Of a stretch of 64,000 bases of DNA, positions 1 to 64,000 are shown one piece after another (within the stretch, counting starts at the first letter, position 1; each line of letters begins with the position of its first letter). Where the stretch lies: contig KL197726.1 of the NCBI GenBank assembly GCA_000697665.1, positions 640,452 through 704,451 on the forward strand. Reading direction: 5' to 3'. The DNA is from Jaapia argillacea MUCL 33604 (taxonomy: Eukaryota; Basidiomycota; Agaricomycetes; Jaapiales; Jaapiaceae). A program made the translations under genes and the position numbers. Below the pieces are notes generated by a model that was not told the origin of the DNA, did no database searches, and saw only the letters and a list, made by a program, of their open reading frames with translations.

Positions 1-2198
1 GATGTTGAGCACACCCAACTTGTAGAAATCCATGCTGTAACTACGCTGGTCATCACCCTCATTGCACTAACCACCCTCACAATGAACCACCAGCCTACGG
101 AGCCCCACACATAAATATCAACCAAACTCCAAGACTAGTACCAATACCACCACACACCCTGCTCAACTTCACCAAATTCCTGATTGAGCTTCATCACATA
201 ATCCTCACTGCTATCCAATACCTTGCAACTGAGTACCTTACCATCAGCCAATGGCTACTAGCTCCAAAACCCTAATTATTCTGTATTCACTTGTCTATAC
301 CATACTATCAGAACTCCTTGATATAATAATCACCCTCTTGATTGGACTCCATAATATGCTTGCAATCTTACATGAATACTCCTAATCAGTCACCATCACA
401 GAACCACTGCAAGTACACCTCAGAGAAGGATATCAAGCAGCAATGGCTGAGAAACTTCATCAATTAGGAGGAGCAGATTTCAACCAACTACAATGCAATC
501 CCACTACTCATCTACTCTATTACAGCAAAAAGTTATTAGTTTGGCAATATTCCCCAAATCCCGAAACACTCGAAGTTACAAGAGAACTCCAAGTTAGCCA
601 GAACAGACAACATCAGTAATCCCAAAGCAACTTGAGAGACCTTGAGCAGGCTAGCAAGTGCCACAAGCACACCAAGCATAACTGGCTACCCCACATTTGG
701 CAAGCTGCCACCAAGTTTCTGTGTTGCTAACAAGTGCTTGCCTAGTACTCTCAAGGAAACCTAGCATCTGTCAAGTGGACCCAGCCACCTTGCAAGCATC
801 CACTGAGCACTGTTAAATTGGGCTGTGATGGTGTAGTCTCACCCTAGCCACTCTAGGTGCATTGGGTTCATCGCTTCGTTGCCCAAGTATCACAGAGGTT
901 TCACAGAAAAAACAAATGTATTCATGAAAATAATGAGACCAATACATAAAGGATTGACAAGGACAACAGTGTGCAACAACTGACACCTGCATCCGCCAAG
1001 ACAAACTGATGAAAACACAGCTGTGAATAAAGGGTAGGCAGCGAATAGCTTTGAGCACACCTCATGGGCTTTGCAGAGATAACAAGAGGGAAAGATGGGA
1101 GCTTGCACAGTGTCTACCTTGGAGACAGATGTGGTTGATGAGCATGTCATATTGGGGTACTGGTGGGATATGGCAAGAGAGGTGGAGAACATTGAGAGAC
1201 TTTGGGCAACATTGGGTGGAAGCAGCAATATGAAGCTAACCGAGTATTGAAACCCCGTCGGTCACAACTGACAGAACATGGTTGGAGGTGTAAGATTTAT
1301 GCTCTGAACAGAAAAAGTTTCATGATGATTTGAAGCCTAAAGGATGCGAAGAGCTAAGGAGAAGATATGACTTATCCACAAGAGAGTGGTGTGGTGTCCA
1401 TCATCAAGAAATAGCCTATACTTGGTGGTGGCGCTATAGAAGCTACTGTGCAAGCCTGAGCACTGAACACACTGTTATGAGGATGAGCAAGCCACCTGTG
1501 ATGGACCTTGGAGGAGATGCCAGGGTTGTCGTCAAAGCGCCATCAGAGTGCACCATGAGATCCAGTTGCTGGGGTGGCCAAGACACAGTACTTGTGTTCT
1601 TGGAATAGGTAGAGGATTTGGAAAGTTGAGAGTTCAGTGGGAACTGTGGGTGACACATGACGGTGTGTGACGCTGCCGTGAACAACATACATGGCAAAAT
1701 GCAGGCATATGTGGGCCATGAAAAGTGGAAGGCGAGCAAAGGATGATGCTGTCACAAAAAACCAGGAATATTGAATGGTGGGCAGTTGTTTGGAGTACGT
1801 ATGACCAGAAATGAAAAGGACAGCGAAAGAGCTGTGGTGGAGACAACAGAGTGGCAATGAAAGGTAACAAGCACAAACTGTTCAAACTCTGCTGATGTTG
1901 AACTTCAAGCTGTTACACCTGTACCCATTGTCTATTCTGTTGTGCTCAGCACCGACAACACAACCACTTAGCTTTGTTGGCTTCACTCAAGACCACTGCC
2001 ATTTCTCCTAATTCTGGTAGCTTAGCACAAGTGTGACATGATGGCAATAAGGACCACGGCACCTACATCAATGGAACGACAATCCTCAGTGCTCACTACC
2101 CCATCTGGTCCAACACTGCTTTTGGTAACCCAAACATGTTAGCAGGCCATTGAGATGAGTATTATCAAGATTGAGGGTGATTCTCATCTAGTCAATCA
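1..2198. other. AT-rich stretch, no supported gene
   Basis: Only short overlapping open frames are present on both strands, without recognisable domains or a coherent exon series. Composition is AT-rich and resembles the retroelement-bearing DNA that follows, so this is probably decayed transposon sequence. I could not name a family. Confidence 0.5.
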
Positions 2199-3652
2199 TG
2201 GTATCAGAGTTGCTGAGTGACACAGTAATCGAATGAGGTGAGTCCTGTAATTATTTGGCTGATCGCTAATTTCAACTCTTGTTCATATTGTCTATGCAGC
2301 ATCCATTGAGCTCTCTATGGCCTCTTAATCTGTTGTCACCAAGGTGGTGTCTTGTGGCTACAAGCTTCCCTCGTCACCATACCATTTGATATGTGGCCAT
2401 GTATATGTGATACCAGCTACTTTCCCCTCTTCTCACACCTGTTCACCATCCCATTTCCTAATACCATCCCTCCAAGTACTATTTCTGTAAATACCACACT
2501 GTTTGTATTCCCAGAATACCAGTGAAACCATTTGGGTGGTTGGAATATCATCCTTGTTTCTCTTTGTTGTCTTGAGGTCATTCTCGAGCCATGCTAGAGC
2601 CTGAAATATAATCAACCCTCCTCTCTTATCATGAAGTTTTTGGGAAGTAATATAAAGTTCATTGATGGCTAGAGATTTCTGTCAAGCTAGCTCAATTCTT
2701 GAAGGATACCAACAAGGTGAGGGTGCTCACTCAAGAACTTGACAGAAGCACATCTTGCTTGAGAGAGCTAGTGTTGCTAGGCGAGAGCTTGGACACACTT
2801 GGGATTTTTTTGCATTGCTTGGATCTCTTGGTCGAAAATGTGGTTTTGCTGATAAATATCCATTTTGAAAGAACTTCCCCACATATGCTGAGTGGGAAGA
2901 AAAACAATTATGCACCCTATCCTCCAGGGAACCAGAACCTATATCAATCTCTCACAGATCTCAAGTTGTATTTGTACAACAGGAATCATCCAGTTCTGTA
3001 TTGGAGGCATTACCTTATCACAATCCGTATTCAAAACCAGGAACTCTGAAAACTCCTTGGATACAATCAAAACCATCTTCTTGTCTTCCTTTGTAGGCTC
3101 CATCCTGACAACACACTACAGAACCAATCAACTATATTACCACAACTCCAGCACAAGCTCTGCAAGCTATTGCACTGAGTCGATCATTTAAAGCGCCAAG
3201 TAATACAGAAGAAGATCACACTGTACCAACTGAAACACAGAACCTTGAAACCAAAAAAATTGATACTCAAGAAGATGAACCAATAGAAACTGAACATCCC
3301 TTTGTCAACCCATCCAACCCTCTAGATCAATCCACATTCCAGCCTCCACAACGACGGCCATCTCCACCCACACCACAACCAAATCCTCAACCACCACCAG
3401 CTGTAACCACGGCCACTGGCAGTAACAAAGAACCCAAACTTGCCACACCAACACCCTTCATAGGAGATCACTGAAAGACTGATAAATTTCTATTGGAAAT
3501 CAAACTCATACTTGGAGAGATTCATGTTTCAGGATGTGTAAATGTGTGGGACAGACTTGGTTTAATTCAAAAGAATGTGTTCAATAAATGGAATATAAGG
3601 GAAACTCAACTTGACACAGCAATAGCAGAGGAGCAGTTCTGAGAGGATGGAG
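2199..3652 (+). mobile_element. LTR retrotransposon fossil: PBS-like site and gag remnant
   Basis: A sequence at 2,199-2,209 (TGGTATCAGAG) matches the initiator-Met tRNA primer-binding site used by many LTR retroelements. About 1.1 kb further on, 3,300-3,640 encodes a proline-rich stretch followed by residues like those of Ty3/Gypsy gag (a 'TPTPFIGDH' block and a 'KTDKFLLEIKL' block). No protease, reverse transcriptase or integrase is seen. The element is broken by several lesions and lacks most of its interior, so it looks old. The family call is from remembered gag patterns. Confidence 0.5.
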
Positions 3653-5353
3653 TGTTGGAATTACAAGTCCATATGACATCTTCTCAATATCATGTTTCCT
3701 TTCCTGGCTATCTTCAGCTAATATCTCCTTTTGTTATACCTCCCATCTCTGACTGATATCCATTCCTTCCATGCCCCTTTCCATTCTTTACCTTACTTTA
3801 CTTGGTATTCCCTTCTCCATAGTATAACTTACTGTCTTTTCTTGTTCCAAGAGGCTCCCCTGGGTATTGTATCAATGATGTGAGCCTCTGGTGAGCCATA
3901 TACCTTAGTCATGACTAATTGTACCTTACTCATTTACTTATAGATAGACTTGTGCATGCACAGGTGAATATCATACCTTTTGTTTCATATCATCAACGGC
4001 GGCCTTTGATAGACTCATGTCTTGCACAGAGTCTTGTCAATACCTTAAGGTCAATATATTATTCTACACAGAGCACAACAACAAGTAAGTACTTGTGTGT
4101 GTATGCAGAATATCAGGATGGGGCTGACTGGTAGAAAATTGAAGGGCACAATACAATAAAGCTAACTGTAGAATATGTGATGAAAACTAACAAAAACCAA
4201 AGCATACTAAAGAAAATCTGAATTGAAATGGTCTAAAACTGGAGCATTGACGCGGAGTGATCTGTGGAGTAGGAGTTCTAGCTATCAAAGACCACATACA
4301 ACCACATAATCCACAAGATAGCCAGCTCCAGATTTGTCATTAAATCAGGTTAGTATTTTGGAAGCTCAATTCCTCAAAGTCTTTAGGCTTCCTCTTTCTG
4401 TTGTCTCAGTTCTGGATTCTTGTTCTTGGTGACTTTGTCTTGTTGCTTGTAGCAACAGGCCCTTTTTGATTGGTAGACTTGTGGGTGATCCTCTGGGGAT
4501 CTACTAAAATTCTTACTTGCACCTAGAGGGTCAAGGTAAAGGGGTTGGAAAGTTTTTTGTCACAGCCTTGCATAGCCATCTTAGGCTAGTCCAGAATTCT
4601 TCAGCCACTGGATGAGTTGTTCCTGCTTACACCATAAATAGAACCAACTTTGTGATGGTGGCAAATCCTCAATGTGAGATGTCACATTGCCTCCATAAGT
4701 TGTGTAAGCATGTTGTGGTCACACAGCCATCACAGAGTCTAAGTGCAGCCACAACTTTGTCAAGGGCTCAAATCCTTATGCACAAATTCTAAGTTTATTG
4801 ACTAGCCCAAATATAGAGTGCAGGCTTTGGATAAGTGACCAACATAAAGGCAAGGCTACAAGATACTGTTAGAAGCACTTTAGCGACTAGTACTCAGGCT
4901 ACGACTTGAAGCTGTAGAGGATGATGAATGAGAGCAGACCAGTTGAAGGGTATGGCTAAAGAGCTGTATTATTCAAGTGGACAAGCTTAAGGAATACAGG
5001 GGAGCAAGAGTGCCTTATATACTAGGGCCAGACAGGTAGAACATAGTAGATTGGTATAGAAGGCGCTAAGAATAGCATTCAAGGGAGACAAGAGAACGTG
5101 ATAGAAAGGTAGAGAATAAGGTGGAACGTCCAGAGAATTGGTAACCAGCTGAATGGGGTATAGAATGAGAAGCCAAGTTAATAATAGTACAACAAGATAT
5201 AAATAGAATGAGTCCAAGACAAGGCGCAATAAGATGAGATAAGATGTCTGAGATAAGATAAGATAACAAAAAATGAAATGGGTATACAGAGTCATAACAC
5301 TACCTCTCTTCGCTCTCCATCCTTGTTGCATGCTTGTCCCAAAATTTCCAACA
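3653..5353. mobile_element. Candidate long terminal repeat (Gypsy-like)
   Basis: The interval begins with TGTTGGAA (3,653-3,660) and ends with its exact inverse TTCCAACA (5,346-5,353), the TG...CA ends typical of LTRs. It directly follows a purine-rich run (GAGAGGATGGAG) and the gag remnant, as a polypurine tract and 3' LTR would. At 1.7 kb it would be a long LTR. I see no matching 5-bp target duplication and no second copy in the window, so it may be a solo or hybrid LTR, or a chance pairing of ends. Confidence 0.4.
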
Positions 5354-6070
5354 AATACAAATAAATATTGTCCTTCACTAGAGATGCTTTCCTTCTAATC
5401 TAAAGGTTCTGTGGAATAGAGAAATCACCTCAATGGACATCCTGGTGTTGTGTAATCAATTTCTCACACAAAGAAAGTCATTTGGGCTTGGCTACATTAT
5501 AGTCTAAGGGAATTTGAAATGGTGGGATCTTTTATACTGTGTCTCTAAAGATTCTGAGATTGACCAAACATGTTTTGAAGCAAAAGTGGGTACTAGAAAA
5601 AAGTAGTAAAGGTTTGTGCTCTTTTGCTCTTCTTGGTCTTTGATGAGTCTGTTGTATTGTTTGACAAGTGAATAAGTGACCAATTGCAGTCAGTGGGACC
5701 TTATACAGAGTTCAAAAGTGGTTGAGTAGGTACACACATAAAGGGAGAGTCAATCTGAGTACAAGTATAAGAAGGGCCGAACAGATGGGAAGAATTCAAA
5801 ACAATAGACAAGAAGATAATGGTAAGGATAGTGAAAATAAATGCTCAGACCAGAGTGGTCATTTGACAGCATCATAATAGAAGTGGAGGTTAAGAGTGAA
5901 TTGAAACAAAATAGAGTTGGAACAAGTTGAAAGAAAGTGTCAGAATATAATTAATTAGGTTGAAAAATATCAATACAAGTCAAAAAGGTAAGAAAGGTCT
6001 AAAATTGTAAAACCAATAAGCTTAAGTTAGAAATGGTCAGATTCCAATAGGATATAATAGAGCAATACAA
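5354..6070. other. No gene seen
   Basis: AT-rich sequence with no supportable coding frame, between the candidate LTR and the tandem array. Nothing recognisable. Confidence 0.5.
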
Positions 6071-8010
6071 TGACAAACTTAGATTCTGATCAATGACAGG
6101 TCACCAGCTTGCTCACCAACCAAGGTCAACTTTCAAAGTGATCCCACCTCCTTTTGAATGATCTCACAAGGTGTTTAAGGTTGCACAGAGTTGAGGAGGG
6201 GGTAAAAAATAGAGAATATAAATAAAGAATTGATTTTTATACTTCTGCACCACTAAAAGCAAACTTATGGTGCCAACAGACTCTTGAGAGTCAGTCACCA
6301 TGTTGATTCTGATCAATGACATGGTACCAGTTTGCTCACCGAGCAAGGTCCAATTTTGAAAGTGACCCCATCCCCTTTTGATTGATCTTGCAGGAGGGTT
6401 TGGGATGGGCAGAGTTGAGGATGGAGCAAACAATAGAGAAGATCAAATAAAGAATTGACTTTATACTTCTGCACCACTAAAAGCAAACTTATGGCTTGGA
6501 CCAACTCTTGAGAGTCAGTCACCATGCCAATTCTGATCAATGACATGGTACCAGTTTGCTCACCGAGTGAGGTCAAATTTTGAAGGTGACCCCACCCCCT
6601 TTTGAATGATCTCCCAGGGGGATTTGGGATGTGCAGAGTCAAGGATGGATGGAGTAAACAATCAAGAAGATCAAGAAGATCAAATGAAGGATTGACTTTA
6701 TAATTCTGCACCACTAAAAGCAAACTTATGGCACCGACAGGCTCTTGAGAGTTAGTTGCGATATTGATTCTGATCAATTCTGATCAATGACATGGTACCA
6801 GTTTGCTCACTGAGCAAGGTCAAATTTTGAAAGTGACCCCACCCCCTTTTGAATGATCTTACAGGGGGGTTTGGGATGAGCAGAATTGAGGATGGAGGAA
6901 AGATAGAGAATATAAAATAAAGAATTGATTTTTATACTTCTGCATCACTAAAAGCAAGTGTATGGCATGGACAGGCCCTTGAGAGTCAGTCTTCATGTCG
7001 ATTCTGATCAGCGGTGTGTTACCTACTTGCTCACCAAACAAGGTCAACTTTTCAAAGTGACCCCACCCCCTTTTGAATGATCTTGCAGGGGGGTATGGGA
7101 TGGGCAGGATTGAGGATGGAAGAAAAGATAGAGAAAATAAAATAAAGAATTGATTTTTATACTTCTGTATCACTAAAAGCAAGTGTATGGCACAGACAGG
7201 CCCTTGAGAGTCAGTCCTCATGTCAATTCTGATCAATGACGTGTTGCCTACTTGCTCACCGAACAAGGTCAACTTTTCAAAGTGACCCCACCCCCTTTCG
7301 AATGATCTCGCAGGGGGGTACAGGATGGGCAGGATTGAGGATGGAGGAAAAGATAGAGAATATAAAATAAAGAATTGATTTTTATGCTTCTACACCACTG
7401 AAAGCAAGTGTATGGCATGGACAGGCCCTTGAGGGTCAGTCCTCACATCGATTCTGATCAATGATGTGTTGCCTACTTGCTCACCAGACAAGGTCAACTT
7501 TTCAAAGTGACCCCACCCCCTTTCGAATGATCTTGCAGGGGGGTATGGGATGGGCAGGATTGAGGATGGAGGAAAAGATAGAGAACATAATATAAAGAAT
7601 TGATTTTTATACTTCTGTATCACTAAAAGCAAGTGTATGGCATGGACAGGCCCTTGAGGGTCAGTCCTCACGTCGATTCTGATCAATGACATGTTGCCTA
7701 CTTGCTCACCAAATGAGGTCAACTTTTCAAAGTGACCCCACCCCCTTTCGAATGATCTCGCAGGGGGTTTTGGGATGGGCAGAAGTGGAGATGAAAGAAA
7801 TGAAAGATTTCAAAATTAAGGTGTTGCTTTTTCTACACCACTAAAAGCAAGCTTATGGTACTGACAGACTCTTCAGAGCCTGTCACTGTGTCAACTCTGA
7901 TCAACCACACGATACCCCCTTGCTCACCAAATGAGATCACTTTTCAAAGTGACTCCACTCCATATCGAATGATCTCGCAGGGAGGTTTGGGATGGGTAGA
8001 AACACAGATC
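6071..8010. repeat. Tandem array of ~224-bp units (about nine copies)
   Basis: The anchor 'GATCAATGAC...' recurs near 6,089, 6,312, 6,536, 6,783, 7,006, 7,231, 7,458, 7,681 and, more diverged, 7,898. Spacings are 223, 224, 247, 223, 225, 227, 223 and 217 bp; the 247 step includes a small internal duplication. Each unit also holds a G-run block (GCAGGGGGG) and an 'AGAATTGATTTTTATACTTCT' type block. Some minus-strand frames stay open for two or three units because some spacings are multiples of three (225), but others are not (223, 224, 247), so I do not call a protein. It reads as a minisatellite or satellite. Confidence 0.88.
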
Positions 8011-8229
8011 AAGAAAACAAAACATAATGAAGATACACACATAAAATTGCAAGTGGTCTGTATTTCTACAAGGTTACCAGCACCCAACAGCAAGGGTGTT
8101 AGTCTCACATGTTGGTGAGATCAGTGTGGTTTTGTGCTTGTTCATGTTCTGGGAATGACCCTGTGGTCCTGGAGCAGTAGATACAGATGGGGGTGAGGTT
8201 GCTGAGCTAGTGAAAAGACCTCAAAAGCC

Positions 8230-10560
8230 CAAAAAAACACAAATAAGTCGAATATAAAAAGGATATCAAACTATTTCACTCACCCAGAGGCTGTAACCTC
8301 ATCCTCCCACTACTATAACTATCCACTACTTGCATATCTTGAACAACATTCGCAGAAGTCGAGGACAAGGGAGTTTGACGTGATATCAGAGAGGAGGTAT
8401 CAATGTTCGCAAAGTCCAATATAAGAATGTAGCCAACATGCTCAGGAGTGCATCGCATTCGTGCGAGAACATGGATGGATGAAGACAAGACAATAAACCT
8501 GATCACAGACACTCTTGAAGTGTTCATGGTGGTTATGAGGAGAGTAAGTGGGGGAGGGGTGATCTTGTTCGAATGAGGTGATTTGGGGTTTTGAATGGGC
8601 TGGTGGGCAACAGGGCTGCCTTGCAGCATGGAGGAGTGGATATGGAAGGTGGGGATGAGGTGGTGGGGTGGGTAGAAAGGTCTGAAAGGGGAAAATTGCG
8701 AATTAATCAATGTGATATTTGGAATCGATTTTTTTACTTACATGGGACTGTGGACCTATCCTATGAACCCCATAGACCCTTCTCTACATCCTAATAGTGA
8801 ACGCATGCCATTTTGACTGAGTGCGAGGACATTCGAGAGGAGGAGGGGTGGGGTTGGATGGTGGGGCACAAAGTTGAAAGTCAGAGTGAAACCGGCACCC
8901 TTGTTAGGGCGCCAGTTTGCATGATGGATATGGGGTTGTAGATGTCAGTGAATAACCCATCGCAATCGCTCTTGTAGCAATCGCGAGGGTGGCAGGTTGG
9001 GGAGGGAGTGGGTCTGCGTCAAGTGAACCGGCCCCAAAGTCAAAAGTAGGTACGAAACCAATGGCTATGAGCGCATTGGCTTCGTGCGAAGCATGGTAGA
9101 TGTATATACAGCAATAAAACCAATTGCAAACACTCTTGAAGCGTCCGTGATGGTTTAAAGGAGAGTGAGGGGGGAGGGATGGTCTTGAATGATTTGGGAT
9201 GCACCAGACGAAGCATCAGCTTTGCTTGGGTTGTCTACCGGTCCTCGGAGCTTGTTGGATGGTGTTCGACCACTTCCGATGTCGACGCCATCATGTTTTG
9301 TAAGGGGAAGTGGATGGTAGCCTGGGTTGACCGAAGCTGACTCTGCGAGGGGGTGAGAGGTAACTGGTGGTAGAATTGGGTTGGTGAGGCTCGCGAGACT
9401 GTTGTAGAGTTGATAAGAAACAATGCAGGCCGCCATGGAGGCAACCTGACATGTTCTTGTGAGAGAGGTGGTGTTGGGCAATGGAGGGTTGCGAGTTTAT
9501 TTGGGTGTCTCGAATGGACTGGTGGGTGACAGTGCAGTCTCGCAGCATGTTATAGCGATTGGTGGAGGTGGGGATAAGGTGATGGGGTTGGTGGTTGGGC
9601 CTGAAAGTGAAAAAACAGCAAAATTAGTCAATATAATGATTAGAATCGATTTTTATGCTTACCTAGGACCCATTAACTTGTCCTGTGATACCCATGAACC
9701 CTTCCCTACATCCCTGGTATGAATGCGGCTCATTTTGGACGAGCACGCGGAAGTTCGAGGTGAACAGGGGTGGAGGTGAGTGGTGGTGCGCAAGGTTGGA
9801 AATACCAGCGAAAACGAAGGCTCGATGAGCTCACCAGTTCATACAAGGTGTCGGTAGTCGTGGATAACGAGAAATGATCCATTGTGATCAGCCAAATAGT
9901 GATCACAATGGGTGGCAGGTGGGAGTGGGTAGGGTGTGACTTGATGTTAATGGACACATGCCAGATGAAGCTGCTACTTTGTCTGGCTTTCTTGGTTGCT
10001 CGCGAATCATCCTTGGTGGTATTTAACTGCTGGTGAGGCCGGCGCTGCATTGGTTGGAGGAGGAAGTGGTTGTTGAGGGGTTTCGGTTGAGCCCAAGTTT
10101 GCAAGGTTGGTGATATGTGAGAGGTGGTGCAATAGCGTCGTTTGGAGTCGCTATAGTGATATCAAATCGATAAGAAACCAAACAGGCAGCCATAGCGGCT
10201 ACCTGAATGGATCTCAGGGGGAGGTGGGGAGTGGTTGAGTGTTGGGTCAGTTTGGTTGTTCGGATCATAAAAGCGGGTGGTGGGGCGATGTCCTATCAAT
10301 CATGAGATGCTGGGGGAGGTGTGGTTGGGTGGGTAGAGGCATTGGAAAGACTTGAAAATCGAAAATGAGCAAATTTGTATAAAAAACACAAGAAATTAGA
10401 TATTTCACTCACCTCAGTCCCCAAGACCTCAATCTTAAGCCCAACTAATCCTCTGATACTTCTCCTAGCACATGCCAGCTTGTTTCTGGTGAAAATGAGG
10501 GTTGGAGGGAGAGTGCTTAGGCACTCGATCCCAGGGATGTGTTCATGGTGCCAGTTTGCT
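8230..10560. repeat. Longer, diverged repeats (two to three copies)
   Basis: Blocks recur in order. 'ACACTCTTGAAG' with flanking similarity occurs near 8,500 and 9,130; a 'GAATGG(G/A)CTGGTGGG' block near 8,593 and 9,511; 'AATCGATTTTT' near 8,722 and 9,643, followed in both by a similar stretch ending CCCTTC(T/C)CTACATCC. A weaker third copy may lie at 10,280-10,440. The second copy has roughly 290 extra bases in the middle. No open frame is conserved between copies. The GATTTTTAT block resembles the one in the adjoining 224-bp array, so the two arrays may share ancestry. Confidence 0.6.
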
Positions 10561-10937
10561 TGAAGGAGTCATTGGGTGTCATGTGGAGTCGTAAAAGTCG
10601 TATAAGGAATATGAATACAGAGCAGAAGTGAACAGAATGGAGAAAATCAAAGAGGGGATGGGTGGATCAAGTCTGCAGTCATCCGTTGTTGATGCTGCAC
10701 TCAACGATGAAGCAATGTCACACTTGTGACACCCACAGAAAATCAAGAGGAGAACGACATGTGGCGCGAATTTGTGATCTTGACTGAGTGTGGGAATGGG
10801 CACCCTGACGTCAGCAATAATAAAGAACGGTCTCACAGTCAATCCAATTGAAACCATGAGACGAAGTATGTGAGAACTTTTGACACAGTAAGGTGTCGCG
10901 GCTCTCCACCAGGGAATAACGATTCTTTCCTTGTACC

Positions 10938-13900
10938 TCAGGAATCATAATGGTAATCGGCATATTTATTGACATAGAATGCGGTAAATGCATCTAATGA
11001 ATATGAGAAGTGAAAATCGGGGGGGATTCGACAATCACGAAAAACAGGGAGGAGATGAACGGCACAGATGATACAATCGGTATGGACCAGTCCAATCGTC
11101 CGACAGCCATTATCAACCTCGGGTTTAACAACCCACATTCCGGTGACATCATCGGGGCTGTCACCCTCTGGCATGAACCACTCAACGAGAGCGCATGGAT
11201 AGGATATGTCTTTGTGTGTGAAGGAGAGGAACATCATTACATGGCCCACCAACATCCCTCACATTCCATCTTGATCAGCATCACGGTCAATGAGCACGGT
11301 GTCATATCGTTCGTACTCGTTTTGCCATGAGGGATTGCTCTGGATAATCTCTCTGTGCATGCCTCCCAGACCAGAAAGTTTGTTTGGCGCATGGAAGGTT
11401 GCTCGTGCAGAGTGGAAAATCTTGACACAACCAGCGAAGGAAGGGCAATCGGCGAGGGGGACATCTGATGAGGGAAGATTTTCATTGGAGTAAAGTTGGT
11501 CATACAAGAAGCATTGTATGAGCTCGGGAAGGTCAGGCTGCTGGAGCTGGTCCACGATGACTTCAATGGGGCAGCTAAACTCTGCAGAGAAGCTCAGAGT
11601 ATGGACAACGAATTGATGGATTTTAAGAGCATACCTTGCCTTGCCGTGAGTGTCACGGAGGAGCTCTCGGGTGGCCCCTCAATATCCATAACATCTAATT
11701 CATCCTCTGCAACCTCAACTTCAACTACTTGCCCAGCAGCTTGAAGGGCCTGACCCAGAACTGACCCCCAGAACATGTTTCGCTTTTTGAAGTCTGCACA
11801 AGCGGCCACAAGCTTATCAAGGTGTTGATTCGTGAGCAGCATCTGACCGATTGCATTATTCTTGCTGGAATGGTGCCATGGCTCCTTCACAGCTCGGATA
11901 TGCTTCGACTCGGTGATTGAAGAGCAAATTCCATTCGGGGATCCAAAGTTGCAGATAGTGTCGATGTAATGATTGAGTGTGTGTTGTCTTGGTAAAGAAA
12001 ATCCATCGGGGTGGATGCCAGTGTCTTCAAAAATTGTGCGGTGCTCGTGGAATCGAGTGAGGGCTTCTTGCATCTGGGATAGGGTGTCATTGTTGTGGGC
12101 AGACCGGTGAGCCAAGTAGCAAAAGTCTAGATAGGCCCCAAGACAGTGAACCATCTTGTCAGGAAGATAGACCTAAAATTTGCTCAGCAATTGGTGCCAT
12201 CGCCAAACAAGGAAAAGAACAAACTCACTTTCATCAGTGCCTTGGAGTCATTCCCTGTCCACTGCTTAAATCTGCGACCTTCTGGAAACCTTCAGAGGCC
12301 AGGAAAAGCAGGTGCAGTGGCAATACTGACAAGGAAGATGATCGAGGTTAGCATGTGAATGGAAAAATAAGTTCAGGAGGTCTCCTACCAACAATCAATA
12401 TCATCTAACCTCGCTTTGGCTTTGGCAGGGGGGTAAACTTTGTCAAGGTACTCTCCAACCCATGTTACTAGATGGTCTTTGAATGTCCCTTTGATGAGCT
12501 GATGCAGGAGGTCGGGCGTCAGCAACTCATATATTTTGGCATGAGGAAAGTGGCTTGTGAATGGCTAATGAGTTTTGTTGGCTTAGCTCAATCACAGAGG
12601 AGATAGCGAGGGCCAAGGTTGCGAAACTTATGGTGACATTTGCATCAATGCTGTATGTAGTCCAGGCCCAACCAGGGTCAAATCCATCAATCAACACATC
12701 GGTATGCGCTTCAAATCATGGTTCCCCTAACCCACCAAGCTGTTCAGGAGTTGCTTGACATCTGAGGGAATAATCAGCCCAGAATTTCAGCATGAACATG
12801 GAGGATACTGACCTTGGGCACCATCCCTGAACAATTCCTGCGAGGACAACTTGTTCAGGATAATCAGCAATGAACAGACCCAGTTCATAGATGGCGCAAT
12901 GATAGTGTCCGTCAGGGCACCAAACGACCTCAGGAGTTGTCATTGCTGCTCGAAGAGGTGACAAAATCTTTGCCAATGAGGCATGGTAGACCTGTTTCTG
13001 GAAAATCCAGAACTCGTCTGTATCTTCTTCCTTCCTGCAAGCTAAGAAGAGTTAGGTCATCCTCAGGAAGGGTTCAAGGCTGACAAAAACTGTTTACCTT
13101 TGGGGATGGCCAAAAAGGCAATGGGTAGGAGAGCGTCACGATGCACACGCCGAACAGAGTTATGAACATTTCCAAGTGACATGTAAACAGGATGGAAATC
13201 ATTTTGGCCAGTTGCAACAGAGACAGTTGTCTTGTCAGCGCCAAGGATGATAGGAACGAGCATAGACCTGTGCATAGCTTGATCAGCCTCTGCGATGGTA
13301 GTCTTTTCAGAGTTAAAGGCAGTCAGGTGGTGCATCTCTCATGAAGGAACATTGGACAAACTCACTGATTTATTCCATGCCCAGTCACCCAACATGAGAT
13401 TGGAGTATTGACGTTGACCTGGGCCGGTGTACTCCTGAAACACCGTGTAGTCAATTTTTTTGTCAAAGTCAGGATTCTTGAGCATGTTGTGGGCGACTGT
13501 TCGAGTATTTCGATAGTAAACACGATAATTGGTCTGTTTCCATGTGGGAGAGTCTGCCACCACTGGACCGCTGTATCGAACCTCAAAACTCTCCCAAGGA
13601 GCGTCACCATGCTCAATCAAGTCAATGGTATTGTATAAGTCCTGTGCATCACGAAATGGAGCGCCATCCAGATCACTACTTGCTGAAACAGACCGAGCCG
13701 CCCAGAACTCGAGAAGGTTGTCAATATCGCCAGCAGACATTTGCACCTTCTTGAAGAGCAATTCTGCAATGTGAAATGTAGAGCGGTCTTCGAAGGGAAA
13801 CCAATTGTCAGGCCCGCTGTCTTGTTGCGGAGGGGGAGGAGCTCCTGGGGGTAGATTGTTGCCATTCTCGTCACATTTTGAAGCTGGTGAGGGAGTGAGT

Positions 13901-14074
13901 TACATCCTGCAAACAAATTTCTGCAAACATACCAGTCAGTCGAGGGTGGAAACGAAATGTTGAGCGACACAGAGAGTCTTGAGAATGGTGAGTTCGAACA
14001 TAGTGAGTTGCCAGATGTTTTTTCCTCTGGAAAGCAGCATCACATTTCAAGCAACGAAAGCAAAAAGTAGCCAT
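10938..14074 (-). pseudogene. Plavaka-type DNA transposase, nearly complete, one in-frame TGA
   Basis: Transposase of the Plavaka group, CACTA-like DNA transposons abundant in mushroom-forming fungi. The start at 14,074 gives an N-terminal C2H2 finger (C-x2-C, then H-x4-H). Later exons show 'LYNTID', 'ILGADKTTVSVATGQNDF' (about 13,250), 'PDGHY' and 'DYPEQVVLAGIVQGWCPR' (about 12,870), and 'ITESKHIRAVKEPW' (about 11,900), all hallmarks I know from this family. The C-terminus ends in 'SLDAFTAFYVNKYADYH' just before 10,938. The frame is broken by an in-frame TGA near 11,252-11,254, in a context best explained by CGA to TGA. Intron gaps separate the exon blocks. Otherwise it spans the expected full length. 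Terminal repeats were not resolved. Confidence 0.85.
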
Positions 14075-14231
14075 TGAGCAAAAAGTGTTATAGCAAACAG
14101 CAAGAGTGAAGTGACTTCAAATTTTACCAGGACTTTCCTGACAGGAGACACAGTCCTTCACCTGTTGCCACATCACTCCACTCTGCCTCAACAACATTGA
14201 CATTCCCCCAAACCAAAAGCCTATAGCACAC
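14075..14231. promoter_or_regulatory. Shared upstream region of two divergent transposon genes
   Basis: Only 157 bp separate the transposase start (minus strand) from the start of the accessory gene (plus strand), so any promoters must be shared or back to back. The head-to-head layout suggests both genes belong to one element. No specific box is identified. Confidence 0.5.
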
Positions 14232-16588
14232 ATGGGTCGACAGACACACTCACAGAAGAAGAAAACCAATGCAATACTGGAGGAAGCTAGTGCCAGCATT
14301 GTAGCCCCCACGACACAAAAGAAGCGAGGATGGAAACTGAAGGCTGCGGCTACCACTCCTGGTCCACCAGCTGAGGATGGCAAAGTTCACAATTGCGAGC
14401 AAGACCCAACTCAGGGACCAGCAGCAGGAGATCCCCAGGATGACTCCAGCACCCCCATTCCACCACTGTCCATAGCTCCTCCACGACCCTATAGCACTCG
14501 ACCTTCAAACAATCCACACCCCAGAACCACAGCAGGGATCAAAAAGCAAAGGATGGCTGATATATCAGCAGAGGCTGAGCGAAAGAGACAGGAGAAGGAC
14601 AAGCTTGCAGAGAGAAGGAAACTGGAGATTGAGGAGAGGAGAAAGGAAGTTGAAGCCAAAATGAGGGTGCTGGCTAAGTTGGAGAATGACTATGCTAGGG
14701 ATCATGATGATATTGAACCTGTTGGTAACGGAGCAGTGGGCGGCACCAGTGATGTTGTGGATCGTCCATCGGTTGCGGGTGTAGGTGATGTTGGGGCTCA
14801 ACAAGAGCAGTTGGCAGCCGACCCTAAGCAACCGGCCAGAGGAAAGACAACAAAGAGTGACCAAGTAAGCTCTAATCTTTTTTCACATAGATTCGTGTTG
14901 ACTTGTGGAGCAGAATCCCAAGGCAAGAAAGACTAAGAAAGACGAACGTGAAGAATCGCATTTGGTGATGGATGCTTTAAGGAAGGAAGTTGCAAAGTGG
15001 AAAGCTGCGTGAGTTTCATTATCTTGGAAAGTCTGATGGATGGGCTTATCTATCGACTCACAGACCGGCTGAATCCGAGAAACCCACAAAGAAAGGCAAG
15101 ACTGTCCTGCCATCATTGCCTATGACTTGGAAGCAAAATGTTCATCCTCTCCTTGCAAAATCAGCTGCTGGGTCTCGGTCTGCCACTCCATCATCCCAAT
15201 CTGCCATCCCTGCTACATCCAATCCCACTGTTGTCCAACATAGACTCCCAAAACCAAACCATTGAAGAACCGACTCTCACGAAACCATTGGTGGCTTCAA
15301 TGATAATGATCTGGTGTTCAACCGGAAAGCTGCAATAATGCTTCCCCACAAGCACCATAACGTATGTGATTCCACTCTTGAAAATTCCCATCTAATTCAT
15401 CAATAGATGGTGGAAATTTTATCTGGCACTGAAGACGCTGATCTCAACTCGCTGTCACCAGTGGAGACTGAAGTCCCTGAGCAGAAACATCGCGCCAAGA
15501 CTTCTGTCCCAGAGGAGGACTCTAAATCTGTCGAAACACTTCCCAGTTGGGTGAAGAACGACTGGTGGACGACGGTTAAACCCACCCTGTGCGAGCTCAT
15601 GGGGCAATTCCCAAACCCTTGGAACATCAATGGGGATGCATTCCTGAAGTTACTGCATGAAGCCTTCAATTTGGTATACCCAGAACTCCAGATCAACCTT
15701 GAGGATGAGGAAGATGGCTTGAAGATCATCTTGGTGGTATGTGGTATAATTTATTGTCATGTTACCTCCGAGATGTCTAATATATGCCCTTTTACATAGG
15801 CTAAACAGGGTCAAGCCAACTGGCGCCGTGGATTCTTGAGGGCCACCACAACCACGGTGAAGGCTGCTCTACAGAAGTACACCAACCCCACTGCAGTCAA
15901 GAAATATGTCGCCTCTGCTAGCAAAGTCAAATCCGGAGCAGCATTTTGGGGTGAGCCAGGTTCCGACAATCCGAAAAATCCCAAAGTGAGTCTTCAGCCA
16001 GTCAATCACATCAATGAATGCTCACGCAAATCACATACTCTCAGGCACCAACCAATGCACTCCATACGGAGTTTATTTTCAAAACTCTTGCGTATCACTT
16101 GACGTCAACCCAAGGATTGGCTTTCATCGCTTCCGAAGATGAACTGGAGCTGGCTTATCCGCGAGGTGCCATTGCGATGTCTGCTGCGGCGGTATGTATA
16201 CTCCTTCTCTTTTCCTTCAATCTCTGATCACACTGTTACATAGGTTGAGTATGTATTCAAGTGCTAGTCCACCAGCAATTACAAAAAACCAACCCGACCT
16301 TTCGGTGGCCCAGAAATTACAAAGGCCACGGATAGTTGGAGCAAGAATGCCGTGATGCGATTGTGCGACAAGTCTCACCAGTTCAACAAATTCCTGGGAA
16401 GGGCTTACTCATATGTAAGCCTGCTGTCTCCGCAACTGGATGACGACAACAGGGCTCTCATCTTTGACCCCAGCAGCCCTCCCGTGGAAAACCAAGACCT
16501 GCAAATGGATGTCAACTGTGAGGAGGACGGTAACTGCAAGGATAATGGTGAGGATGGCGAGGACGAGGGCCTGAATTACGATGGGTAA
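14232..16588 (+). pseudogene. Transposon-associated accessory gene (DUF6532-like from memory), decayed
   Basis: Multi-exon gene divergent from the transposase. The N-terminal part (14,232-14,863) is basic and low-complexity, then a charged coiled-coil-like run rich in E, K and R. The C-terminal part (15,407-16,588) has 'FPNPWNINGDAFLKLLHEAF', 'NWRRGFLRATTTTVKAALQK' and an acidic tail. I associate this layout with a repeated basidiomycete family of unknown function (DUF6532). Two in-frame stops interrupt it: a TGA near 15,263 and a TAG near 16,268, both explainable by C-to-T change. Introns with proper GT-AG borders join the other blocks. Function is unknown; being paired with the transposase suggests a role in the element or hitch-hiking with it. 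Confidence 0.6.
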
Positions 16589-16719
16589 TGGATGGTGGTT
16601 CCCTTGCAATATAACCTATTAACAGTTGATTTTTTATACCCCAATCCCCCACTCAGTCTTTCCCAGTATCCGTTGACTAATCTGTGCCTGTGGTACTGTA
16701 TCTAGAATAGACAATCTAT

Positions 16720-16962
16720 TATTTTGGCATGATAATTCACCAAATGAAGCACAACTGCTGGCTTGAGTTGCTGAAGACTCTGACCAGGGTGACAATGCTG
16801 ATAGCTACTGAACATGCTGACAAAATCGGTAGTAGTCTGCTGAAACCAAAATTCCATGTTGCTGACAGCTGGCCGCTGAACGTCAATCTGAAGCATCTGA
16901 AGCTGCTGATAGGCACTATCAGTGCTGTCAGCACGGTTTGCAGATTTGCTGATGCACGGGGC
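16720..16962. repeat. Short GCTGACA/TGTCAGC motifs, possible transposon subterminal repeats
   Basis: GCTGACA occurs at 16,816-16,822 and 16,861-16,867, and the near-palindrome GTGCTGTCAGCAC at 16,922-16,934, among many CTGCTGA/GCTGAA variants. This lies between the accessory gene and the point (about 16,962) where similarity between the two NLR N-terminal modules stops. Clustered short inverted motifs near an insertion edge are what transposase-binding subterminal repeats look like. The other end of the element was not found. Confidence 0.35.
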
Positions 16963-17347
16963 AATCTTTCATCGCGAAGGAAACATACCGTCCAAACTCG
17001 TCAATGTTTCCCTTCAGCTCCTCCTCGATCTCCTCTTGACACTTCCCCTCGAAGCACTTCACGAGAGTACCAACAAGATCACAAGCGCGAGTAGCAATGG
17101 TCATGCAGTCCTCCTTGTTAGATCTCACCTTCTACAAATTCATCACCGTCAATAAAAGCCTTCATCGGAGAACCAGTCCACTCACCTGGGCAACTTCGAT
17201 CAACTGCTTCGCGACCTGAACCGTAGCTTCCAAACCTGGGACAGCAATCGCGCCGTCGGGGAGGTCGGCTAGAAAAGTCATTGCGAAATCGGAGTTATCC
17301 AACACCGCGTCGGCGACACCCTTATTCTTGCCTTGGCCTTTGAACAT
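16928..17347 (-). pseudogene. Orphan NLR N-terminal helical module (truncated copy)
   Basis: Two exons (17,347-17,186 and 17,131-16,989) have exactly the lengths (162 and 143 nt), phases and intron position of exons 1-2 of the NLR at 56.9 kb. By eye the proteins are about 76% and 79% identical. The start is MFKGQGKNKGVADAVL; then come an amphipathic stretch (GAIAVPGL..AKQLIEVAQ) and a KE-rich helix ending at NIDEFGR. Similarity continues upstream into the promoter (about 95 bp) and ends inside the second intron near 16,962. Reading through that intron gives a stop at 16,928 and a product of about 121 residues. No NB-ARC or TPR follows. It could be a broken NLR or a stand-alone small protein; both exons remain open despite the divergence. 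Confidence 0.72.
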
Positions 17348-17442
17348 GGTCTTACTTGCTACTCGAAATTTGAGATGCTGGTGGTGGTGGGAGATAGAGA
17401 AGGGCAGCGCCGAATCTGGATTGGAGATTGGGTGCGATTAGC

Positions 17443-19085
17443 ACGTGTGCGAGTCGAGCGAAAGTCGCGTGGTGTCCACCGAAAGGTCACGGTCAACTCA
17501 GCGCAACTCTATTACCCCCCGAGGACCACTGTCGCCAAGTTCAAGTACTGTTTCGACAGGGCCAAGATCAACATTCTCCCGGGACTAAATCTCAGGCGAT
17601 CCATTTCTCTACTTCGACTTTGGCGACTGGTCGACCAAGTACTCAAGCAAGATTGATATATTTCAATATGCTCGGCCCCCCTCCCCTCCCCTCCCCACCA
17701 CGTCCTCTTCACACCCATCTGTCGAAAAAAATGCTGTCAATTTGCCCCAGTCTCGTTACTCTCAGTATTTATGGTCCGTCGCTCATCTGTCTCTTGGTCT
17801 TGCCTTGTGATTCGTGTGGCGTCTCAAGTGCTAGTCCTCACCCTGGGCCATATGTTGTTGTGCCCCCTCAACTCCTGGCCAAACTGAGGAAATATATTAA
17901 GATATCCTGGCCTCTGACAAGTCTACTCCACGCTTTTACATTTGACCCTCCACTGGTCTATGGATACCAAGCTCTTCCTTTCAAAAGTTCCTTGGCTGAA
18001 AGTATTTTTATTACCCTGGAGGACGACACACTACCTCTGAAAACGAACCCAGGCGCTCGGCTGGGCATTTTCGATCTGTTAACGATACTTTCATTGTGCG
18101 ATTTGTATTCGATCGTCTCTTCCTAACTTTCAATTCGCCGCCTGTAATGCTTATCTTGGCGTCGGCAGAGCTGGTGTTGCTTGGGACGATCCTCACTTCG
18201 CCTTGGACTCCCTCGCCTCTCAATCGACTTGTTTCTGACCGAGAGGGGTTATCAGTCCGCCTGCTGGTATTCTTTGGGTATTCTTACCACCTTCCCCCTC
18301 TGGAGTTGGGGTTGTGACGCCACTTCTACCCCAACTTCGGTGGTTCTCCCTTCTGTGGGAGACGATATTTTTATTTTTGTGATTCAGAAGGTTCTTTTGA
18401 CCTCTCATTCGTTGGTTTTACCCACTCCAACCTATATCCGTCCCCAAGCAAACCGGTGACGGAGAGAACTGGGTCCGTCCACTCAGATCGTCAACTGTGC
18501 GCAGCCACGACTCGCCTGCTGTTTGATTCATGTCACCGTTCCTGTCTTGGCTCATTTATCATGGGGGTACTCGCTTCGTAATGTTTCAAAGCGGGTTTTG
18601 AATCCCTCCGAATGGTGAGAATAGATCCAAAAGCCGCCTTCCGGTTCAAGTGAGGATAACTGTATGGTGTGGTCAATTCCGCAAGGCTGGTTAGGTCCCT
18701 TCTCAATTCTCCTCCCTTCTCTCGATACTGTTGGGTTTATTGTACCTTGCGAACGGTATCCATTGTTTCCCCACCTGAGCAAAGTACAAAGGCCCAGGTT
18801 CTCCGAACAATAGCCTCCAGCTTATGTAAGCACCAATACCACGTTTTGGCTGCTCCACCGTTGGCGCTGGCTGTGTCTTCTGCACCTCCTCTGTCCAGCA
18901 GGCTACTAGGCAGTTCCTTAGCTTTCCCTTAATATCTCACCATCCTTTTCTATTACTGAACGATTCTCCGACGCTTTCCTGGTTTCTAGTCAACGTGCAA
19001 ACCTGCGCGTGGTTCCCTGCCGATCTCTACACCAAACAATCTCAAGTTTAAACACTATCTATACCACCAATTTACGTCTACACAC
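17443..19085. other. Intergenic, no supported gene
   Basis: Several open frames up to about 230 codons exist here but overlap on both strands, lack recognisable domains and are pyrimidine-rich on the plus strand. I see no coherent exon chain. It should hold the promoter of the channel gene that starts at 19,086. Confidence 0.5.
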
Positions 19086-22000
19086 ATGTCGAATGATTCA
19101 AGTCCTGACATTGGCACTATCATCGACCAAAATGCCAATCGGACGCTGGCGCCCAAAGCGGTTTTGTCCCAGGTGTTGTTGATGACAGCATTCTCGGTGA
19201 GTCGTGATCAGTGGCGAGGACAACCTGGACTTACGGTGGGGTAGGCTATTACGATCGTAGTGTTCAATATTCTGCGGCCAAGGAACAAGGCAAGTTTCAG
19301 GACGTAGCCGTCGTTACATGCGATTAACTTCTCACAGGTCATCTACGAGCCCAAAGTCAAGTACCATGTGGGCAACCAGAAGCCACCACCTATATCCCCC
19401 TCTGTTTTTGGATGGGTGTCACCCTTGGTCCGCTGCAAAGAAGCCGATCTCGTCGACAAGATTGGTCTGGATGCTATCACCTACCTCCGATTCCTCCGCC
19501 TCTCTCGATGGCTCTTCAGTGCTGTCGCTCTTCTCGTCTGCGCTGTCCTCGTCCCAATCAACATCACATTTAATCTCAAGCAAGTTACCGCGGCTAACCA
19601 ACCGGATATCCTGACAATGATGACCATACGAAATGTTACCGGAAACCTCCTCTTCGCGCACATCACAGTGATGTGGGGTGTGACGGGTTTGGTGCTTGGT
19701 TTCGTTTACATTCATTGGAAGAATATGGTCCGGCTACGACAAGCATGGTTCCGATCACCAGAGTACCAGGAATCGTTTTACGCACGAACGCTCTTGGTCC
19801 TCCGTGTACCCCGGTCTCTCCAGTCGGACGAAGGCATTCGAGCTACGTTCCAGTCCGTCCAAGTGCCATATCCCACGACCTCAGTTCATATCGGTAGGAA
19901 GGTCGGGAGACTGCCGGAGTTGATTGAGTATCACAATAACACGGTTAGGGAGTTGGAGGAGGTTTTGGTTCGTTACTTGAAGGGAGGGAAGATCAGAAGT
20001 ACCAGGCCCACTATCACATTGGGTGGATTCTTGGGATTCGGTGGACAGAAGAAGGATGCCATTGATTTCTACACGTACGTGGTGTCACCCCTAGGCCGCA
20101 CATGGGTTTAGACTGATCAACTCTCAGCGCGAAATTGAAACGAACAGAAGCAGCTGTCGAGGAATACCGTATCCAGATCGATTCTCGCAAACCCGAGAAT
20201 TACGGTTTCGCCTCCATGGCCGCAGTCCCGTATGCCCACATTGTCGCCAACATGCTGAAGAACAAGAAACCAAAAGGGACCACAGTCACTCTCGCCCCCA
20301 ACCCGAAAGACATTATCTGGAGTAACATCACCAAATCACCCGCTGACGTTGCTCGACTCAAGATGACGGGTTTCATCATCCTCGCCGTTATCTGTTTCTT
20401 CAACACCGTCCCGCTCTTCGTCATTTCGATTTTGGCCAACTTGACAGCTATTGCGTCGTTTGTGCCGTTCTTGCAATCGTGGGCAAATGATTCGCCGACG
20501 TTCTTTGCTGTCGTTTCTGGTGTGCTGCCTCCGGCCGTTTCGGCTTTGTTTGGTTACTTCTTGCCTATCATCATGCGCAAGTGAGTTGTTTGTCGTATGC
20601 GGATTTGTGGAATACTTCTGACACGATCCATTTTTCTAGGACGAGTAAGTATCAGGGTGCCCATACTCACTCGAGGTTGGATCGAGCCGTCGTCGCGCGA
20701 TACTTCGCGTTCTTGGTAATCTCTCAGTTGGTGATTTTCACTTTGATTGGTGTTATCTTTCGTGAGTCTTCTCTCCCTATACGCGTAGCTGCTCCATGTT
20801 GACACGATTGTGATAGATGCGGTCGAGGAAATTATCATTCAGATTGGTCAACATAATAACTTCCAGCAGATCCTCAATAACCTTGACAGTCAGTCGCATT
20901 GATGTAGTCCCAGTATCTTCATCCGTGACCCTGGTTTGTGCAGAGCTTCCTGGGACCATCAACCGCACCTACATCGATCAGTCTTCGTATTGGTTGACAT
21001 TCTTCCCGTCCGTTACCTACTCACTCAACTCTCTGTTATCATATGCTCATACTCCTGCTTGAATTCCAGCCTCCGTGGATTCCTCGCCATCTTTGATCTA
21101 GCCCAGATCCTGAAACTAGCGTGGACATCTTTCAGGACCCGGTATGTGACACTCACCCCACACCTTTTTTTTCGCTTATTTGATGTATGGTTTGGCAGTG
21201 TATTTGGACGAACACCTCGAGATATTCGAGACTGGACTCAACCCCCCGATTTTGAGTATGCTATCTATTAGTCAGTACCCCTTTCTTTTTCATAGTCTAT
21301 ACGGGTCTCATCTGTGTCCTTGCATTAGTTCAAATATTGTAAGCATCTGCTAGTTAAAGCTGTGGGCGTTCTGAATCGATCGGTCCCCTCGATAGCTGTT
21401 TATGATCTGTGTCGGACTTATTTTCGCACCTCTCGCGCCTCTTGTCGCCGTTGCTGCTGCTGTGGTGCTCTGGGTGAGCTCATGGGTCTACAAGTACCAG
21501 CTCATGTTTGTGTTTGTATCTAAAGTTGAAACTGGTGGTGTGAGTGCCCCCTTCTTCATGTTGACTTTCTTGATTGACGAATTTCGTTCAACTAGCGATT
21601 ATGGAATCCCGTCATTAATCGCTTGTTGGCTTCCTGTGTCCTCATGCAACTTCTCATGACTCTCAGTTCGTGTCTCACCTCCAATCCTTGTCGACCTATC
21701 TCATCACTTCTCAATAGCCATGGGTCTGCAGATGGGCTGGGGAACGTACCACTGGGTGGCCACCGTCCCGCCCATCTTCGTCGTATTCTTCTTCAAAGCC
21801 TACCTTAAGCGGACCTTTGACCGTCATTTCCGATACTACGTTCCTTCGGACGAGGAACTGCGTCGTGCGAAAATTCATTCTGAGCGTGCCGATCATAAGG
21901 GTAACCGGTTGGAGAAGCGCTTCGGCCACCCTGCACTCCATTCGGAATTGTTCACACCCATGTTGCACGCGAAGATGATGCCTTTGCTGAGAGAGGTGTA

Positions 22001-22784
22001 TAGCGGGAAGATTAGTAACGATAAGGCTGTCCTGGGCGAGTATGGTGGGCAGAAGATGGAAACGCAGATCATGCCTGGTGGTATTCGCATTGCTGGTATT
22101 GACCAGGTATGTTCCATCCATAATCTGATTCAGCTCAATCTAGATTCTAACCCATTTTCCTTGTAGAATGACTTGGAATACGATCCCGCGTTGTATCAAC
22201 GTGACAGGGGAGAGTTAGATTGGGATCAGCGGTCAATGGCGTCTACTGCTGCTCTCAATGACTTCAGCGACGGCGCATCGTTGCAACCTGCCAAATCTCA
22301 ATACTATGCTAATGGACGAGCGTCTCCTGCGCCTTCTGGGCGTGGTGTACCCGCTGGATACGATCGATATATGGCCCAAGGACCTACTGGCCCTCAGAAC
22401 GATATCGAGCTTTCAAGATTAGACTCGGACCAGCAGCCATTACTATATGCGCCTGGTTCACAAGGATATTTCGACCCGCGGGGTAATCCAAGCTCAAGCT
22501 CCATAACGCTCAATGGAACGCCACCCTTACCACAATATCCTCCCTCACAGCAGGGTAGCCCTGGTGAGGGCTATCGACAAGCACCCGTTCATCGACCGTA
22601 CCCTAGCCGGCAGATGACCTCATACACCTCCGAGGTCGACCTCACTTACAATGCTGGCCATCAGCAGAGACCCAGTGAAAACTATGACCAAGCGCCTGGA
22701 CAACGCTCTTATACGCCTACACGGCCGCCATCGGACTCAAGTAATAATGTTGCTGGGAGGGGAGCGTATGGACGTGGGCTGTAA
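19086..22784 (+). CDS. CSC1/OSCA-like calcium-permeable channel (DUF221 family)
   Basis: Multi-pass membrane protein of the CSC1/Rsn1/Phm7 (OSCA/TMEM63) family, mechanically or osmotically gated cation channels of plasma or internal membranes. Exon 1 begins MSNDSSPDIG and leads into a hydrophobic segment (AITIVVFNILRPRNK). The family N-terminal order follows: 'VIYEPKVKYH', 'GWVSPLV', two membrane helices, then the cytosolic RNA-binding-like loop (about 19,780-20,300). The channel core is 'IIWSNITKSPADVARLKM' followed by several long hydrophobic helices to about 21,850. After 'RYYVPSDEELRRAKIH' comes a long polar Pro/Ser/Gln-rich tail ending at 22,784. At least ten short introns are needed; the second uses a GC-AG donor (19,290-19,337). 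I judge it intact, though some exon edges between 20,760 and 21,720 are approximate. Confidence 0.9.
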
Positions 22785-23168
22785 TTGTTGGATTTGGACG
22801 GTTCTGGTTTCATCATACTGTTAGGTTGTATTGGGACTTCGTTGTCCATATATCATTGGTCTCATACCTCTTTGCATTCATTTCCCTCGCATCTGGAGTT
22901 TTGATTTCCGGTTTCTGACACTGCATCGTAGAATTCATACAGTCAGGATCTCTGTACATTGTTGACCATTGGTGATTAGTTGGTCCCTTGACTATCCTAT
23001 ATGATGTATTTGTGCCGTAGTATTAGTATCGACCACCTTTCGTCGCACACAGAATGACCACTTTTGCGGCAAGCGTATCTGTGCAAGCTGTGTGTCTTGA
23101 CTCTTACCATCATCATCTGTTTTTACTCCGCACGTTCTCGGGCGACGGTCTTTGTTCCTGTATCTTCA
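22785..23168. other. Intergenic
   Basis: 3' region of the channel gene and 5' region of the Impact-domain gene. No further feature seen. Confidence 0.5.
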
Positions 23169-23990
23169 ATGTCCACTCTAGATCCCTTTGTGAGATCATC
23201 TCGTTCTATACCCAAGGTCCTTGCCACCTCTCAAGAGATTCGTGACCGGAGTTCGACTTTCGTGGGGACTATTTATCGGGCAGCGACTGAGGCTGAGGCT
23301 CGCTCAATCGTAAAGCACCATAGGCATGTGGTTCATGGTGCAAAGCCAGCCAGCCACGAGATCACAGCATGGAGGTGTATGGTGCTAAAGGAAGGGAAGA
23401 GTGGGTTAGAAGGGCCGGATGACTTTGAAGTTAGGAGTGGCAGCGATGATGACGGTGAAAAGTATGGTGGGGCCAAGGTGCTCAAAGTCATGCAAACGGA
23501 AGGTGTCTTGGATGCTGTGGTCATCGTGAGTCGTTGGTAAGTACATTTCAGGCGTTTGACACCATCTTGAAAGTAAGAATATCCTAACATTTTCCTCACC
23601 CGAAACAGGTATGGGGGAATCATGTTGGGTCCTATTCGCTTCACCCACATTGAGACCTGCGCTCGCGAGGTTTGTCGAGCCTACAAGACAAAGGAAGAAA
23701 TGGACGAGTGCCTCGCCATTTTGGCATCCCTCGACGAGGAACTCGCGAATCTTCGCCAGGAGCTTGCGCAGTTGTCACCAAAGCCAACGCCAGATCCTGT
23801 TTCCCAAGAGGCACAGCCGGTCCAGGTTGGCTCTGCACGTGGTCATTCGGCCAAACCTTCCTATGATGCCCTTACTGCCTCGTCGGATATCGCCAAGGGG
23901 CGCCGTCTCATCAATGCCAGAGAGAGTGCTATCAGATCCCTGAAAGCACTGATCGCCAAGAAGAGAGCCACAGATGTACCTTCGACCTGA
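23169..23990 (+). CDS. Impact N-terminal (UPF0029) domain protein
   Basis: Two exons, 23,169-23,536 and 23,609-23,990, joined within a Trp codon give 249 residues. The signature straddles the junction: VVIVSRW then YGGIMLGPIRFTHIE, the conserved core of the Impact/YIH1 domain (ribosomal S5 domain 2-like fold). In yeast Yih1 and mammalian IMPACT this domain accompanies an RWD domain that blocks Gcn2 activation by Gcn1; here no RWD domain is present, so Gcn2 regulation should not be assumed. The C-terminal third is charged and partly coiled-coil-like (MDECLAILASLDEELANLRQ). I chose the Met at 23,169 (MSTLDPFVR); an in-frame Met at 23,064 would add a hydrophobic leader that does not look native to the family. 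Confidence 0.85.
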
Positions 23991-24803
23991 GTTACCGCTA
24001 ATTTCCATCGTGGCTGGTTCACCAATCATCTGCTCAGCGTAGCGGCACGGCACGGGATTTTCGTAACCCATGACCTGTACGCCCCCAAAATCGATTGGTC
24101 CAATCCTACTTTATGCATGTCAGTGACTTACTCGATGCCTCTGTGACTCATTTTACTGACTAATTTGTTCCAGCGGCTCTCATGTCCGTAATTTGGACAA
24201 CGACCACCCTGGGACCAACCTTCAGACGTCATTTACGAAGCCTGCTCTTGCCCGAGGTTGTGTTAACTGGCGTCGTGAAGACAGATCAGCCCGCTGCTGC
24301 GTCTTTGTCTGTTATCTCGCTGTCCAAAGCGGCAATACTCCCAGGTGATGGTGAGCAGCCGGACCTTGTGGTGCGATTGTCAGGTAGTCGGAGAACATCT
24401 TTGTCCCATGTTACAGTATCGTCCTCCACAACTTATCACTGATGCATGTAATATCATTTTCACTGTTATAAATCCACGAGATTGTTTGAGGTTTGGCGCC
24501 TGGAAACTTGACGGAGTCCCGCCACACCGTGACCATCTTTCCTTCCTCCCACTCCCATAACCGATCTTGAAGCTTATCGTGTGCCCAACTCAGGCGACTG
24601 GCAAATCACCTTGCTGGCCCGTACACAACGCGTAACTGGCTATCTGAGCTTACGACCCCATTATGCATTATGGGCCGGGTTCGGCTGTTATGACGAATTC
24701 CAGGAGAACTTTGGCGCAAGAATGTGCAAGTCGCACAGTGTACAATTAGCCCACCTCTTGTGCACTTCCCACAAACTCCCAACAATTCGCAGAGGTTCAG
24801 AGC
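23991..24803. other. Intergenic, no supported gene
   Basis: One open frame of about 86 codons at 24,182 has no recognisable motif and no partner exons. Probably the promoter region of the F-box gene. Confidence 0.5.
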
Positions 24804-26055
24804 ATGTCCCAAACCGCCATCCTGGACCTCCCGAGGGAGTTGTTCGATGCCGTCGTCGACGGTATTGACGACAGGGTGGATGTCCTGTCGCTCGCACTCA
24901 CCTGCCGCCACGCTCACAGCTCTCTTGTCCCCGACGTGGTTGACTTCCGCGAGATCAGCGCCCCCGTCGGGTACCATGTCCTTTGGGACCATTTGGCCAG
25001 TCACCCCGAGCTAGCTCGCCATGTCCGTGTTCTGCGTATAGGTGCCGGTGAGCCTCAATTACCACGAGGATTTGCTGGCCCTTGGACCCCAAACATGATC
25101 AGGTCACCGGGTGGACACTGGAAGCTTTGTCAAGCGGTTCAGTGGATGTCTGGACTGACATATTTCCAGTGGGGACGCTTTGATATTGCGCCTTTGTGCA
25201 GGGAGGAGGTTTGGGTTGCCCTGAAGAAGTCGTGTGCTCGTTTGACCCACTTGGAAATCCACGATATCGCTTCTCCTTTCGACAATAGCTTTGATGGATG
25301 GTCCGAGGTCAGCCTCTCAGAAGTCAAGTCTCAAGCGAAGGTCCGCTACTCCCCTTTATATATCCACCCTGATCTGACTTGCCCTTCATTAGTTGTTCGA
25401 ACTTGGCAGTCCTGAAATAACCAGCTTCAGGCTTTTAACAGCAGGATATGAATACGCCACGTTTCTACCCAACGTCGATGGCCTCAAGCGCTTCCTCCTC
25501 CAATGTCCCAATCTGACCACATTGGAATTGAGCTACGTCCTTCCGGACGATGCTCACGTCCCGTTCGACGACATTCTCACCGACGCCAACTGGCCTGATC
25601 TCCAAGAGTTAGGCCTTTCCTATCTTTCCTCGACACCTCAGGCCACGAAGACATTCTTCGACAGACACACTTCAATAGAGGTCCTGTATGCCAGGAACGC
25701 TCCCGCGGCTCCTCTCGCCATGAATAACATTCAGAAGGGAGCTCTTCCGCATCTGCGAATGTTTGGAGGTTCGCTGGAAGCTATTATCCAGCTTGCTTCC
25801 GCTGGGTGTCCCTTGGAAAGCATCAAGGATTTTGACATTGGATCGTTCTATCTTGGGCCAGCTGATTTTCGACAGTCACTAGCCAACGCACTCCAGCGTT
25901 TGCGTCCCACCCTTCGATTGATCCAGTTGGGATCCTTCAGCGGGTTTCCGACTAGTAATGTTGCTAGGTGGCTGCACTCTGTGGTGCCAGAAGCTAGAAT
26001 CGAGCTTTGGAATGGGGGGTATTGGGTAGAAGGTCAGGGCTTTGTGCGACGATGA
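24804..26055 (+). CDS. F-box/LRR-like protein A
   Basis: Exons 24,804-25,340 and 25,393-26,055 (52-nt GT-AG intron) give 399 residues. The N-terminus (ILDLPRELFDAVVDGIDD...LALTCRHAHSSLVPDV) is a fungal F-box, the Skp1-binding segment of SCF ubiquitin ligases. The rest is leucine-rich with irregular LRR-like strands (NLTTLELSYV, LQELGLSYL, LRMFGGSLE), presumably the substrate-recognition part. The substrate cannot be predicted. It differs clearly from the related pair at 28.9 and 45.8 kb and looks intact. Confidence 0.85.
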
Positions 26056-26485
26056 ACGTCTCCGAGGTGCAGACTTCGCAGCATATCCTCATAAGGTCAG
26101 TCATTCCAATCTGCTTGCCGTGCATTTCTCTAACCCTCTCCTTCAAGTCCGCTTTCGCACTTCTGGCCTGCGGAAACTCCTTGAATCCTTAGTCTTTATT
26201 CGTAGCGCAGATTCTCTATTGTTTCTTCGAACCCCCTTTATTTCTACGTAGAATAGCGTCAATGCATTGATTGTGAAGATTTGCGGCGTGGTGACTGCGA
26301 ACTTGAATCCGCCACAATGGCGCGGCTGTCAATGACCACCTCACTTCACCAGCTGGCTACAGCGACACCATCTCAACCACTGTCTTGCATGATATCTACT
26401 TAGTGTCTTTGCGTATCAACACTTCTGCGATCCACGATACCCTCTATACCCCGAATGTCCGACTTTCGCTAGACTGCACCACACG
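26056..26485. other. Intergenic
   Basis: No supported feature; the upstream region of the NFKBIL1-like gene. Confidence 0.45.
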
Positions 26486-27649
26486 ATGACCTCAGGCAAA
26501 CTTCACATGAAGGAGACACCCTCCGAGCGAGCCGAGAAAGACCTGCGCAAAGCTAGAAAGGCCGCTCGTAGGGCAGCTAAAAAAGCCGAGCGATACAGAG
26601 GCGGCGATTCCATCTCTGACGAAGACTCGAGGGACAGTTATGACGGCTCAACTGGGACCTCTCGGAAGAGACGACGGACGGACCGCCACCACCCACCGAG
26701 TAACTCTTATCAATGGACAGAAAGTGATACGGAGTACGGACCACCTCCTCCCAGCACCTCGACATCTCAGGCGCAAAAACCAGACTATGAACCTATGAGG
26801 GCAGAACTTGAAGAGGAGCGTTTTAGGGAGAAGATATGGGATGCTGTGGAGGACGATGGTTTCTATGCAAGTTCAAGCAGGCTTGACTCAGTAGAGGCAG
26901 AGTTGAATTCGTACTCCCACGTCCCCAATCGATGGAGGACCAGCAGCGGCTCTGCGGGAGGTAAGGGCGTTGATGTTAATCCCGATCAAATGGATGACGA
27001 GGAGTACGCGGAGTGGATCAGGGCGGGGATGCACAGGTAAGCTTTCCATTCCATATGGCTCAACGATACCTGTTGTATTCACTGGGGCTGTCTCCAATTT
27101 AGGAAAAAGAACCCTGAATACTATGAAGAACAAGCCCGCAAACATGCTGAACGCCAGGCTCGGACTGCTAGGGATAAGGCCATAAGAGAAGAAACGAAAC
27201 GCTTGGGAAGGGAGGCGGAGGAAGAAAGGAAGCGCAAGAGGGTCGAGAGGGAGTTAAGGAAGACTGATGACGCAAAGGAAAGATATGAGAACGGATGGAA
27301 GTCGCTTTTGGCGCAGACTAGAGGGGAGCGCCTGACTTTCTGCGACATCCCTTGGCCAGTGGTTCCGGCCAACACCAAATCGAAGGCGTCGCTCTCCACG
27401 GACGACTTGACCGCCGATCGCATTTCTTCATTCTTATTTTCTGCCCTCTTGAAGCCCGTCGGGGAAGAGCCGCCCAAGACGAAGAAGGAGATCTTAAGAG
27501 AGACTCTCCTTCGTTTCCACCCTGATAAGTTCGAAGGGAGAGTGCTGGGATGGGTGCTGGAGAGCGAGAGGGTGAAGGTCATGGAAGGAGTGGGCCAAGT
27601 TGCAAGGGCGTTGAACGGCCTCTCAGCCTCTACCTCCGCGGAGACTTGA
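26486..27649 (+). CDS. NFKBIL1-like protein with HPDKF motif
   Basis: Exons 26,486-27,036 and 27,103-27,649 give 365 residues. The N-terminal half is charged and low-complexity (RKARKAARRAAKKAERYR, acidic/Ser runs). The C-terminal half has a long basic coiled-coil-like helix (about residues 185-235), then 'YENGWKSLLAQ', 'LTFCDIPWPVV' and 'LRETLLRFHPDKFEGRVL'. Together these are the C-terminal signature of NF-kappa-B inhibitor-like protein 1, whose relatives are linked to nuclear mRNA processing. Fungi lack NF-kB, so the family name should not be read as a function. The ankyrin repeats of animal members are absent, as I would expect in fungi. Confidence 0.75.
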
Positions 27650-27819
27650 GTGTTGGCTCCCGTAGCCCATTGACGATGCTGAATGACCAAGCTATTAATG
27701 TGCGCCACCACCCCTTTCACTTGGTCTTCTGAGTGCTCAACTTTTCGTCAGATATTGCACAGCTCTCACCACCACGATAGCTTCATCCTTCCCTCTTTTC
27801 AACATGGAGTTTCAGGGAC

Positions 27820-28430
27820 TCTCAGACCCCTGAGCCTTGTCGAACTTGACTGTGCGATCTGGGAAGACGACTTCGAGTCCGAGTCACTCCATCCATTCCT
27901 CCAGGCAGTTGGTGGTATTCTTCAATCGTGACCTCAATGTCTACTTGGGTGTGCCATCTCGTAGTGCCATCGGTCAGTCTCCTTCGCATTCCTCAGACCC
28001 GGCGCTAGCGCCAAATTCGCTCAACGACCTTGGTCTTGCGCAGACATCGCTTACACTTTTTCTCGTGACCAATTCGACACGCTCACCCCACTATATCATT
28101 ATTTCCCTTCGAGAACATTACCCCTCGACTCACCTGGACACTTCTGTCCCAATTTAAGTACAGTAGTCTTCGACGCCTCTCATTCCGCGGTTTTGGGTTC
28201 CACCAGAACTCCATGCTAATCGCTATTGGAAGCTGGGACCAGGTCAATCATATTCTCCTCCGGACCACATTTTAGTCGGGTACAAAAGCCTCGAACTCTC
28301 CCTCCTGCATGATATCGGCGCCATACATGAAGAACACCATTGAGATGCTCTGCGCTTCCGCATTTCAGGGTTCGCTGAACGGGAGGCGTTCAACTTTCAA
28401 TTGGCTCCCGTGGGTTGCTATCTATTAATA
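27820..28430 (+). pseudogene. F-box/LRR gene fragment (C-terminal part)
   Basis: The block at 27,820-27,930 encodes 'LVELDCAIWEDDFESESL', matching 'LVELDCSMPGRD..' and 'LVQLDCAVWEVD..' of the F-box genes at 28.9 and 45.8 kb. Further pieces match the last exon of those genes: 'WTLLSQF', then 'WDQVNHIL' near 28,235, and 'ISGFAEREAFNF' near 28,365-28,400, in changing frames with stops between. No F-box is found upstream. It is a decayed partial third copy of the family, sitting directly before the second. Confidence 0.8.
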
Positions 28431-28937
28431 ATGAGGACTCGGGAGGGAGACCTTGGAGCCGTTGCTCAGTCAATGTATATCTCTGGCTTCGGAAAAATCT
28501 ACTCTCCACACCAAGACACGCTTCCACGCATTGCCCTCTAAGGCTCCACGTCCTTCTCCCATTTTGTTTGAATTTTCGTTGGTCCCCATATTACCTTTCG
28601 CGTCTGAGCCTCTCGGCGAGAACAAACATGAAACGTCCCATACCGTCTCATCCAACTCTGTGTGTAACCCTTGGTGTAACCGTACACATGGCAAAGATTA
28701 CTACCTGTGTATTCTGCCACGTGGTTGGAAATGATCATGGCAGTGAGTCGGGAGCTGACTTCAGCGCTTCACCTTCAACGACTCCTCCCGCATAGAAGTC
28801 GGATTCTGCTTTGGTGGACAAACCAGCGTGGTACTGAGTATTGCGAGTTACTGCTATTCGAGGTAAGTGTTTTAAACATCCGGTAAGCCGCTGTCGAGAT
28901 TGAGTGTTAACCCCAGTATAGCCGTCGGGGTGAAGCC

Positions 28938-30175
28938 ATGCCTCCGCTCCCACAAGAGCTTATCGACATCATCATCGACAACTTGGATGATGATCTTGAG
29001 GCGCTGTGCGCCTGCAGCTTGACCTGTCAAGCTTGGCTGCCGTCCAGTCGGAAGCATCTCTTCGATACTCTATCCCTGGACCACCTCGACTCCTGCCATC
29101 TACCGTATACATTCTCAATAACCCTCTTCTCGTGCAAAACGTTCGTAACCTGTGCTCGGAAATCCCGCACATCTACCCCCACTTCCAAGATAGCCGTCTC
29201 GGAGGTTTGACTCCTTATTTCAAGAATATCACCCAATTACGCCTGGTCAGGACTGTTTGGAATGAGCTAACCCAGGATACCAAAAGCGTTATCTACACTG
29301 AATTCCCCTCGGTGAAGGCATTGACTTTGCTCGATTGCCAATTCAGTTCGTTCGAGGAGTTGCTAGCCTTGGTTAGCGCGTATCCCCTTTTGCGAGACCT
29401 GTCGGTGGAATGCCTCACATTGGGCGATAGGGAGGATGAGGAGCCAGAAGCGTCTGAACATCTCAGAAAGGCCTTGACTCGAGAATCCTCACTCACTTCG
29501 CTTGCAGTTGATGCCACTTGTTTCCTTGGGTTCAGCAAAAGTTTTTCCCGAGAATTCACCTTGGTGAATCTCGTTGAACTAGACTGTTCGATGCCGGGAA
29601 GGGACGTCGGGGACGTCGAGCCTCTTCGGCTGCTCTTTCAGTCCGTTTCTACGGCGCTACGTCAGCTCAAGATCGCTTTTTCTGCTGCACCGTCCCAGAC
29701 AATGATAGGTACGCCTGTCAGCTGCCATCATTTCTAATCAGGTTCCTAATATTAGACGGCTGGCACAGACGCAATCGACCGCTCACGACTGCTTTCACAT
29801 CCCTTCCAACTAAAGGAACTAATAATATCAGCATCGATCTTCGACCACGTCCTGACACCTCGCCTCATCTGGACGCTTCTTTCTCAGCTGCAAGTCCCTA
29901 CACTCGAAACCCTCGTTGTATGTGGTCATGTGTACAACATGGGGTCCACATTGCTCTACAGCGATGGGTCCATATTGGGGGACACTGAAACCTGGGATCA
30001 GGTCAATCATATCCTTGACCAGCCTCGTTTCAGCAAACTTCGAAAGCTGGAATTCTCCCTCCTCTACGCCTCGAGTCTTGTGGTTGGTGATGATATAGAA
30101 GCAGCACTGAGTAACTGCTTTCCAGGGTTTGCCGAGAAGGGTTGGTTGACCTTTAAGTGGGCTTGGGCGGTTTAG
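28938..30175 (+). pseudogene. F-box/LRR-like protein B, single-base frameshift
   Basis: Exons 28,938-29,708 and 29,769-30,175 (60-nt intron). The start MPPLPQELIDIIIDNLDDDL is a clear F-box and is almost identical to the minus-strand gene at 45.8 kb. Near 29,101-29,106 one base is missing relative to that paralogue (CTACC-GTATAC against CTTCCTGTATTC); the total coding length of 1,178 nt is one short of a multiple of three. After that point the frame is open to 30,175 ('TVWNELTQDTK', 'LDCQFSSFEELLALV', 'WDQVNHIL', 'GFAEKGWLTFKW'). A single lesion in an otherwise open gene means either very recent inactivation or a sequencing error. Confidence 0.8.
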
Positions 30176-30960
30176 CGCTGGGGAGGAACAAACCCAATCT
30201 TCGGTGTTGGTTTTCGTGTTTAGAGTTTGTTCGGTCATCCCACCCTTGCTCGTTCGCTCACTTCCGTCTTTACTGTCGCAACTTCACCATCCCTGGGGGG
30301 GCATGTTCATTTGTTGATATCCACTATACCGCAGCTCAGTCACCACACTCGGGAAAAGCCTTCTTTCTCTTCTAACTCGTCGATATGTAGATAACGCGAA
30401 CCCTTGTCACTCTCCCTCCCGTCACTCGCAACGCTGAAATCGGGACTTTTGTCCCATTTCGATTCCGCTTGTACCTGTTCATATGTTGTCCTGAAGACTA
30501 CATGCTAGAAAACATGGGTGATTGGACGTTCGCCTAAAACTTCCTAGGATCACTCGGCTCTCAGGTGGCGGTTTTGGCGATGTAGATCTCTCGTTAGGCA
30601 GTGCATTGAGGTTGGTTGGAGCTGTTCGGCATTAAGTTCCGCCACCGAAAAAGTCCTCTCCACTGCGTCCACGGTTATATCTCTCGAACGTGAGAGGCAG
30701 GACATGAACGTTGTTCCGAGGACTGCTAGTCATCGCAGTGACAACTCGTGAAGTGGCGAATAGCAAGATTTTGCGATACAAACCCACGAATAATAACAAT
30801 AGACAAGCAAAACTCTATGTTTGAATTAGCAGCAGTGAAACTCGGCAAAAGCGTTCAGTCGATCGTACACCGTCCATCCATTCTTCTTCTCAACAACTCA
30901 TCCTCGTGGTATCTCCGGTCCCGCCGTACAAAGGGCGCCAACAAACCCAAGGCCGCGCAT
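30176..30960. other. Intergenic, no supported gene
   Basis: Lies between two convergent 3' ends (F-box B and NMNAT). No coherent coding frame or RNA gene seen. Confidence 0.5.
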
Positions 30961-32140
30961 CTAGTAACCAGAACTGGCACTCTGTGCTTGCTTCCCTTTC
31001 TCGTCCGACTTTATTCTATCCCGCTCGGGAGAAGTAACGTGTCGCTGTCGATGGGGATGTCCAATCGAAGCTGGGCTGCTGACATTCTCGTCTTGATACA
31101 ATCCGTGTTGTTCGATGTAATCGACCACGGGTGTAGGGAGGAGGTATCGCACAGAAAGGCCGCGACGGAGGAATAAGCGGACCTAGAGGGGAGAATCGTA
31201 GGATTGAGTGGGACTCCCCAGACAGTCTCGTAAATTGAAGGACGAACCTTGGTACTGCTAACGTCGTTTTGAATTAATTGACTGATTAAGAATATATTGT
31301 GCCGCCATCGGGCCAAGTTATCGGTTGCTTGGTCCATATCGGATCCGGCGCGTTCAATGATCAAGCACCCATAACGACCGAGGATATGATCCAGCTAAAG
31401 ATCATCAACAACGCAAAGTTTAGCATCAAAAGTCAAATCAGAGATAAGATTCGATATGAGGACACGTACATCATCCTCGCTCCATACTCCCGGTTCGCTC
31501 ATCGTACTGATCAGGTCGCTACCGGCGAGGAGCATTACCCGTACGTTCCGATGTTCGCCATCGATTGTTTGTACACCGCCCAACACTGTGTTAATCTCGT
31601 AGTCGAAGTGGTCGAGCACAACGGCTGTCCGCTATTAATCACGTGTCGGTGAGACATAGGAGTCAGCGGGATTTTGGCAGGCAGAACATCGGGGAGGGTA
31701 AGCACCTGGTACGACTGGAACGCTTCCCAAGGGTCGACCATGAGCCAGTGCGAGGTTTGCTCTGAGGCCAAGGTACACATCGTTACTCTGTTGGTACATA
31801 GTTTGAGAAAATCGCGAAAATCAGGAATATAATGTGGCGCTCACCGATGTTGGGCCGCTAACAGGCCAGGCTTTTTATACATGTCACTCACAGGACTGAG
31901 ATAACCTCCAACGATCTCAAAATCCGTATTTTGTCGAACATAATCCACAGCCATCTCGAACATCCGAAGATGGAGATACGTAACGGGGCTGAAGGACCCA
32001 CATGCTACTAGGACTATAGGTTGTTTCGCTGGGTTTCGAAGGGTGCGACTCAGGCGATGATGAGGAAAACTGTAATTAGGCGGATTTGTAAACGGGCCAT
32101 GAGAGTCGGTGATGGGGGGTGATGGGCTGTCTGATTCCAT
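30961..32140 (-). CDS. Nicotinamide/nicotinate mononucleotide adenylyltransferase
   Basis: Joins NMN or NaMN with ATP to make NAD+ or its deamido form, the last shared step of NAD biosynthesis. Residues near 40-65 carry 'VLVACGSFSPVTYLHLRMFE', the nucleotidyltransferase dinucleotide site (G-x-F-x-P-x-T-x-x-H in most members; here the His is in YLHLR). Then follow 'GGYLSPVSDMYKKPGL', 'HWLMVDPWEAFQ', 'VMLLAGSDLI' and 'GCLIIERAGSD'. Near the C-terminus 'SVRYLLPTPVVDYIEQHGLY' holds the second ATP-site region. Five or so short introns have good borders, for example the one ending at the VTMCTLASEQ exon. The C-terminal 40 residues are polar and probably disordered. Looks intact. Confidence 0.9.
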
Positions 32141-32966
32141 CCTGGTTGTCGTATGGATTATCGGGGAATAGACGACGGGAAAATGAAATGGATTGGAGAG
32201 GGAGGGATTGTGAGATAAAGAGCGAGGGGCAAAGTAAGATTGCGAGGAAAGTTGTTAGATGAGCATCATTTGTAGTCAGCCTCCACCCGCTCATCCATTA
32301 CCGGAGGTATGGGTTTCCCACGGGGGAGGAGTGGCGCAGGGATGATCCAATCACATAGCCCAGTCAGCGCTACTCCGCACGGTTTTGGCTCATTTCGCCG
32401 TGCACGAAACAGTGTAAATATCACGAACGAGGGTCCAAGGTTCATCAGGTGCAGTGGTAGGAACCATCCTTGGATTAATTTGTTAAGGCCACGCCGCTGT
32501 GCTCACACCATCACTCGGAATTGAGCGTTGAGGAACCGGCTTGGAAGGGAACGTGAGGCAAATTTAGCGGAGATTGGTAAAGAAAGCAGATCACAAGAGC
32601 AATTTGGTGGTTTCGTAGACGCTGAACTTCTGGCCTTTGCATGGGCTGATCATTTTTCGGGAGCCTAAGTAAATAAGAAGGCTGCAACGGTCCGAGTCCC
32701 AGGAGAGTGTGTGGAATGGGCGAAGCGCGGACATGAAATATTTTAGTCGTCCATGCGTCCTCATACTGCGTCTCCAGCACTGCGGATCGCCTTGCCCAAG
32801 TTGGAACAGAGTTGTATGAAAAGGGGACGTCATTGACGGAGCCTCTCGCAGACAAGGTGGGAAAGAGTGTGGTATACAATGTCCGAGCGATTTCCGGCTG
32901 CGACTGGTACAGATGAGGTGCTCTGAAGGCAAGGAATAAAACGAGAGATTCACGAACGAATAAGCT
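32141..32966. other. Intergenic, no supported gene
   Basis: Between NMNAT and the FAM210-like gene, both on the minus strand. Minus-strand open frames here are continuations past the FAM210-like stop and show no domain. Confidence 0.5.
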
Positions 32967-33607
32967 CTATTGGCCGGGAGGTCGGGTGCGGAGGAAGGGA
33001 CGAAGGAAAGTGCGTCGCACAGGATCGACAACCCGTCGAGAAAATGCCGGCGAAAGATACATCGACAAAGGAAGTCGTATGGGCATCAATGCCTATATAA
33101 ACTACAGGTCAGCACGTACAAATCGTGGGGAAGAGCAAAATGAATGACCTTGGTGATTCCATAGGCCACAACAGCATTAGCGACATCGCCGGCGATTCTC
33201 TTCGACATCTGTGAGCGAAGCTGCCCTTCTATTTCTTCACTGGCGGCCGGGTTACTACCCTTTTCGAACCCAAACCAACCGTACCTTCTCCCCACCCTCT
33301 CAGCCTTCTTCTCCCCTTCATCCACCCACGTTCTCCACTTCTCCTTGACCCAGCTGTCCTGTGCATCACCAGGTAAAGGATCTGAATCTTTACGCGCCAG
33401 GTCAACAAGAGTCTCTCCAAGACTAAGCGCCCGGGCGCCATAAAACAGTCCAACCATCGAGGCGATTGCAGTCAATTCATGTAGAACGACGAAAGAAAAG
33501 ACTAGAGATGGTAAGGGTGTTCCAGTTCGGGCTGAAAGGGCGCGTAAGGCCTCCCGATATCGACCAGGTTTCTTTCCCCCGTTCGCTGGACCTTGAACGT
33601 CAGACAT
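32967..33607 (-). CDS. FAM210/DUF1279-domain protein, likely mitochondrial
   Basis: Exons 33,607-33,149 and 33,092-32,967 (56-nt intron, phase 0) give 194 residues. The DUF1279 core is visible: 'SFVVLHELTAIASMVGLFY' (membrane-associated helix), 'GDVANAVVAYGITK' and, across the splice, 'ALMPIRLPLSMYLSPAFSRR'. Animal FAM210A/B proteins sit in the mitochondrial inner membrane. A charged insert (residues about 70-115) separates the two halves. I chose the Met at 33,607; an in-frame upstream Met at 33,772 would overlap the divergent gene's start. Without the second exon the C-terminal half of the domain would be lost, which supports the intron. Confidence 0.82.
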
Positions 33608-33770
33608 AGTGGGATACAAGCTGTATTTCTGCGGACCAGATATTTCGAGATCAATCCCCGTGTATGATCCCAAATGTGGCAATGACCAGGACGATATGTC
33701 TTTTCTCACGGCGTATGTTTTTGACGCAAACGCGTTCAGCCATCGGGTTCGCGGTTTTGACCATTCCTCC
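33608..33770. promoter_or_regulatory. 163-bp bidirectional promoter region
   Basis: Separates the FAM210-like gene (minus) from a divergent gene with a mitochondrial-type N-terminus (plus). The short spacing implies shared control. No TATA box or named site is claimed. Confidence 0.5.
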
Positions 33771-35205
33771 ATGCTGGTAAAGGCTCGGGCGACAACCTCT
33801 CTGTATCGTCAATGTCTTTGGCGATACGCCTCCACTCAGCACCAGGCTGGGACTGGTCAACAACCTGCGCTCGCTGATGGAACTCCAACGCCAGTACAAG
33901 TTGTACGGAGGCGTCAAACGAGGAAATTTCGAGTCGAAAATGACACCATTCGTGTTCGACCATGGGATACGATATCTACAATGCCAGAGATGCTTGCCAT
34001 TATTCGAGGGGTAGAATCCAAATTTGGTAGATTCCGGGACTATGCTCTGACTAGGGTACGTGTCATGATCCTTGCAAACATGGCTTTCCATCTCACATTG
34101 ATTGCTTGTGCTAGGAATATGAGCTCCCAGATTCATACTCTACCTTCTTTTTTGCTGCGTTCGCCTCTGCGGAGTCCTTACATTCAATACCTGCATCGGG
34201 CGTAACGATTCAGGTCCCAATCCCGAGGTATGACTTCAACCAACCCGGAGGGCCCGGACTAGACGACATTGTCCCATACCTAAAGACCCAAACCCCCGAA
34301 AAGACATTACAGCTTCCCGGATTCTCAAGTCTAGCAGGAGATTTGGAGAACAACCATAAATTCAAGATGGTCGAAGTCAGGATTGATCACGCCAGTATGT
34401 AAACCCCCCCCCCCCCCCTCCCCATAGCCACTCTCATCTCGACCACTCAAAACCACCATTTTTCCCTCCAGCAAATAACCTCAAACCCCGCTTCGACCCG
34501 AGCCGTTACGTCCAAACCGGGTCTTATGGTTGGTCAATGAAGAAAAAGACAGCCTACGGCCTCGCTTTCGCCAACTGGGGTGGTTTCTACACCGATCCAG
34601 ACACAAAGTCAGGGACGCCATTAATGGAACGTGCCATCCGGAGATGGGCTGATATCGGAGGTTTCGATCCTACTTCCACGCTCAAGAAGAGGGGTGACGT
34701 CCCACACAACAAAATCACATTCGGTCCCAAGAAGGAGGAGGAGCCTGTGCCTTCACCGCCAGCACAGAAGACGGAGGAGGAAATCACTCCACCCCCTCCT
34801 CAGGTTGAGGAACCTATCGAAGCATCGATCTCCACTTCATCCACAACCGACTCGCCCGCCCCACCACCTCCAACACAGAAACAAAAACCGGAAATCAAAT
34901 GGGAGCCTCTGCCTCCAATCCCCCGTACACTCCCCAAACCCTCCGCGCCCGCCCCTTCACCACGAAAACAACCTCAAACCGCCTCCCAACCCAAACCTCC
35001 AAAACAGAATAAACGCCATCCCAACTCCACCCGCCGCCAGCTCACCCTCCAACAAGCAGCTGAAATCTCTCGCGCAGCGTTACCTACACAGGCGGAGCAG
35101 GAAGAAGCAAGACGGAGAGTGGAAGAGGAGAAGCAGAGGAAGGTGGATGAGAAGAAGTCCATGTCGGATCGGTTATGGACGTTGATGGGGGGGAAGTGGT
35201 GGTGA
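33771..35205 (+). CDS. Uncharacterised protein with mitochondrial-type presequence
   Basis: Exons 33,771-34,055, 34,115-34,394 and 34,472-35,205 total 1,299 nt, 432 residues. The N-terminus MLVKARATTSLYRQCLWRYA is basic, hydroxylated and without acidic residues, as in mitochondrial targeting peptides. A conserved-looking core follows (PWDTISTMPEMLAIIRGVE; 'YGWSMKKKTAYGLAFANWGG'), then a long Pro/Glu/Lys-rich disordered linker and a charged C-terminal helix ending SDRLWTLMGGKWW. I do not recognise the family. Sharing a short divergent promoter with a FAM210-like gene fits a mitochondrial role. Intron 2 contains a run of about 13-14 cytosines soon after its donor. Confidence 0.78.
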
Positions 35206-36394
35206 GAGTGTGTGGGAGGCATGGTGGGTTGTGGACCTTTCCTTTTCTATACGCAAGGGTTGATGTTGGAAGTATCTTATTAATATAATCGCCCGTGCTC
35301 CTGACGGGTGCCTTCACACCACTCGACGCTCTCCAGTCCCCGACCAAGACCTCAAGCCTTTTCTGCCAACGCGTACCCATACTCGATGAGCATCAGACTT
35401 TAGGCCATTCTCCCTTTACACCCACGATGCACTTGGTGGTGATCCCTGATACGACCTATGTTCCTTTCCACGTCCATCAACCCCTACGAAACCACCGCCC
35501 CACCACTCGGCTAGCACGTGAAAACGTCCGAGTCCAGCCTAGTCCCCCACATTCATCGGCTTATTTGTTTCTCGAACGTTCATCTACGGTCGTTCGCCGT
35601 AGTTGCCTCGCATCAAAGTCCATATCAATCCACTCCCCCAATTCCCCATTCTCCCCTACTCAACCTCACCGTCAATCAGAAAAAGAACCCCTGGACCCCG
35701 AATTATACCAACCAACCTCGCTACCGCGGCAATGTCCATCCCCGTCGTTTCACCGAACCATCCCCATCCCCCCAACTCAAAATCCAATTTGCGCCCATCA
35801 CGACAAGTATCTCCGCATAACCCCAGAGTACCAGTCAGGAACATCTAAATGAACAAAGCTGCAAATTCATTCTCTATTGCACCCCCAATAAATATCTAAA
35901 ACCTACACCGGCACCATCCAAAAACGATATATACACAATAAAACCAACACCAACAGCCAAGGGGGGTGGGGGGGCCAGCAAACTCAACATAGCGTACTTT
36001 TTTGAACAAAAAAGTCAGAGGACGGAACATCGACAAACACGAACGAGATGAGGTGTGGAGAGGGTAATGACAAAAGCCAAAAGTACAAAATAAACGAAAT
36101 ACGGATATCGTATTATTGTAACGAGGAGCGAGTATATAGCGACGACTGTAACGTATTGGGGATGTTTAAAACGAGTGAAGTGCATGCGTGAAAGCAACGA
36201 CGGGGTCCAAGAGGTGATTGAGGCGGGGGAAACAAAAGGATGCATCAAGCATAAAGAAGAAGGGTGAAGGTGAGACATAAATCGAAAAACCAGGTCCAAG
36301 ACGAATTCAAGGAGTAAAGAGAACCGAAAGTACCAACCAACCAAACCAGATATACCACACCAACCAACCAACCAAACCAAAACACCCTGAACGA
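35206..36394. other. Intergenic between convergent genes
   Basis: Open frames on the plus strand (35,295-35,852) are Pro/Ser/His-rich artefacts of C-rich DNA with no domain. A G-run (GGGGGGTGGGGGGG) lies near 35,960. No gene supported. Confidence 0.5.
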
Positions 36395-38406
36395 TCAACA
36401 AAGCTCAACCTCCCACTCCCCACCTTCCCCACTCCCCTTCGGCAAACTCTTCAACGCAATCCTGACTCGTCTCTTCGTCCCTGAGCTCTGAGTACTGGCA
36501 GCAGCAGCACCACCCATGAAGAAATCCGACTGTTCAAGATCCATCATCGACGAATCCTTGAACCCATCAAGCAACGACAGCGGTTCATGTGCGAGCGAGA
36601 GCGAGTCAGCTGCATGGCCTATTCCCAAGAATGGTGATGTCGAAGACGAGGACGGGTACGAGAGCGTGTCGAATGCCGATTCTGAAGGTGGGGACCATGG
36701 ATCTGCAGTTGAGGACGACGACGACGAGGTGGAGGCGGAGGAGGACGAGGAGGAAGAAGAAGGTGGATGAATCCGAACCCTAATCTTCCCATCTTCACTA
36801 GGAGTAGCATCAAACGAAATATCCAACCCTTTCAACCCCAACCCCAACTCTTCCCCAGCAGCTCCCAAATCCAAATCCAATTTCCTAGTAACACCAGTAG
36901 CAGCCCTCTCCACCCCTCCCGAACTCCCAACAATATCCCCGTTACCACCCAGATCCCAATCCAAGTCCATCAACGAGTTCCCAAGTCCGAGTCCACCGGC
37001 TGAAGAAGCCCGAGTCCAGTCGTATTCGTATTCGTAGTCACCTGCTAAGTTGAAACTGCCGAGGTTGTCGAAACTTGATAGTGGGATCGACGAGGACGAG
37101 GACGAAGACGATGATGAACCAGGGAAAGAGTAGGTGGTGGGCAAATGTTGTTGCGTCGGACCCGAATGCGCAGGCATAGACAACAAAGTCGGTAACGCAC
37201 ACAAAAGCACCATCAACCCCAAACTCGCGCCCCTATTATGCGTAGGCTGGGACGACGACGCCCGTGAAGGCGTCGAAGGGGTCGTAACAGAAGGTACCCG
37301 ATGATCAACGGATTCTGATTTGACTTTGACTATGGGTACGGGTGTAGGAGGGAGTGATGATTGGAGTTGAGCGGAGAGTTGGAGTGAACGTTGTTCGGCT
37401 GCTGCTAATTGAGCTCGCAGTTGTTCGACTTCGGAGAGGAGGGAGGGAGGAGGGGGCGTTGGTTGAGCGGGTGTATGCGCTTGGGGTTGTTGGGAGAGAG
37501 CGAGGAGACGGGCGTTCTCTTGTTCGAGCTCGGCTACGCGGCTGAGAAGAAAGATATCAGCATGAAATTCGAATGTTCCGGGGAAATGCAAGAAGAAGGG
37601 ATCATGGCGACGAGTGCACCCGGGAGGAAAAATCTGCGGAACATCGCAGGTCGCCGCTCACTGTTCGTTGTGTTCCCCGAGAAATGGGACAGCAGACGAC
37701 GCGGTGTCGACAGACGGTGCGGAGAAAGCGAAGACACTCACACTTCCATCAGCTCAAACTCTTCCCTCTTCCGCTGCCGACTAAGGAAAGCAGCCGCCCT
37801 GTTCTTGACCAACCGCGCCTCACGTTTGCTAAGGCCGGAAACATCGGGTGGCACAAAGTCCTTCACACTGATCCTCGAAGCCGAAGCCCTCGGCTTCTTC
37901 GATTCTCCAGGAATGGGTATCGAAGGACGTTTCGACCCGGTGCTGACCGACATTTCGTCAGGCAGCGAATGATTGCCCATCGCAGGCGACGAAGGTGCGG
38001 GTGAGAAAGCCTCGGGCGACGACGGTGAAGGCGAATCACCGCTATCCGTCTGCGTCTCTCCCGCAACTGGAAAGTCAAAGAGTTGGTGCGTGGGTAGACA
38101 GAGTTGTTGGTTGTCAGAGTCGGAGCTCGAGTCTGGCGAGGTCAGACGCGTTTTGAGCATGCGGCTCGTGGGCGTGGGCGAGTCGGCGCAGCTGGGTATT
38201 GAGTGGACGGACATTGGCGGCGAGGGCGGCATTGCGTACTGTGCATAGTTGAGGTTCATGGCTAGAGGATCCCAAGCGGTCGCTGTGGGAGACTGTTGCT
38301 GTTGCTGTTGGCCCCATGAAAATTCCGAAGACACGGGCGACAGGAGTGGGGCGTCGTGGGCGATTATTTGGGACATGGGCAGGACGGGGAGTATCTGTTT
38401 CGGCAT
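36395..38406 (-). CDS. bZIP transcription factor with possible membrane segment
   Basis: Exons 38,406-37,742 and 37,541-36,395 give 603 residues. The basic region 'KREARLVKNRAAAFLSRQRK' runs into the zipper start 'VAELEQENARLLAL'; the 200-nt intron lies between them, inside the Val codon. The basic region resembles the ATF6/plant bZIP17-28 type more than AP-1 or Hac1 types. About 80 residues after the zipper a hydrophobic run 'LGLMVLLCALPTLLSMP' could span or dock to a membrane, as in ER-tethered factors of that group. Long Ser-rich tracts follow, and a basic C-terminus (TKRRVRIALKSLPKG) that I recall as conserved in mushroom homologues. Without splicing, a TGA follows directly after MEV, leaving a basic region without zipper. 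Confidence 0.85.
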
Positions 38407-40644
38407 CTTGACGGTTCTTGTTCGACTTTATAAACCAAGAAAAAGGCCCAGGAAGTTGAAAGGTAGTTTTTCGGTAGGAGGAGTAGAGACAGAAAATGAA
38501 GAAAGGGTCAAATGATGGGAAGTTCGGATTTATATCGCCTGTAACGAGATCCCCTTCGCATAAAGTTCTACGCTGCGCCCTATGCGAAAAAACCGTCCCT
38601 CGCGGCGTCCGACCAAATCTGGCCGTCCTTCACACAGACCCTATGAATCTTTGCACCCATACACCCATCATCTCAGGTTTTCTATCTCTTAGTAAAAGAT
38701 CTATCGACTACTTGTCCACCGTTTACAGTCCCTGGATGACGCCAAAATCGCCCACATACCAGGCTATGCAACGCACCGCAAGACCTGTGCACCGTGCAGC
38801 GTGCTCCGACCCAACTCTATCTCCCTATAGTCTAATCTTCAACACGCCCTCGCAGCCGAGTCCGCCGGTATTAGACAGGAGTTGATGAACTTGTGACTTA
38901 CAAACTCCGTTCCTCGCTAAACTTGATTTGCGTCCAAAGGGATCTCTTGAGCGAGCACACAAGGTCTTGTCTCTCCTCCGAGGACAGTCCGAGCTTCCGA
39001 TGATATGCTTTAACCCCCTTCGCTCCTTGATTCCCTTTTCTGAACCAACATAATTTCATCTCCCCAACTTGTCGCCGAGATCAATGAAAAAGTCTGGCAC
39101 GTTCGACGTAAATCACCTGGCTCCGTCTTCCATTCATGGCTGTCTCCTTGCCTTTCCCCCTGTTTTTCTCGAAGAATGAGAATGAAACTGGAACAACCCT
39201 TATCGTCTCTAAAAGCTAGCCCTTACACCCAATTAACGGGCCTTCGATTATAGAACAACAACTTTACCACCCAAATTTCCTGTCCAACTGACTTCAATCC
39301 ACGCCCTATGATTGCGCAACCACATCTTCCCGTTCGTAATCTCCCCCTCCTCGTTCGTCATAATCTCGAAACCACCATCATTCGTGCGGTTCCACGCTGT
39401 GCATGGATGCTTTTACTCATGATACATCCTCTTGCCGGATCTAGGTCCCTCGGAGACTTTGACGCTCACATGGCTTCATGCGTCGATCATTTGGACCCGC
39501 CAAGCGCCTCTCAACCACATCCATATCGTTTGGAGCACATATGTAGGACCTCAAGCAGTACTACCTCAAGGCACTCTCAGACGTCCCCCGATCTCGTCGC
39601 TCGTCTCAATCACACTGCACTCTCAGCGAACAACATTTCCCTCAAACCTTCTCGAGCGAAAGCAAACATATCCCACACCCTATCCCAAAAGCCTTGATGA
39701 CTTTCACAGGACCCTCACCAGAAAAACCCACGGCGCTTACGAGAAAAAACCAGACCTTTCGAAACCCCCCTTAAAGCTCACGAAATCCTCTCTCTCATCC
39801 ATCGGGGTAAACCGTCGATCATATGTACCCAACACTCGATTGGTCAGAATTCATCTTTCTTTCAAAAGAGTTCTCAGCGTACCCCCGGTCCTCTCCCCAG
39901 ATATGCCGGCAAGGTATCTCAGGTTTGTCGTAAAAGGAAGCGCTTCTGTATTTTACCCCAGATTTTGCTCACCTGCACCTCTAGTTCCCCAGGTATCAGA
40001 GGAGTTGTACAATCGAGCAACAACGTCCTTCAAGTTTGGCGGAAGCCACCCCCCATCAAACCTTTCTTCTGTTTCTCTTCCTCCAACCGGACCTCAAGCG
40101 CCAATACGAGGGAGCCATCCTCACTTCCCTCCCCAGGTCGCGGGATCAATCCAATGAAACCCACTCCATGTTCATCCGGACCCCTCACAAAAGCACCGTC
40201 ATTGACATGGGTCCTCCAACCCTCGCTCTACCCCCATGAACCTCTCACAAGTCAAATTAAAGTGGCGGACCCGATACCTACACCCCCAACTCGTTAACAT
40301 TGATGCATTTCTATAATCTTGGAATCTTGACGCATCAAATTAATGTGCGATGCATCATCGGTGCTATCAGGAGGCAGTGACGGATGTACTTGCTGAAACC
40401 CCACACGCGATGTCTTTAACTCCACTAAATAAGGTACTTGTGGTGCATATGATGGCGGACGCGCCCCCGAGCCAAGAAACAAGGCGTTGATATTGATACA
40501 AGACATCACAAGAACGTACACACCAAGACCTGATCCAAGCACCACAAACCCATTCCCAGCCCAACCAAAGTACAAAATGTCCGACGAAAATACCAACATG
40601 AACCAGACCCACAAGTCCGAGCGAATAGGATACGAAAAGATACT
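38407..40644. other. Intergenic; overlapping frames without a callable gene
   Basis: Plus-strand frames at 39,308-40,297 (up to 241 codons) shift against each other, show no family I recognise and have no consistent splice chain. They might be a decayed gene. The bZIP upstream region (38,407-about 38,700) should contain its promoter. Confidence 0.4.
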
Positions 40645-43582
40645 TCATGCATCCGCATTCCTCAAAGTCGGATCGATCCATTCAAGGTCGAGTAAATCAA
40701 ATATCTCCTTCTCTGTCTTGGGGAAGAGCAGCTTCGAGTCGTGACGGCGTGTCCTAAACCAACGATCTCCGTTATTCGCGCAGAGCCAGCGAGTGAAAGT
40801 GTATCAACTCACATTCCCGAGCTGTCGAATTTCATACCTCTGTAAAGCCATGTGAGGACGAGGATACCATACGTCTTTGTCAAAGAAAGCCTACTTTTTA
40901 TCCTTTGCCCACTGTCTGATATCTCGTTGAAACATGATCGATCCCGTCCTACCACAATCATCAACTACCTGCCCACACAAAACGAACGAAAGAGACTCAC
41001 CACCCAAGAACAGCAGTCCAATAAACCTCAGGCATAGCGAAAATCAAATCCAACCTCCTTCTAACCCCTCTCCGCTTCCCATCAGGTTGATTGGCAGCGA
41101 ACTCAGAATCGGAAGGTAGGATGAAGACTGTTAGGGCTTTTTCGAGGGAATCCCAATGTCCGGTCCGGAGGGCGTTGTGTTCGTGGAAACCTGATAGGTC
41201 TGGTGGTATTGATGGGAGATTAGATCTGTGATAAGGGCGGAAGGGATAGACGTACGCATGACGTGAGTTACTAGACCTGCTCGCCAGATTGTAAGAGAGG
41301 AGTGTCGAGTCGTTCAATAAACGTCGAGAATGGATTAATGAGAGACGAACCCCGCGCATACAACCTCTCCACGAACTTCCCACATAATCCCTTCACCTTC
41401 TCTCGATCTGGATGAGTGAACACGATATCCACATCGTTACTCATCGGTTTTCCTCTCCGATACCTACCGCGTTCGAAGGAGTTGCATCAACACCCCAGGA
41501 CCCAGTAATAAAGATATGTGCCAAGACTTACCCGCCAACGACAGTAGACACACAACCACTTTGCACCTGATCTAATTCGTTCATCACAACTCTCCCAATC
41601 TCCTCAACTTCATTTCTATGAATCCTGTCGACGAAAACCACCACAAATGATTAATCATGAAGGTACGATCAGGACAAAGGGAACGTACTTGAGTTCCAAC
41701 TCCGCTCGTAAACCCAGAGCAACCTTCAGCCACCCTTCATGAGTGACTTCCCTCCCCTCTTCAACATCTTCACTCTTCCCCTTGCCCTTCCCAATCCCCC
41801 TACGTCCCTTTCTCTGATCAGAACCGACTTTAACGATACCACCAGCCAACTCGAACCCATGTCCTCGTGGATGACTGATCACACTCCCCTCTCCACCCTT
41901 GGAAGGTGAGTCGTGCATGGGGCCGGCGGGTTGAACATCATACCACTTTTCCAAATCTTCCAATGTTCGCAAGCCTGCGGCGTAGAGACTTCGAGCGGTT
42001 TGAGGGCCGATACCGTATATGGATGTAAAAGTGGATAGCGAGGCGAAACGAGGAGATGAGGCTATTGTCCCTGTGATTAAAGTGCGTTAGTACGGGGTCT
42101 GAATGAATTGGAGCGGGGGTGGAGGTAGGGAGAGAGACAAGAGGCGACGTACGAGCTTCTTCAATCTTGTCGGTATTCAAGAATTCCTCCACCTTGGGAT
42201 ACGAAACTATTCAAAACATCGTGAAGCCAGAATTGAACACTGGAGCTCACCATAGTGGTGAGCTTAGTCCCGATATAAGGCAACCCGTTAACCTGAGCTA
42301 TTGAAGTTATCCGACGGGGGTACGCTTCGGGACACGTAGCGTCAAGCGGAGGAACAAACCAACACAGGTCGTAAGAAGGAGGAGCGGACCTTTTATCATC
42401 TACATTGGGTATGCGCTTAGGAATTTGAGAAGAGCGGGTAGGAGAAGAGACGTACGCTAATAGCTCTCTCATAACTCAAAGCGCTCCTCATCTCACCCTC
42501 TACTTCCCTAGATTTCCTCACGATATTGAGCTCCTACGACGTGCATATTAGTGGGGCGTCTGGGGCGAAATAATCTCTGCGCCGAAGATATCCACAACCA
42601 GGATCCGACTCAAAAATGATCAGAGAACGACTCACATCACATAACTTCTGGTTGGGACAAATGAGTGGCGAAGCTCGACAACATGAATATTTGATCTTGT
42701 GATCCAGTTTCTTGAGGTTGGTGGGGATGGGTGGGTTTGGAGGGAGCAGGTAAGACGGGATGCTCGATGTTGGATCTACATTGAAAGAGGTGGATGCTTC
42801 GGGGTGTAATGATTGTTTAGTGGCAGCGACTGAAAATTTGGGATGATGTTGTGGATGGAAATACTGATCCAAAGGTCCGACATTCTGGGTATAACTGGGA
42901 CCAGCTTGCCCAGACGAAGATGACTGTGATTGGGTGTGGAAATATTTGTCCAGAGGTCCGATATTGTGACCGAGACTCGAATTTCCTGGTGAGGATGGAG
43001 GTGATGGAAGGTGTGCGCCAGGAGGAAGGTGGTTCTGGGACGGGGAAGTAGATGTAGGATGAGAACTGGAAACCGATGGTGAAGCAGGCGCGGGGGGAGC
43101 TTGTGGGCAGTTCTCAACTGTCTGGTCATGTAGATCCGAGAGTGCAGCGTAGTCCCCACATGGCATCTCCCTCCCGTTCTTGACTGAATCTCTCAACCAC
43201 TCCGGTGTCACCAACGCTCTTTCTTGCTATCAATACGATCAAAACGTGAGATGTGGGCTGTAACTGTAAGTGAAGGGGTACTTACAGCATCGGTCCACTT
43301 CAGATGTCTCTCCAACCTCTTCCTCATCCCAATAGCCGTAATGACCACATCTGCCTCCTCAGCGTGACTGCACAATTTCGCTCCGGAGCTTTCCACGAGA
43401 TGAAAGAGTTCAGATATAACCGAACCATCAAGCTTGACCTGAACAATATAGATTTTGACCCCCTTGAGTGGGCGGGCTGAAGTAGAAGAATCTGTCGAGT
43501 ACTTTAGGTGTTTTGGGCTGGGTTCGGGTGTTGAGGAGGAAGAGTTTGCGTGCTCTGGGGGTGCTGGGCGCTTGAAAGGCAT
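40645..43582 (-). CDS. DNA polymerase family X (Pol lambda/Pol IV-like) with BRCT domain
   Basis: Repair polymerase for gap filling in end joining and base excision repair, nuclear. Domains in order: an N-terminal BRCT (GVKIYIVQVKL...SSGAKLCSHAEEADVVITA, then VTPEWLRDSVKNG); a Ser/Pro linker with two copies of a 'VGPLDQYFHPQ / IGPLDKYFHTQ' motif; an HhH in the 8-kDa region (RITSIAQVNGLPYIGTKL); a second HhH (FTSIYGIGPQTARSLYAAGL); and the palm with 'GGYRRGKPMSNDVDIV', giving the first two catalytic Asp, and the third in 'RRLDLIFA'. The C-terminus 'KFDSSGMTRR...LEWIDPTLRNADA' is the usual family ending. About ten short introns join in phase where I checked. Looks intact. Confidence 0.92.
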
Positions 43583-44618
43583 TAAAGAACAAGCAGGTCT
43601 CTGGAGTTAACCAGACAGACTCGCTGGGAGATCTGCCGCAGTACGGGCGTTGAAGCTTTCAAGGTTTGATGATGTCAGTTGAAGCATCCAGCTTCGGGAA
43701 GGAATCGGCAGTTACTGCTGAAGCCAGTACTCAAGAGTTTACTTGATGTCTTGGACCGTTCGAACTGACATGATTTTGTTGTTGGCAACAGGAGGGGTAG
43801 GCCATGAGCCAAGCAAAGGGATGAGAGGCGTTCGTCAAGGTATGAATCGATGGCCGATCACAACATGTACACTTTGCATTGCACTCCCACAACCCACGAG
43901 AGTCAAGTAGCATTGGATAAATCGGGATTGAACGTCGGTTTTCATCCACAATCGTATAGTGCGACAGCGCCATACCCATACTAAGGCAACCCCAACTTCA
44001 AGCTCAAATCACGACCGACCCTCAGAGATCACAAGGAACCAGATCATTCCTTGAAACGCCCCCCTCCGTACACCGCAACATACCCACCTTCGTCCTACTT
44101 GAGTTTCAGAACGGGGATAACAGAGACGTGGTTTATAAGGATGCTGATAACGCCCAGAGAAGTACCAGTGAGTCTTCTGTGCGTAAACGGGTAAGGGCCA
44201 GCTCACCTGCCATTGTTGGGACCAAGCGCTCATGAAACTTCGTGACCGAATGCCAGACGACGTGGGTTCACGAAGCATACGTACCCATATGATCCACGAT
44301 GGATGGGTGGGGCCAAGAAGGAACGAATACGCGCCAAACATTTCTCCCGACCTTCACACTCGAACGCGACAAGATGTCGTAGGGAAAGCGGCCCACCAGG
44401 TACCAAACAACCTCGTCCCTGAGTGGGTTAGATCGGTCTGACGACAAGTTGAGCAACGCGAAGGGTCGACGATGAAACAGCGGGTTTTCTCCAACAAACT
44501 GCCTCGGAGAGAGGGTAAAGCTGCGACTGCGAAGATGGAAGCGAGCGGGCGAAAAAGGGTGGAATGATTGAACGATGGGCAGAATTCCGGTCGTAGACTG
44601 TGCGGTTCCTCCGCTGTG
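43583..44618. other. Intergenic, no supported gene
   Basis: Only overlapping short frames without domains. Contains the upstream region of the polymerase X gene and the downstream region of F-box C. Confidence 0.5.
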
Positions 44619-45834
44619 CTAAAGCCGCTGTTGCCATGTAAACTTCAACCAACCCTTCTCGGCAAACCCAGGAAAGCGACTACTCAAGGCTCCTTCGATG
44701 TCACTATGAAAAACGAGACGGGGACCATGGCGGAGGGAAAACTCCAGACTTCGAAGTTTGCTGAAATGAGACAGGGAAAGGACATGATTGACATGGTCCC
44801 AATTTCCCATATTCGTCAACATGGACGTCTCGCTGTACAAAAAACCGCAAATGATGAGTGTTTCGAGTGGAGGGTTTTGCAGCTGAGAAAGAAGCGTCTG
44901 AACGAGGCGAGGTGTCAGGATGTGGTCGAAGGTTGATGTTGATGCGACGAAATCCGTCAATTGGAAAGGATGTGAAAGTAGTCGTATGCGGTCGACTGTG
45001 TCTGTGTCGGGGTCATGAAGTTGATTAGAAATGATGACACGTGACAGACGTACCTATCGTTCTTTGAGACGGTGAATGAAAATGTATCTTGAGCTCACGT
45101 AGCGCAGTAGAAACGGACTGAAAAAACAGCTGGAGTGGCTCGATGTCTACTTCCCACACGGCACAGTCTAGTTGGACGAGATTCACGAATTCGAATTGTT
45201 GAGAAAAGATTGTGCTAAATCCAGGGAAATAAGAGGTATCAACCGTGAGCGAAGTGAGTGAAGACTCTCGATTTTCAACGCTGCCGGTGGGCAAGGCCTC
45301 TCTGGGATTTCCAGAGTCTTCCGGATCGTCACTCCTCCAAACACCCAATTCGACGTATTCCACCCACAATTCTTGTAAAAGGGGATAGGCGTTAACCAAC
45401 GCTGGCAGCTCCTCCAACGAACTGAATTGGCAATCGAACAATGCCAATGCCCTCACCGAAGGGAATTCGGTGCAGATAACGCGTTTGGTATCCTGGGATA
45501 GCTCATTCCAAACAGTTCCGTCCAGGCGCAATCGGGTGATGTTCTTGAGATAAGGAATTAAACATATGAGACGGACGTCGTGGAAGTGGGAGTGGGTGTG
45601 TAAACTTGTCAAACGCAGGTTACGAACATTTTGCGCGAGGAGGGGGTTGCTGAGAATGAATACAGGAAGCTGGCAAAAGTCGAGGTTTTCCAGCGCTAAG
45701 GTATCGAAGAGATGCTTCCGGCTGAATGGCAGCCAATCTCGACACGTCAAGCTGCAGGCGCGCAGCGCTTCGAGATCGTCATCCAAGTTGTCGATGATGA
45801 TGTCGATAAGTTCTTGTGGAAGTGAAGGAGGCAT
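44619..45834 (-). CDS. F-box/LRR-like protein C
   Basis: Exons 45,834-45,054 and 45,001-44,619 (52-nt intron) give 387 residues with an open frame. The F-box (SLPQELIDIIIDNLDDDLEA...CSLTCRDWLPFSRKHLFDTL) would bind Skp1. LRR-like strands follow ('NITRLRLDGTVWNEL', 'VRALALFDCQF', 'LVQLDCAVWEVD') and the C-terminal signature 'FPGFAEKGWLKF' is shared with copies at 27.8 and 28.9 kb. It is the only copy of this subfamily in the window with a full open frame. A short insert (GNPREALPTGSVENRES) distinguishes it from copy B. Confidence 0.88.
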
Positions 45835-46320
45835 CCGAGTCGGCGCTTTCGCTCACACCGTTAGGCTTTTAGGTTCATTATTCAGTACTAACGACGCCTG
45901 GCACGCTTCAAACTCACTTGTAATTGTCGTTATTAATATTGCTGCCTGGCTGATCCACACCCTAGAATTCGAGGATGGAGTAATCAAGGAGGATGAAGTT
46001 AAAGTCAACCGAGCCAGCAAACCTTGAAACCCAAGCCACGTGAAGCCGACTCTTTCGGTTGCCAGAGGTATACGTACCTACAAAAAGAGAGATGGTAGTT
46101 CCGTCATAAAACCAACTGGCATTGTCGACATTGGTGCGCAAATACAGTTCCACCCTCGTTGTGTTCACATCATTATCTGACACTCACATATCAGTCATGG
46201 TTTGAATATGGTCCGGTCTTGGATAGTAACGGTGTAGATGATAGGTCCAAAAAATGTCTACTCCCAGCCCTAGTGGCAAATCCTTACATCACTCGAGACA
46301 ATTTACGACTTGACGACATA
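45835..46320. other. Intergenic
   Basis: Upstream of F-box C and downstream of the RING protein gene. Nothing further seen. Confidence 0.45.
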
Positions 46321-49300
46321 CTACCGTTGACGATACACCACAGGCCTCCTCCCAGGCGATCGAAACCTCTCTCCATCCTGAAGGGCTGAGACTGGCGCAG
46401 AGTGTTCTGTGTGGGATGGAGCGTGCAGCTCTGGACGAACTCTGTCCAGATGATGCGCCTCAGGCGTTCGAAATGTCTCTCCATCCCGAAAGGCTGAAAA
46501 CTCCGCAGAGCGTTCCATGCTGGGTGGAGCTTGCATCTCTGAACGAACTCCGTCGATACGATACATCTCAGGCATTCGGAACCTCTCTCCATCCTGGTCG
46601 GCTGAAAACTCTACAGAGTGTTCCGCGTGGGATGGCGCTTGCATCTCTGGACGAACTCCGTCTATATGATACATCTCAGGCATTCGAAACCTCTCTGCAT
46701 CCTGGTTGGATGAAAACCCCACAGATTGTTCCACGTGGGATGGAGCTTGCATCTCTGGACGGATTCTGTCCATATGATACATCTCAGGCATTCGGAACCT
46801 CTCTCCATCCTGGTTGGCTGAAAACTCCACCGGGCGTTCCACGTGGGGTGGAGCTTGCATCTCTGGACGAACTCCGTCCGTGTGGCGCATCTCAGGCATT
46901 CGAAACCTCTCTCCATCCTGGTTGGCTGAGAACTCCACAGAGTGTTCCGCGTGGGATGGAGCCTGCCGCTCTGGACGAAGCCTCGAAGCTTCGTCCCGAA
47001 GTTCATGGACTGGGTTAGATCTCAAAGGTGACCTATCCTGCGTGAATTCCCTCACTCCATACTGTTCCATGTGGTGCGATGGATGCCATTCCGGAGTCCT
47101 GATGCTCTCATAGATGGGAGGGGCATGAAGGGGAGGGGCATGAAGGGGAGCGACACGATCTCCTTCCAGATGGATGATGGCGATGTTGTTAGAGACGGTC
47201 GAATGCTGTGCAATACCATCAATTTGGGCGAAAGCCTGCTTGAACCCAACAAGTCTCTGCACCCGAGTCTTGCATTTGGGGCAACGAGACCCTTTCCTCG
47301 CTGTACCCGAGCAAGAGTCGCATCCAGAGTGGGAGCACGGACGGAAGACGCAGGTTGATGTAATTCGTGGATGTAATGCGCAACTTGGGGGTCGATCGGG
47401 GTCAACAAGGTCGGGCAGCTGGAAACCTTGCGACCGATCCGGCTTATGCGCGGATTTGATGTCTTGTTGTGGTTGCCGTTTGTTTCTCGAATCCGCGAGA
47501 TAGTCGTCGGCAATTGAGAACCAAGGGACGTTGTTCTCAGCGTATGATTCTGCCGTGATAGGGCTAATCGGCGGTAAGACGCCGGTGACGATCTGGGATC
47601 CTTATTAGCAGAGCCGATCGAAACGGAATCCATAAGATCACATACCTCCCAATCAGAAGGACTAAGGATGTGGATATGGAACCGGTGCCCTTGTTCCTCG
47701 TCGTACATCTATACCGCTTCAGTTAGGATGTAGTAGAGTTGGGTGAGGACCGATTTCGACTTACTCTGGGAGACACAGAATCCTGGTATATCCTCTGTTC
47801 GCTGTAACAAGTTTAGGATCGGTTGGGAGCACGTATGTTTAAACTCACTTTTCCCTTCCAGGCGCCAATCCCAGACGCGGAACCATTGTTGGAGGCGGGG
47901 GAGAGGCCGCACTCCACAACATATACCGCTCGGGAGAATCAGGAGGGAAAGAACCGGGTAAAAACATGGGTGATCCTGCGAAGGGAGGGTAGTGTGGCGT
48001 GGATGATGGGGGACTTGAATAAACTTGCGAAGGTATTTTCACCATCCGGGGAGAAGACATGTATGACTGCTGCACAACGGGATAGTTTTGCGCCGGTGGT
48101 AATGTGTATGTGGGCAGCACGACGATAGGAGCTACTGGGTAAGTGGACCCCGGGGATGGTTGTGATACGATGGGTCTTCGCCCTTCAATCGGCGGATCTC
48201 CCTCGTAGGAGCTTTGCTCATCGTCGCTTCCTCCGCTTTTGTGGAAACAACAGCAGATGATGTCGAAGAAGCTGGAATCTTCATCGTGCGTGGGAGGCGC
48301 GGGCAGTCGTTTATACCGGGCGTTCAAGTGGACCATATTGTGTATTCTTCTTCTGTAGCTAGAAAGCCTCCAATTCTTGACGAGATCTTGGTCTCCTTTC
48401 ATTGACGGAACACTTGGAAGCAAGTGAGCGCCCCACCTATCTGATGGTGCAATTATTCGCCTTACTCTCGAACGCCGATGATACTGCCAGCCTGTAGCTC
48501 CAATTCGTCAGGTGTCTTGTCGCTTTCTAGGGTGCCGTCGGGAGTCCAATGACTCACGCCACGGGTGTGGTGATAGAAAGCGCCAAATCGCTCATCACGT
48601 CGAGGGAAGACGTCGAATTGCATACTACTATGTTTTGCCTCACGCATAACTTCTCCTTCGACGGTATAGTTACCGCCATGTGGCCTGACAACAATCTAAG
48701 ACCAGACATTACTTCATGGTGTGATGCGTAAAAATGGAGGATCCAGACCTGTTGTACAACACCGGATTGGGTCATTACGCCATCAAGCCATGGTTGTAAT
48801 CCAGCAACGATATAATCTTGCTCCTCACTATGGGTAGTTGGCTTGTCCTTCGGAATACCAGAGATCGCGTTCAGACCTTGACCATATACATGAGAAGGGA
48901 AAAGATCAAGAAGATGCAAGGAACACTTACTCCCAACCGAAACCTTAATCGCTTCCGGCGTCTGGCTTGAGGAAGTGTCGAATGTAATCCGCATGGCTTC
49001 CCTTTGAAACATCGGCTACAGCGACATCAGAACCAGCCCACTGACGGGCATCCCCTCACTCACTATGATGAAACCTCCAGCCTTGACAACTTTCGGAGGT
49101 AGCTTGTGGGCATATCTGGCGACAGGCACCAATGTGAACATACCCAGACTCTAGTAACAAGCTCAATCATGTAGACCAAAGAAGAAAAAAGAATCGAATA
49201 ACCCACTTTTTGGGGTATGGTTGGGGAAACACCATCCGGAACGCGGAGGGTACGATGAAAACGAAACTGTACACCTCCGGCTGTAACCGCCATGCCATCA

Positions 49301-51009
49301 TCGCTCAGCTTTGCTAAGGTGTGACTTGGTGTCGTGGCATGTGCTAGCCCATGATATTCGGTATATTTGGTCCACCATTCAATGAGAGGCATGGACCTAC
49401 AACAAAAATGAGACTCGGTGAGGATGACCAATCCGGCGCCCGACTCACTCGTCGATTTGCAAGCCGCCCGGAGCAGTGGCGTCAAACTGAGTGGAACCCC
49501 TCGTGACGGTGCAAAGTAGTTGATCTTCAATGAGGTCGTCTGGGACGTCGTAGCCTGAAAACCGGAGTGTGAGAATGCGACGTCGCACGAGGGACGTGTA
49601 CACCTTACCATCGTTTCCGATTGCCTTAAGGATGTCTTTGAAGTGAGCATATGGATGAACATTCTCGATAGTGACACGTTCCATTATATCACCAGTCACT
49701 TCGCTATGCCTCAGACCAGTGATTTGGATAGAAGTTCGTCCCTGGGATGCCATCATTCGTACGGACTTGATGTCAAGATCCAAGTTGTCATTCGATGGCA
49801 CAACTGTCTAAGTAAACCCCATTGCAATTCAGTGAATTACAACCCTCAGCATATGTGGGCGCTCTCACCTTCCTTGAGTTCCGATCCGGATGATATACGG
49901 GCTGCGGGGACTACATGCTCCCGTTATATATGAATCCGCCTTGGACTGAAACAGACAGATACGCACGGGGGGAGCTCGGAAGTTGTTGATCTACGTATAA
50001 CGGAATTCAGGATTAAACGGGTGAGGAGTGCGTTTTGAAGGGCTTACTTGAACGTTAGGAGACGTGCCAATCCCTCGACCAGACGCCAGTTTCTCAGACA
50101 ATTGTTGTCGGCTTTGTTCGTCAACTTCCCTGGCCAGCTGACGCCAAGTATTCTGAGCACGTTCCAAAATGGGTCTATAATCAAGAACACCATGTCGGCC
50201 AACGGATAATAAGGAGAAGGTTGTTCTGCTTACGGAGACCAGTCTGGGCCTGGGGGTGTGTTGAGACGCTGATCCAAGGCTGCTACCTGTAATGGATAAG
50301 CACTTGTGTCCCGGCTTTGGTCGAGGAAGAGGACGTACCATTGCCATGATCTCTTCTATACCTGATGAAACCATTTTGGTTAACATGGTAAAACTCTTCT
50401 CGTTCGTACTGGAGTATAGTATAAACGGGGTTAGAAAAGGTCAAGGTGGGTTGACGCACCTTTGCATGGCATCCATGACTTGAATCTTGAATAAAACCAA
50501 CTTCAGACTGGAGTCGAAAGAGAGAGAGGTGTCGAAGCTGACCGAATGGGTGCTAAGATGATGATTGACATCCTCAATAATTCGTTTAATCTCAATCTCA
50601 ATCTCATCTCGGTTCCACGTCCTATCTCCCAGCGAACGCTTCAGTTCTTTCTGCGTAGCCCTATGCGATCGTTCGACGAGTCTTGAAGCACATTCCGCCG
50701 TGAATATCAACGAGAGTATAAACCTACAATATTGAAAACACTCACTCTGACAGGACGGTCATAGCATCATTATAATCATCTGAACTGATAGCATCCCGAC
50801 TCTTTGTCTGCTCAATGGTAACAATGATGCGTTCCAAACGGCCGGACAGACGCTGAAGGTTGGTTCGATTATCCTTAACCTGAGATGCGTTCCCTCGTCA
50901 GCTCCGGCATCTCGACCCGCCACCCGTCAGAAAGAACAGTGCTCACCTTCGAAACTACGCCTTGGATGAATTTGATCCCCGAAAACACCTCACCTGGAGT
51001 AATACTCAT
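46321..51009 (-). CDS. Multidomain RING-finger protein with NLR-like helical N-terminus and repeat tail
   Basis: One gene of about 15 or more exons. The start at 51,009 (MSITPGEVFSGIKFIQGVVS) opens an all-helical region (about 150 residues: VKDNRTNLQRLSGRLERIIV, LVERSHRATQKELKRSLGD) that resembles the helical N-termini of fungal NLRs (MLKL-NTD-like). The middle carries 'FTLVPVARYAHKLPPKVV', 'PMFQREAMRITF', 'QDYIVAGLQPWLDGV' and 'VVRPHGGNYTVEGEV', motifs I recall from a widespread fungal family of unknown function. After a 53-nt intron near 48,450 comes a CC/Pro-rich part, 'PISPITAESYAENNVPWFS', then a RING: 'CALHPRITSTCVFRPCSHSG' continuing C-x2-C...CPKC at about 47,300-47,400. A tail of 36-residue repeats ends at 46,321. 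Splices checked by eye keep phase. Proposed role: an E3 ligase with a death-fold-like module (inference). Confidence 0.7.
46380..47030 (-). repeat. 108-bp in-frame tandem repeat (36 residues per unit)
   Basis: The anchor CTGGAC/CTGAAC on the plus strand occurs at 46,431, 46,539, 46,647, 46,755, 46,863 and 46,971, exactly 108 bp apart with no indel. Units encode variants of 'RPEMQAPSHVEQSVGFSSNQ' followed by 'DGERFRMPEMYHIDGV' at the C-terminus of the RING protein. Because 108 is a multiple of three, a plus-strand frame is also open across the array; I regard that as a by-product. Confidence 0.92.
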
Positions 51010-51929
51010 GGAAAGGGTCGCTCAGCACTCTGTGCCAACCCAACGCAAATGGTTACAGGGTCCCCGGTCGGAAGAAGGGGTGTGGTTCACGAATAAGGCG
51101 CAGCTCAGGCATAGGATGTGTGTATTACTAGATTAGGGCGAACATGACGGTAAGCCCTGCATGGTCGGTGATAACAAATGCCCGCATGAGCGCTTAAGAG
51201 CCTGCAGGCGTTCAAATCTGTTAAGCGCGCGAAGATAGGATTATAAGATCCCAGATGCATGACGTATGGGGCTAGGAAAGGGCATAACATCTTTGGCAAG
51301 CCGGACATATGCGCAGGAGAAGACCCAGCGGTTGAAGATGGTTTATTTCCATTGGTCAGCGCTGACCAGAATGCACCGCCCACAGGCATGGTTGGGCGCC
51401 AGACCCTGAGCGCTCGCAGTTTATGAGCCCCCGACAACAGCCGTACCCTGAGTATCATCGATCAATCACCGGGCACTAGGTAGGCTTTACAGGGGTCATG
51501 GGTTACTCACGAGGAGAGGAACGGTTAGCGCGGGTGGAAAACGCTTCGAACAGTAGCCGCTCAGTCGTACTCTTGTGCAGAGTGCTAGCGGAAGCTGGTC
51601 CAATGCAGCAACTCATCAGTTCATGTCCTTCGCTTCATGGTTGTAGCAGCAGAGAGAGTTTCCCAAAGGGTTTGTTGGCAGAATGAGGCATGCGGCAGAA
51701 GAGTCTGAAAATGCGTCCGAGTCCCATACGGTGTTGACAGTTGGGGCCAAAAGCACTTGAGCTTCGCCTGACTTCGCCACATTTTTGAATGCGTCCACTG
51801 CCAGCTCCACGCCCTCCCTCTCGAGCGGACAACAATAACTAGAATATCTACGGATTACCACCATCTAGAACATGCATTGACGAGGCGAACAGGAATCCCT
51901 CGAGTTCAAACAACAATTCTCTTGCTATG
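51010..51929. other. Intergenic
   Basis: Upstream of the RING protein gene (minus) and of the SMP3 relic (plus). Short frames only; nothing supported. Confidence 0.5.
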
Positions 51930-53560
51930 TAACTCACCCTCAAACATTGGCGCCAAATCTACTGCCTCGTCCTCCGCCTATTCCTAGCTTTCTGGGGGAC
52001 AGGATACATTCACCCTGATGAATATTTTCGAAATGCCGAGGTTACAGTAGGTGTGTTTCCTCTCATCCTCTTTTCATACTGTGACTGAGAGGTAGTGGCG
52101 ATTTACAGGTCCAATCTTTGGTTGGCATCCACTCTGAACTTGGGAATGGGATCTACAGTTCCCTAGTCGGTCAATAATCTCACCATTCCTCTCAACCAGT
52201 CTTCCGTTCGCCATCATGAATCATTTTATACCCCTACAAGCTTCCTCCGCCCTGCCCCCAACAACCATCTCAGAATTACACAAGTGGATAACCTAGTACA
52301 TGTGTTTCTAATCCAACGCGCATTATTGTTATTCTCCTCCTTCCTCCTTGGTACGCTCTTTTATTCTGTTTTCCGTCGCCTGTGTTAGTCTGAACGAACC
52401 ATGCCAGAGTGGCGTTAACCAACCTCCTCTTATCCTCCGTCCCTCTTCACCGCGAAATCACTTGTTCTCCTCGCATCTTCACACACTTTCCAACTGCGCC
52501 CCTTCTCAAACTCCATCGGGGCCGTCCTACTCGTTCTCGTATTAGTTTCGTTCAAGAAGGTCGTGGAGTACGGGAAGTTGCATCGGCGAGTGGGTATAGA
52601 CGGCGAGGAGAGTAAAGGAGAGGAAGGGGGGAGCGACCAACGATGGGACTTGCGTTTGGCGATATCATTTGTCTTGGGGCATTTGAGCCCGAATCACATC
52701 CCTAGCGTTCATCCTCCCAACGATCCTCCAACTCCTCCGTTGGAGTCTCCTCTTTCCTTCCTCCCCTCAAATATCCCGAACTCTACAATCCTAGCTTCCT
52801 TCCCGACGCTCTGCGGAATCCTACCAACACTCCTTTTCATCATTTCGACGCGCTCTACCTCCGCTCATCACTCTCAACCAAAGATGGGATCGTAACCCCC
52901 CTGGACTTCCTCGCATACAACCCCTCCTCCGATAACCTTTCGGCAAACGGTATCCGCCCACGGTACCTTCACATCCTAATCAAACTCCCCTTTATCATGC
53001 TAGGATCCAGAGCATCCTGGGTTTGGCTACGAGTGTTTTTCAGGGAGATGAGGGTTGGTGGGGGAAGTGCTGCCAGTTTGGTAAACCAAAGTGCGTTCCT
53101 CTTTATTCGGCTTTGGCTAGAGCTGATTTAATTCGTGTGGAATAGCGTTGGTCTTCACGATCATGTCCGCCATGATGATATCGACCATCCAACCACACCA
53201 AGAACTGAGGTTCTTAATCCCACTACTGGTTCCTTTCGTAGCGTTTGTGGGGATTAGTACATTCTTTGGGAGGGTTTGAAAGATATTCTAGGTATGTTCC
53301 CCCTCTTCTTCCTTCATCCCCTCGTGGACTGACCCTCCACGCAGATGACATGGATAATATCCAGCGTCTTCCTAACCCTCTCGTCGGCATCTTCCGCCAA
53401 AGGGGTGTCATACCCTCCCTCTTGCACGTTCGTACCCTCCTCGACAAACGTTCGGTTGGGAGCGAGGTCAGGGTCGTGTATTCACAAACATACATGCCTT
53501 CTCGACAACCTTTGGGCGTCTCACAACCAGGTTAGCACCCTTCATCTTCTTCTTTCCGAC
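51930..53560 (+). pseudogene. SMP3: GPI mannosyltransferase 4 (SMP3/PIG-Z) relic
   Basis: In order and on one strand: 'LFLAFWGTGYIHPDEYFRNA' (about 51,965-52,040; HPDEYF is the GT22-family luminal motif), 'TWEWDLQFPSRSII' (52,135), 'RPFSNSIGAVLLVLVLVSF' (52,498), 'TPLDFLAYN' and 'GIRPRYLHILIKLPFIML' (52,895-53,000), and 'IQPHQELRFLIPLLVPFVAF' (53,185-53,250). This is the order of the fourth-mannose GPI transferase of the ER membrane. The frame is not intact: the first exon is preceded directly by ATG TAA, a TGA sits just before TWEW, and at least two later blocks change frame where no intron border fits (for example near 53,370). A functional copy elsewhere would be expected if the step is needed. 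Confidence 0.78.
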
Positions 53561-54544
53561 TTGTGGTGATCCTGTTGTGTTGCGCTGAAATGGATGTAGA
53601 TTCTGGGAATAACGGACCTTGGCCCACCATCCTCACCCCCCTCTCCCCGATAAAAGATGCATACATAGTCGCCTCCCTACACACAACACCTCGCATACCA
53701 TGTCCAGCCAGATGTTCCCCCATTTGAACCTCGATCATCTTGATGGAATCTGGGGGATGGGTTGAGGGATGGGTTGATGTTGGAGTATTCAGGTGGCAGG
53801 GGGCGGGTGAGCAGGGTGTTGTTGGGTAGGGTGGTAGGATTTCGGAGCGGGTGAGTGAAGAGGGAGAGTGAGGAGAGTGGAGAGGTCGAGTGTGATGACA
53901 TGGCTTTCTGGATCCATTGACTTTCGGCACCTATGGCTTGATTTGGATTAAGAGTCAAGTGGAACGCGTTCGTACGCTTTTATATCGCACGACGCGTAAC
54001 GCGATGGTGTCCGCGACGCTTCATCCATACAATGATACCAGACGAGGAAGTGGGACCTGAGCGCGAGGATGGAGTGAGGAAAGAGAGATGGTGGGGAATG
54101 TGGCTTTGGCGGGGTTTTGGTCAAGCCGGAGCCTAGGGAGGGGACGTCCTTGAAGCGATCGATGAGGAATTGGGAGATACCTCGTGATGGTTTGGCGAAC
54201 TAAAGTAAGTCCCCCCTCCGTCACTTGTTCATACTGTCGATTCTAACGTCGCAGTTTCTACAGATAATACCGGTCTTGGTAGTTCATCTGTCGCTCCCTC
54301 CAAGCAGAGCTATCGATTCTCATCAACAACCGATCATCCAGGCTCCTTGATCATATGCTCACCGTCTACTCCATACCGTCTCTCCAAACCTCCCGTCAAC
54401 TCTGCGCCTACCTCTATACCAACGCTCCGACCACCTCCTCTCTTCCTCCTTCTCTGTGCACAACCTCAACCTCCCCATTCAGCATCGGATTGCGACTCGA
54501 ATGGTTTCAATGAGGGCACGACGCGAACATTATCGGGCACGCCA
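53561..54544. other. No supported gene
   Basis: May contain the decayed C-terminal part of the SMP3 relic, but I could not match it. Overlapping frames on both strands are Pro/Ser-rich. Confidence 0.4.
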
Positions 54545-55065
54545 TGAGTGCATACACAAATCTCTTTCAGTCACCAGCGCAAAACCCCAGCATCCTACTG
54601 CGACAGCGACACTCCCCTACGGTTTTGTGGTCTTCGGAGGTGGAGCAAAAACCATTTGGACTGGGGATTGTAACTTGCTCTATGGAAGTTACCCAACCAC
54701 CGATGGCAAAGGTTGGATCGGCGCCTCCAAGGATCACGCCCATCCACGATCACGGTATGGACTATCGGCTTGAAGCCATCGTTCCTCACCGACGCCTCGA
54801 TGAACGTGAATCTCTTCACTCGCCAGGACCTGTCTCCTGCCCCAGCCAACCACTCCAAGCTCACCCTCGTCGCCACCGACTTCCATACTACCGGAAGAAA
54901 CGCACTCGTGCATCGGAAGGGCTTTGGAAACCTTCTCGCTGCTGCTTCCGTCAGGACCGCCAATCCTGCGTTGCAGCTGCGAAGGATCACGAAGAGCCGG
55001 ATCCCGCAACTATCACCATTTGGACTATTGGATTCTCTATGGATCCAACTCGCTTCCATTGATGG
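54545..55065 (+). pseudogene. Broken gene for a secreted-type repeat protein
   Basis: Two diverged copies of one pattern appear: 'LPYGFVVFGGGAKTIWTG' with 'ASKDHAHP' and 'TITVWTIGLKPSF', then later 'AAKDHEEPDPATITIWTIGF'. This GGGA / KDH / TIT-x-W-x-IG layout recurs in fungal extracellular proteins of unclear function that I recall but cannot name firmly. The pieces lie in several frames, so the gene is broken. No signal peptide was located. Confidence 0.5.
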
Positions 55066-56810
55066 AGTTGAACGGGTTCGTATCGCCTTCTTCTTTCGCT
55101 TCCCATCCTGCTTCAGCTGGGCACTGCAGACCTGGTGTGGGGTTCGGCCTGTTTGCTCTCCAGTCTGTCGTTTTGCTTTCTTGAATCAGGTGTAAGACCG
55201 ATATGCCGCTGTCTCTGCAATGTACTCGTGTGTGCGTGAAGTACCGTCTTGTTGAATTACGATTTCGCTTTGGATCTCTTTGGTTCAATTTGAAGAAATG
55301 AATCACCAATTCATGTCGTACAGCCTTGTTCACGATCTAGGCAAGACAGGGGTACTGTCCCTCGAATATATGAAAGTAAACGAGCATTGATTACTACAGA
55401 TGATAATCTACTCCGACAAACCTCGAGAACGCGCGTAGAAATCGCAACCCGTCGTCGATAACCATACGCAAACTCCATGAGACGAACTGCAGGTTCTCGT
55501 CACCCTCAGACAAGAGTGACATGTTGGAAGGCAATATCCCAATGCTCGTTTGACATCTTCAGGCAAGCAGCTCACGATGCGACGGAGATAGAGGTGGGAC
55601 AAAGGTTTACCAGCATATCGGCTCCATACGTGAAAACCAGACGGGTTCCGTTTTGTGAACTCCAAGCTAGATCCACTGGTTCGTGACCAGATAGAAGATG
55701 TATTGGCGAAGTGAAGCCAGGGAAGGAAGACGTTCGACAATTTGTAACGCCTTGGCTGACTCCTAAGTAGGGAGCCTAAGGGCCGAGAGTGTGTACTTCA
55801 GGGACATACACATCGTTTTGGACTCCATTACGCCTCAAGCGGCCAGTAAAGATACGAGGAATTGGAGCGGAATATCGAGGTTAACCCGTGGCAGGCTCCA
55901 CTGGAGTGAAGGCACAACTACCGTAGAGAGCAAAATTCGCCGTTGAAGTAGGTGGGCACAACGACGTTCGGACCTACAACGATCATTCAGGAAGCAATAC
56001 TAGGTCCTGGGTTTCGTCGCATCATGATACTCACTTTCTAGTTCTCTCTGCCCTGTAACCCTGACATCTGGTCGATTCTGTCTGATCCACTACAAGGCCG
56101 GCGCTCCTCGTGTCCTCGCTACCCTCCGGCCACCTCACGATCTCCCCAGGTACACTCTTCGCTCGAGCACACAGTGAAAAGTCGGAAGACCTGGTTCAAT
56201 CTGGCCTTGGCAAGACGGGTCGGACATCTTTTCGGTGGTTATATGCACTCTGAAGATGGTAGTCGACGGGTGTCTTGTCAGAAGCACCGGTGAAGAGGTC
56301 ACAGTAGGTGGTGTACAGTGCTTGACCAGATAAGTATCTTCGGTCAGGTTTAAAGGTTGAACCCGTATCGGCGCAGGTAGGTATCTCGACGAGTAGGAGG
56401 TCGCAATCTACTGAGGGTGCACCATCGAGGGCAAGAGGAAAACCAGACGCACCAGCAACGACCGGGTTGATGAATGCGCAGATAGGACTCCAGGAGTCGG
56501 CCTTGTCCATCTTCCTTCAAAGAGTGAGCAGTAGTCGAAGAGGGTGGTTAACTGGTCGATTGAACGACCCGGTCCGAAACAGGAGACTAGAAGGGACGAT
56601 TTCTCGGTCAATGATGGAAAGGATACGAAGCTGAACAAACGCCCGAAGTAGCTGCGATACGATGTGGCGAATTGCTCACAGCTCCGAAAGGACCAACTTC
56701 AAAAAGGATGCAGTCCAGGTCAGCAACCCCAACGAACACAAACGGGCGATAATCAACACCCAAGACACGATGGCGCGGGTGCTGGGAGGCAAGAGTCGCT
56801 CGTGGCTGTG
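55066..56810. other. No gene recognised
   Basis: Minus-strand frames of about 100 codons at 55,408-55,740 and 56,196-56,510 have no family I recognise and no evident splice partners. They could be exons of an unknown or decayed gene. Confidence 0.35.
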
Positions 56811-56904
56811 CTTATCACACTCATCTTCCCATCCAGATTCGGCGCTGCGCTTCTCCATCTCCCACCACGACCAGCATCTGAATTTTCAAGTAACAAGCAA
56901 AATC
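56811..56904. promoter_or_regulatory. Upstream region shared with the orphan module at 17 kb
   Basis: About 90 bp before the NLR start match the sequence just upstream of the copy at 17,348-17,442 (for example CAGATGCTGGTCGTGGTGGG against the complementary-strand GAGATGCTGGTGGTGGTGGG, and CAGCGCCGAATCTGGAT in both). The duplication therefore included 5' flanking DNA, or the sequence is conserved because it regulates both. Confidence 0.55.
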
Positions 56905-59860
56905 ATGTTCAAAAGCAAAGGCAAGAAGAAGGGTGTCGCTGACGCCGTGTTGGATAACTCCGGTTTCGCTGTAGCTTTCATAGCCAATTTGGCTGATGGC
57001 GCAATCGCCGTCCCAGGGTTGAAAGCTGCAGCTCAAATAGCAAAGCAGTTGATCGAGGTTGCACAGGTGAGTTGATTGATTGTCCAACGATGGCTTTCTT
57101 GACGGTAGATGGATTTGTAGAAGGTGAAATCTAACAAGGAAGATTGCGAGACAGTTGCCAGTCGCACCTGCGAGCTTGTCGGTACTCTTGTGAAATGTCT
57201 CGAGGGGAAGCGAGAAGAGGAGATCGAGGAAGGATTGAAGGGAAATATTGACGAGTTTGGACGGTATGTTTCCTTTGCGACTGATGATAGTCTTTATAGT
57301 ACTTCGTAACACCATTGATCCATAGACAACTCGAGAAGATCCGAACCGAGATGCACAAGATGGCATCTCGCAAGACTCTTTCTCGCATAGTGAACCACAC
57401 CAAAGATGCTCAAGATATTATCCAGTGGAAGGAATGTTTGGATCAGGCCCATAAGACATTCCAGGTTCGGATATTTGCTTCTTATGTATAGCTTTGACAA
57501 TTTGACACTGCCTAATTGTAGATTCAATTGGGGATTGGGGGAAGGTTATTTGCAGCTGATGCTCATCAGCAAGTAATGAGCACTCAGCAACAAGTGATGC
57601 AAAAGTTAGATGCTATCCAGCAAGGAGTTGTATGTATAGTACCTGGATGTATCTTCTTTTTATGTCTGACCAGTTTGACAGGTTTTACCTCCAAATCTCA
57701 AGTAAGATATATTTTGCTCTGTGACTATGATAGTAAACTCATCCAAGTATAGTCTTCTTATTTCACGAGCTCTACCTCCAGCACCAGCCATCTTTTTTGG
57801 CCGAGACCAGTATCTTACGGCTGCTGTTGATCATATTCTCCACAGCACTGAGCCAACTAGATTGGCTATCTTAGGTGGGGGTGGTATGGGTAAAACCACC
57901 CTCACTTGTGCAATATTGCACCATAATAAAGTAGTGGATCAGTTCAAAGATCAGAGATTTTTTGTGGCTTGTGATGCAGCCACCTCAGCAGAACTTCTTC
58001 TGGATTCTATTCTAGCAGTTTTTCAGGTTTCTAGGTCAAACCAAGATGGTTTTCTGGCCTTGGAAACATTTTTGCAGGGAGCATCACAAACTTTGCTGGT
58101 TCTAGATAATCTTGAAACTGCATACATGGGTGCTGATCAGCATTTAGTGGTAGAAATTCTGCAAAGAATTGTTGGATATAGTCAGATCACTTTAATAATT
58201 ACCATGCGAGGGACCCAGAGCCCATATGGTATACAATGGTCAGATTCAACCATGATACCACCACTTCCTTCACTATCACTTGAGGCTTCTCGTGCTGCCT
58301 TCCTTTCTGTTAAACCATATGTCAATCAATTTGACATCCTTGATGAACTTCTTCAGGAACTGGACTGTGTACCATTGGCAATTCATTTGATAGCTCAGCT
58401 AGCAAAGTATCAACCTTTAGGAGTACTGTTAAAAAGGTGGAAACAGGAGAAAACACACTTGTTGAGTTTGGAAGGAGACCACCGCTTAACCAATATTGAG
58501 ACATCAGTCTCTCTTTCTTTATCATATCTTTCACCTGATTCGCTGAGGCTTTTGTCAATTCTTTGTTATGTTCCCAATGGAATATATCAATGGGAGGATA
58601 GTCTAGACAAAGTGATATCAAATGGAAATGTGTTCTCTGCCTGTGGAGAGCTTTTGAAAGCAGCATTGATCTATGTTCAAGAGGGAAACCTCAAGGTGCT
58701 CTCACCAATTAGGTACTACATCTTACAAACTCATGGTCCTAGTATTGAAGACATATCAGGAATTGAAAAATTCTACATCAAGTTGATACAGAAATACAAA
58801 AACTGGTCTTGGAATGATGGAACATATCATGACACATATAAACACCTATTTCCTGAGATTGGAAATATCACATCAGTATTTTTAAAGGCTCTTGATAATC
58901 ATGGAAGCTCAGAGATTGCTGATGGAATTATAAAGATCTCATTGTTCATGAATACCTGCTGTCCATCAACACAACTATTAAATGCACAGTTGCATCAATT
59001 GTCAACCTCAGACATGAATAATCAGAGAGGAGAAGTGCAATTTATCTTAGGGAAAACATTATACCTTATAAGCCAGTATGCAGAAGCTAAGGATATGCTG
59101 GGCCAGGCTAAAGCACAGTTTGACATGATTGGATCCAAGTTGGGGGCTGTGCAGTGCCTTCAGAGTTTGGGCAACATTCTACGCATGGAGAACAAGTATG
59201 CAGATGCCAAAGATATGCTGGGCCAGGCTAAAGCACAGTTTGACATGATTGGTGAGAAATTAGNNNNNNNNNNNNNNNNNNNNNNNNNNNNNNNNNNNNN
59301 NNNNNNNNNNNNNNNNNNNNNNNNNNNNNNNNNNNNNNNNNNNNNNNNNNNNNNNNNNNNNNNNNNNNNNNNNNNNNNNNNNNNNNNNNNNNNNNNNNNN
59401 NNNNNNNNNNNNNNNNNNNNNNNNNNNNNNNNNNNNNNNNNNNNNNNNNNNNNNNNNNNNNNNNNNNNNNNNNNNNNNNNNNNNNNNNNNNNNNNNNNNN
59501 NNNNNNNNNNNNNNNNNNNNNNNNNNNNNNNNNNNNNNNNNNNNNNNNNNNATTGGATCCAAGTTGGGGGCTGTGCGGTGCCTTCAGAGTTTGGGTGACA
59601 TTCTACGCATGGAGAACAAGTATGCAGATGCCAAAGATATGCTGGGCCAGGCTAAAGCACAGTTTGACATGATTGGAGACAAGTTGGGGGCTGCCCAGTG
59701 CCTTTGGAGTTTGGGCAACATTCTACGTATGGAGAACAAGTATGCAGATGCCAAAGATATGCTGGGCCAGGCTAAAGCACAGTTTGACATGATTGGACAC
59801 AGGTTGGAGGCTGCTGAGTGCCTTGAGATCTTAGAGAATATATTGCTCATGGAGGATTAG
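56905..59860 (+). CDS. NLR-type receptor: helical N-terminus, NB-ARC, TPR repeats
   Basis: Fungal NOD-like receptor. Exons: 56,905-57,066, 57,121-57,263, 57,326-57,464, 57,522-57,629, 57,682-57,701, then 57,753 to the end; all borders are GT-AG and keep phase. Residues 1-184 are helical (MFKSKGKKKGVADAVL...), resembling MLKL-NTD-like fungal NLR N-termini. NB-ARC: P-loop GGGGMGKTT at residues 232-240, Walker B LLVLDNLE with Asp309, 'LIITMRG', and 'CVPLAIHLIAQL' as the GLPL region; no clear MHD motif. From about 59,060 come TPR-like 40-residue units. A run of N (59,264-59,551) interrupts the repeats and the frame does not match across it, as expected from an estimated gap size. The last unit is truncated (ILENILLMED). 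The expected role is nonself or danger sensing. Confidence 0.88.
59060..59860 (+). repeat. 120-bp TPR repeat array with high internal identity
   Basis: Units start at 59,128, 59,248, (gap), 59,552, 59,672 and 59,792, exactly 120 bp apart; a more diverged unit precedes them. Each encodes 40 residues, 'IGSKLGAVQCLQSLGNILRM' then 'ENKYADAKDMLGQAKAQFDM'. The second half is essentially invariant at DNA level between units, while residue 3 (S, E, S, D, H), 9 (Q, R, Q, E) and 12 (Q, Q, W, E) vary. Confidence 0.93.
59264..59551. other. Assembly gap (288 N)
   Basis: Unknown bases inside the TPR array. For whole 120-bp units the missing length should be 104, 224 or 344 bp, and so on; 288 fits none, so the true size and unit number are unknown. 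Confidence 0.97.
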
Positions 59861-62800
59861 TTCACACAGGTTAAAGATCTTCTTTGTCACTGAATATTTT
59901 CACTTTTACTTGGCTCATTCTTTTTTTTACTTCTATTGGGTTTTCTCAGCTCTTCTCACTGTGAACTATGTTTGATACTTATGCATTGTATGATTGGTTG
60001 CTAAGATACAAGATGTCCTAGTAAACTTGTACAATTATACACATTCTCCTCATTGAGATATATATAAATTGTGAGTACCAGACATGTTTTGCAAAGAGTC
60101 TATCTAGTATGTCTACATTGTTGTTTTCAACATATATGGAAATCCAAAAACAAAGTCAAGAAAGTTAAGTAGGAAGAACCAATTTGAATCTCAACAACTA
60201 CACTAATTGCCATTATCTATTCACCATCTTGATTAGAAATTTGCCTACAGGTGGCTGCCAAGAAGAATTTTGAATTTGAAGAACTATGTGGTTTATGTAC
60301 CAATAAAGATTGGTATTTTTGTTAATCTGTTTTCATCATGTTGTTGTGGCAAATTTTCTGGTCTCATCAATATGAGGATGAAGGTGAGTGGTACAGTAAA
60401 TGTTAAGCTATGGCCAGTTTTTCTCAATGTTTTTCTTTTTTTTTTTTTTCAGATTCTCTTGTTTTCAAAATAACTGTAGAACAGAAATCAATCTTGCAAG
60501 ATAACACTGATTTTTCATAGTAGTCTGTTAGAACTGACTGCCTCAAGTAATGTAATTGTGCAATACTGAATCAGATCATGTTATATGGTAGCAGACCAAG
60601 TAACACAAGATCATGTAGCTATGAGACAATATATATATGTTACATGGTAGCAGACTGAGACACAACATACCTGGAAACAACTAATAAAGCAATGGGTGAC
60701 ACCAACAAAACACATGGAGGGATACCCTCACAATCTTCTATTGGTATGGATTGGTTAGTGTATCTGTTCAATTAAGGTTAAGAGAACTCTTCTCCCAACT
60801 CTACAGAACTCAAGGATTGTCCGAGAACAAAGATCCAAGAAAAGCATTCTTTGATTGATTCTCTTCAACCAAAAAACATATTCAAATTCATCTCATAGCT
60901 CAATCCCCTACTTATAGTCTCATTTTGTGCTCATTATATCTACCTCCTATCCACTCACTCCTACCACAAGGAACTGCCTTTTAGTGTGCAAAAGCCTGAA
61001 TGCCAGTCATCGCTGTCCCAAGTATAAGTGCGTGAATGTCCTATCAATCAACCAACCACCATCATTAGTAACCCACCCAAGCATAAACAGTGATGCAAAT
61101 CACTCACTTATCTGTACAAGAATTCCCACCAAGCACATCCAAAATGATCCTTGAATGTTGAAGCGCCTTTCCACAATTATTATTCTTCACCATACTGATC
61201 ATCTCAGATGCAACAGGCCTCATATTTTTCAGTTGTCTGCCTTATGATGATAAGGAGGGTGCGTAACCTTGAGGGCAAGAACAACAAAACATGGAAGGGA
61301 ATAAAAACTGCAACTGCAAACCTGTTAATAACCCTAATGCAACCTCCATCTGCACATCCACCAATTTCTTCTAGAGCAAGAAGCAAGAGAGGGGAGTTGG
61401 TAATGACAAAGAAATGTGGGAGCAAAAAGACTCACGAAACATTCTACAATCTCTCCTTTTGCTGTTGCATTAGACAACAAATCTGTTAAAAGATGATAAG
61501 GTACCCTGGATAGAGGGGGAAGGGAATATGGTGATATACAAAACAGGAGAGAAGGGTAGGTATATGCTTGGAAGAAGAGAAGGGGTGTATGGGAAGGAAG
61601 ATGAAAGATGAAAGATGAAAACAGGGAAATGCAAAGTACAAAGACTTGGAAACCAACAAGAACACAACAAGCAGCAAGACCACAGAAAAAAAAGGACCCT
61701 TCAAGACCAGGTAACCACCTCTCCTTCTGTGCCTTGATGCATGACAAGCGAGGATTTGACTAAGGCTGTCGATCTGTATCCTGAGTCTATGCAGTGAGGG
61801 GAAGTTAGTTTGTTTAGAACTGAGTTTGAAAGGGAGGGAGGAGGGTGTAGGTAGGTGTTAGGAGGGTGGGATCACGAGATGCAAGATATATCCTCTAGAG
61901 GAGGTGGCATATGCTCCCAAAATCACGCCATGCCCTTGAACCACCACCCCCTGAAAAGCCATTCAAAAAAAAACATGAAAAATAATGTACCATTTGATCT
62001 CCCTAGCAACCAACCCATATGCAACATAAATAACCTTGGCACAACCATACCCCTTTATAGTTGGACCTAATAACCCAAGGGAACCCATTTCGTGGAGGAT
62101 GGATGTATCGAGGGCTGGGGTGAAGGTGAAAAGGGATGACAGGTCACATTGAAGCAAGTAGGAAGTTGATTTTGTTTAGGTAAGCCTCAAGGACTCGAGG
62201 CATAAGTTTATCCTAGATGTGATATGAAGACACCTCTCAGGCTCAGAAATCAAAAGAATACAAGGTTGGAAATACTCTCACCACATCCCTACACCCTGTA
62301 GCAGAACCAAATCTCACAGGTGGAGTATGGTGAGGTAATGTACCGAATAGCAATCTCATCTTCCGTCAAGAGTGATTCCAACGTCAATGGATCCTGTCAC
62401 CAAACGTCGAACCCAAGTCATTGTGATTGGAGTGATAAATTCAACTTGCAGTTGAATTTTGCAAGTGAATGAGATGAGGCTAGGTTCAAAATATATCTGG
62501 ATTCAAAGGGTACAACCCATCCAGACTGAAAGAAATGACCCTAGTTCCAGTGGTACAAAAACACCTTGCCACCAATGTCACCACCGAAACATGCAAAACG
62601 AGTGTGGAAGACTGATTAAAGACCTGATAGCTATAGACGTTGACAACATCTGATGATCTGTGTTACATTTGTGAGAACATCATTTTGCGAGGTGGGACTT
62701 GGTGAGGGCAAGGAGTGTAAGGGCTAGAAACACAGAATGAGGAAGACACGAGTGAGTGAGTCAAGAGGGGGGAGTGACATTGGCTATATCCTACAGCAGA

Positions 62801-64000
62801 GTACACAGAAGGGTGGAATTAGAGTTAGGGGAATAACTCTCCCTGAGGTTAGTCACATGTTATTAATCAGAAGTGGGATCAAGGGCCTGGTTATAACCAG
62901 GTATTTAATCAGTTATTAACCAAATATTGTGTAGGCGAAATTTTGGAATGTACAAGCAAGTCAACTCTACACATACTCTACATGGTCCAATGGGCTGCTG
63001 TGGGAGCACGTTTGGGAGCAGAAATCTTGCTGACTGTCCAAGAGGCCTAAGAGACTGATGCTGCAGTGGTTCGTGGTGTGTCCAACAAAACATCAAGAAC
63101 AGTCAGTGATTTGATGTTTAAAGATGACTCAACTGGGGCTGAATCTCCTAGATAAGGTGAATCCTCGTCATTGTTCTTGTCTTCCCACTCTCGGCCTAGT
63201 TCACCTGCTGGATCCACATTGTTTGCAGCCTCCACAGCCTCAGTATAATCACATCCAGTGGATGATGCAGACTTGAGCTTGCCCAACACAGTTCTTGAGA
63301 TATCATGGAACTTAACGGTTGGATACTTCTTTGAGCGGGTAGTCTCAGTCATTATGTCAGAGGGGGAAGTGGAAAGGCAATGATCAAACATCCATACCTT
63401 ACATTCCTTCAGATAGAAGGATTGAACTTACACCATTGACGTGATGGTGCTCACAAGTTGGCATGCTCACAAGTGGCCGTTGAGCCATGTAAATGTTGAC
63501 TGGGTGCGTTCATCAGGCATCGAGTTTGGTGTGACAGGAAACAGATTCTGTGCCAAACACCAGCCAAATATTGAGTCCAGTGTCGGTGTAGATGTGTGAA
63601 AAAAATGGAACTCACTGCTAATGTTAAGATTGTTACTTCAACGAAGTATACAATGTAAGACTTTTGATACTTCTCTGATGATACCTAGGCTACAGTCACA
63701 GAGTAGAATGACGAGAGGATGGGAGACTATCAGAGATTTCCAGACGATTGATCAAACAGGATCAAGTTGAGACAATGCAAACAAAGATAACGATCTATAT
63801 TGACAAAGTGAACAAGATGGGGAATACTAGCGAATACAGGGAAGTATATATACTGAGGTGAAGCACAGTCCGTAGTCTGTAGTAATGATGAGTAAGACAA
63901 TAGTAAAGCAGTTAGTAAGACAGTAGTAAGCAGGAGTCAAAGTGAGTCAGAGAGATAGGAGTCTGTAGTTAGGGGTTCGTAGTTTGGAGTCCACAGTTGA
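59861..64000. other. AT-rich stretch without supported gene
   Basis: Holds many short frames, low-complexity runs and a twice-repeated 'ATGGTAGCAGAC' (about 60,586 and 60,645) that resembles a retroelement primer-binding site. A minus-strand frame at 63,391-63,047 (MTETTRSKKYPTVKFHDISR...) has no family I recognise. Probably decayed mobile-element DNA; the NLR 3' end lies at its start. Confidence 0.45.

Follow-up and report, generated by a model that had tools for sequence, protein, structure and literature searches.

The gene studied here (W) lies in a window of 64 kb, the whole stretch of DNA that was analysed (C18:640452-704451, where C18 is contig KL197726.1; the genome comprises 43.7 Mb in 95 contigs). 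It runs in six exons on the forward strand, from the ATG at 56905 to the TAG ending at 59860, and the gene model confirms these limits, which an earlier sequence-only reading of this DNA had proposed. Exon 1 (56905-57066) starts with the ATG and has an open frame up to its GT donor, which is kept in the relatives C, D and A (described below). The AG/GT borders and the lengths of exon 2 (57121-57263) and exon 3 (57326-57464) are conserved in these three relatives. The AG/GT borders of exon 4 (57522-57629) and of the 20-base exon 5 (57682-57701) are conserved as well; the length of exon 4 is 108 bases in C, 129 in D and 87 in A, and exon 5 has 23 bases in A. Exon 6 (57753-59860) encodes the NB-ARC domain, a linker and the TPR array, includes a run of N, and ends with the stop codon at 59858-59860. 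All five introns are of the GT-AG type, and their borders are conserved in C, D and A.

The N-terminal domain (residues 44-153; 57034-57536, spanning introns) is MLKL-like according to Pfam. When the N-terminus of W is searched alone, MLKL_N scores 27.6 bits, a marginal pass of the cut-off of 27.0, and in a longer W query with one residue missing it scores 20.8 bits, below the cut-off. MLKL_N matches all four family N-termini examined at E values up to 0.5, and DUF7792 likewise matches all four. In a PDB search, MLKL chains appear only at E 0.22-0.37, behind two ABC-transporter chains (0.21). The NB-ARC domain (57811-58110) scores 30.3 bits in Pfam (cut-off 23.5), and a second search places it identically. 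TPR_12 scores 34.9 bits after the assembly gap (cut-off 30.1) and 23.1 bits, below the cut-off, before it. By its domain matches, W is a fungal NLR (STAND) protein, with an N-terminal effector domain predicted to be MLKL-like (the marginal MLKL_N match), an NB-ARC domain and C-terminal TPR repeats of 40 residues. The NLR architecture suggested earlier is thus supported by three domains over their Pfam cut-offs, MLKL_N marginally so. The shortness of the introns, the set of domains and the type of N-terminus point to a fungal source, and to a basidiomycete. W falls outside the HNWD (het-d/het-e) type, as Pfam gives neither a HET nor a WD40 match at E values up to 0.1 and its NACHT score (22.7 bits) lies below the cut-off of 26.7.

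The TPR array begins with a degenerate unit (59008-59127), followed by complete unit 1 (59128-59247) and by unit 2, of which only the first 16 bases are read (59248-59263). A run of 288 N (59264-59551), the sole N run in the window, then interrupts the array. After the gap there are two complete units (59552-59671 and 59672-59791) and a last unit (59792-59860) that consists of helix A only, with a stop codon after 22 residues; all units are on the forward strand. Only three complete units (at 59128, 59552 and 59672) are therefore available in W. They differ pairwise by 3, 7 and 10 of 120 bases (91.7-97.5% DNA identity), and their mean pairwise amino-acid identity is 91.7% over 120 residues in total, split by the N run; the post-gap part has a Tandem Repeats Finder score of 442. 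For highly internally conserved repeats, PMC4986451 (consulted in excerpt) uses a criterion of more than 85% identity across a stretch of 100 residues or longer.

The 120-bp period and the near-identical second halves described earlier are both found in these units. The spacing called exact, however, is not so throughout, since the 304 bases that separate the unit starts across the N run (59248 and 59552) do not divide by 120. The array also departs from the earlier description in the 288-base N run and in the last unit, cut by the stop; the five letters given for residue 3, as opposed to four at residues 8, 9 and 12, fit the unit at 59248, with its 16 readable bases. Moreover, the reading frames that are open on the two sides of the N run do not agree. 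Together with the 304-base spacing, this disagreement implies that the N length is probably a scaffolding estimate and that the unit number of W cannot be counted from the assembly. The W array is in this respect a trap, and short-read assemblies of such repeat arrays are described as unreliable in the consulted part of PMC12222747.

The AlphaFold2 model of 59552-59857, which covers both complete units after the gap and the last unit, has a pLDDT of 93.6 and shows helices at residues 4-20 and 24-40 of each unit; three of the five models have a pLDDT near 93, and the other two have values of 43.7 and 47.2. The predicted helix borders place residue 3 in the inter-unit turn and residues 8 to 19 in helix A.

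Gene family and flanking sequence

W belongs to a family of duplicates. A whole-genome search with its NB-ARC part gave 10 matches, including W itself, with some genes matched twice. On C18, relative A (560k) is divergent, being 64% identical to W, relative B (636k, minus strand) has stops in the NB-ARC part, relative C (726k) is 91% identical with one stop in its array, and relative D (743k) is 86% identical, its array being interrupted by 1576 N. On C66, relative E (4k) is 80% identical and has stops in the NB-ARC part, and in relative F (58-67k) the N-terminal and TPR parts are split by a stretch read as a Ty3-like retroelement. A distant relative on C5 is 31% identical to W. The 3' flank has been duplicated along with the genes, since 59552-62029 matches the C region at 87%.

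The possibility that C66 is an allelic copy of C18, which would have provided strain variation, was rejected on two 3-kb C66 flanks: the first has no C18 match, and the other matches only the stretches 3' of C and W, at 79-86%. As for telomere proximity, the terminal 10 kb of both C18 and C66 and the initial 8 kb of C66 contain no run of three or more TTAGGG or CCCTAA repeats.

Comparisons among W, C, D and A give dN/dS values of 0.17-0.29 for residues 200-590 and 0.11-0.20 for residues 1-200 (0.12-0.20 for the pairs that include W). These values show that the non-repeat parts are constrained; purifying selection acts on the NB-ARC and N-terminal parts.

Variation among the repeat units

A total of 54 unit matches were listed, 10 of which belong to the divergent relative A and were analysed apart. 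Among the other 44, only fully read units scoring 120 or more were used, giving 33 complete units (3 from W, 12 from B, 5 from C, 1 from D, 10 from E and 2 from F); the remaining 11, which stand first or last in an array or contain N, were dropped. Entropy is highest at codons 19, 3, 12 and 16 (2.56, 2.21, 2.08 and 1.96 bits, respectively), and the combination of residues at 3, 12, 16 and 19 is distinct in 32 of the 33 units (a stop being counted as a letter). The arrays of B and E are less uniform internally (66.4% and 74.9%). From W alone, residues 3, 8, 9 and 12 had been named as the variable ones. Residues 3 and 12 hold up in the family, whereas 16 and 19 had been missed, although codon 16 (N/D) varies among the three complete W units, and the case for 8 and 9 is weak across the 33 units: codon 9 (1.08 bits) ranks tenth of 40 and codon 8 (0.63 bits) lies outside the top twelve. 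When only W, C and D are considered (nine units), codon 9 ranks fifth and codon 8 seventh. As a set, the four named positions still exceed chance (p = 0.014 in 33 units, p = 3e-4 in W, C and D); the value of 9e-5 in the three units of W comes from the set's own source.

In our alignment to the TPR consensus, the unit motif SLGNIL sets residue 14 at position 7 of the canonical TPR numbering. Residues 9, 12, 16, 19 and 20 then correspond to canonical positions 2, 5, 9, 12 and 13, and three of the four most variable codons (12, 16 and 19) to canonical 5, 9 and 12. According to the consulted part of PMC1261162, positions 2, 5, 9, 12, 13, 33 and 34 are the most variable in TPRs and are exposed on the concave face; the binding face of W is assigned here via this canonical numbering, not from a ligand-bound structure of the W protein. 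The mean entropy at canonical 2, 5, 9, 12 and 13 is 1.80, compared with 0.63 elsewhere (p = 1.7e-4, 200,000 random sets, 33 units), and the bias persists when stop-bearing units are removed (29 units, p = 8e-5). It is also found array by array: W, C and D together (9 units, 6e-4), E (10, 6e-5), B (12, 0.016) and A (10, 0.019). Similarly, two further TPR arrays of the genome, both of the TPR_10 type, show it: for C36 p is 1e-4 (30 units) and for C17 it is 0.006 (10 units). As judged from the canonical numbering, most of the variation among units lies on the side where a partner would be expected to bind. The earlier suggestion of ligand-facing variation is consequently sound for the groove (p about 2e-4 in 33 units), except that residue 3 lies in the inter-unit turn. 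Since concave-face variability is general among TPRs (PMC1261162, in excerpt), the groove bias alone is no proof of a recognition receptor.

Over all unit codons, pN/pS is 0.48. For the pre-chosen groove set, dN is 3.65 times that of the other codons (2.52-4.99), and groove-set dN over the dS of the remaining codons is 1.39, with a 95% interval of 0.96-1.98; the post hoc set 3, 12, 16 and 19 gives 2.13 (1.60-2.90) for the corresponding ratio. On the other hand, synonymous change is raised at the variable codons (pS 0.73 vs 0.29 overall), and dN over own-codon dS at the five groove codons is 0.23. A site test, carried out with our own program on one FastTree tree, with no HyPhy check and no recombination correction, gave no positive selection at codons 3, 12, 16 and 19, with codon 12 pointing in the opposite direction (p = 0.066). 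Beta exceeded alpha, at near-zero alpha, at codons 25 (p = 0.011), 36 (0.060) and 7 (0.086), and none of the 40 codons survives multiple-test correction. Positive selection at the listed positions, for which a test had been proposed earlier, is thus not borne out, either by this test or by the groove-set ratio, whose interval includes one. Units exchanged between genes do not share a single tree, which makes the site test weak in both directions.

As to concerted evolution within arrays, only 16 of the 33 units have their closest counterpart in their own gene, a point against the recognition-receptor reading; the array of E contains similar pairs six units apart. Higher-order (multi-unit) duplication was sought in E, B, C and A and rejected, as the best offsets were not significant (p = 0.32-0.65). 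By analogy with other arrays, shuffling of units by unequal recombination is plausible.

The same data could reflect ordinary drift of a TPR scaffold whose groove residues are weakly constrained and which has no role in non-self recognition. The prominence of the groove in TPRs at large (PMC1261162, in excerpt) and the outcome of the site test are in keeping with drift; however, the elevated groove dN argues against it, as does the resemblance to the Podospora recognition genes in duplicates and broken copies, near-identical units and NLR architecture. We regard drift alone as unlikely.

CpG loss and the supply of mutations

The arrays are markedly poor in CpG, with observed/expected ratios of 0.05-0.19 compared with 0.75 in window positions 1-50000. 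Along the window, the ratio is 0.70-1.00 from 50 to 57 kb; the four kilobases that follow have 0.53, 0.11, 0.12 and 0.03, and the remainder up to the window end has 0.20-0.39, which indicates that the loss is regional and not specific to the array. Among the gene bodies, the broken copies B (0.22) and E (0.21) have the lowest ratios, compared with 0.37-0.54 in W, C, D and A. These values raise an alternative in which mutation supply, not selection, accounts for the variation: the repeat domain would be CpG-poor and probably methylated, and the variable codons would be decaying CpG sites, with CGN codons for Arg giving way to stops or to codons for Trp, Gln, Cys, His or Tyr, and GGC-GAC to GGT-GAC or GGC-AAC.

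Several features of the units favour this account. Sites with C/T followed by A/G at which both bases are polymorphic (at least 4 each) number 4 among 119 dinucleotides, and all four (9.1, 12.1, 15.3/16.1 and 19.1) fall at groove codons. Of the surviving CpGs, 13 of 18 lie at the 16 sites touching codons 9, 12, 16 and 19 (permutation p = 2e-5), and the synonymous base 15.3 avoids CpG (CG 2, CA 12, TG 12, TA 6; Fisher p = 0.0045). In addition, 83% of the groove transition weight (95/115) is in CpG-type context, compared with 50% elsewhere (95/189). Decay of CpG sites would also explain the high synonymous rates at the variable codons and the in-frame stops, three of four of which are at codons 12 and 19.

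Other results do not fit this account. Doubly polymorphic sites occur in other contexts as well (6.2, 9.2, 12.2 and 19.2 at threshold 4, three of which share a base with CpG-type sites), and at threshold 3 they number 14, compared with 6 of CpG type. CpG is not under-represented at codon 19 (p = 0.71), and its under-representation at codon 9 is not significant (p = 0.10). The share of transitions is the same at codons 3, 12, 16 and 19 (100:40) as at the other codons (193:80), and codon 3 is not of CpG type. The comparison was itself devised post hoc, and an independent check in the C36 array failed: the groove codons head the ranking of variability there too, but most of their transitions (49 of 59, weighted by minor allele) occur in contexts that are not of CpG type, and 12 of 19 CpGs are at codon 38, which is outside the groove set and the second most variable codon of that array. 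In C17, 12 of 23 of the groove transition weight is outside the context. The CpG account was therefore rejected as a general rule, and as the explanation of the W family it seems to us rather doubtful. RIP at CpA, as in Podospora, was also rejected, since (CA+TG)/(2TA) is 1.28 and 1.40 in B and E compared with 1.28-1.38 in W, C, D and A.

CpG decay and recognition might also be combined. The ligand-facing codons may have been kept as CpG hot spots, where repeat-directed methylation and deamination in the array would turn CGN codons for Arg into codons for Trp, Gln, Cys, His or Tyr, and replace Asp by Asn, at groove positions 2, 5, 9 and 12, with stops as a by-product, and genome defence would then supply diversity. 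This combination is a speculative one, and we hold it to be improbable. If true, the diversity of receptors would be tied to a mutation process of genome defence, comparable to the RIP proposal in the consulted part of PMC1805685.

Proposed mechanism and comparison with known receptors

It is quite improbable that W is a decaying copy whose array is partly an assembly product: the N runs in the arrays of W and D, the mismatch of spacing and frame across the gap, the stops in B, E and C, the split of F by the putative retroelement and the poor reliability of short-read assemblies of such arrays (PMC12222747, in excerpt) would agree with decay, but W has 649 open codons up to its first complete unit and conserved splice sites, and dN/dS between W and C, D and A is 0.12-0.29.

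We consider it probable that W is an intracellular NLR in which a TPR groove serves as the sensor, the NB-ARC domain as the switch and the MLKL-like domain as the effector. In this mechanism, the TPR superhelix would sense the ligand, and residues 9, 12, 16 and 19 of helix A would line the concave groove and determine which ligand is bound; gain, loss or exchange of units, as well as point changes, would alter the specificity. Once the ligand is bound, the NB-ARC switch would open and oligomerise, and the oligomer would gather the MLKL-like four-helix domains at the membrane, leading to cell killing or signalling. The trigger may be either a parasite or a partner that is non-self. For W, the steps from ligand binding through oligomerisation to cell death, as well as non-self recognition, are inferred by analogy with known fungal NLRs.

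In terms of fold, the nearest relatives of the array are LGN and Pins. These are animal cell-polarity proteins and are not known to carry an NB-ARC domain. Their TPR domains in partner complexes (PDB 4g2v, 3ro2 and 4a1s) are the best fold matches of the W model, with the TPR superhelix in common (rmsd 1.3-1.6; TM-score, normalised by query length, 0.87-0.88), although they are only about 20% identical to the TPR part of W.

Among fungal proteins, W belongs to a kind of receptor already described (PMC4986451, 2014, consulted in excerpt). There, high internal conservation is reported for 21.2% of the annotated TPR repeats of fungal NLRs, and in Podospora the unit number is polymorphic, the variable sites are on the concave side and three positions are under positive selection. 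The TPR NLRs of Podospora anserina described in that excerpt thus share with W the NB-ARC domain, nearly identical TPR units and concave-side variability; they differ in having a sesB-like N-terminus where that of W is MLKL-like, and W has been read from one genome. Neither the W gene family nor CpG-driven NLR diversification appears by title in the open-licence literature, among the matches listed.

The same mode of diversification is described for WD40 NLRs in the consulted part of PMC1805685 (2007), where RIP is proposed as the mutation supply. As far as the excerpts of PMC1805685 and PMC12222747 (2025) go, the het-d/het-e (HNWD) genes of P. anserina resemble the W family in combining active genes with broken copies, in the likeness of their repeats and in hypervariable interface codons. 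Hypermutation is proposed as the mutation supply in that system, with RIP at CpA there and CpG loss in the W family. In addition, HNWD proteins combine a WD40 propeller with NACHT, whereas W combines TPR with NB-ARC, and allorecognition is proved for het-d/het-e, whereas W is known from sequence alone. Finally, MLKL-like N-termini are reported on basidiomycete NLRs (BaMLKL), some of them with TPR, in the consulted part of PMC9815663 (2022). W resembles these proteins in joining an MLKL-like N-terminus to a nucleotide-binding domain, although the BaMLKL examples with TPR in that excerpt are of the NACHT TPR type and W scores as NB-ARC. The W family would accordingly add TPR NLRs with a putative MLKL-like N-terminus to the fungal receptors that vary at their binding face.

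In-frame stops in the W family and CpG depletion around W

Among the 33 complete 120-bp TPR units of the family of W (the NB-ARC/TPR gene under study), four in-frame stops are present, and three of these four fall in the hypervariable codons 12 and 19. The stops are located in relative B (L040, C18:635840), relative C (L042, C18:727753), relative E (L044, C66:3497) and relative F (L045, C66:58119).

CpG becomes scarce over window 57700-64000: the per-kilobase observed/expected ratio is 0.70-1.00 upstream, 0.53 in the kilobase 57-58 kb, and 0.03-0.39 in the kilobases beyond 58 kb, up to the end of the window. It is as if a methylated, deaminating domain began inside W, with the promoter and first exons of W spared.

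Interrupted relatives D and F

In relative D (L043), the TPR array is interrupted by a 1576-base run of N (C18:744674-746249), the second such run. In relative F (L045/L046, C66:58116-66075), approximately 8 kb separates the N-terminal part from the TPR part, and the intervening open frames read as a Ty3-like retroelement.

Other repeats and frames in the window

A 225-bp unit is repeated in tandem (8.5 copies) at window 6082-8001, where no open frame spans the array, the longest being 176 codons on the minus strand. The open frame at 46321-47262 (minus) encodes about six similar 36-residue repeats, corresponding to a 108-bp tandem array (46353-46979; 5.8 copies, 84% matches); its sole domain match is DUF1344, over 21 residues and above its cut-off. 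In addition, the open frame at 45025-45834 (minus) gives a weak F-box-like match (E 0.006), under the cut-off.

The TPR array on C36

A further TPR array, of the PF13374 type, lies at C36:129827-133702 (L001/L008); its 30 units, each 126 bp long, keep perfect register. Codon 38 of these units, which encodes R, C, Y, H, Q or W depending on the unit, carries 12 of the 19 CpGs in the array.
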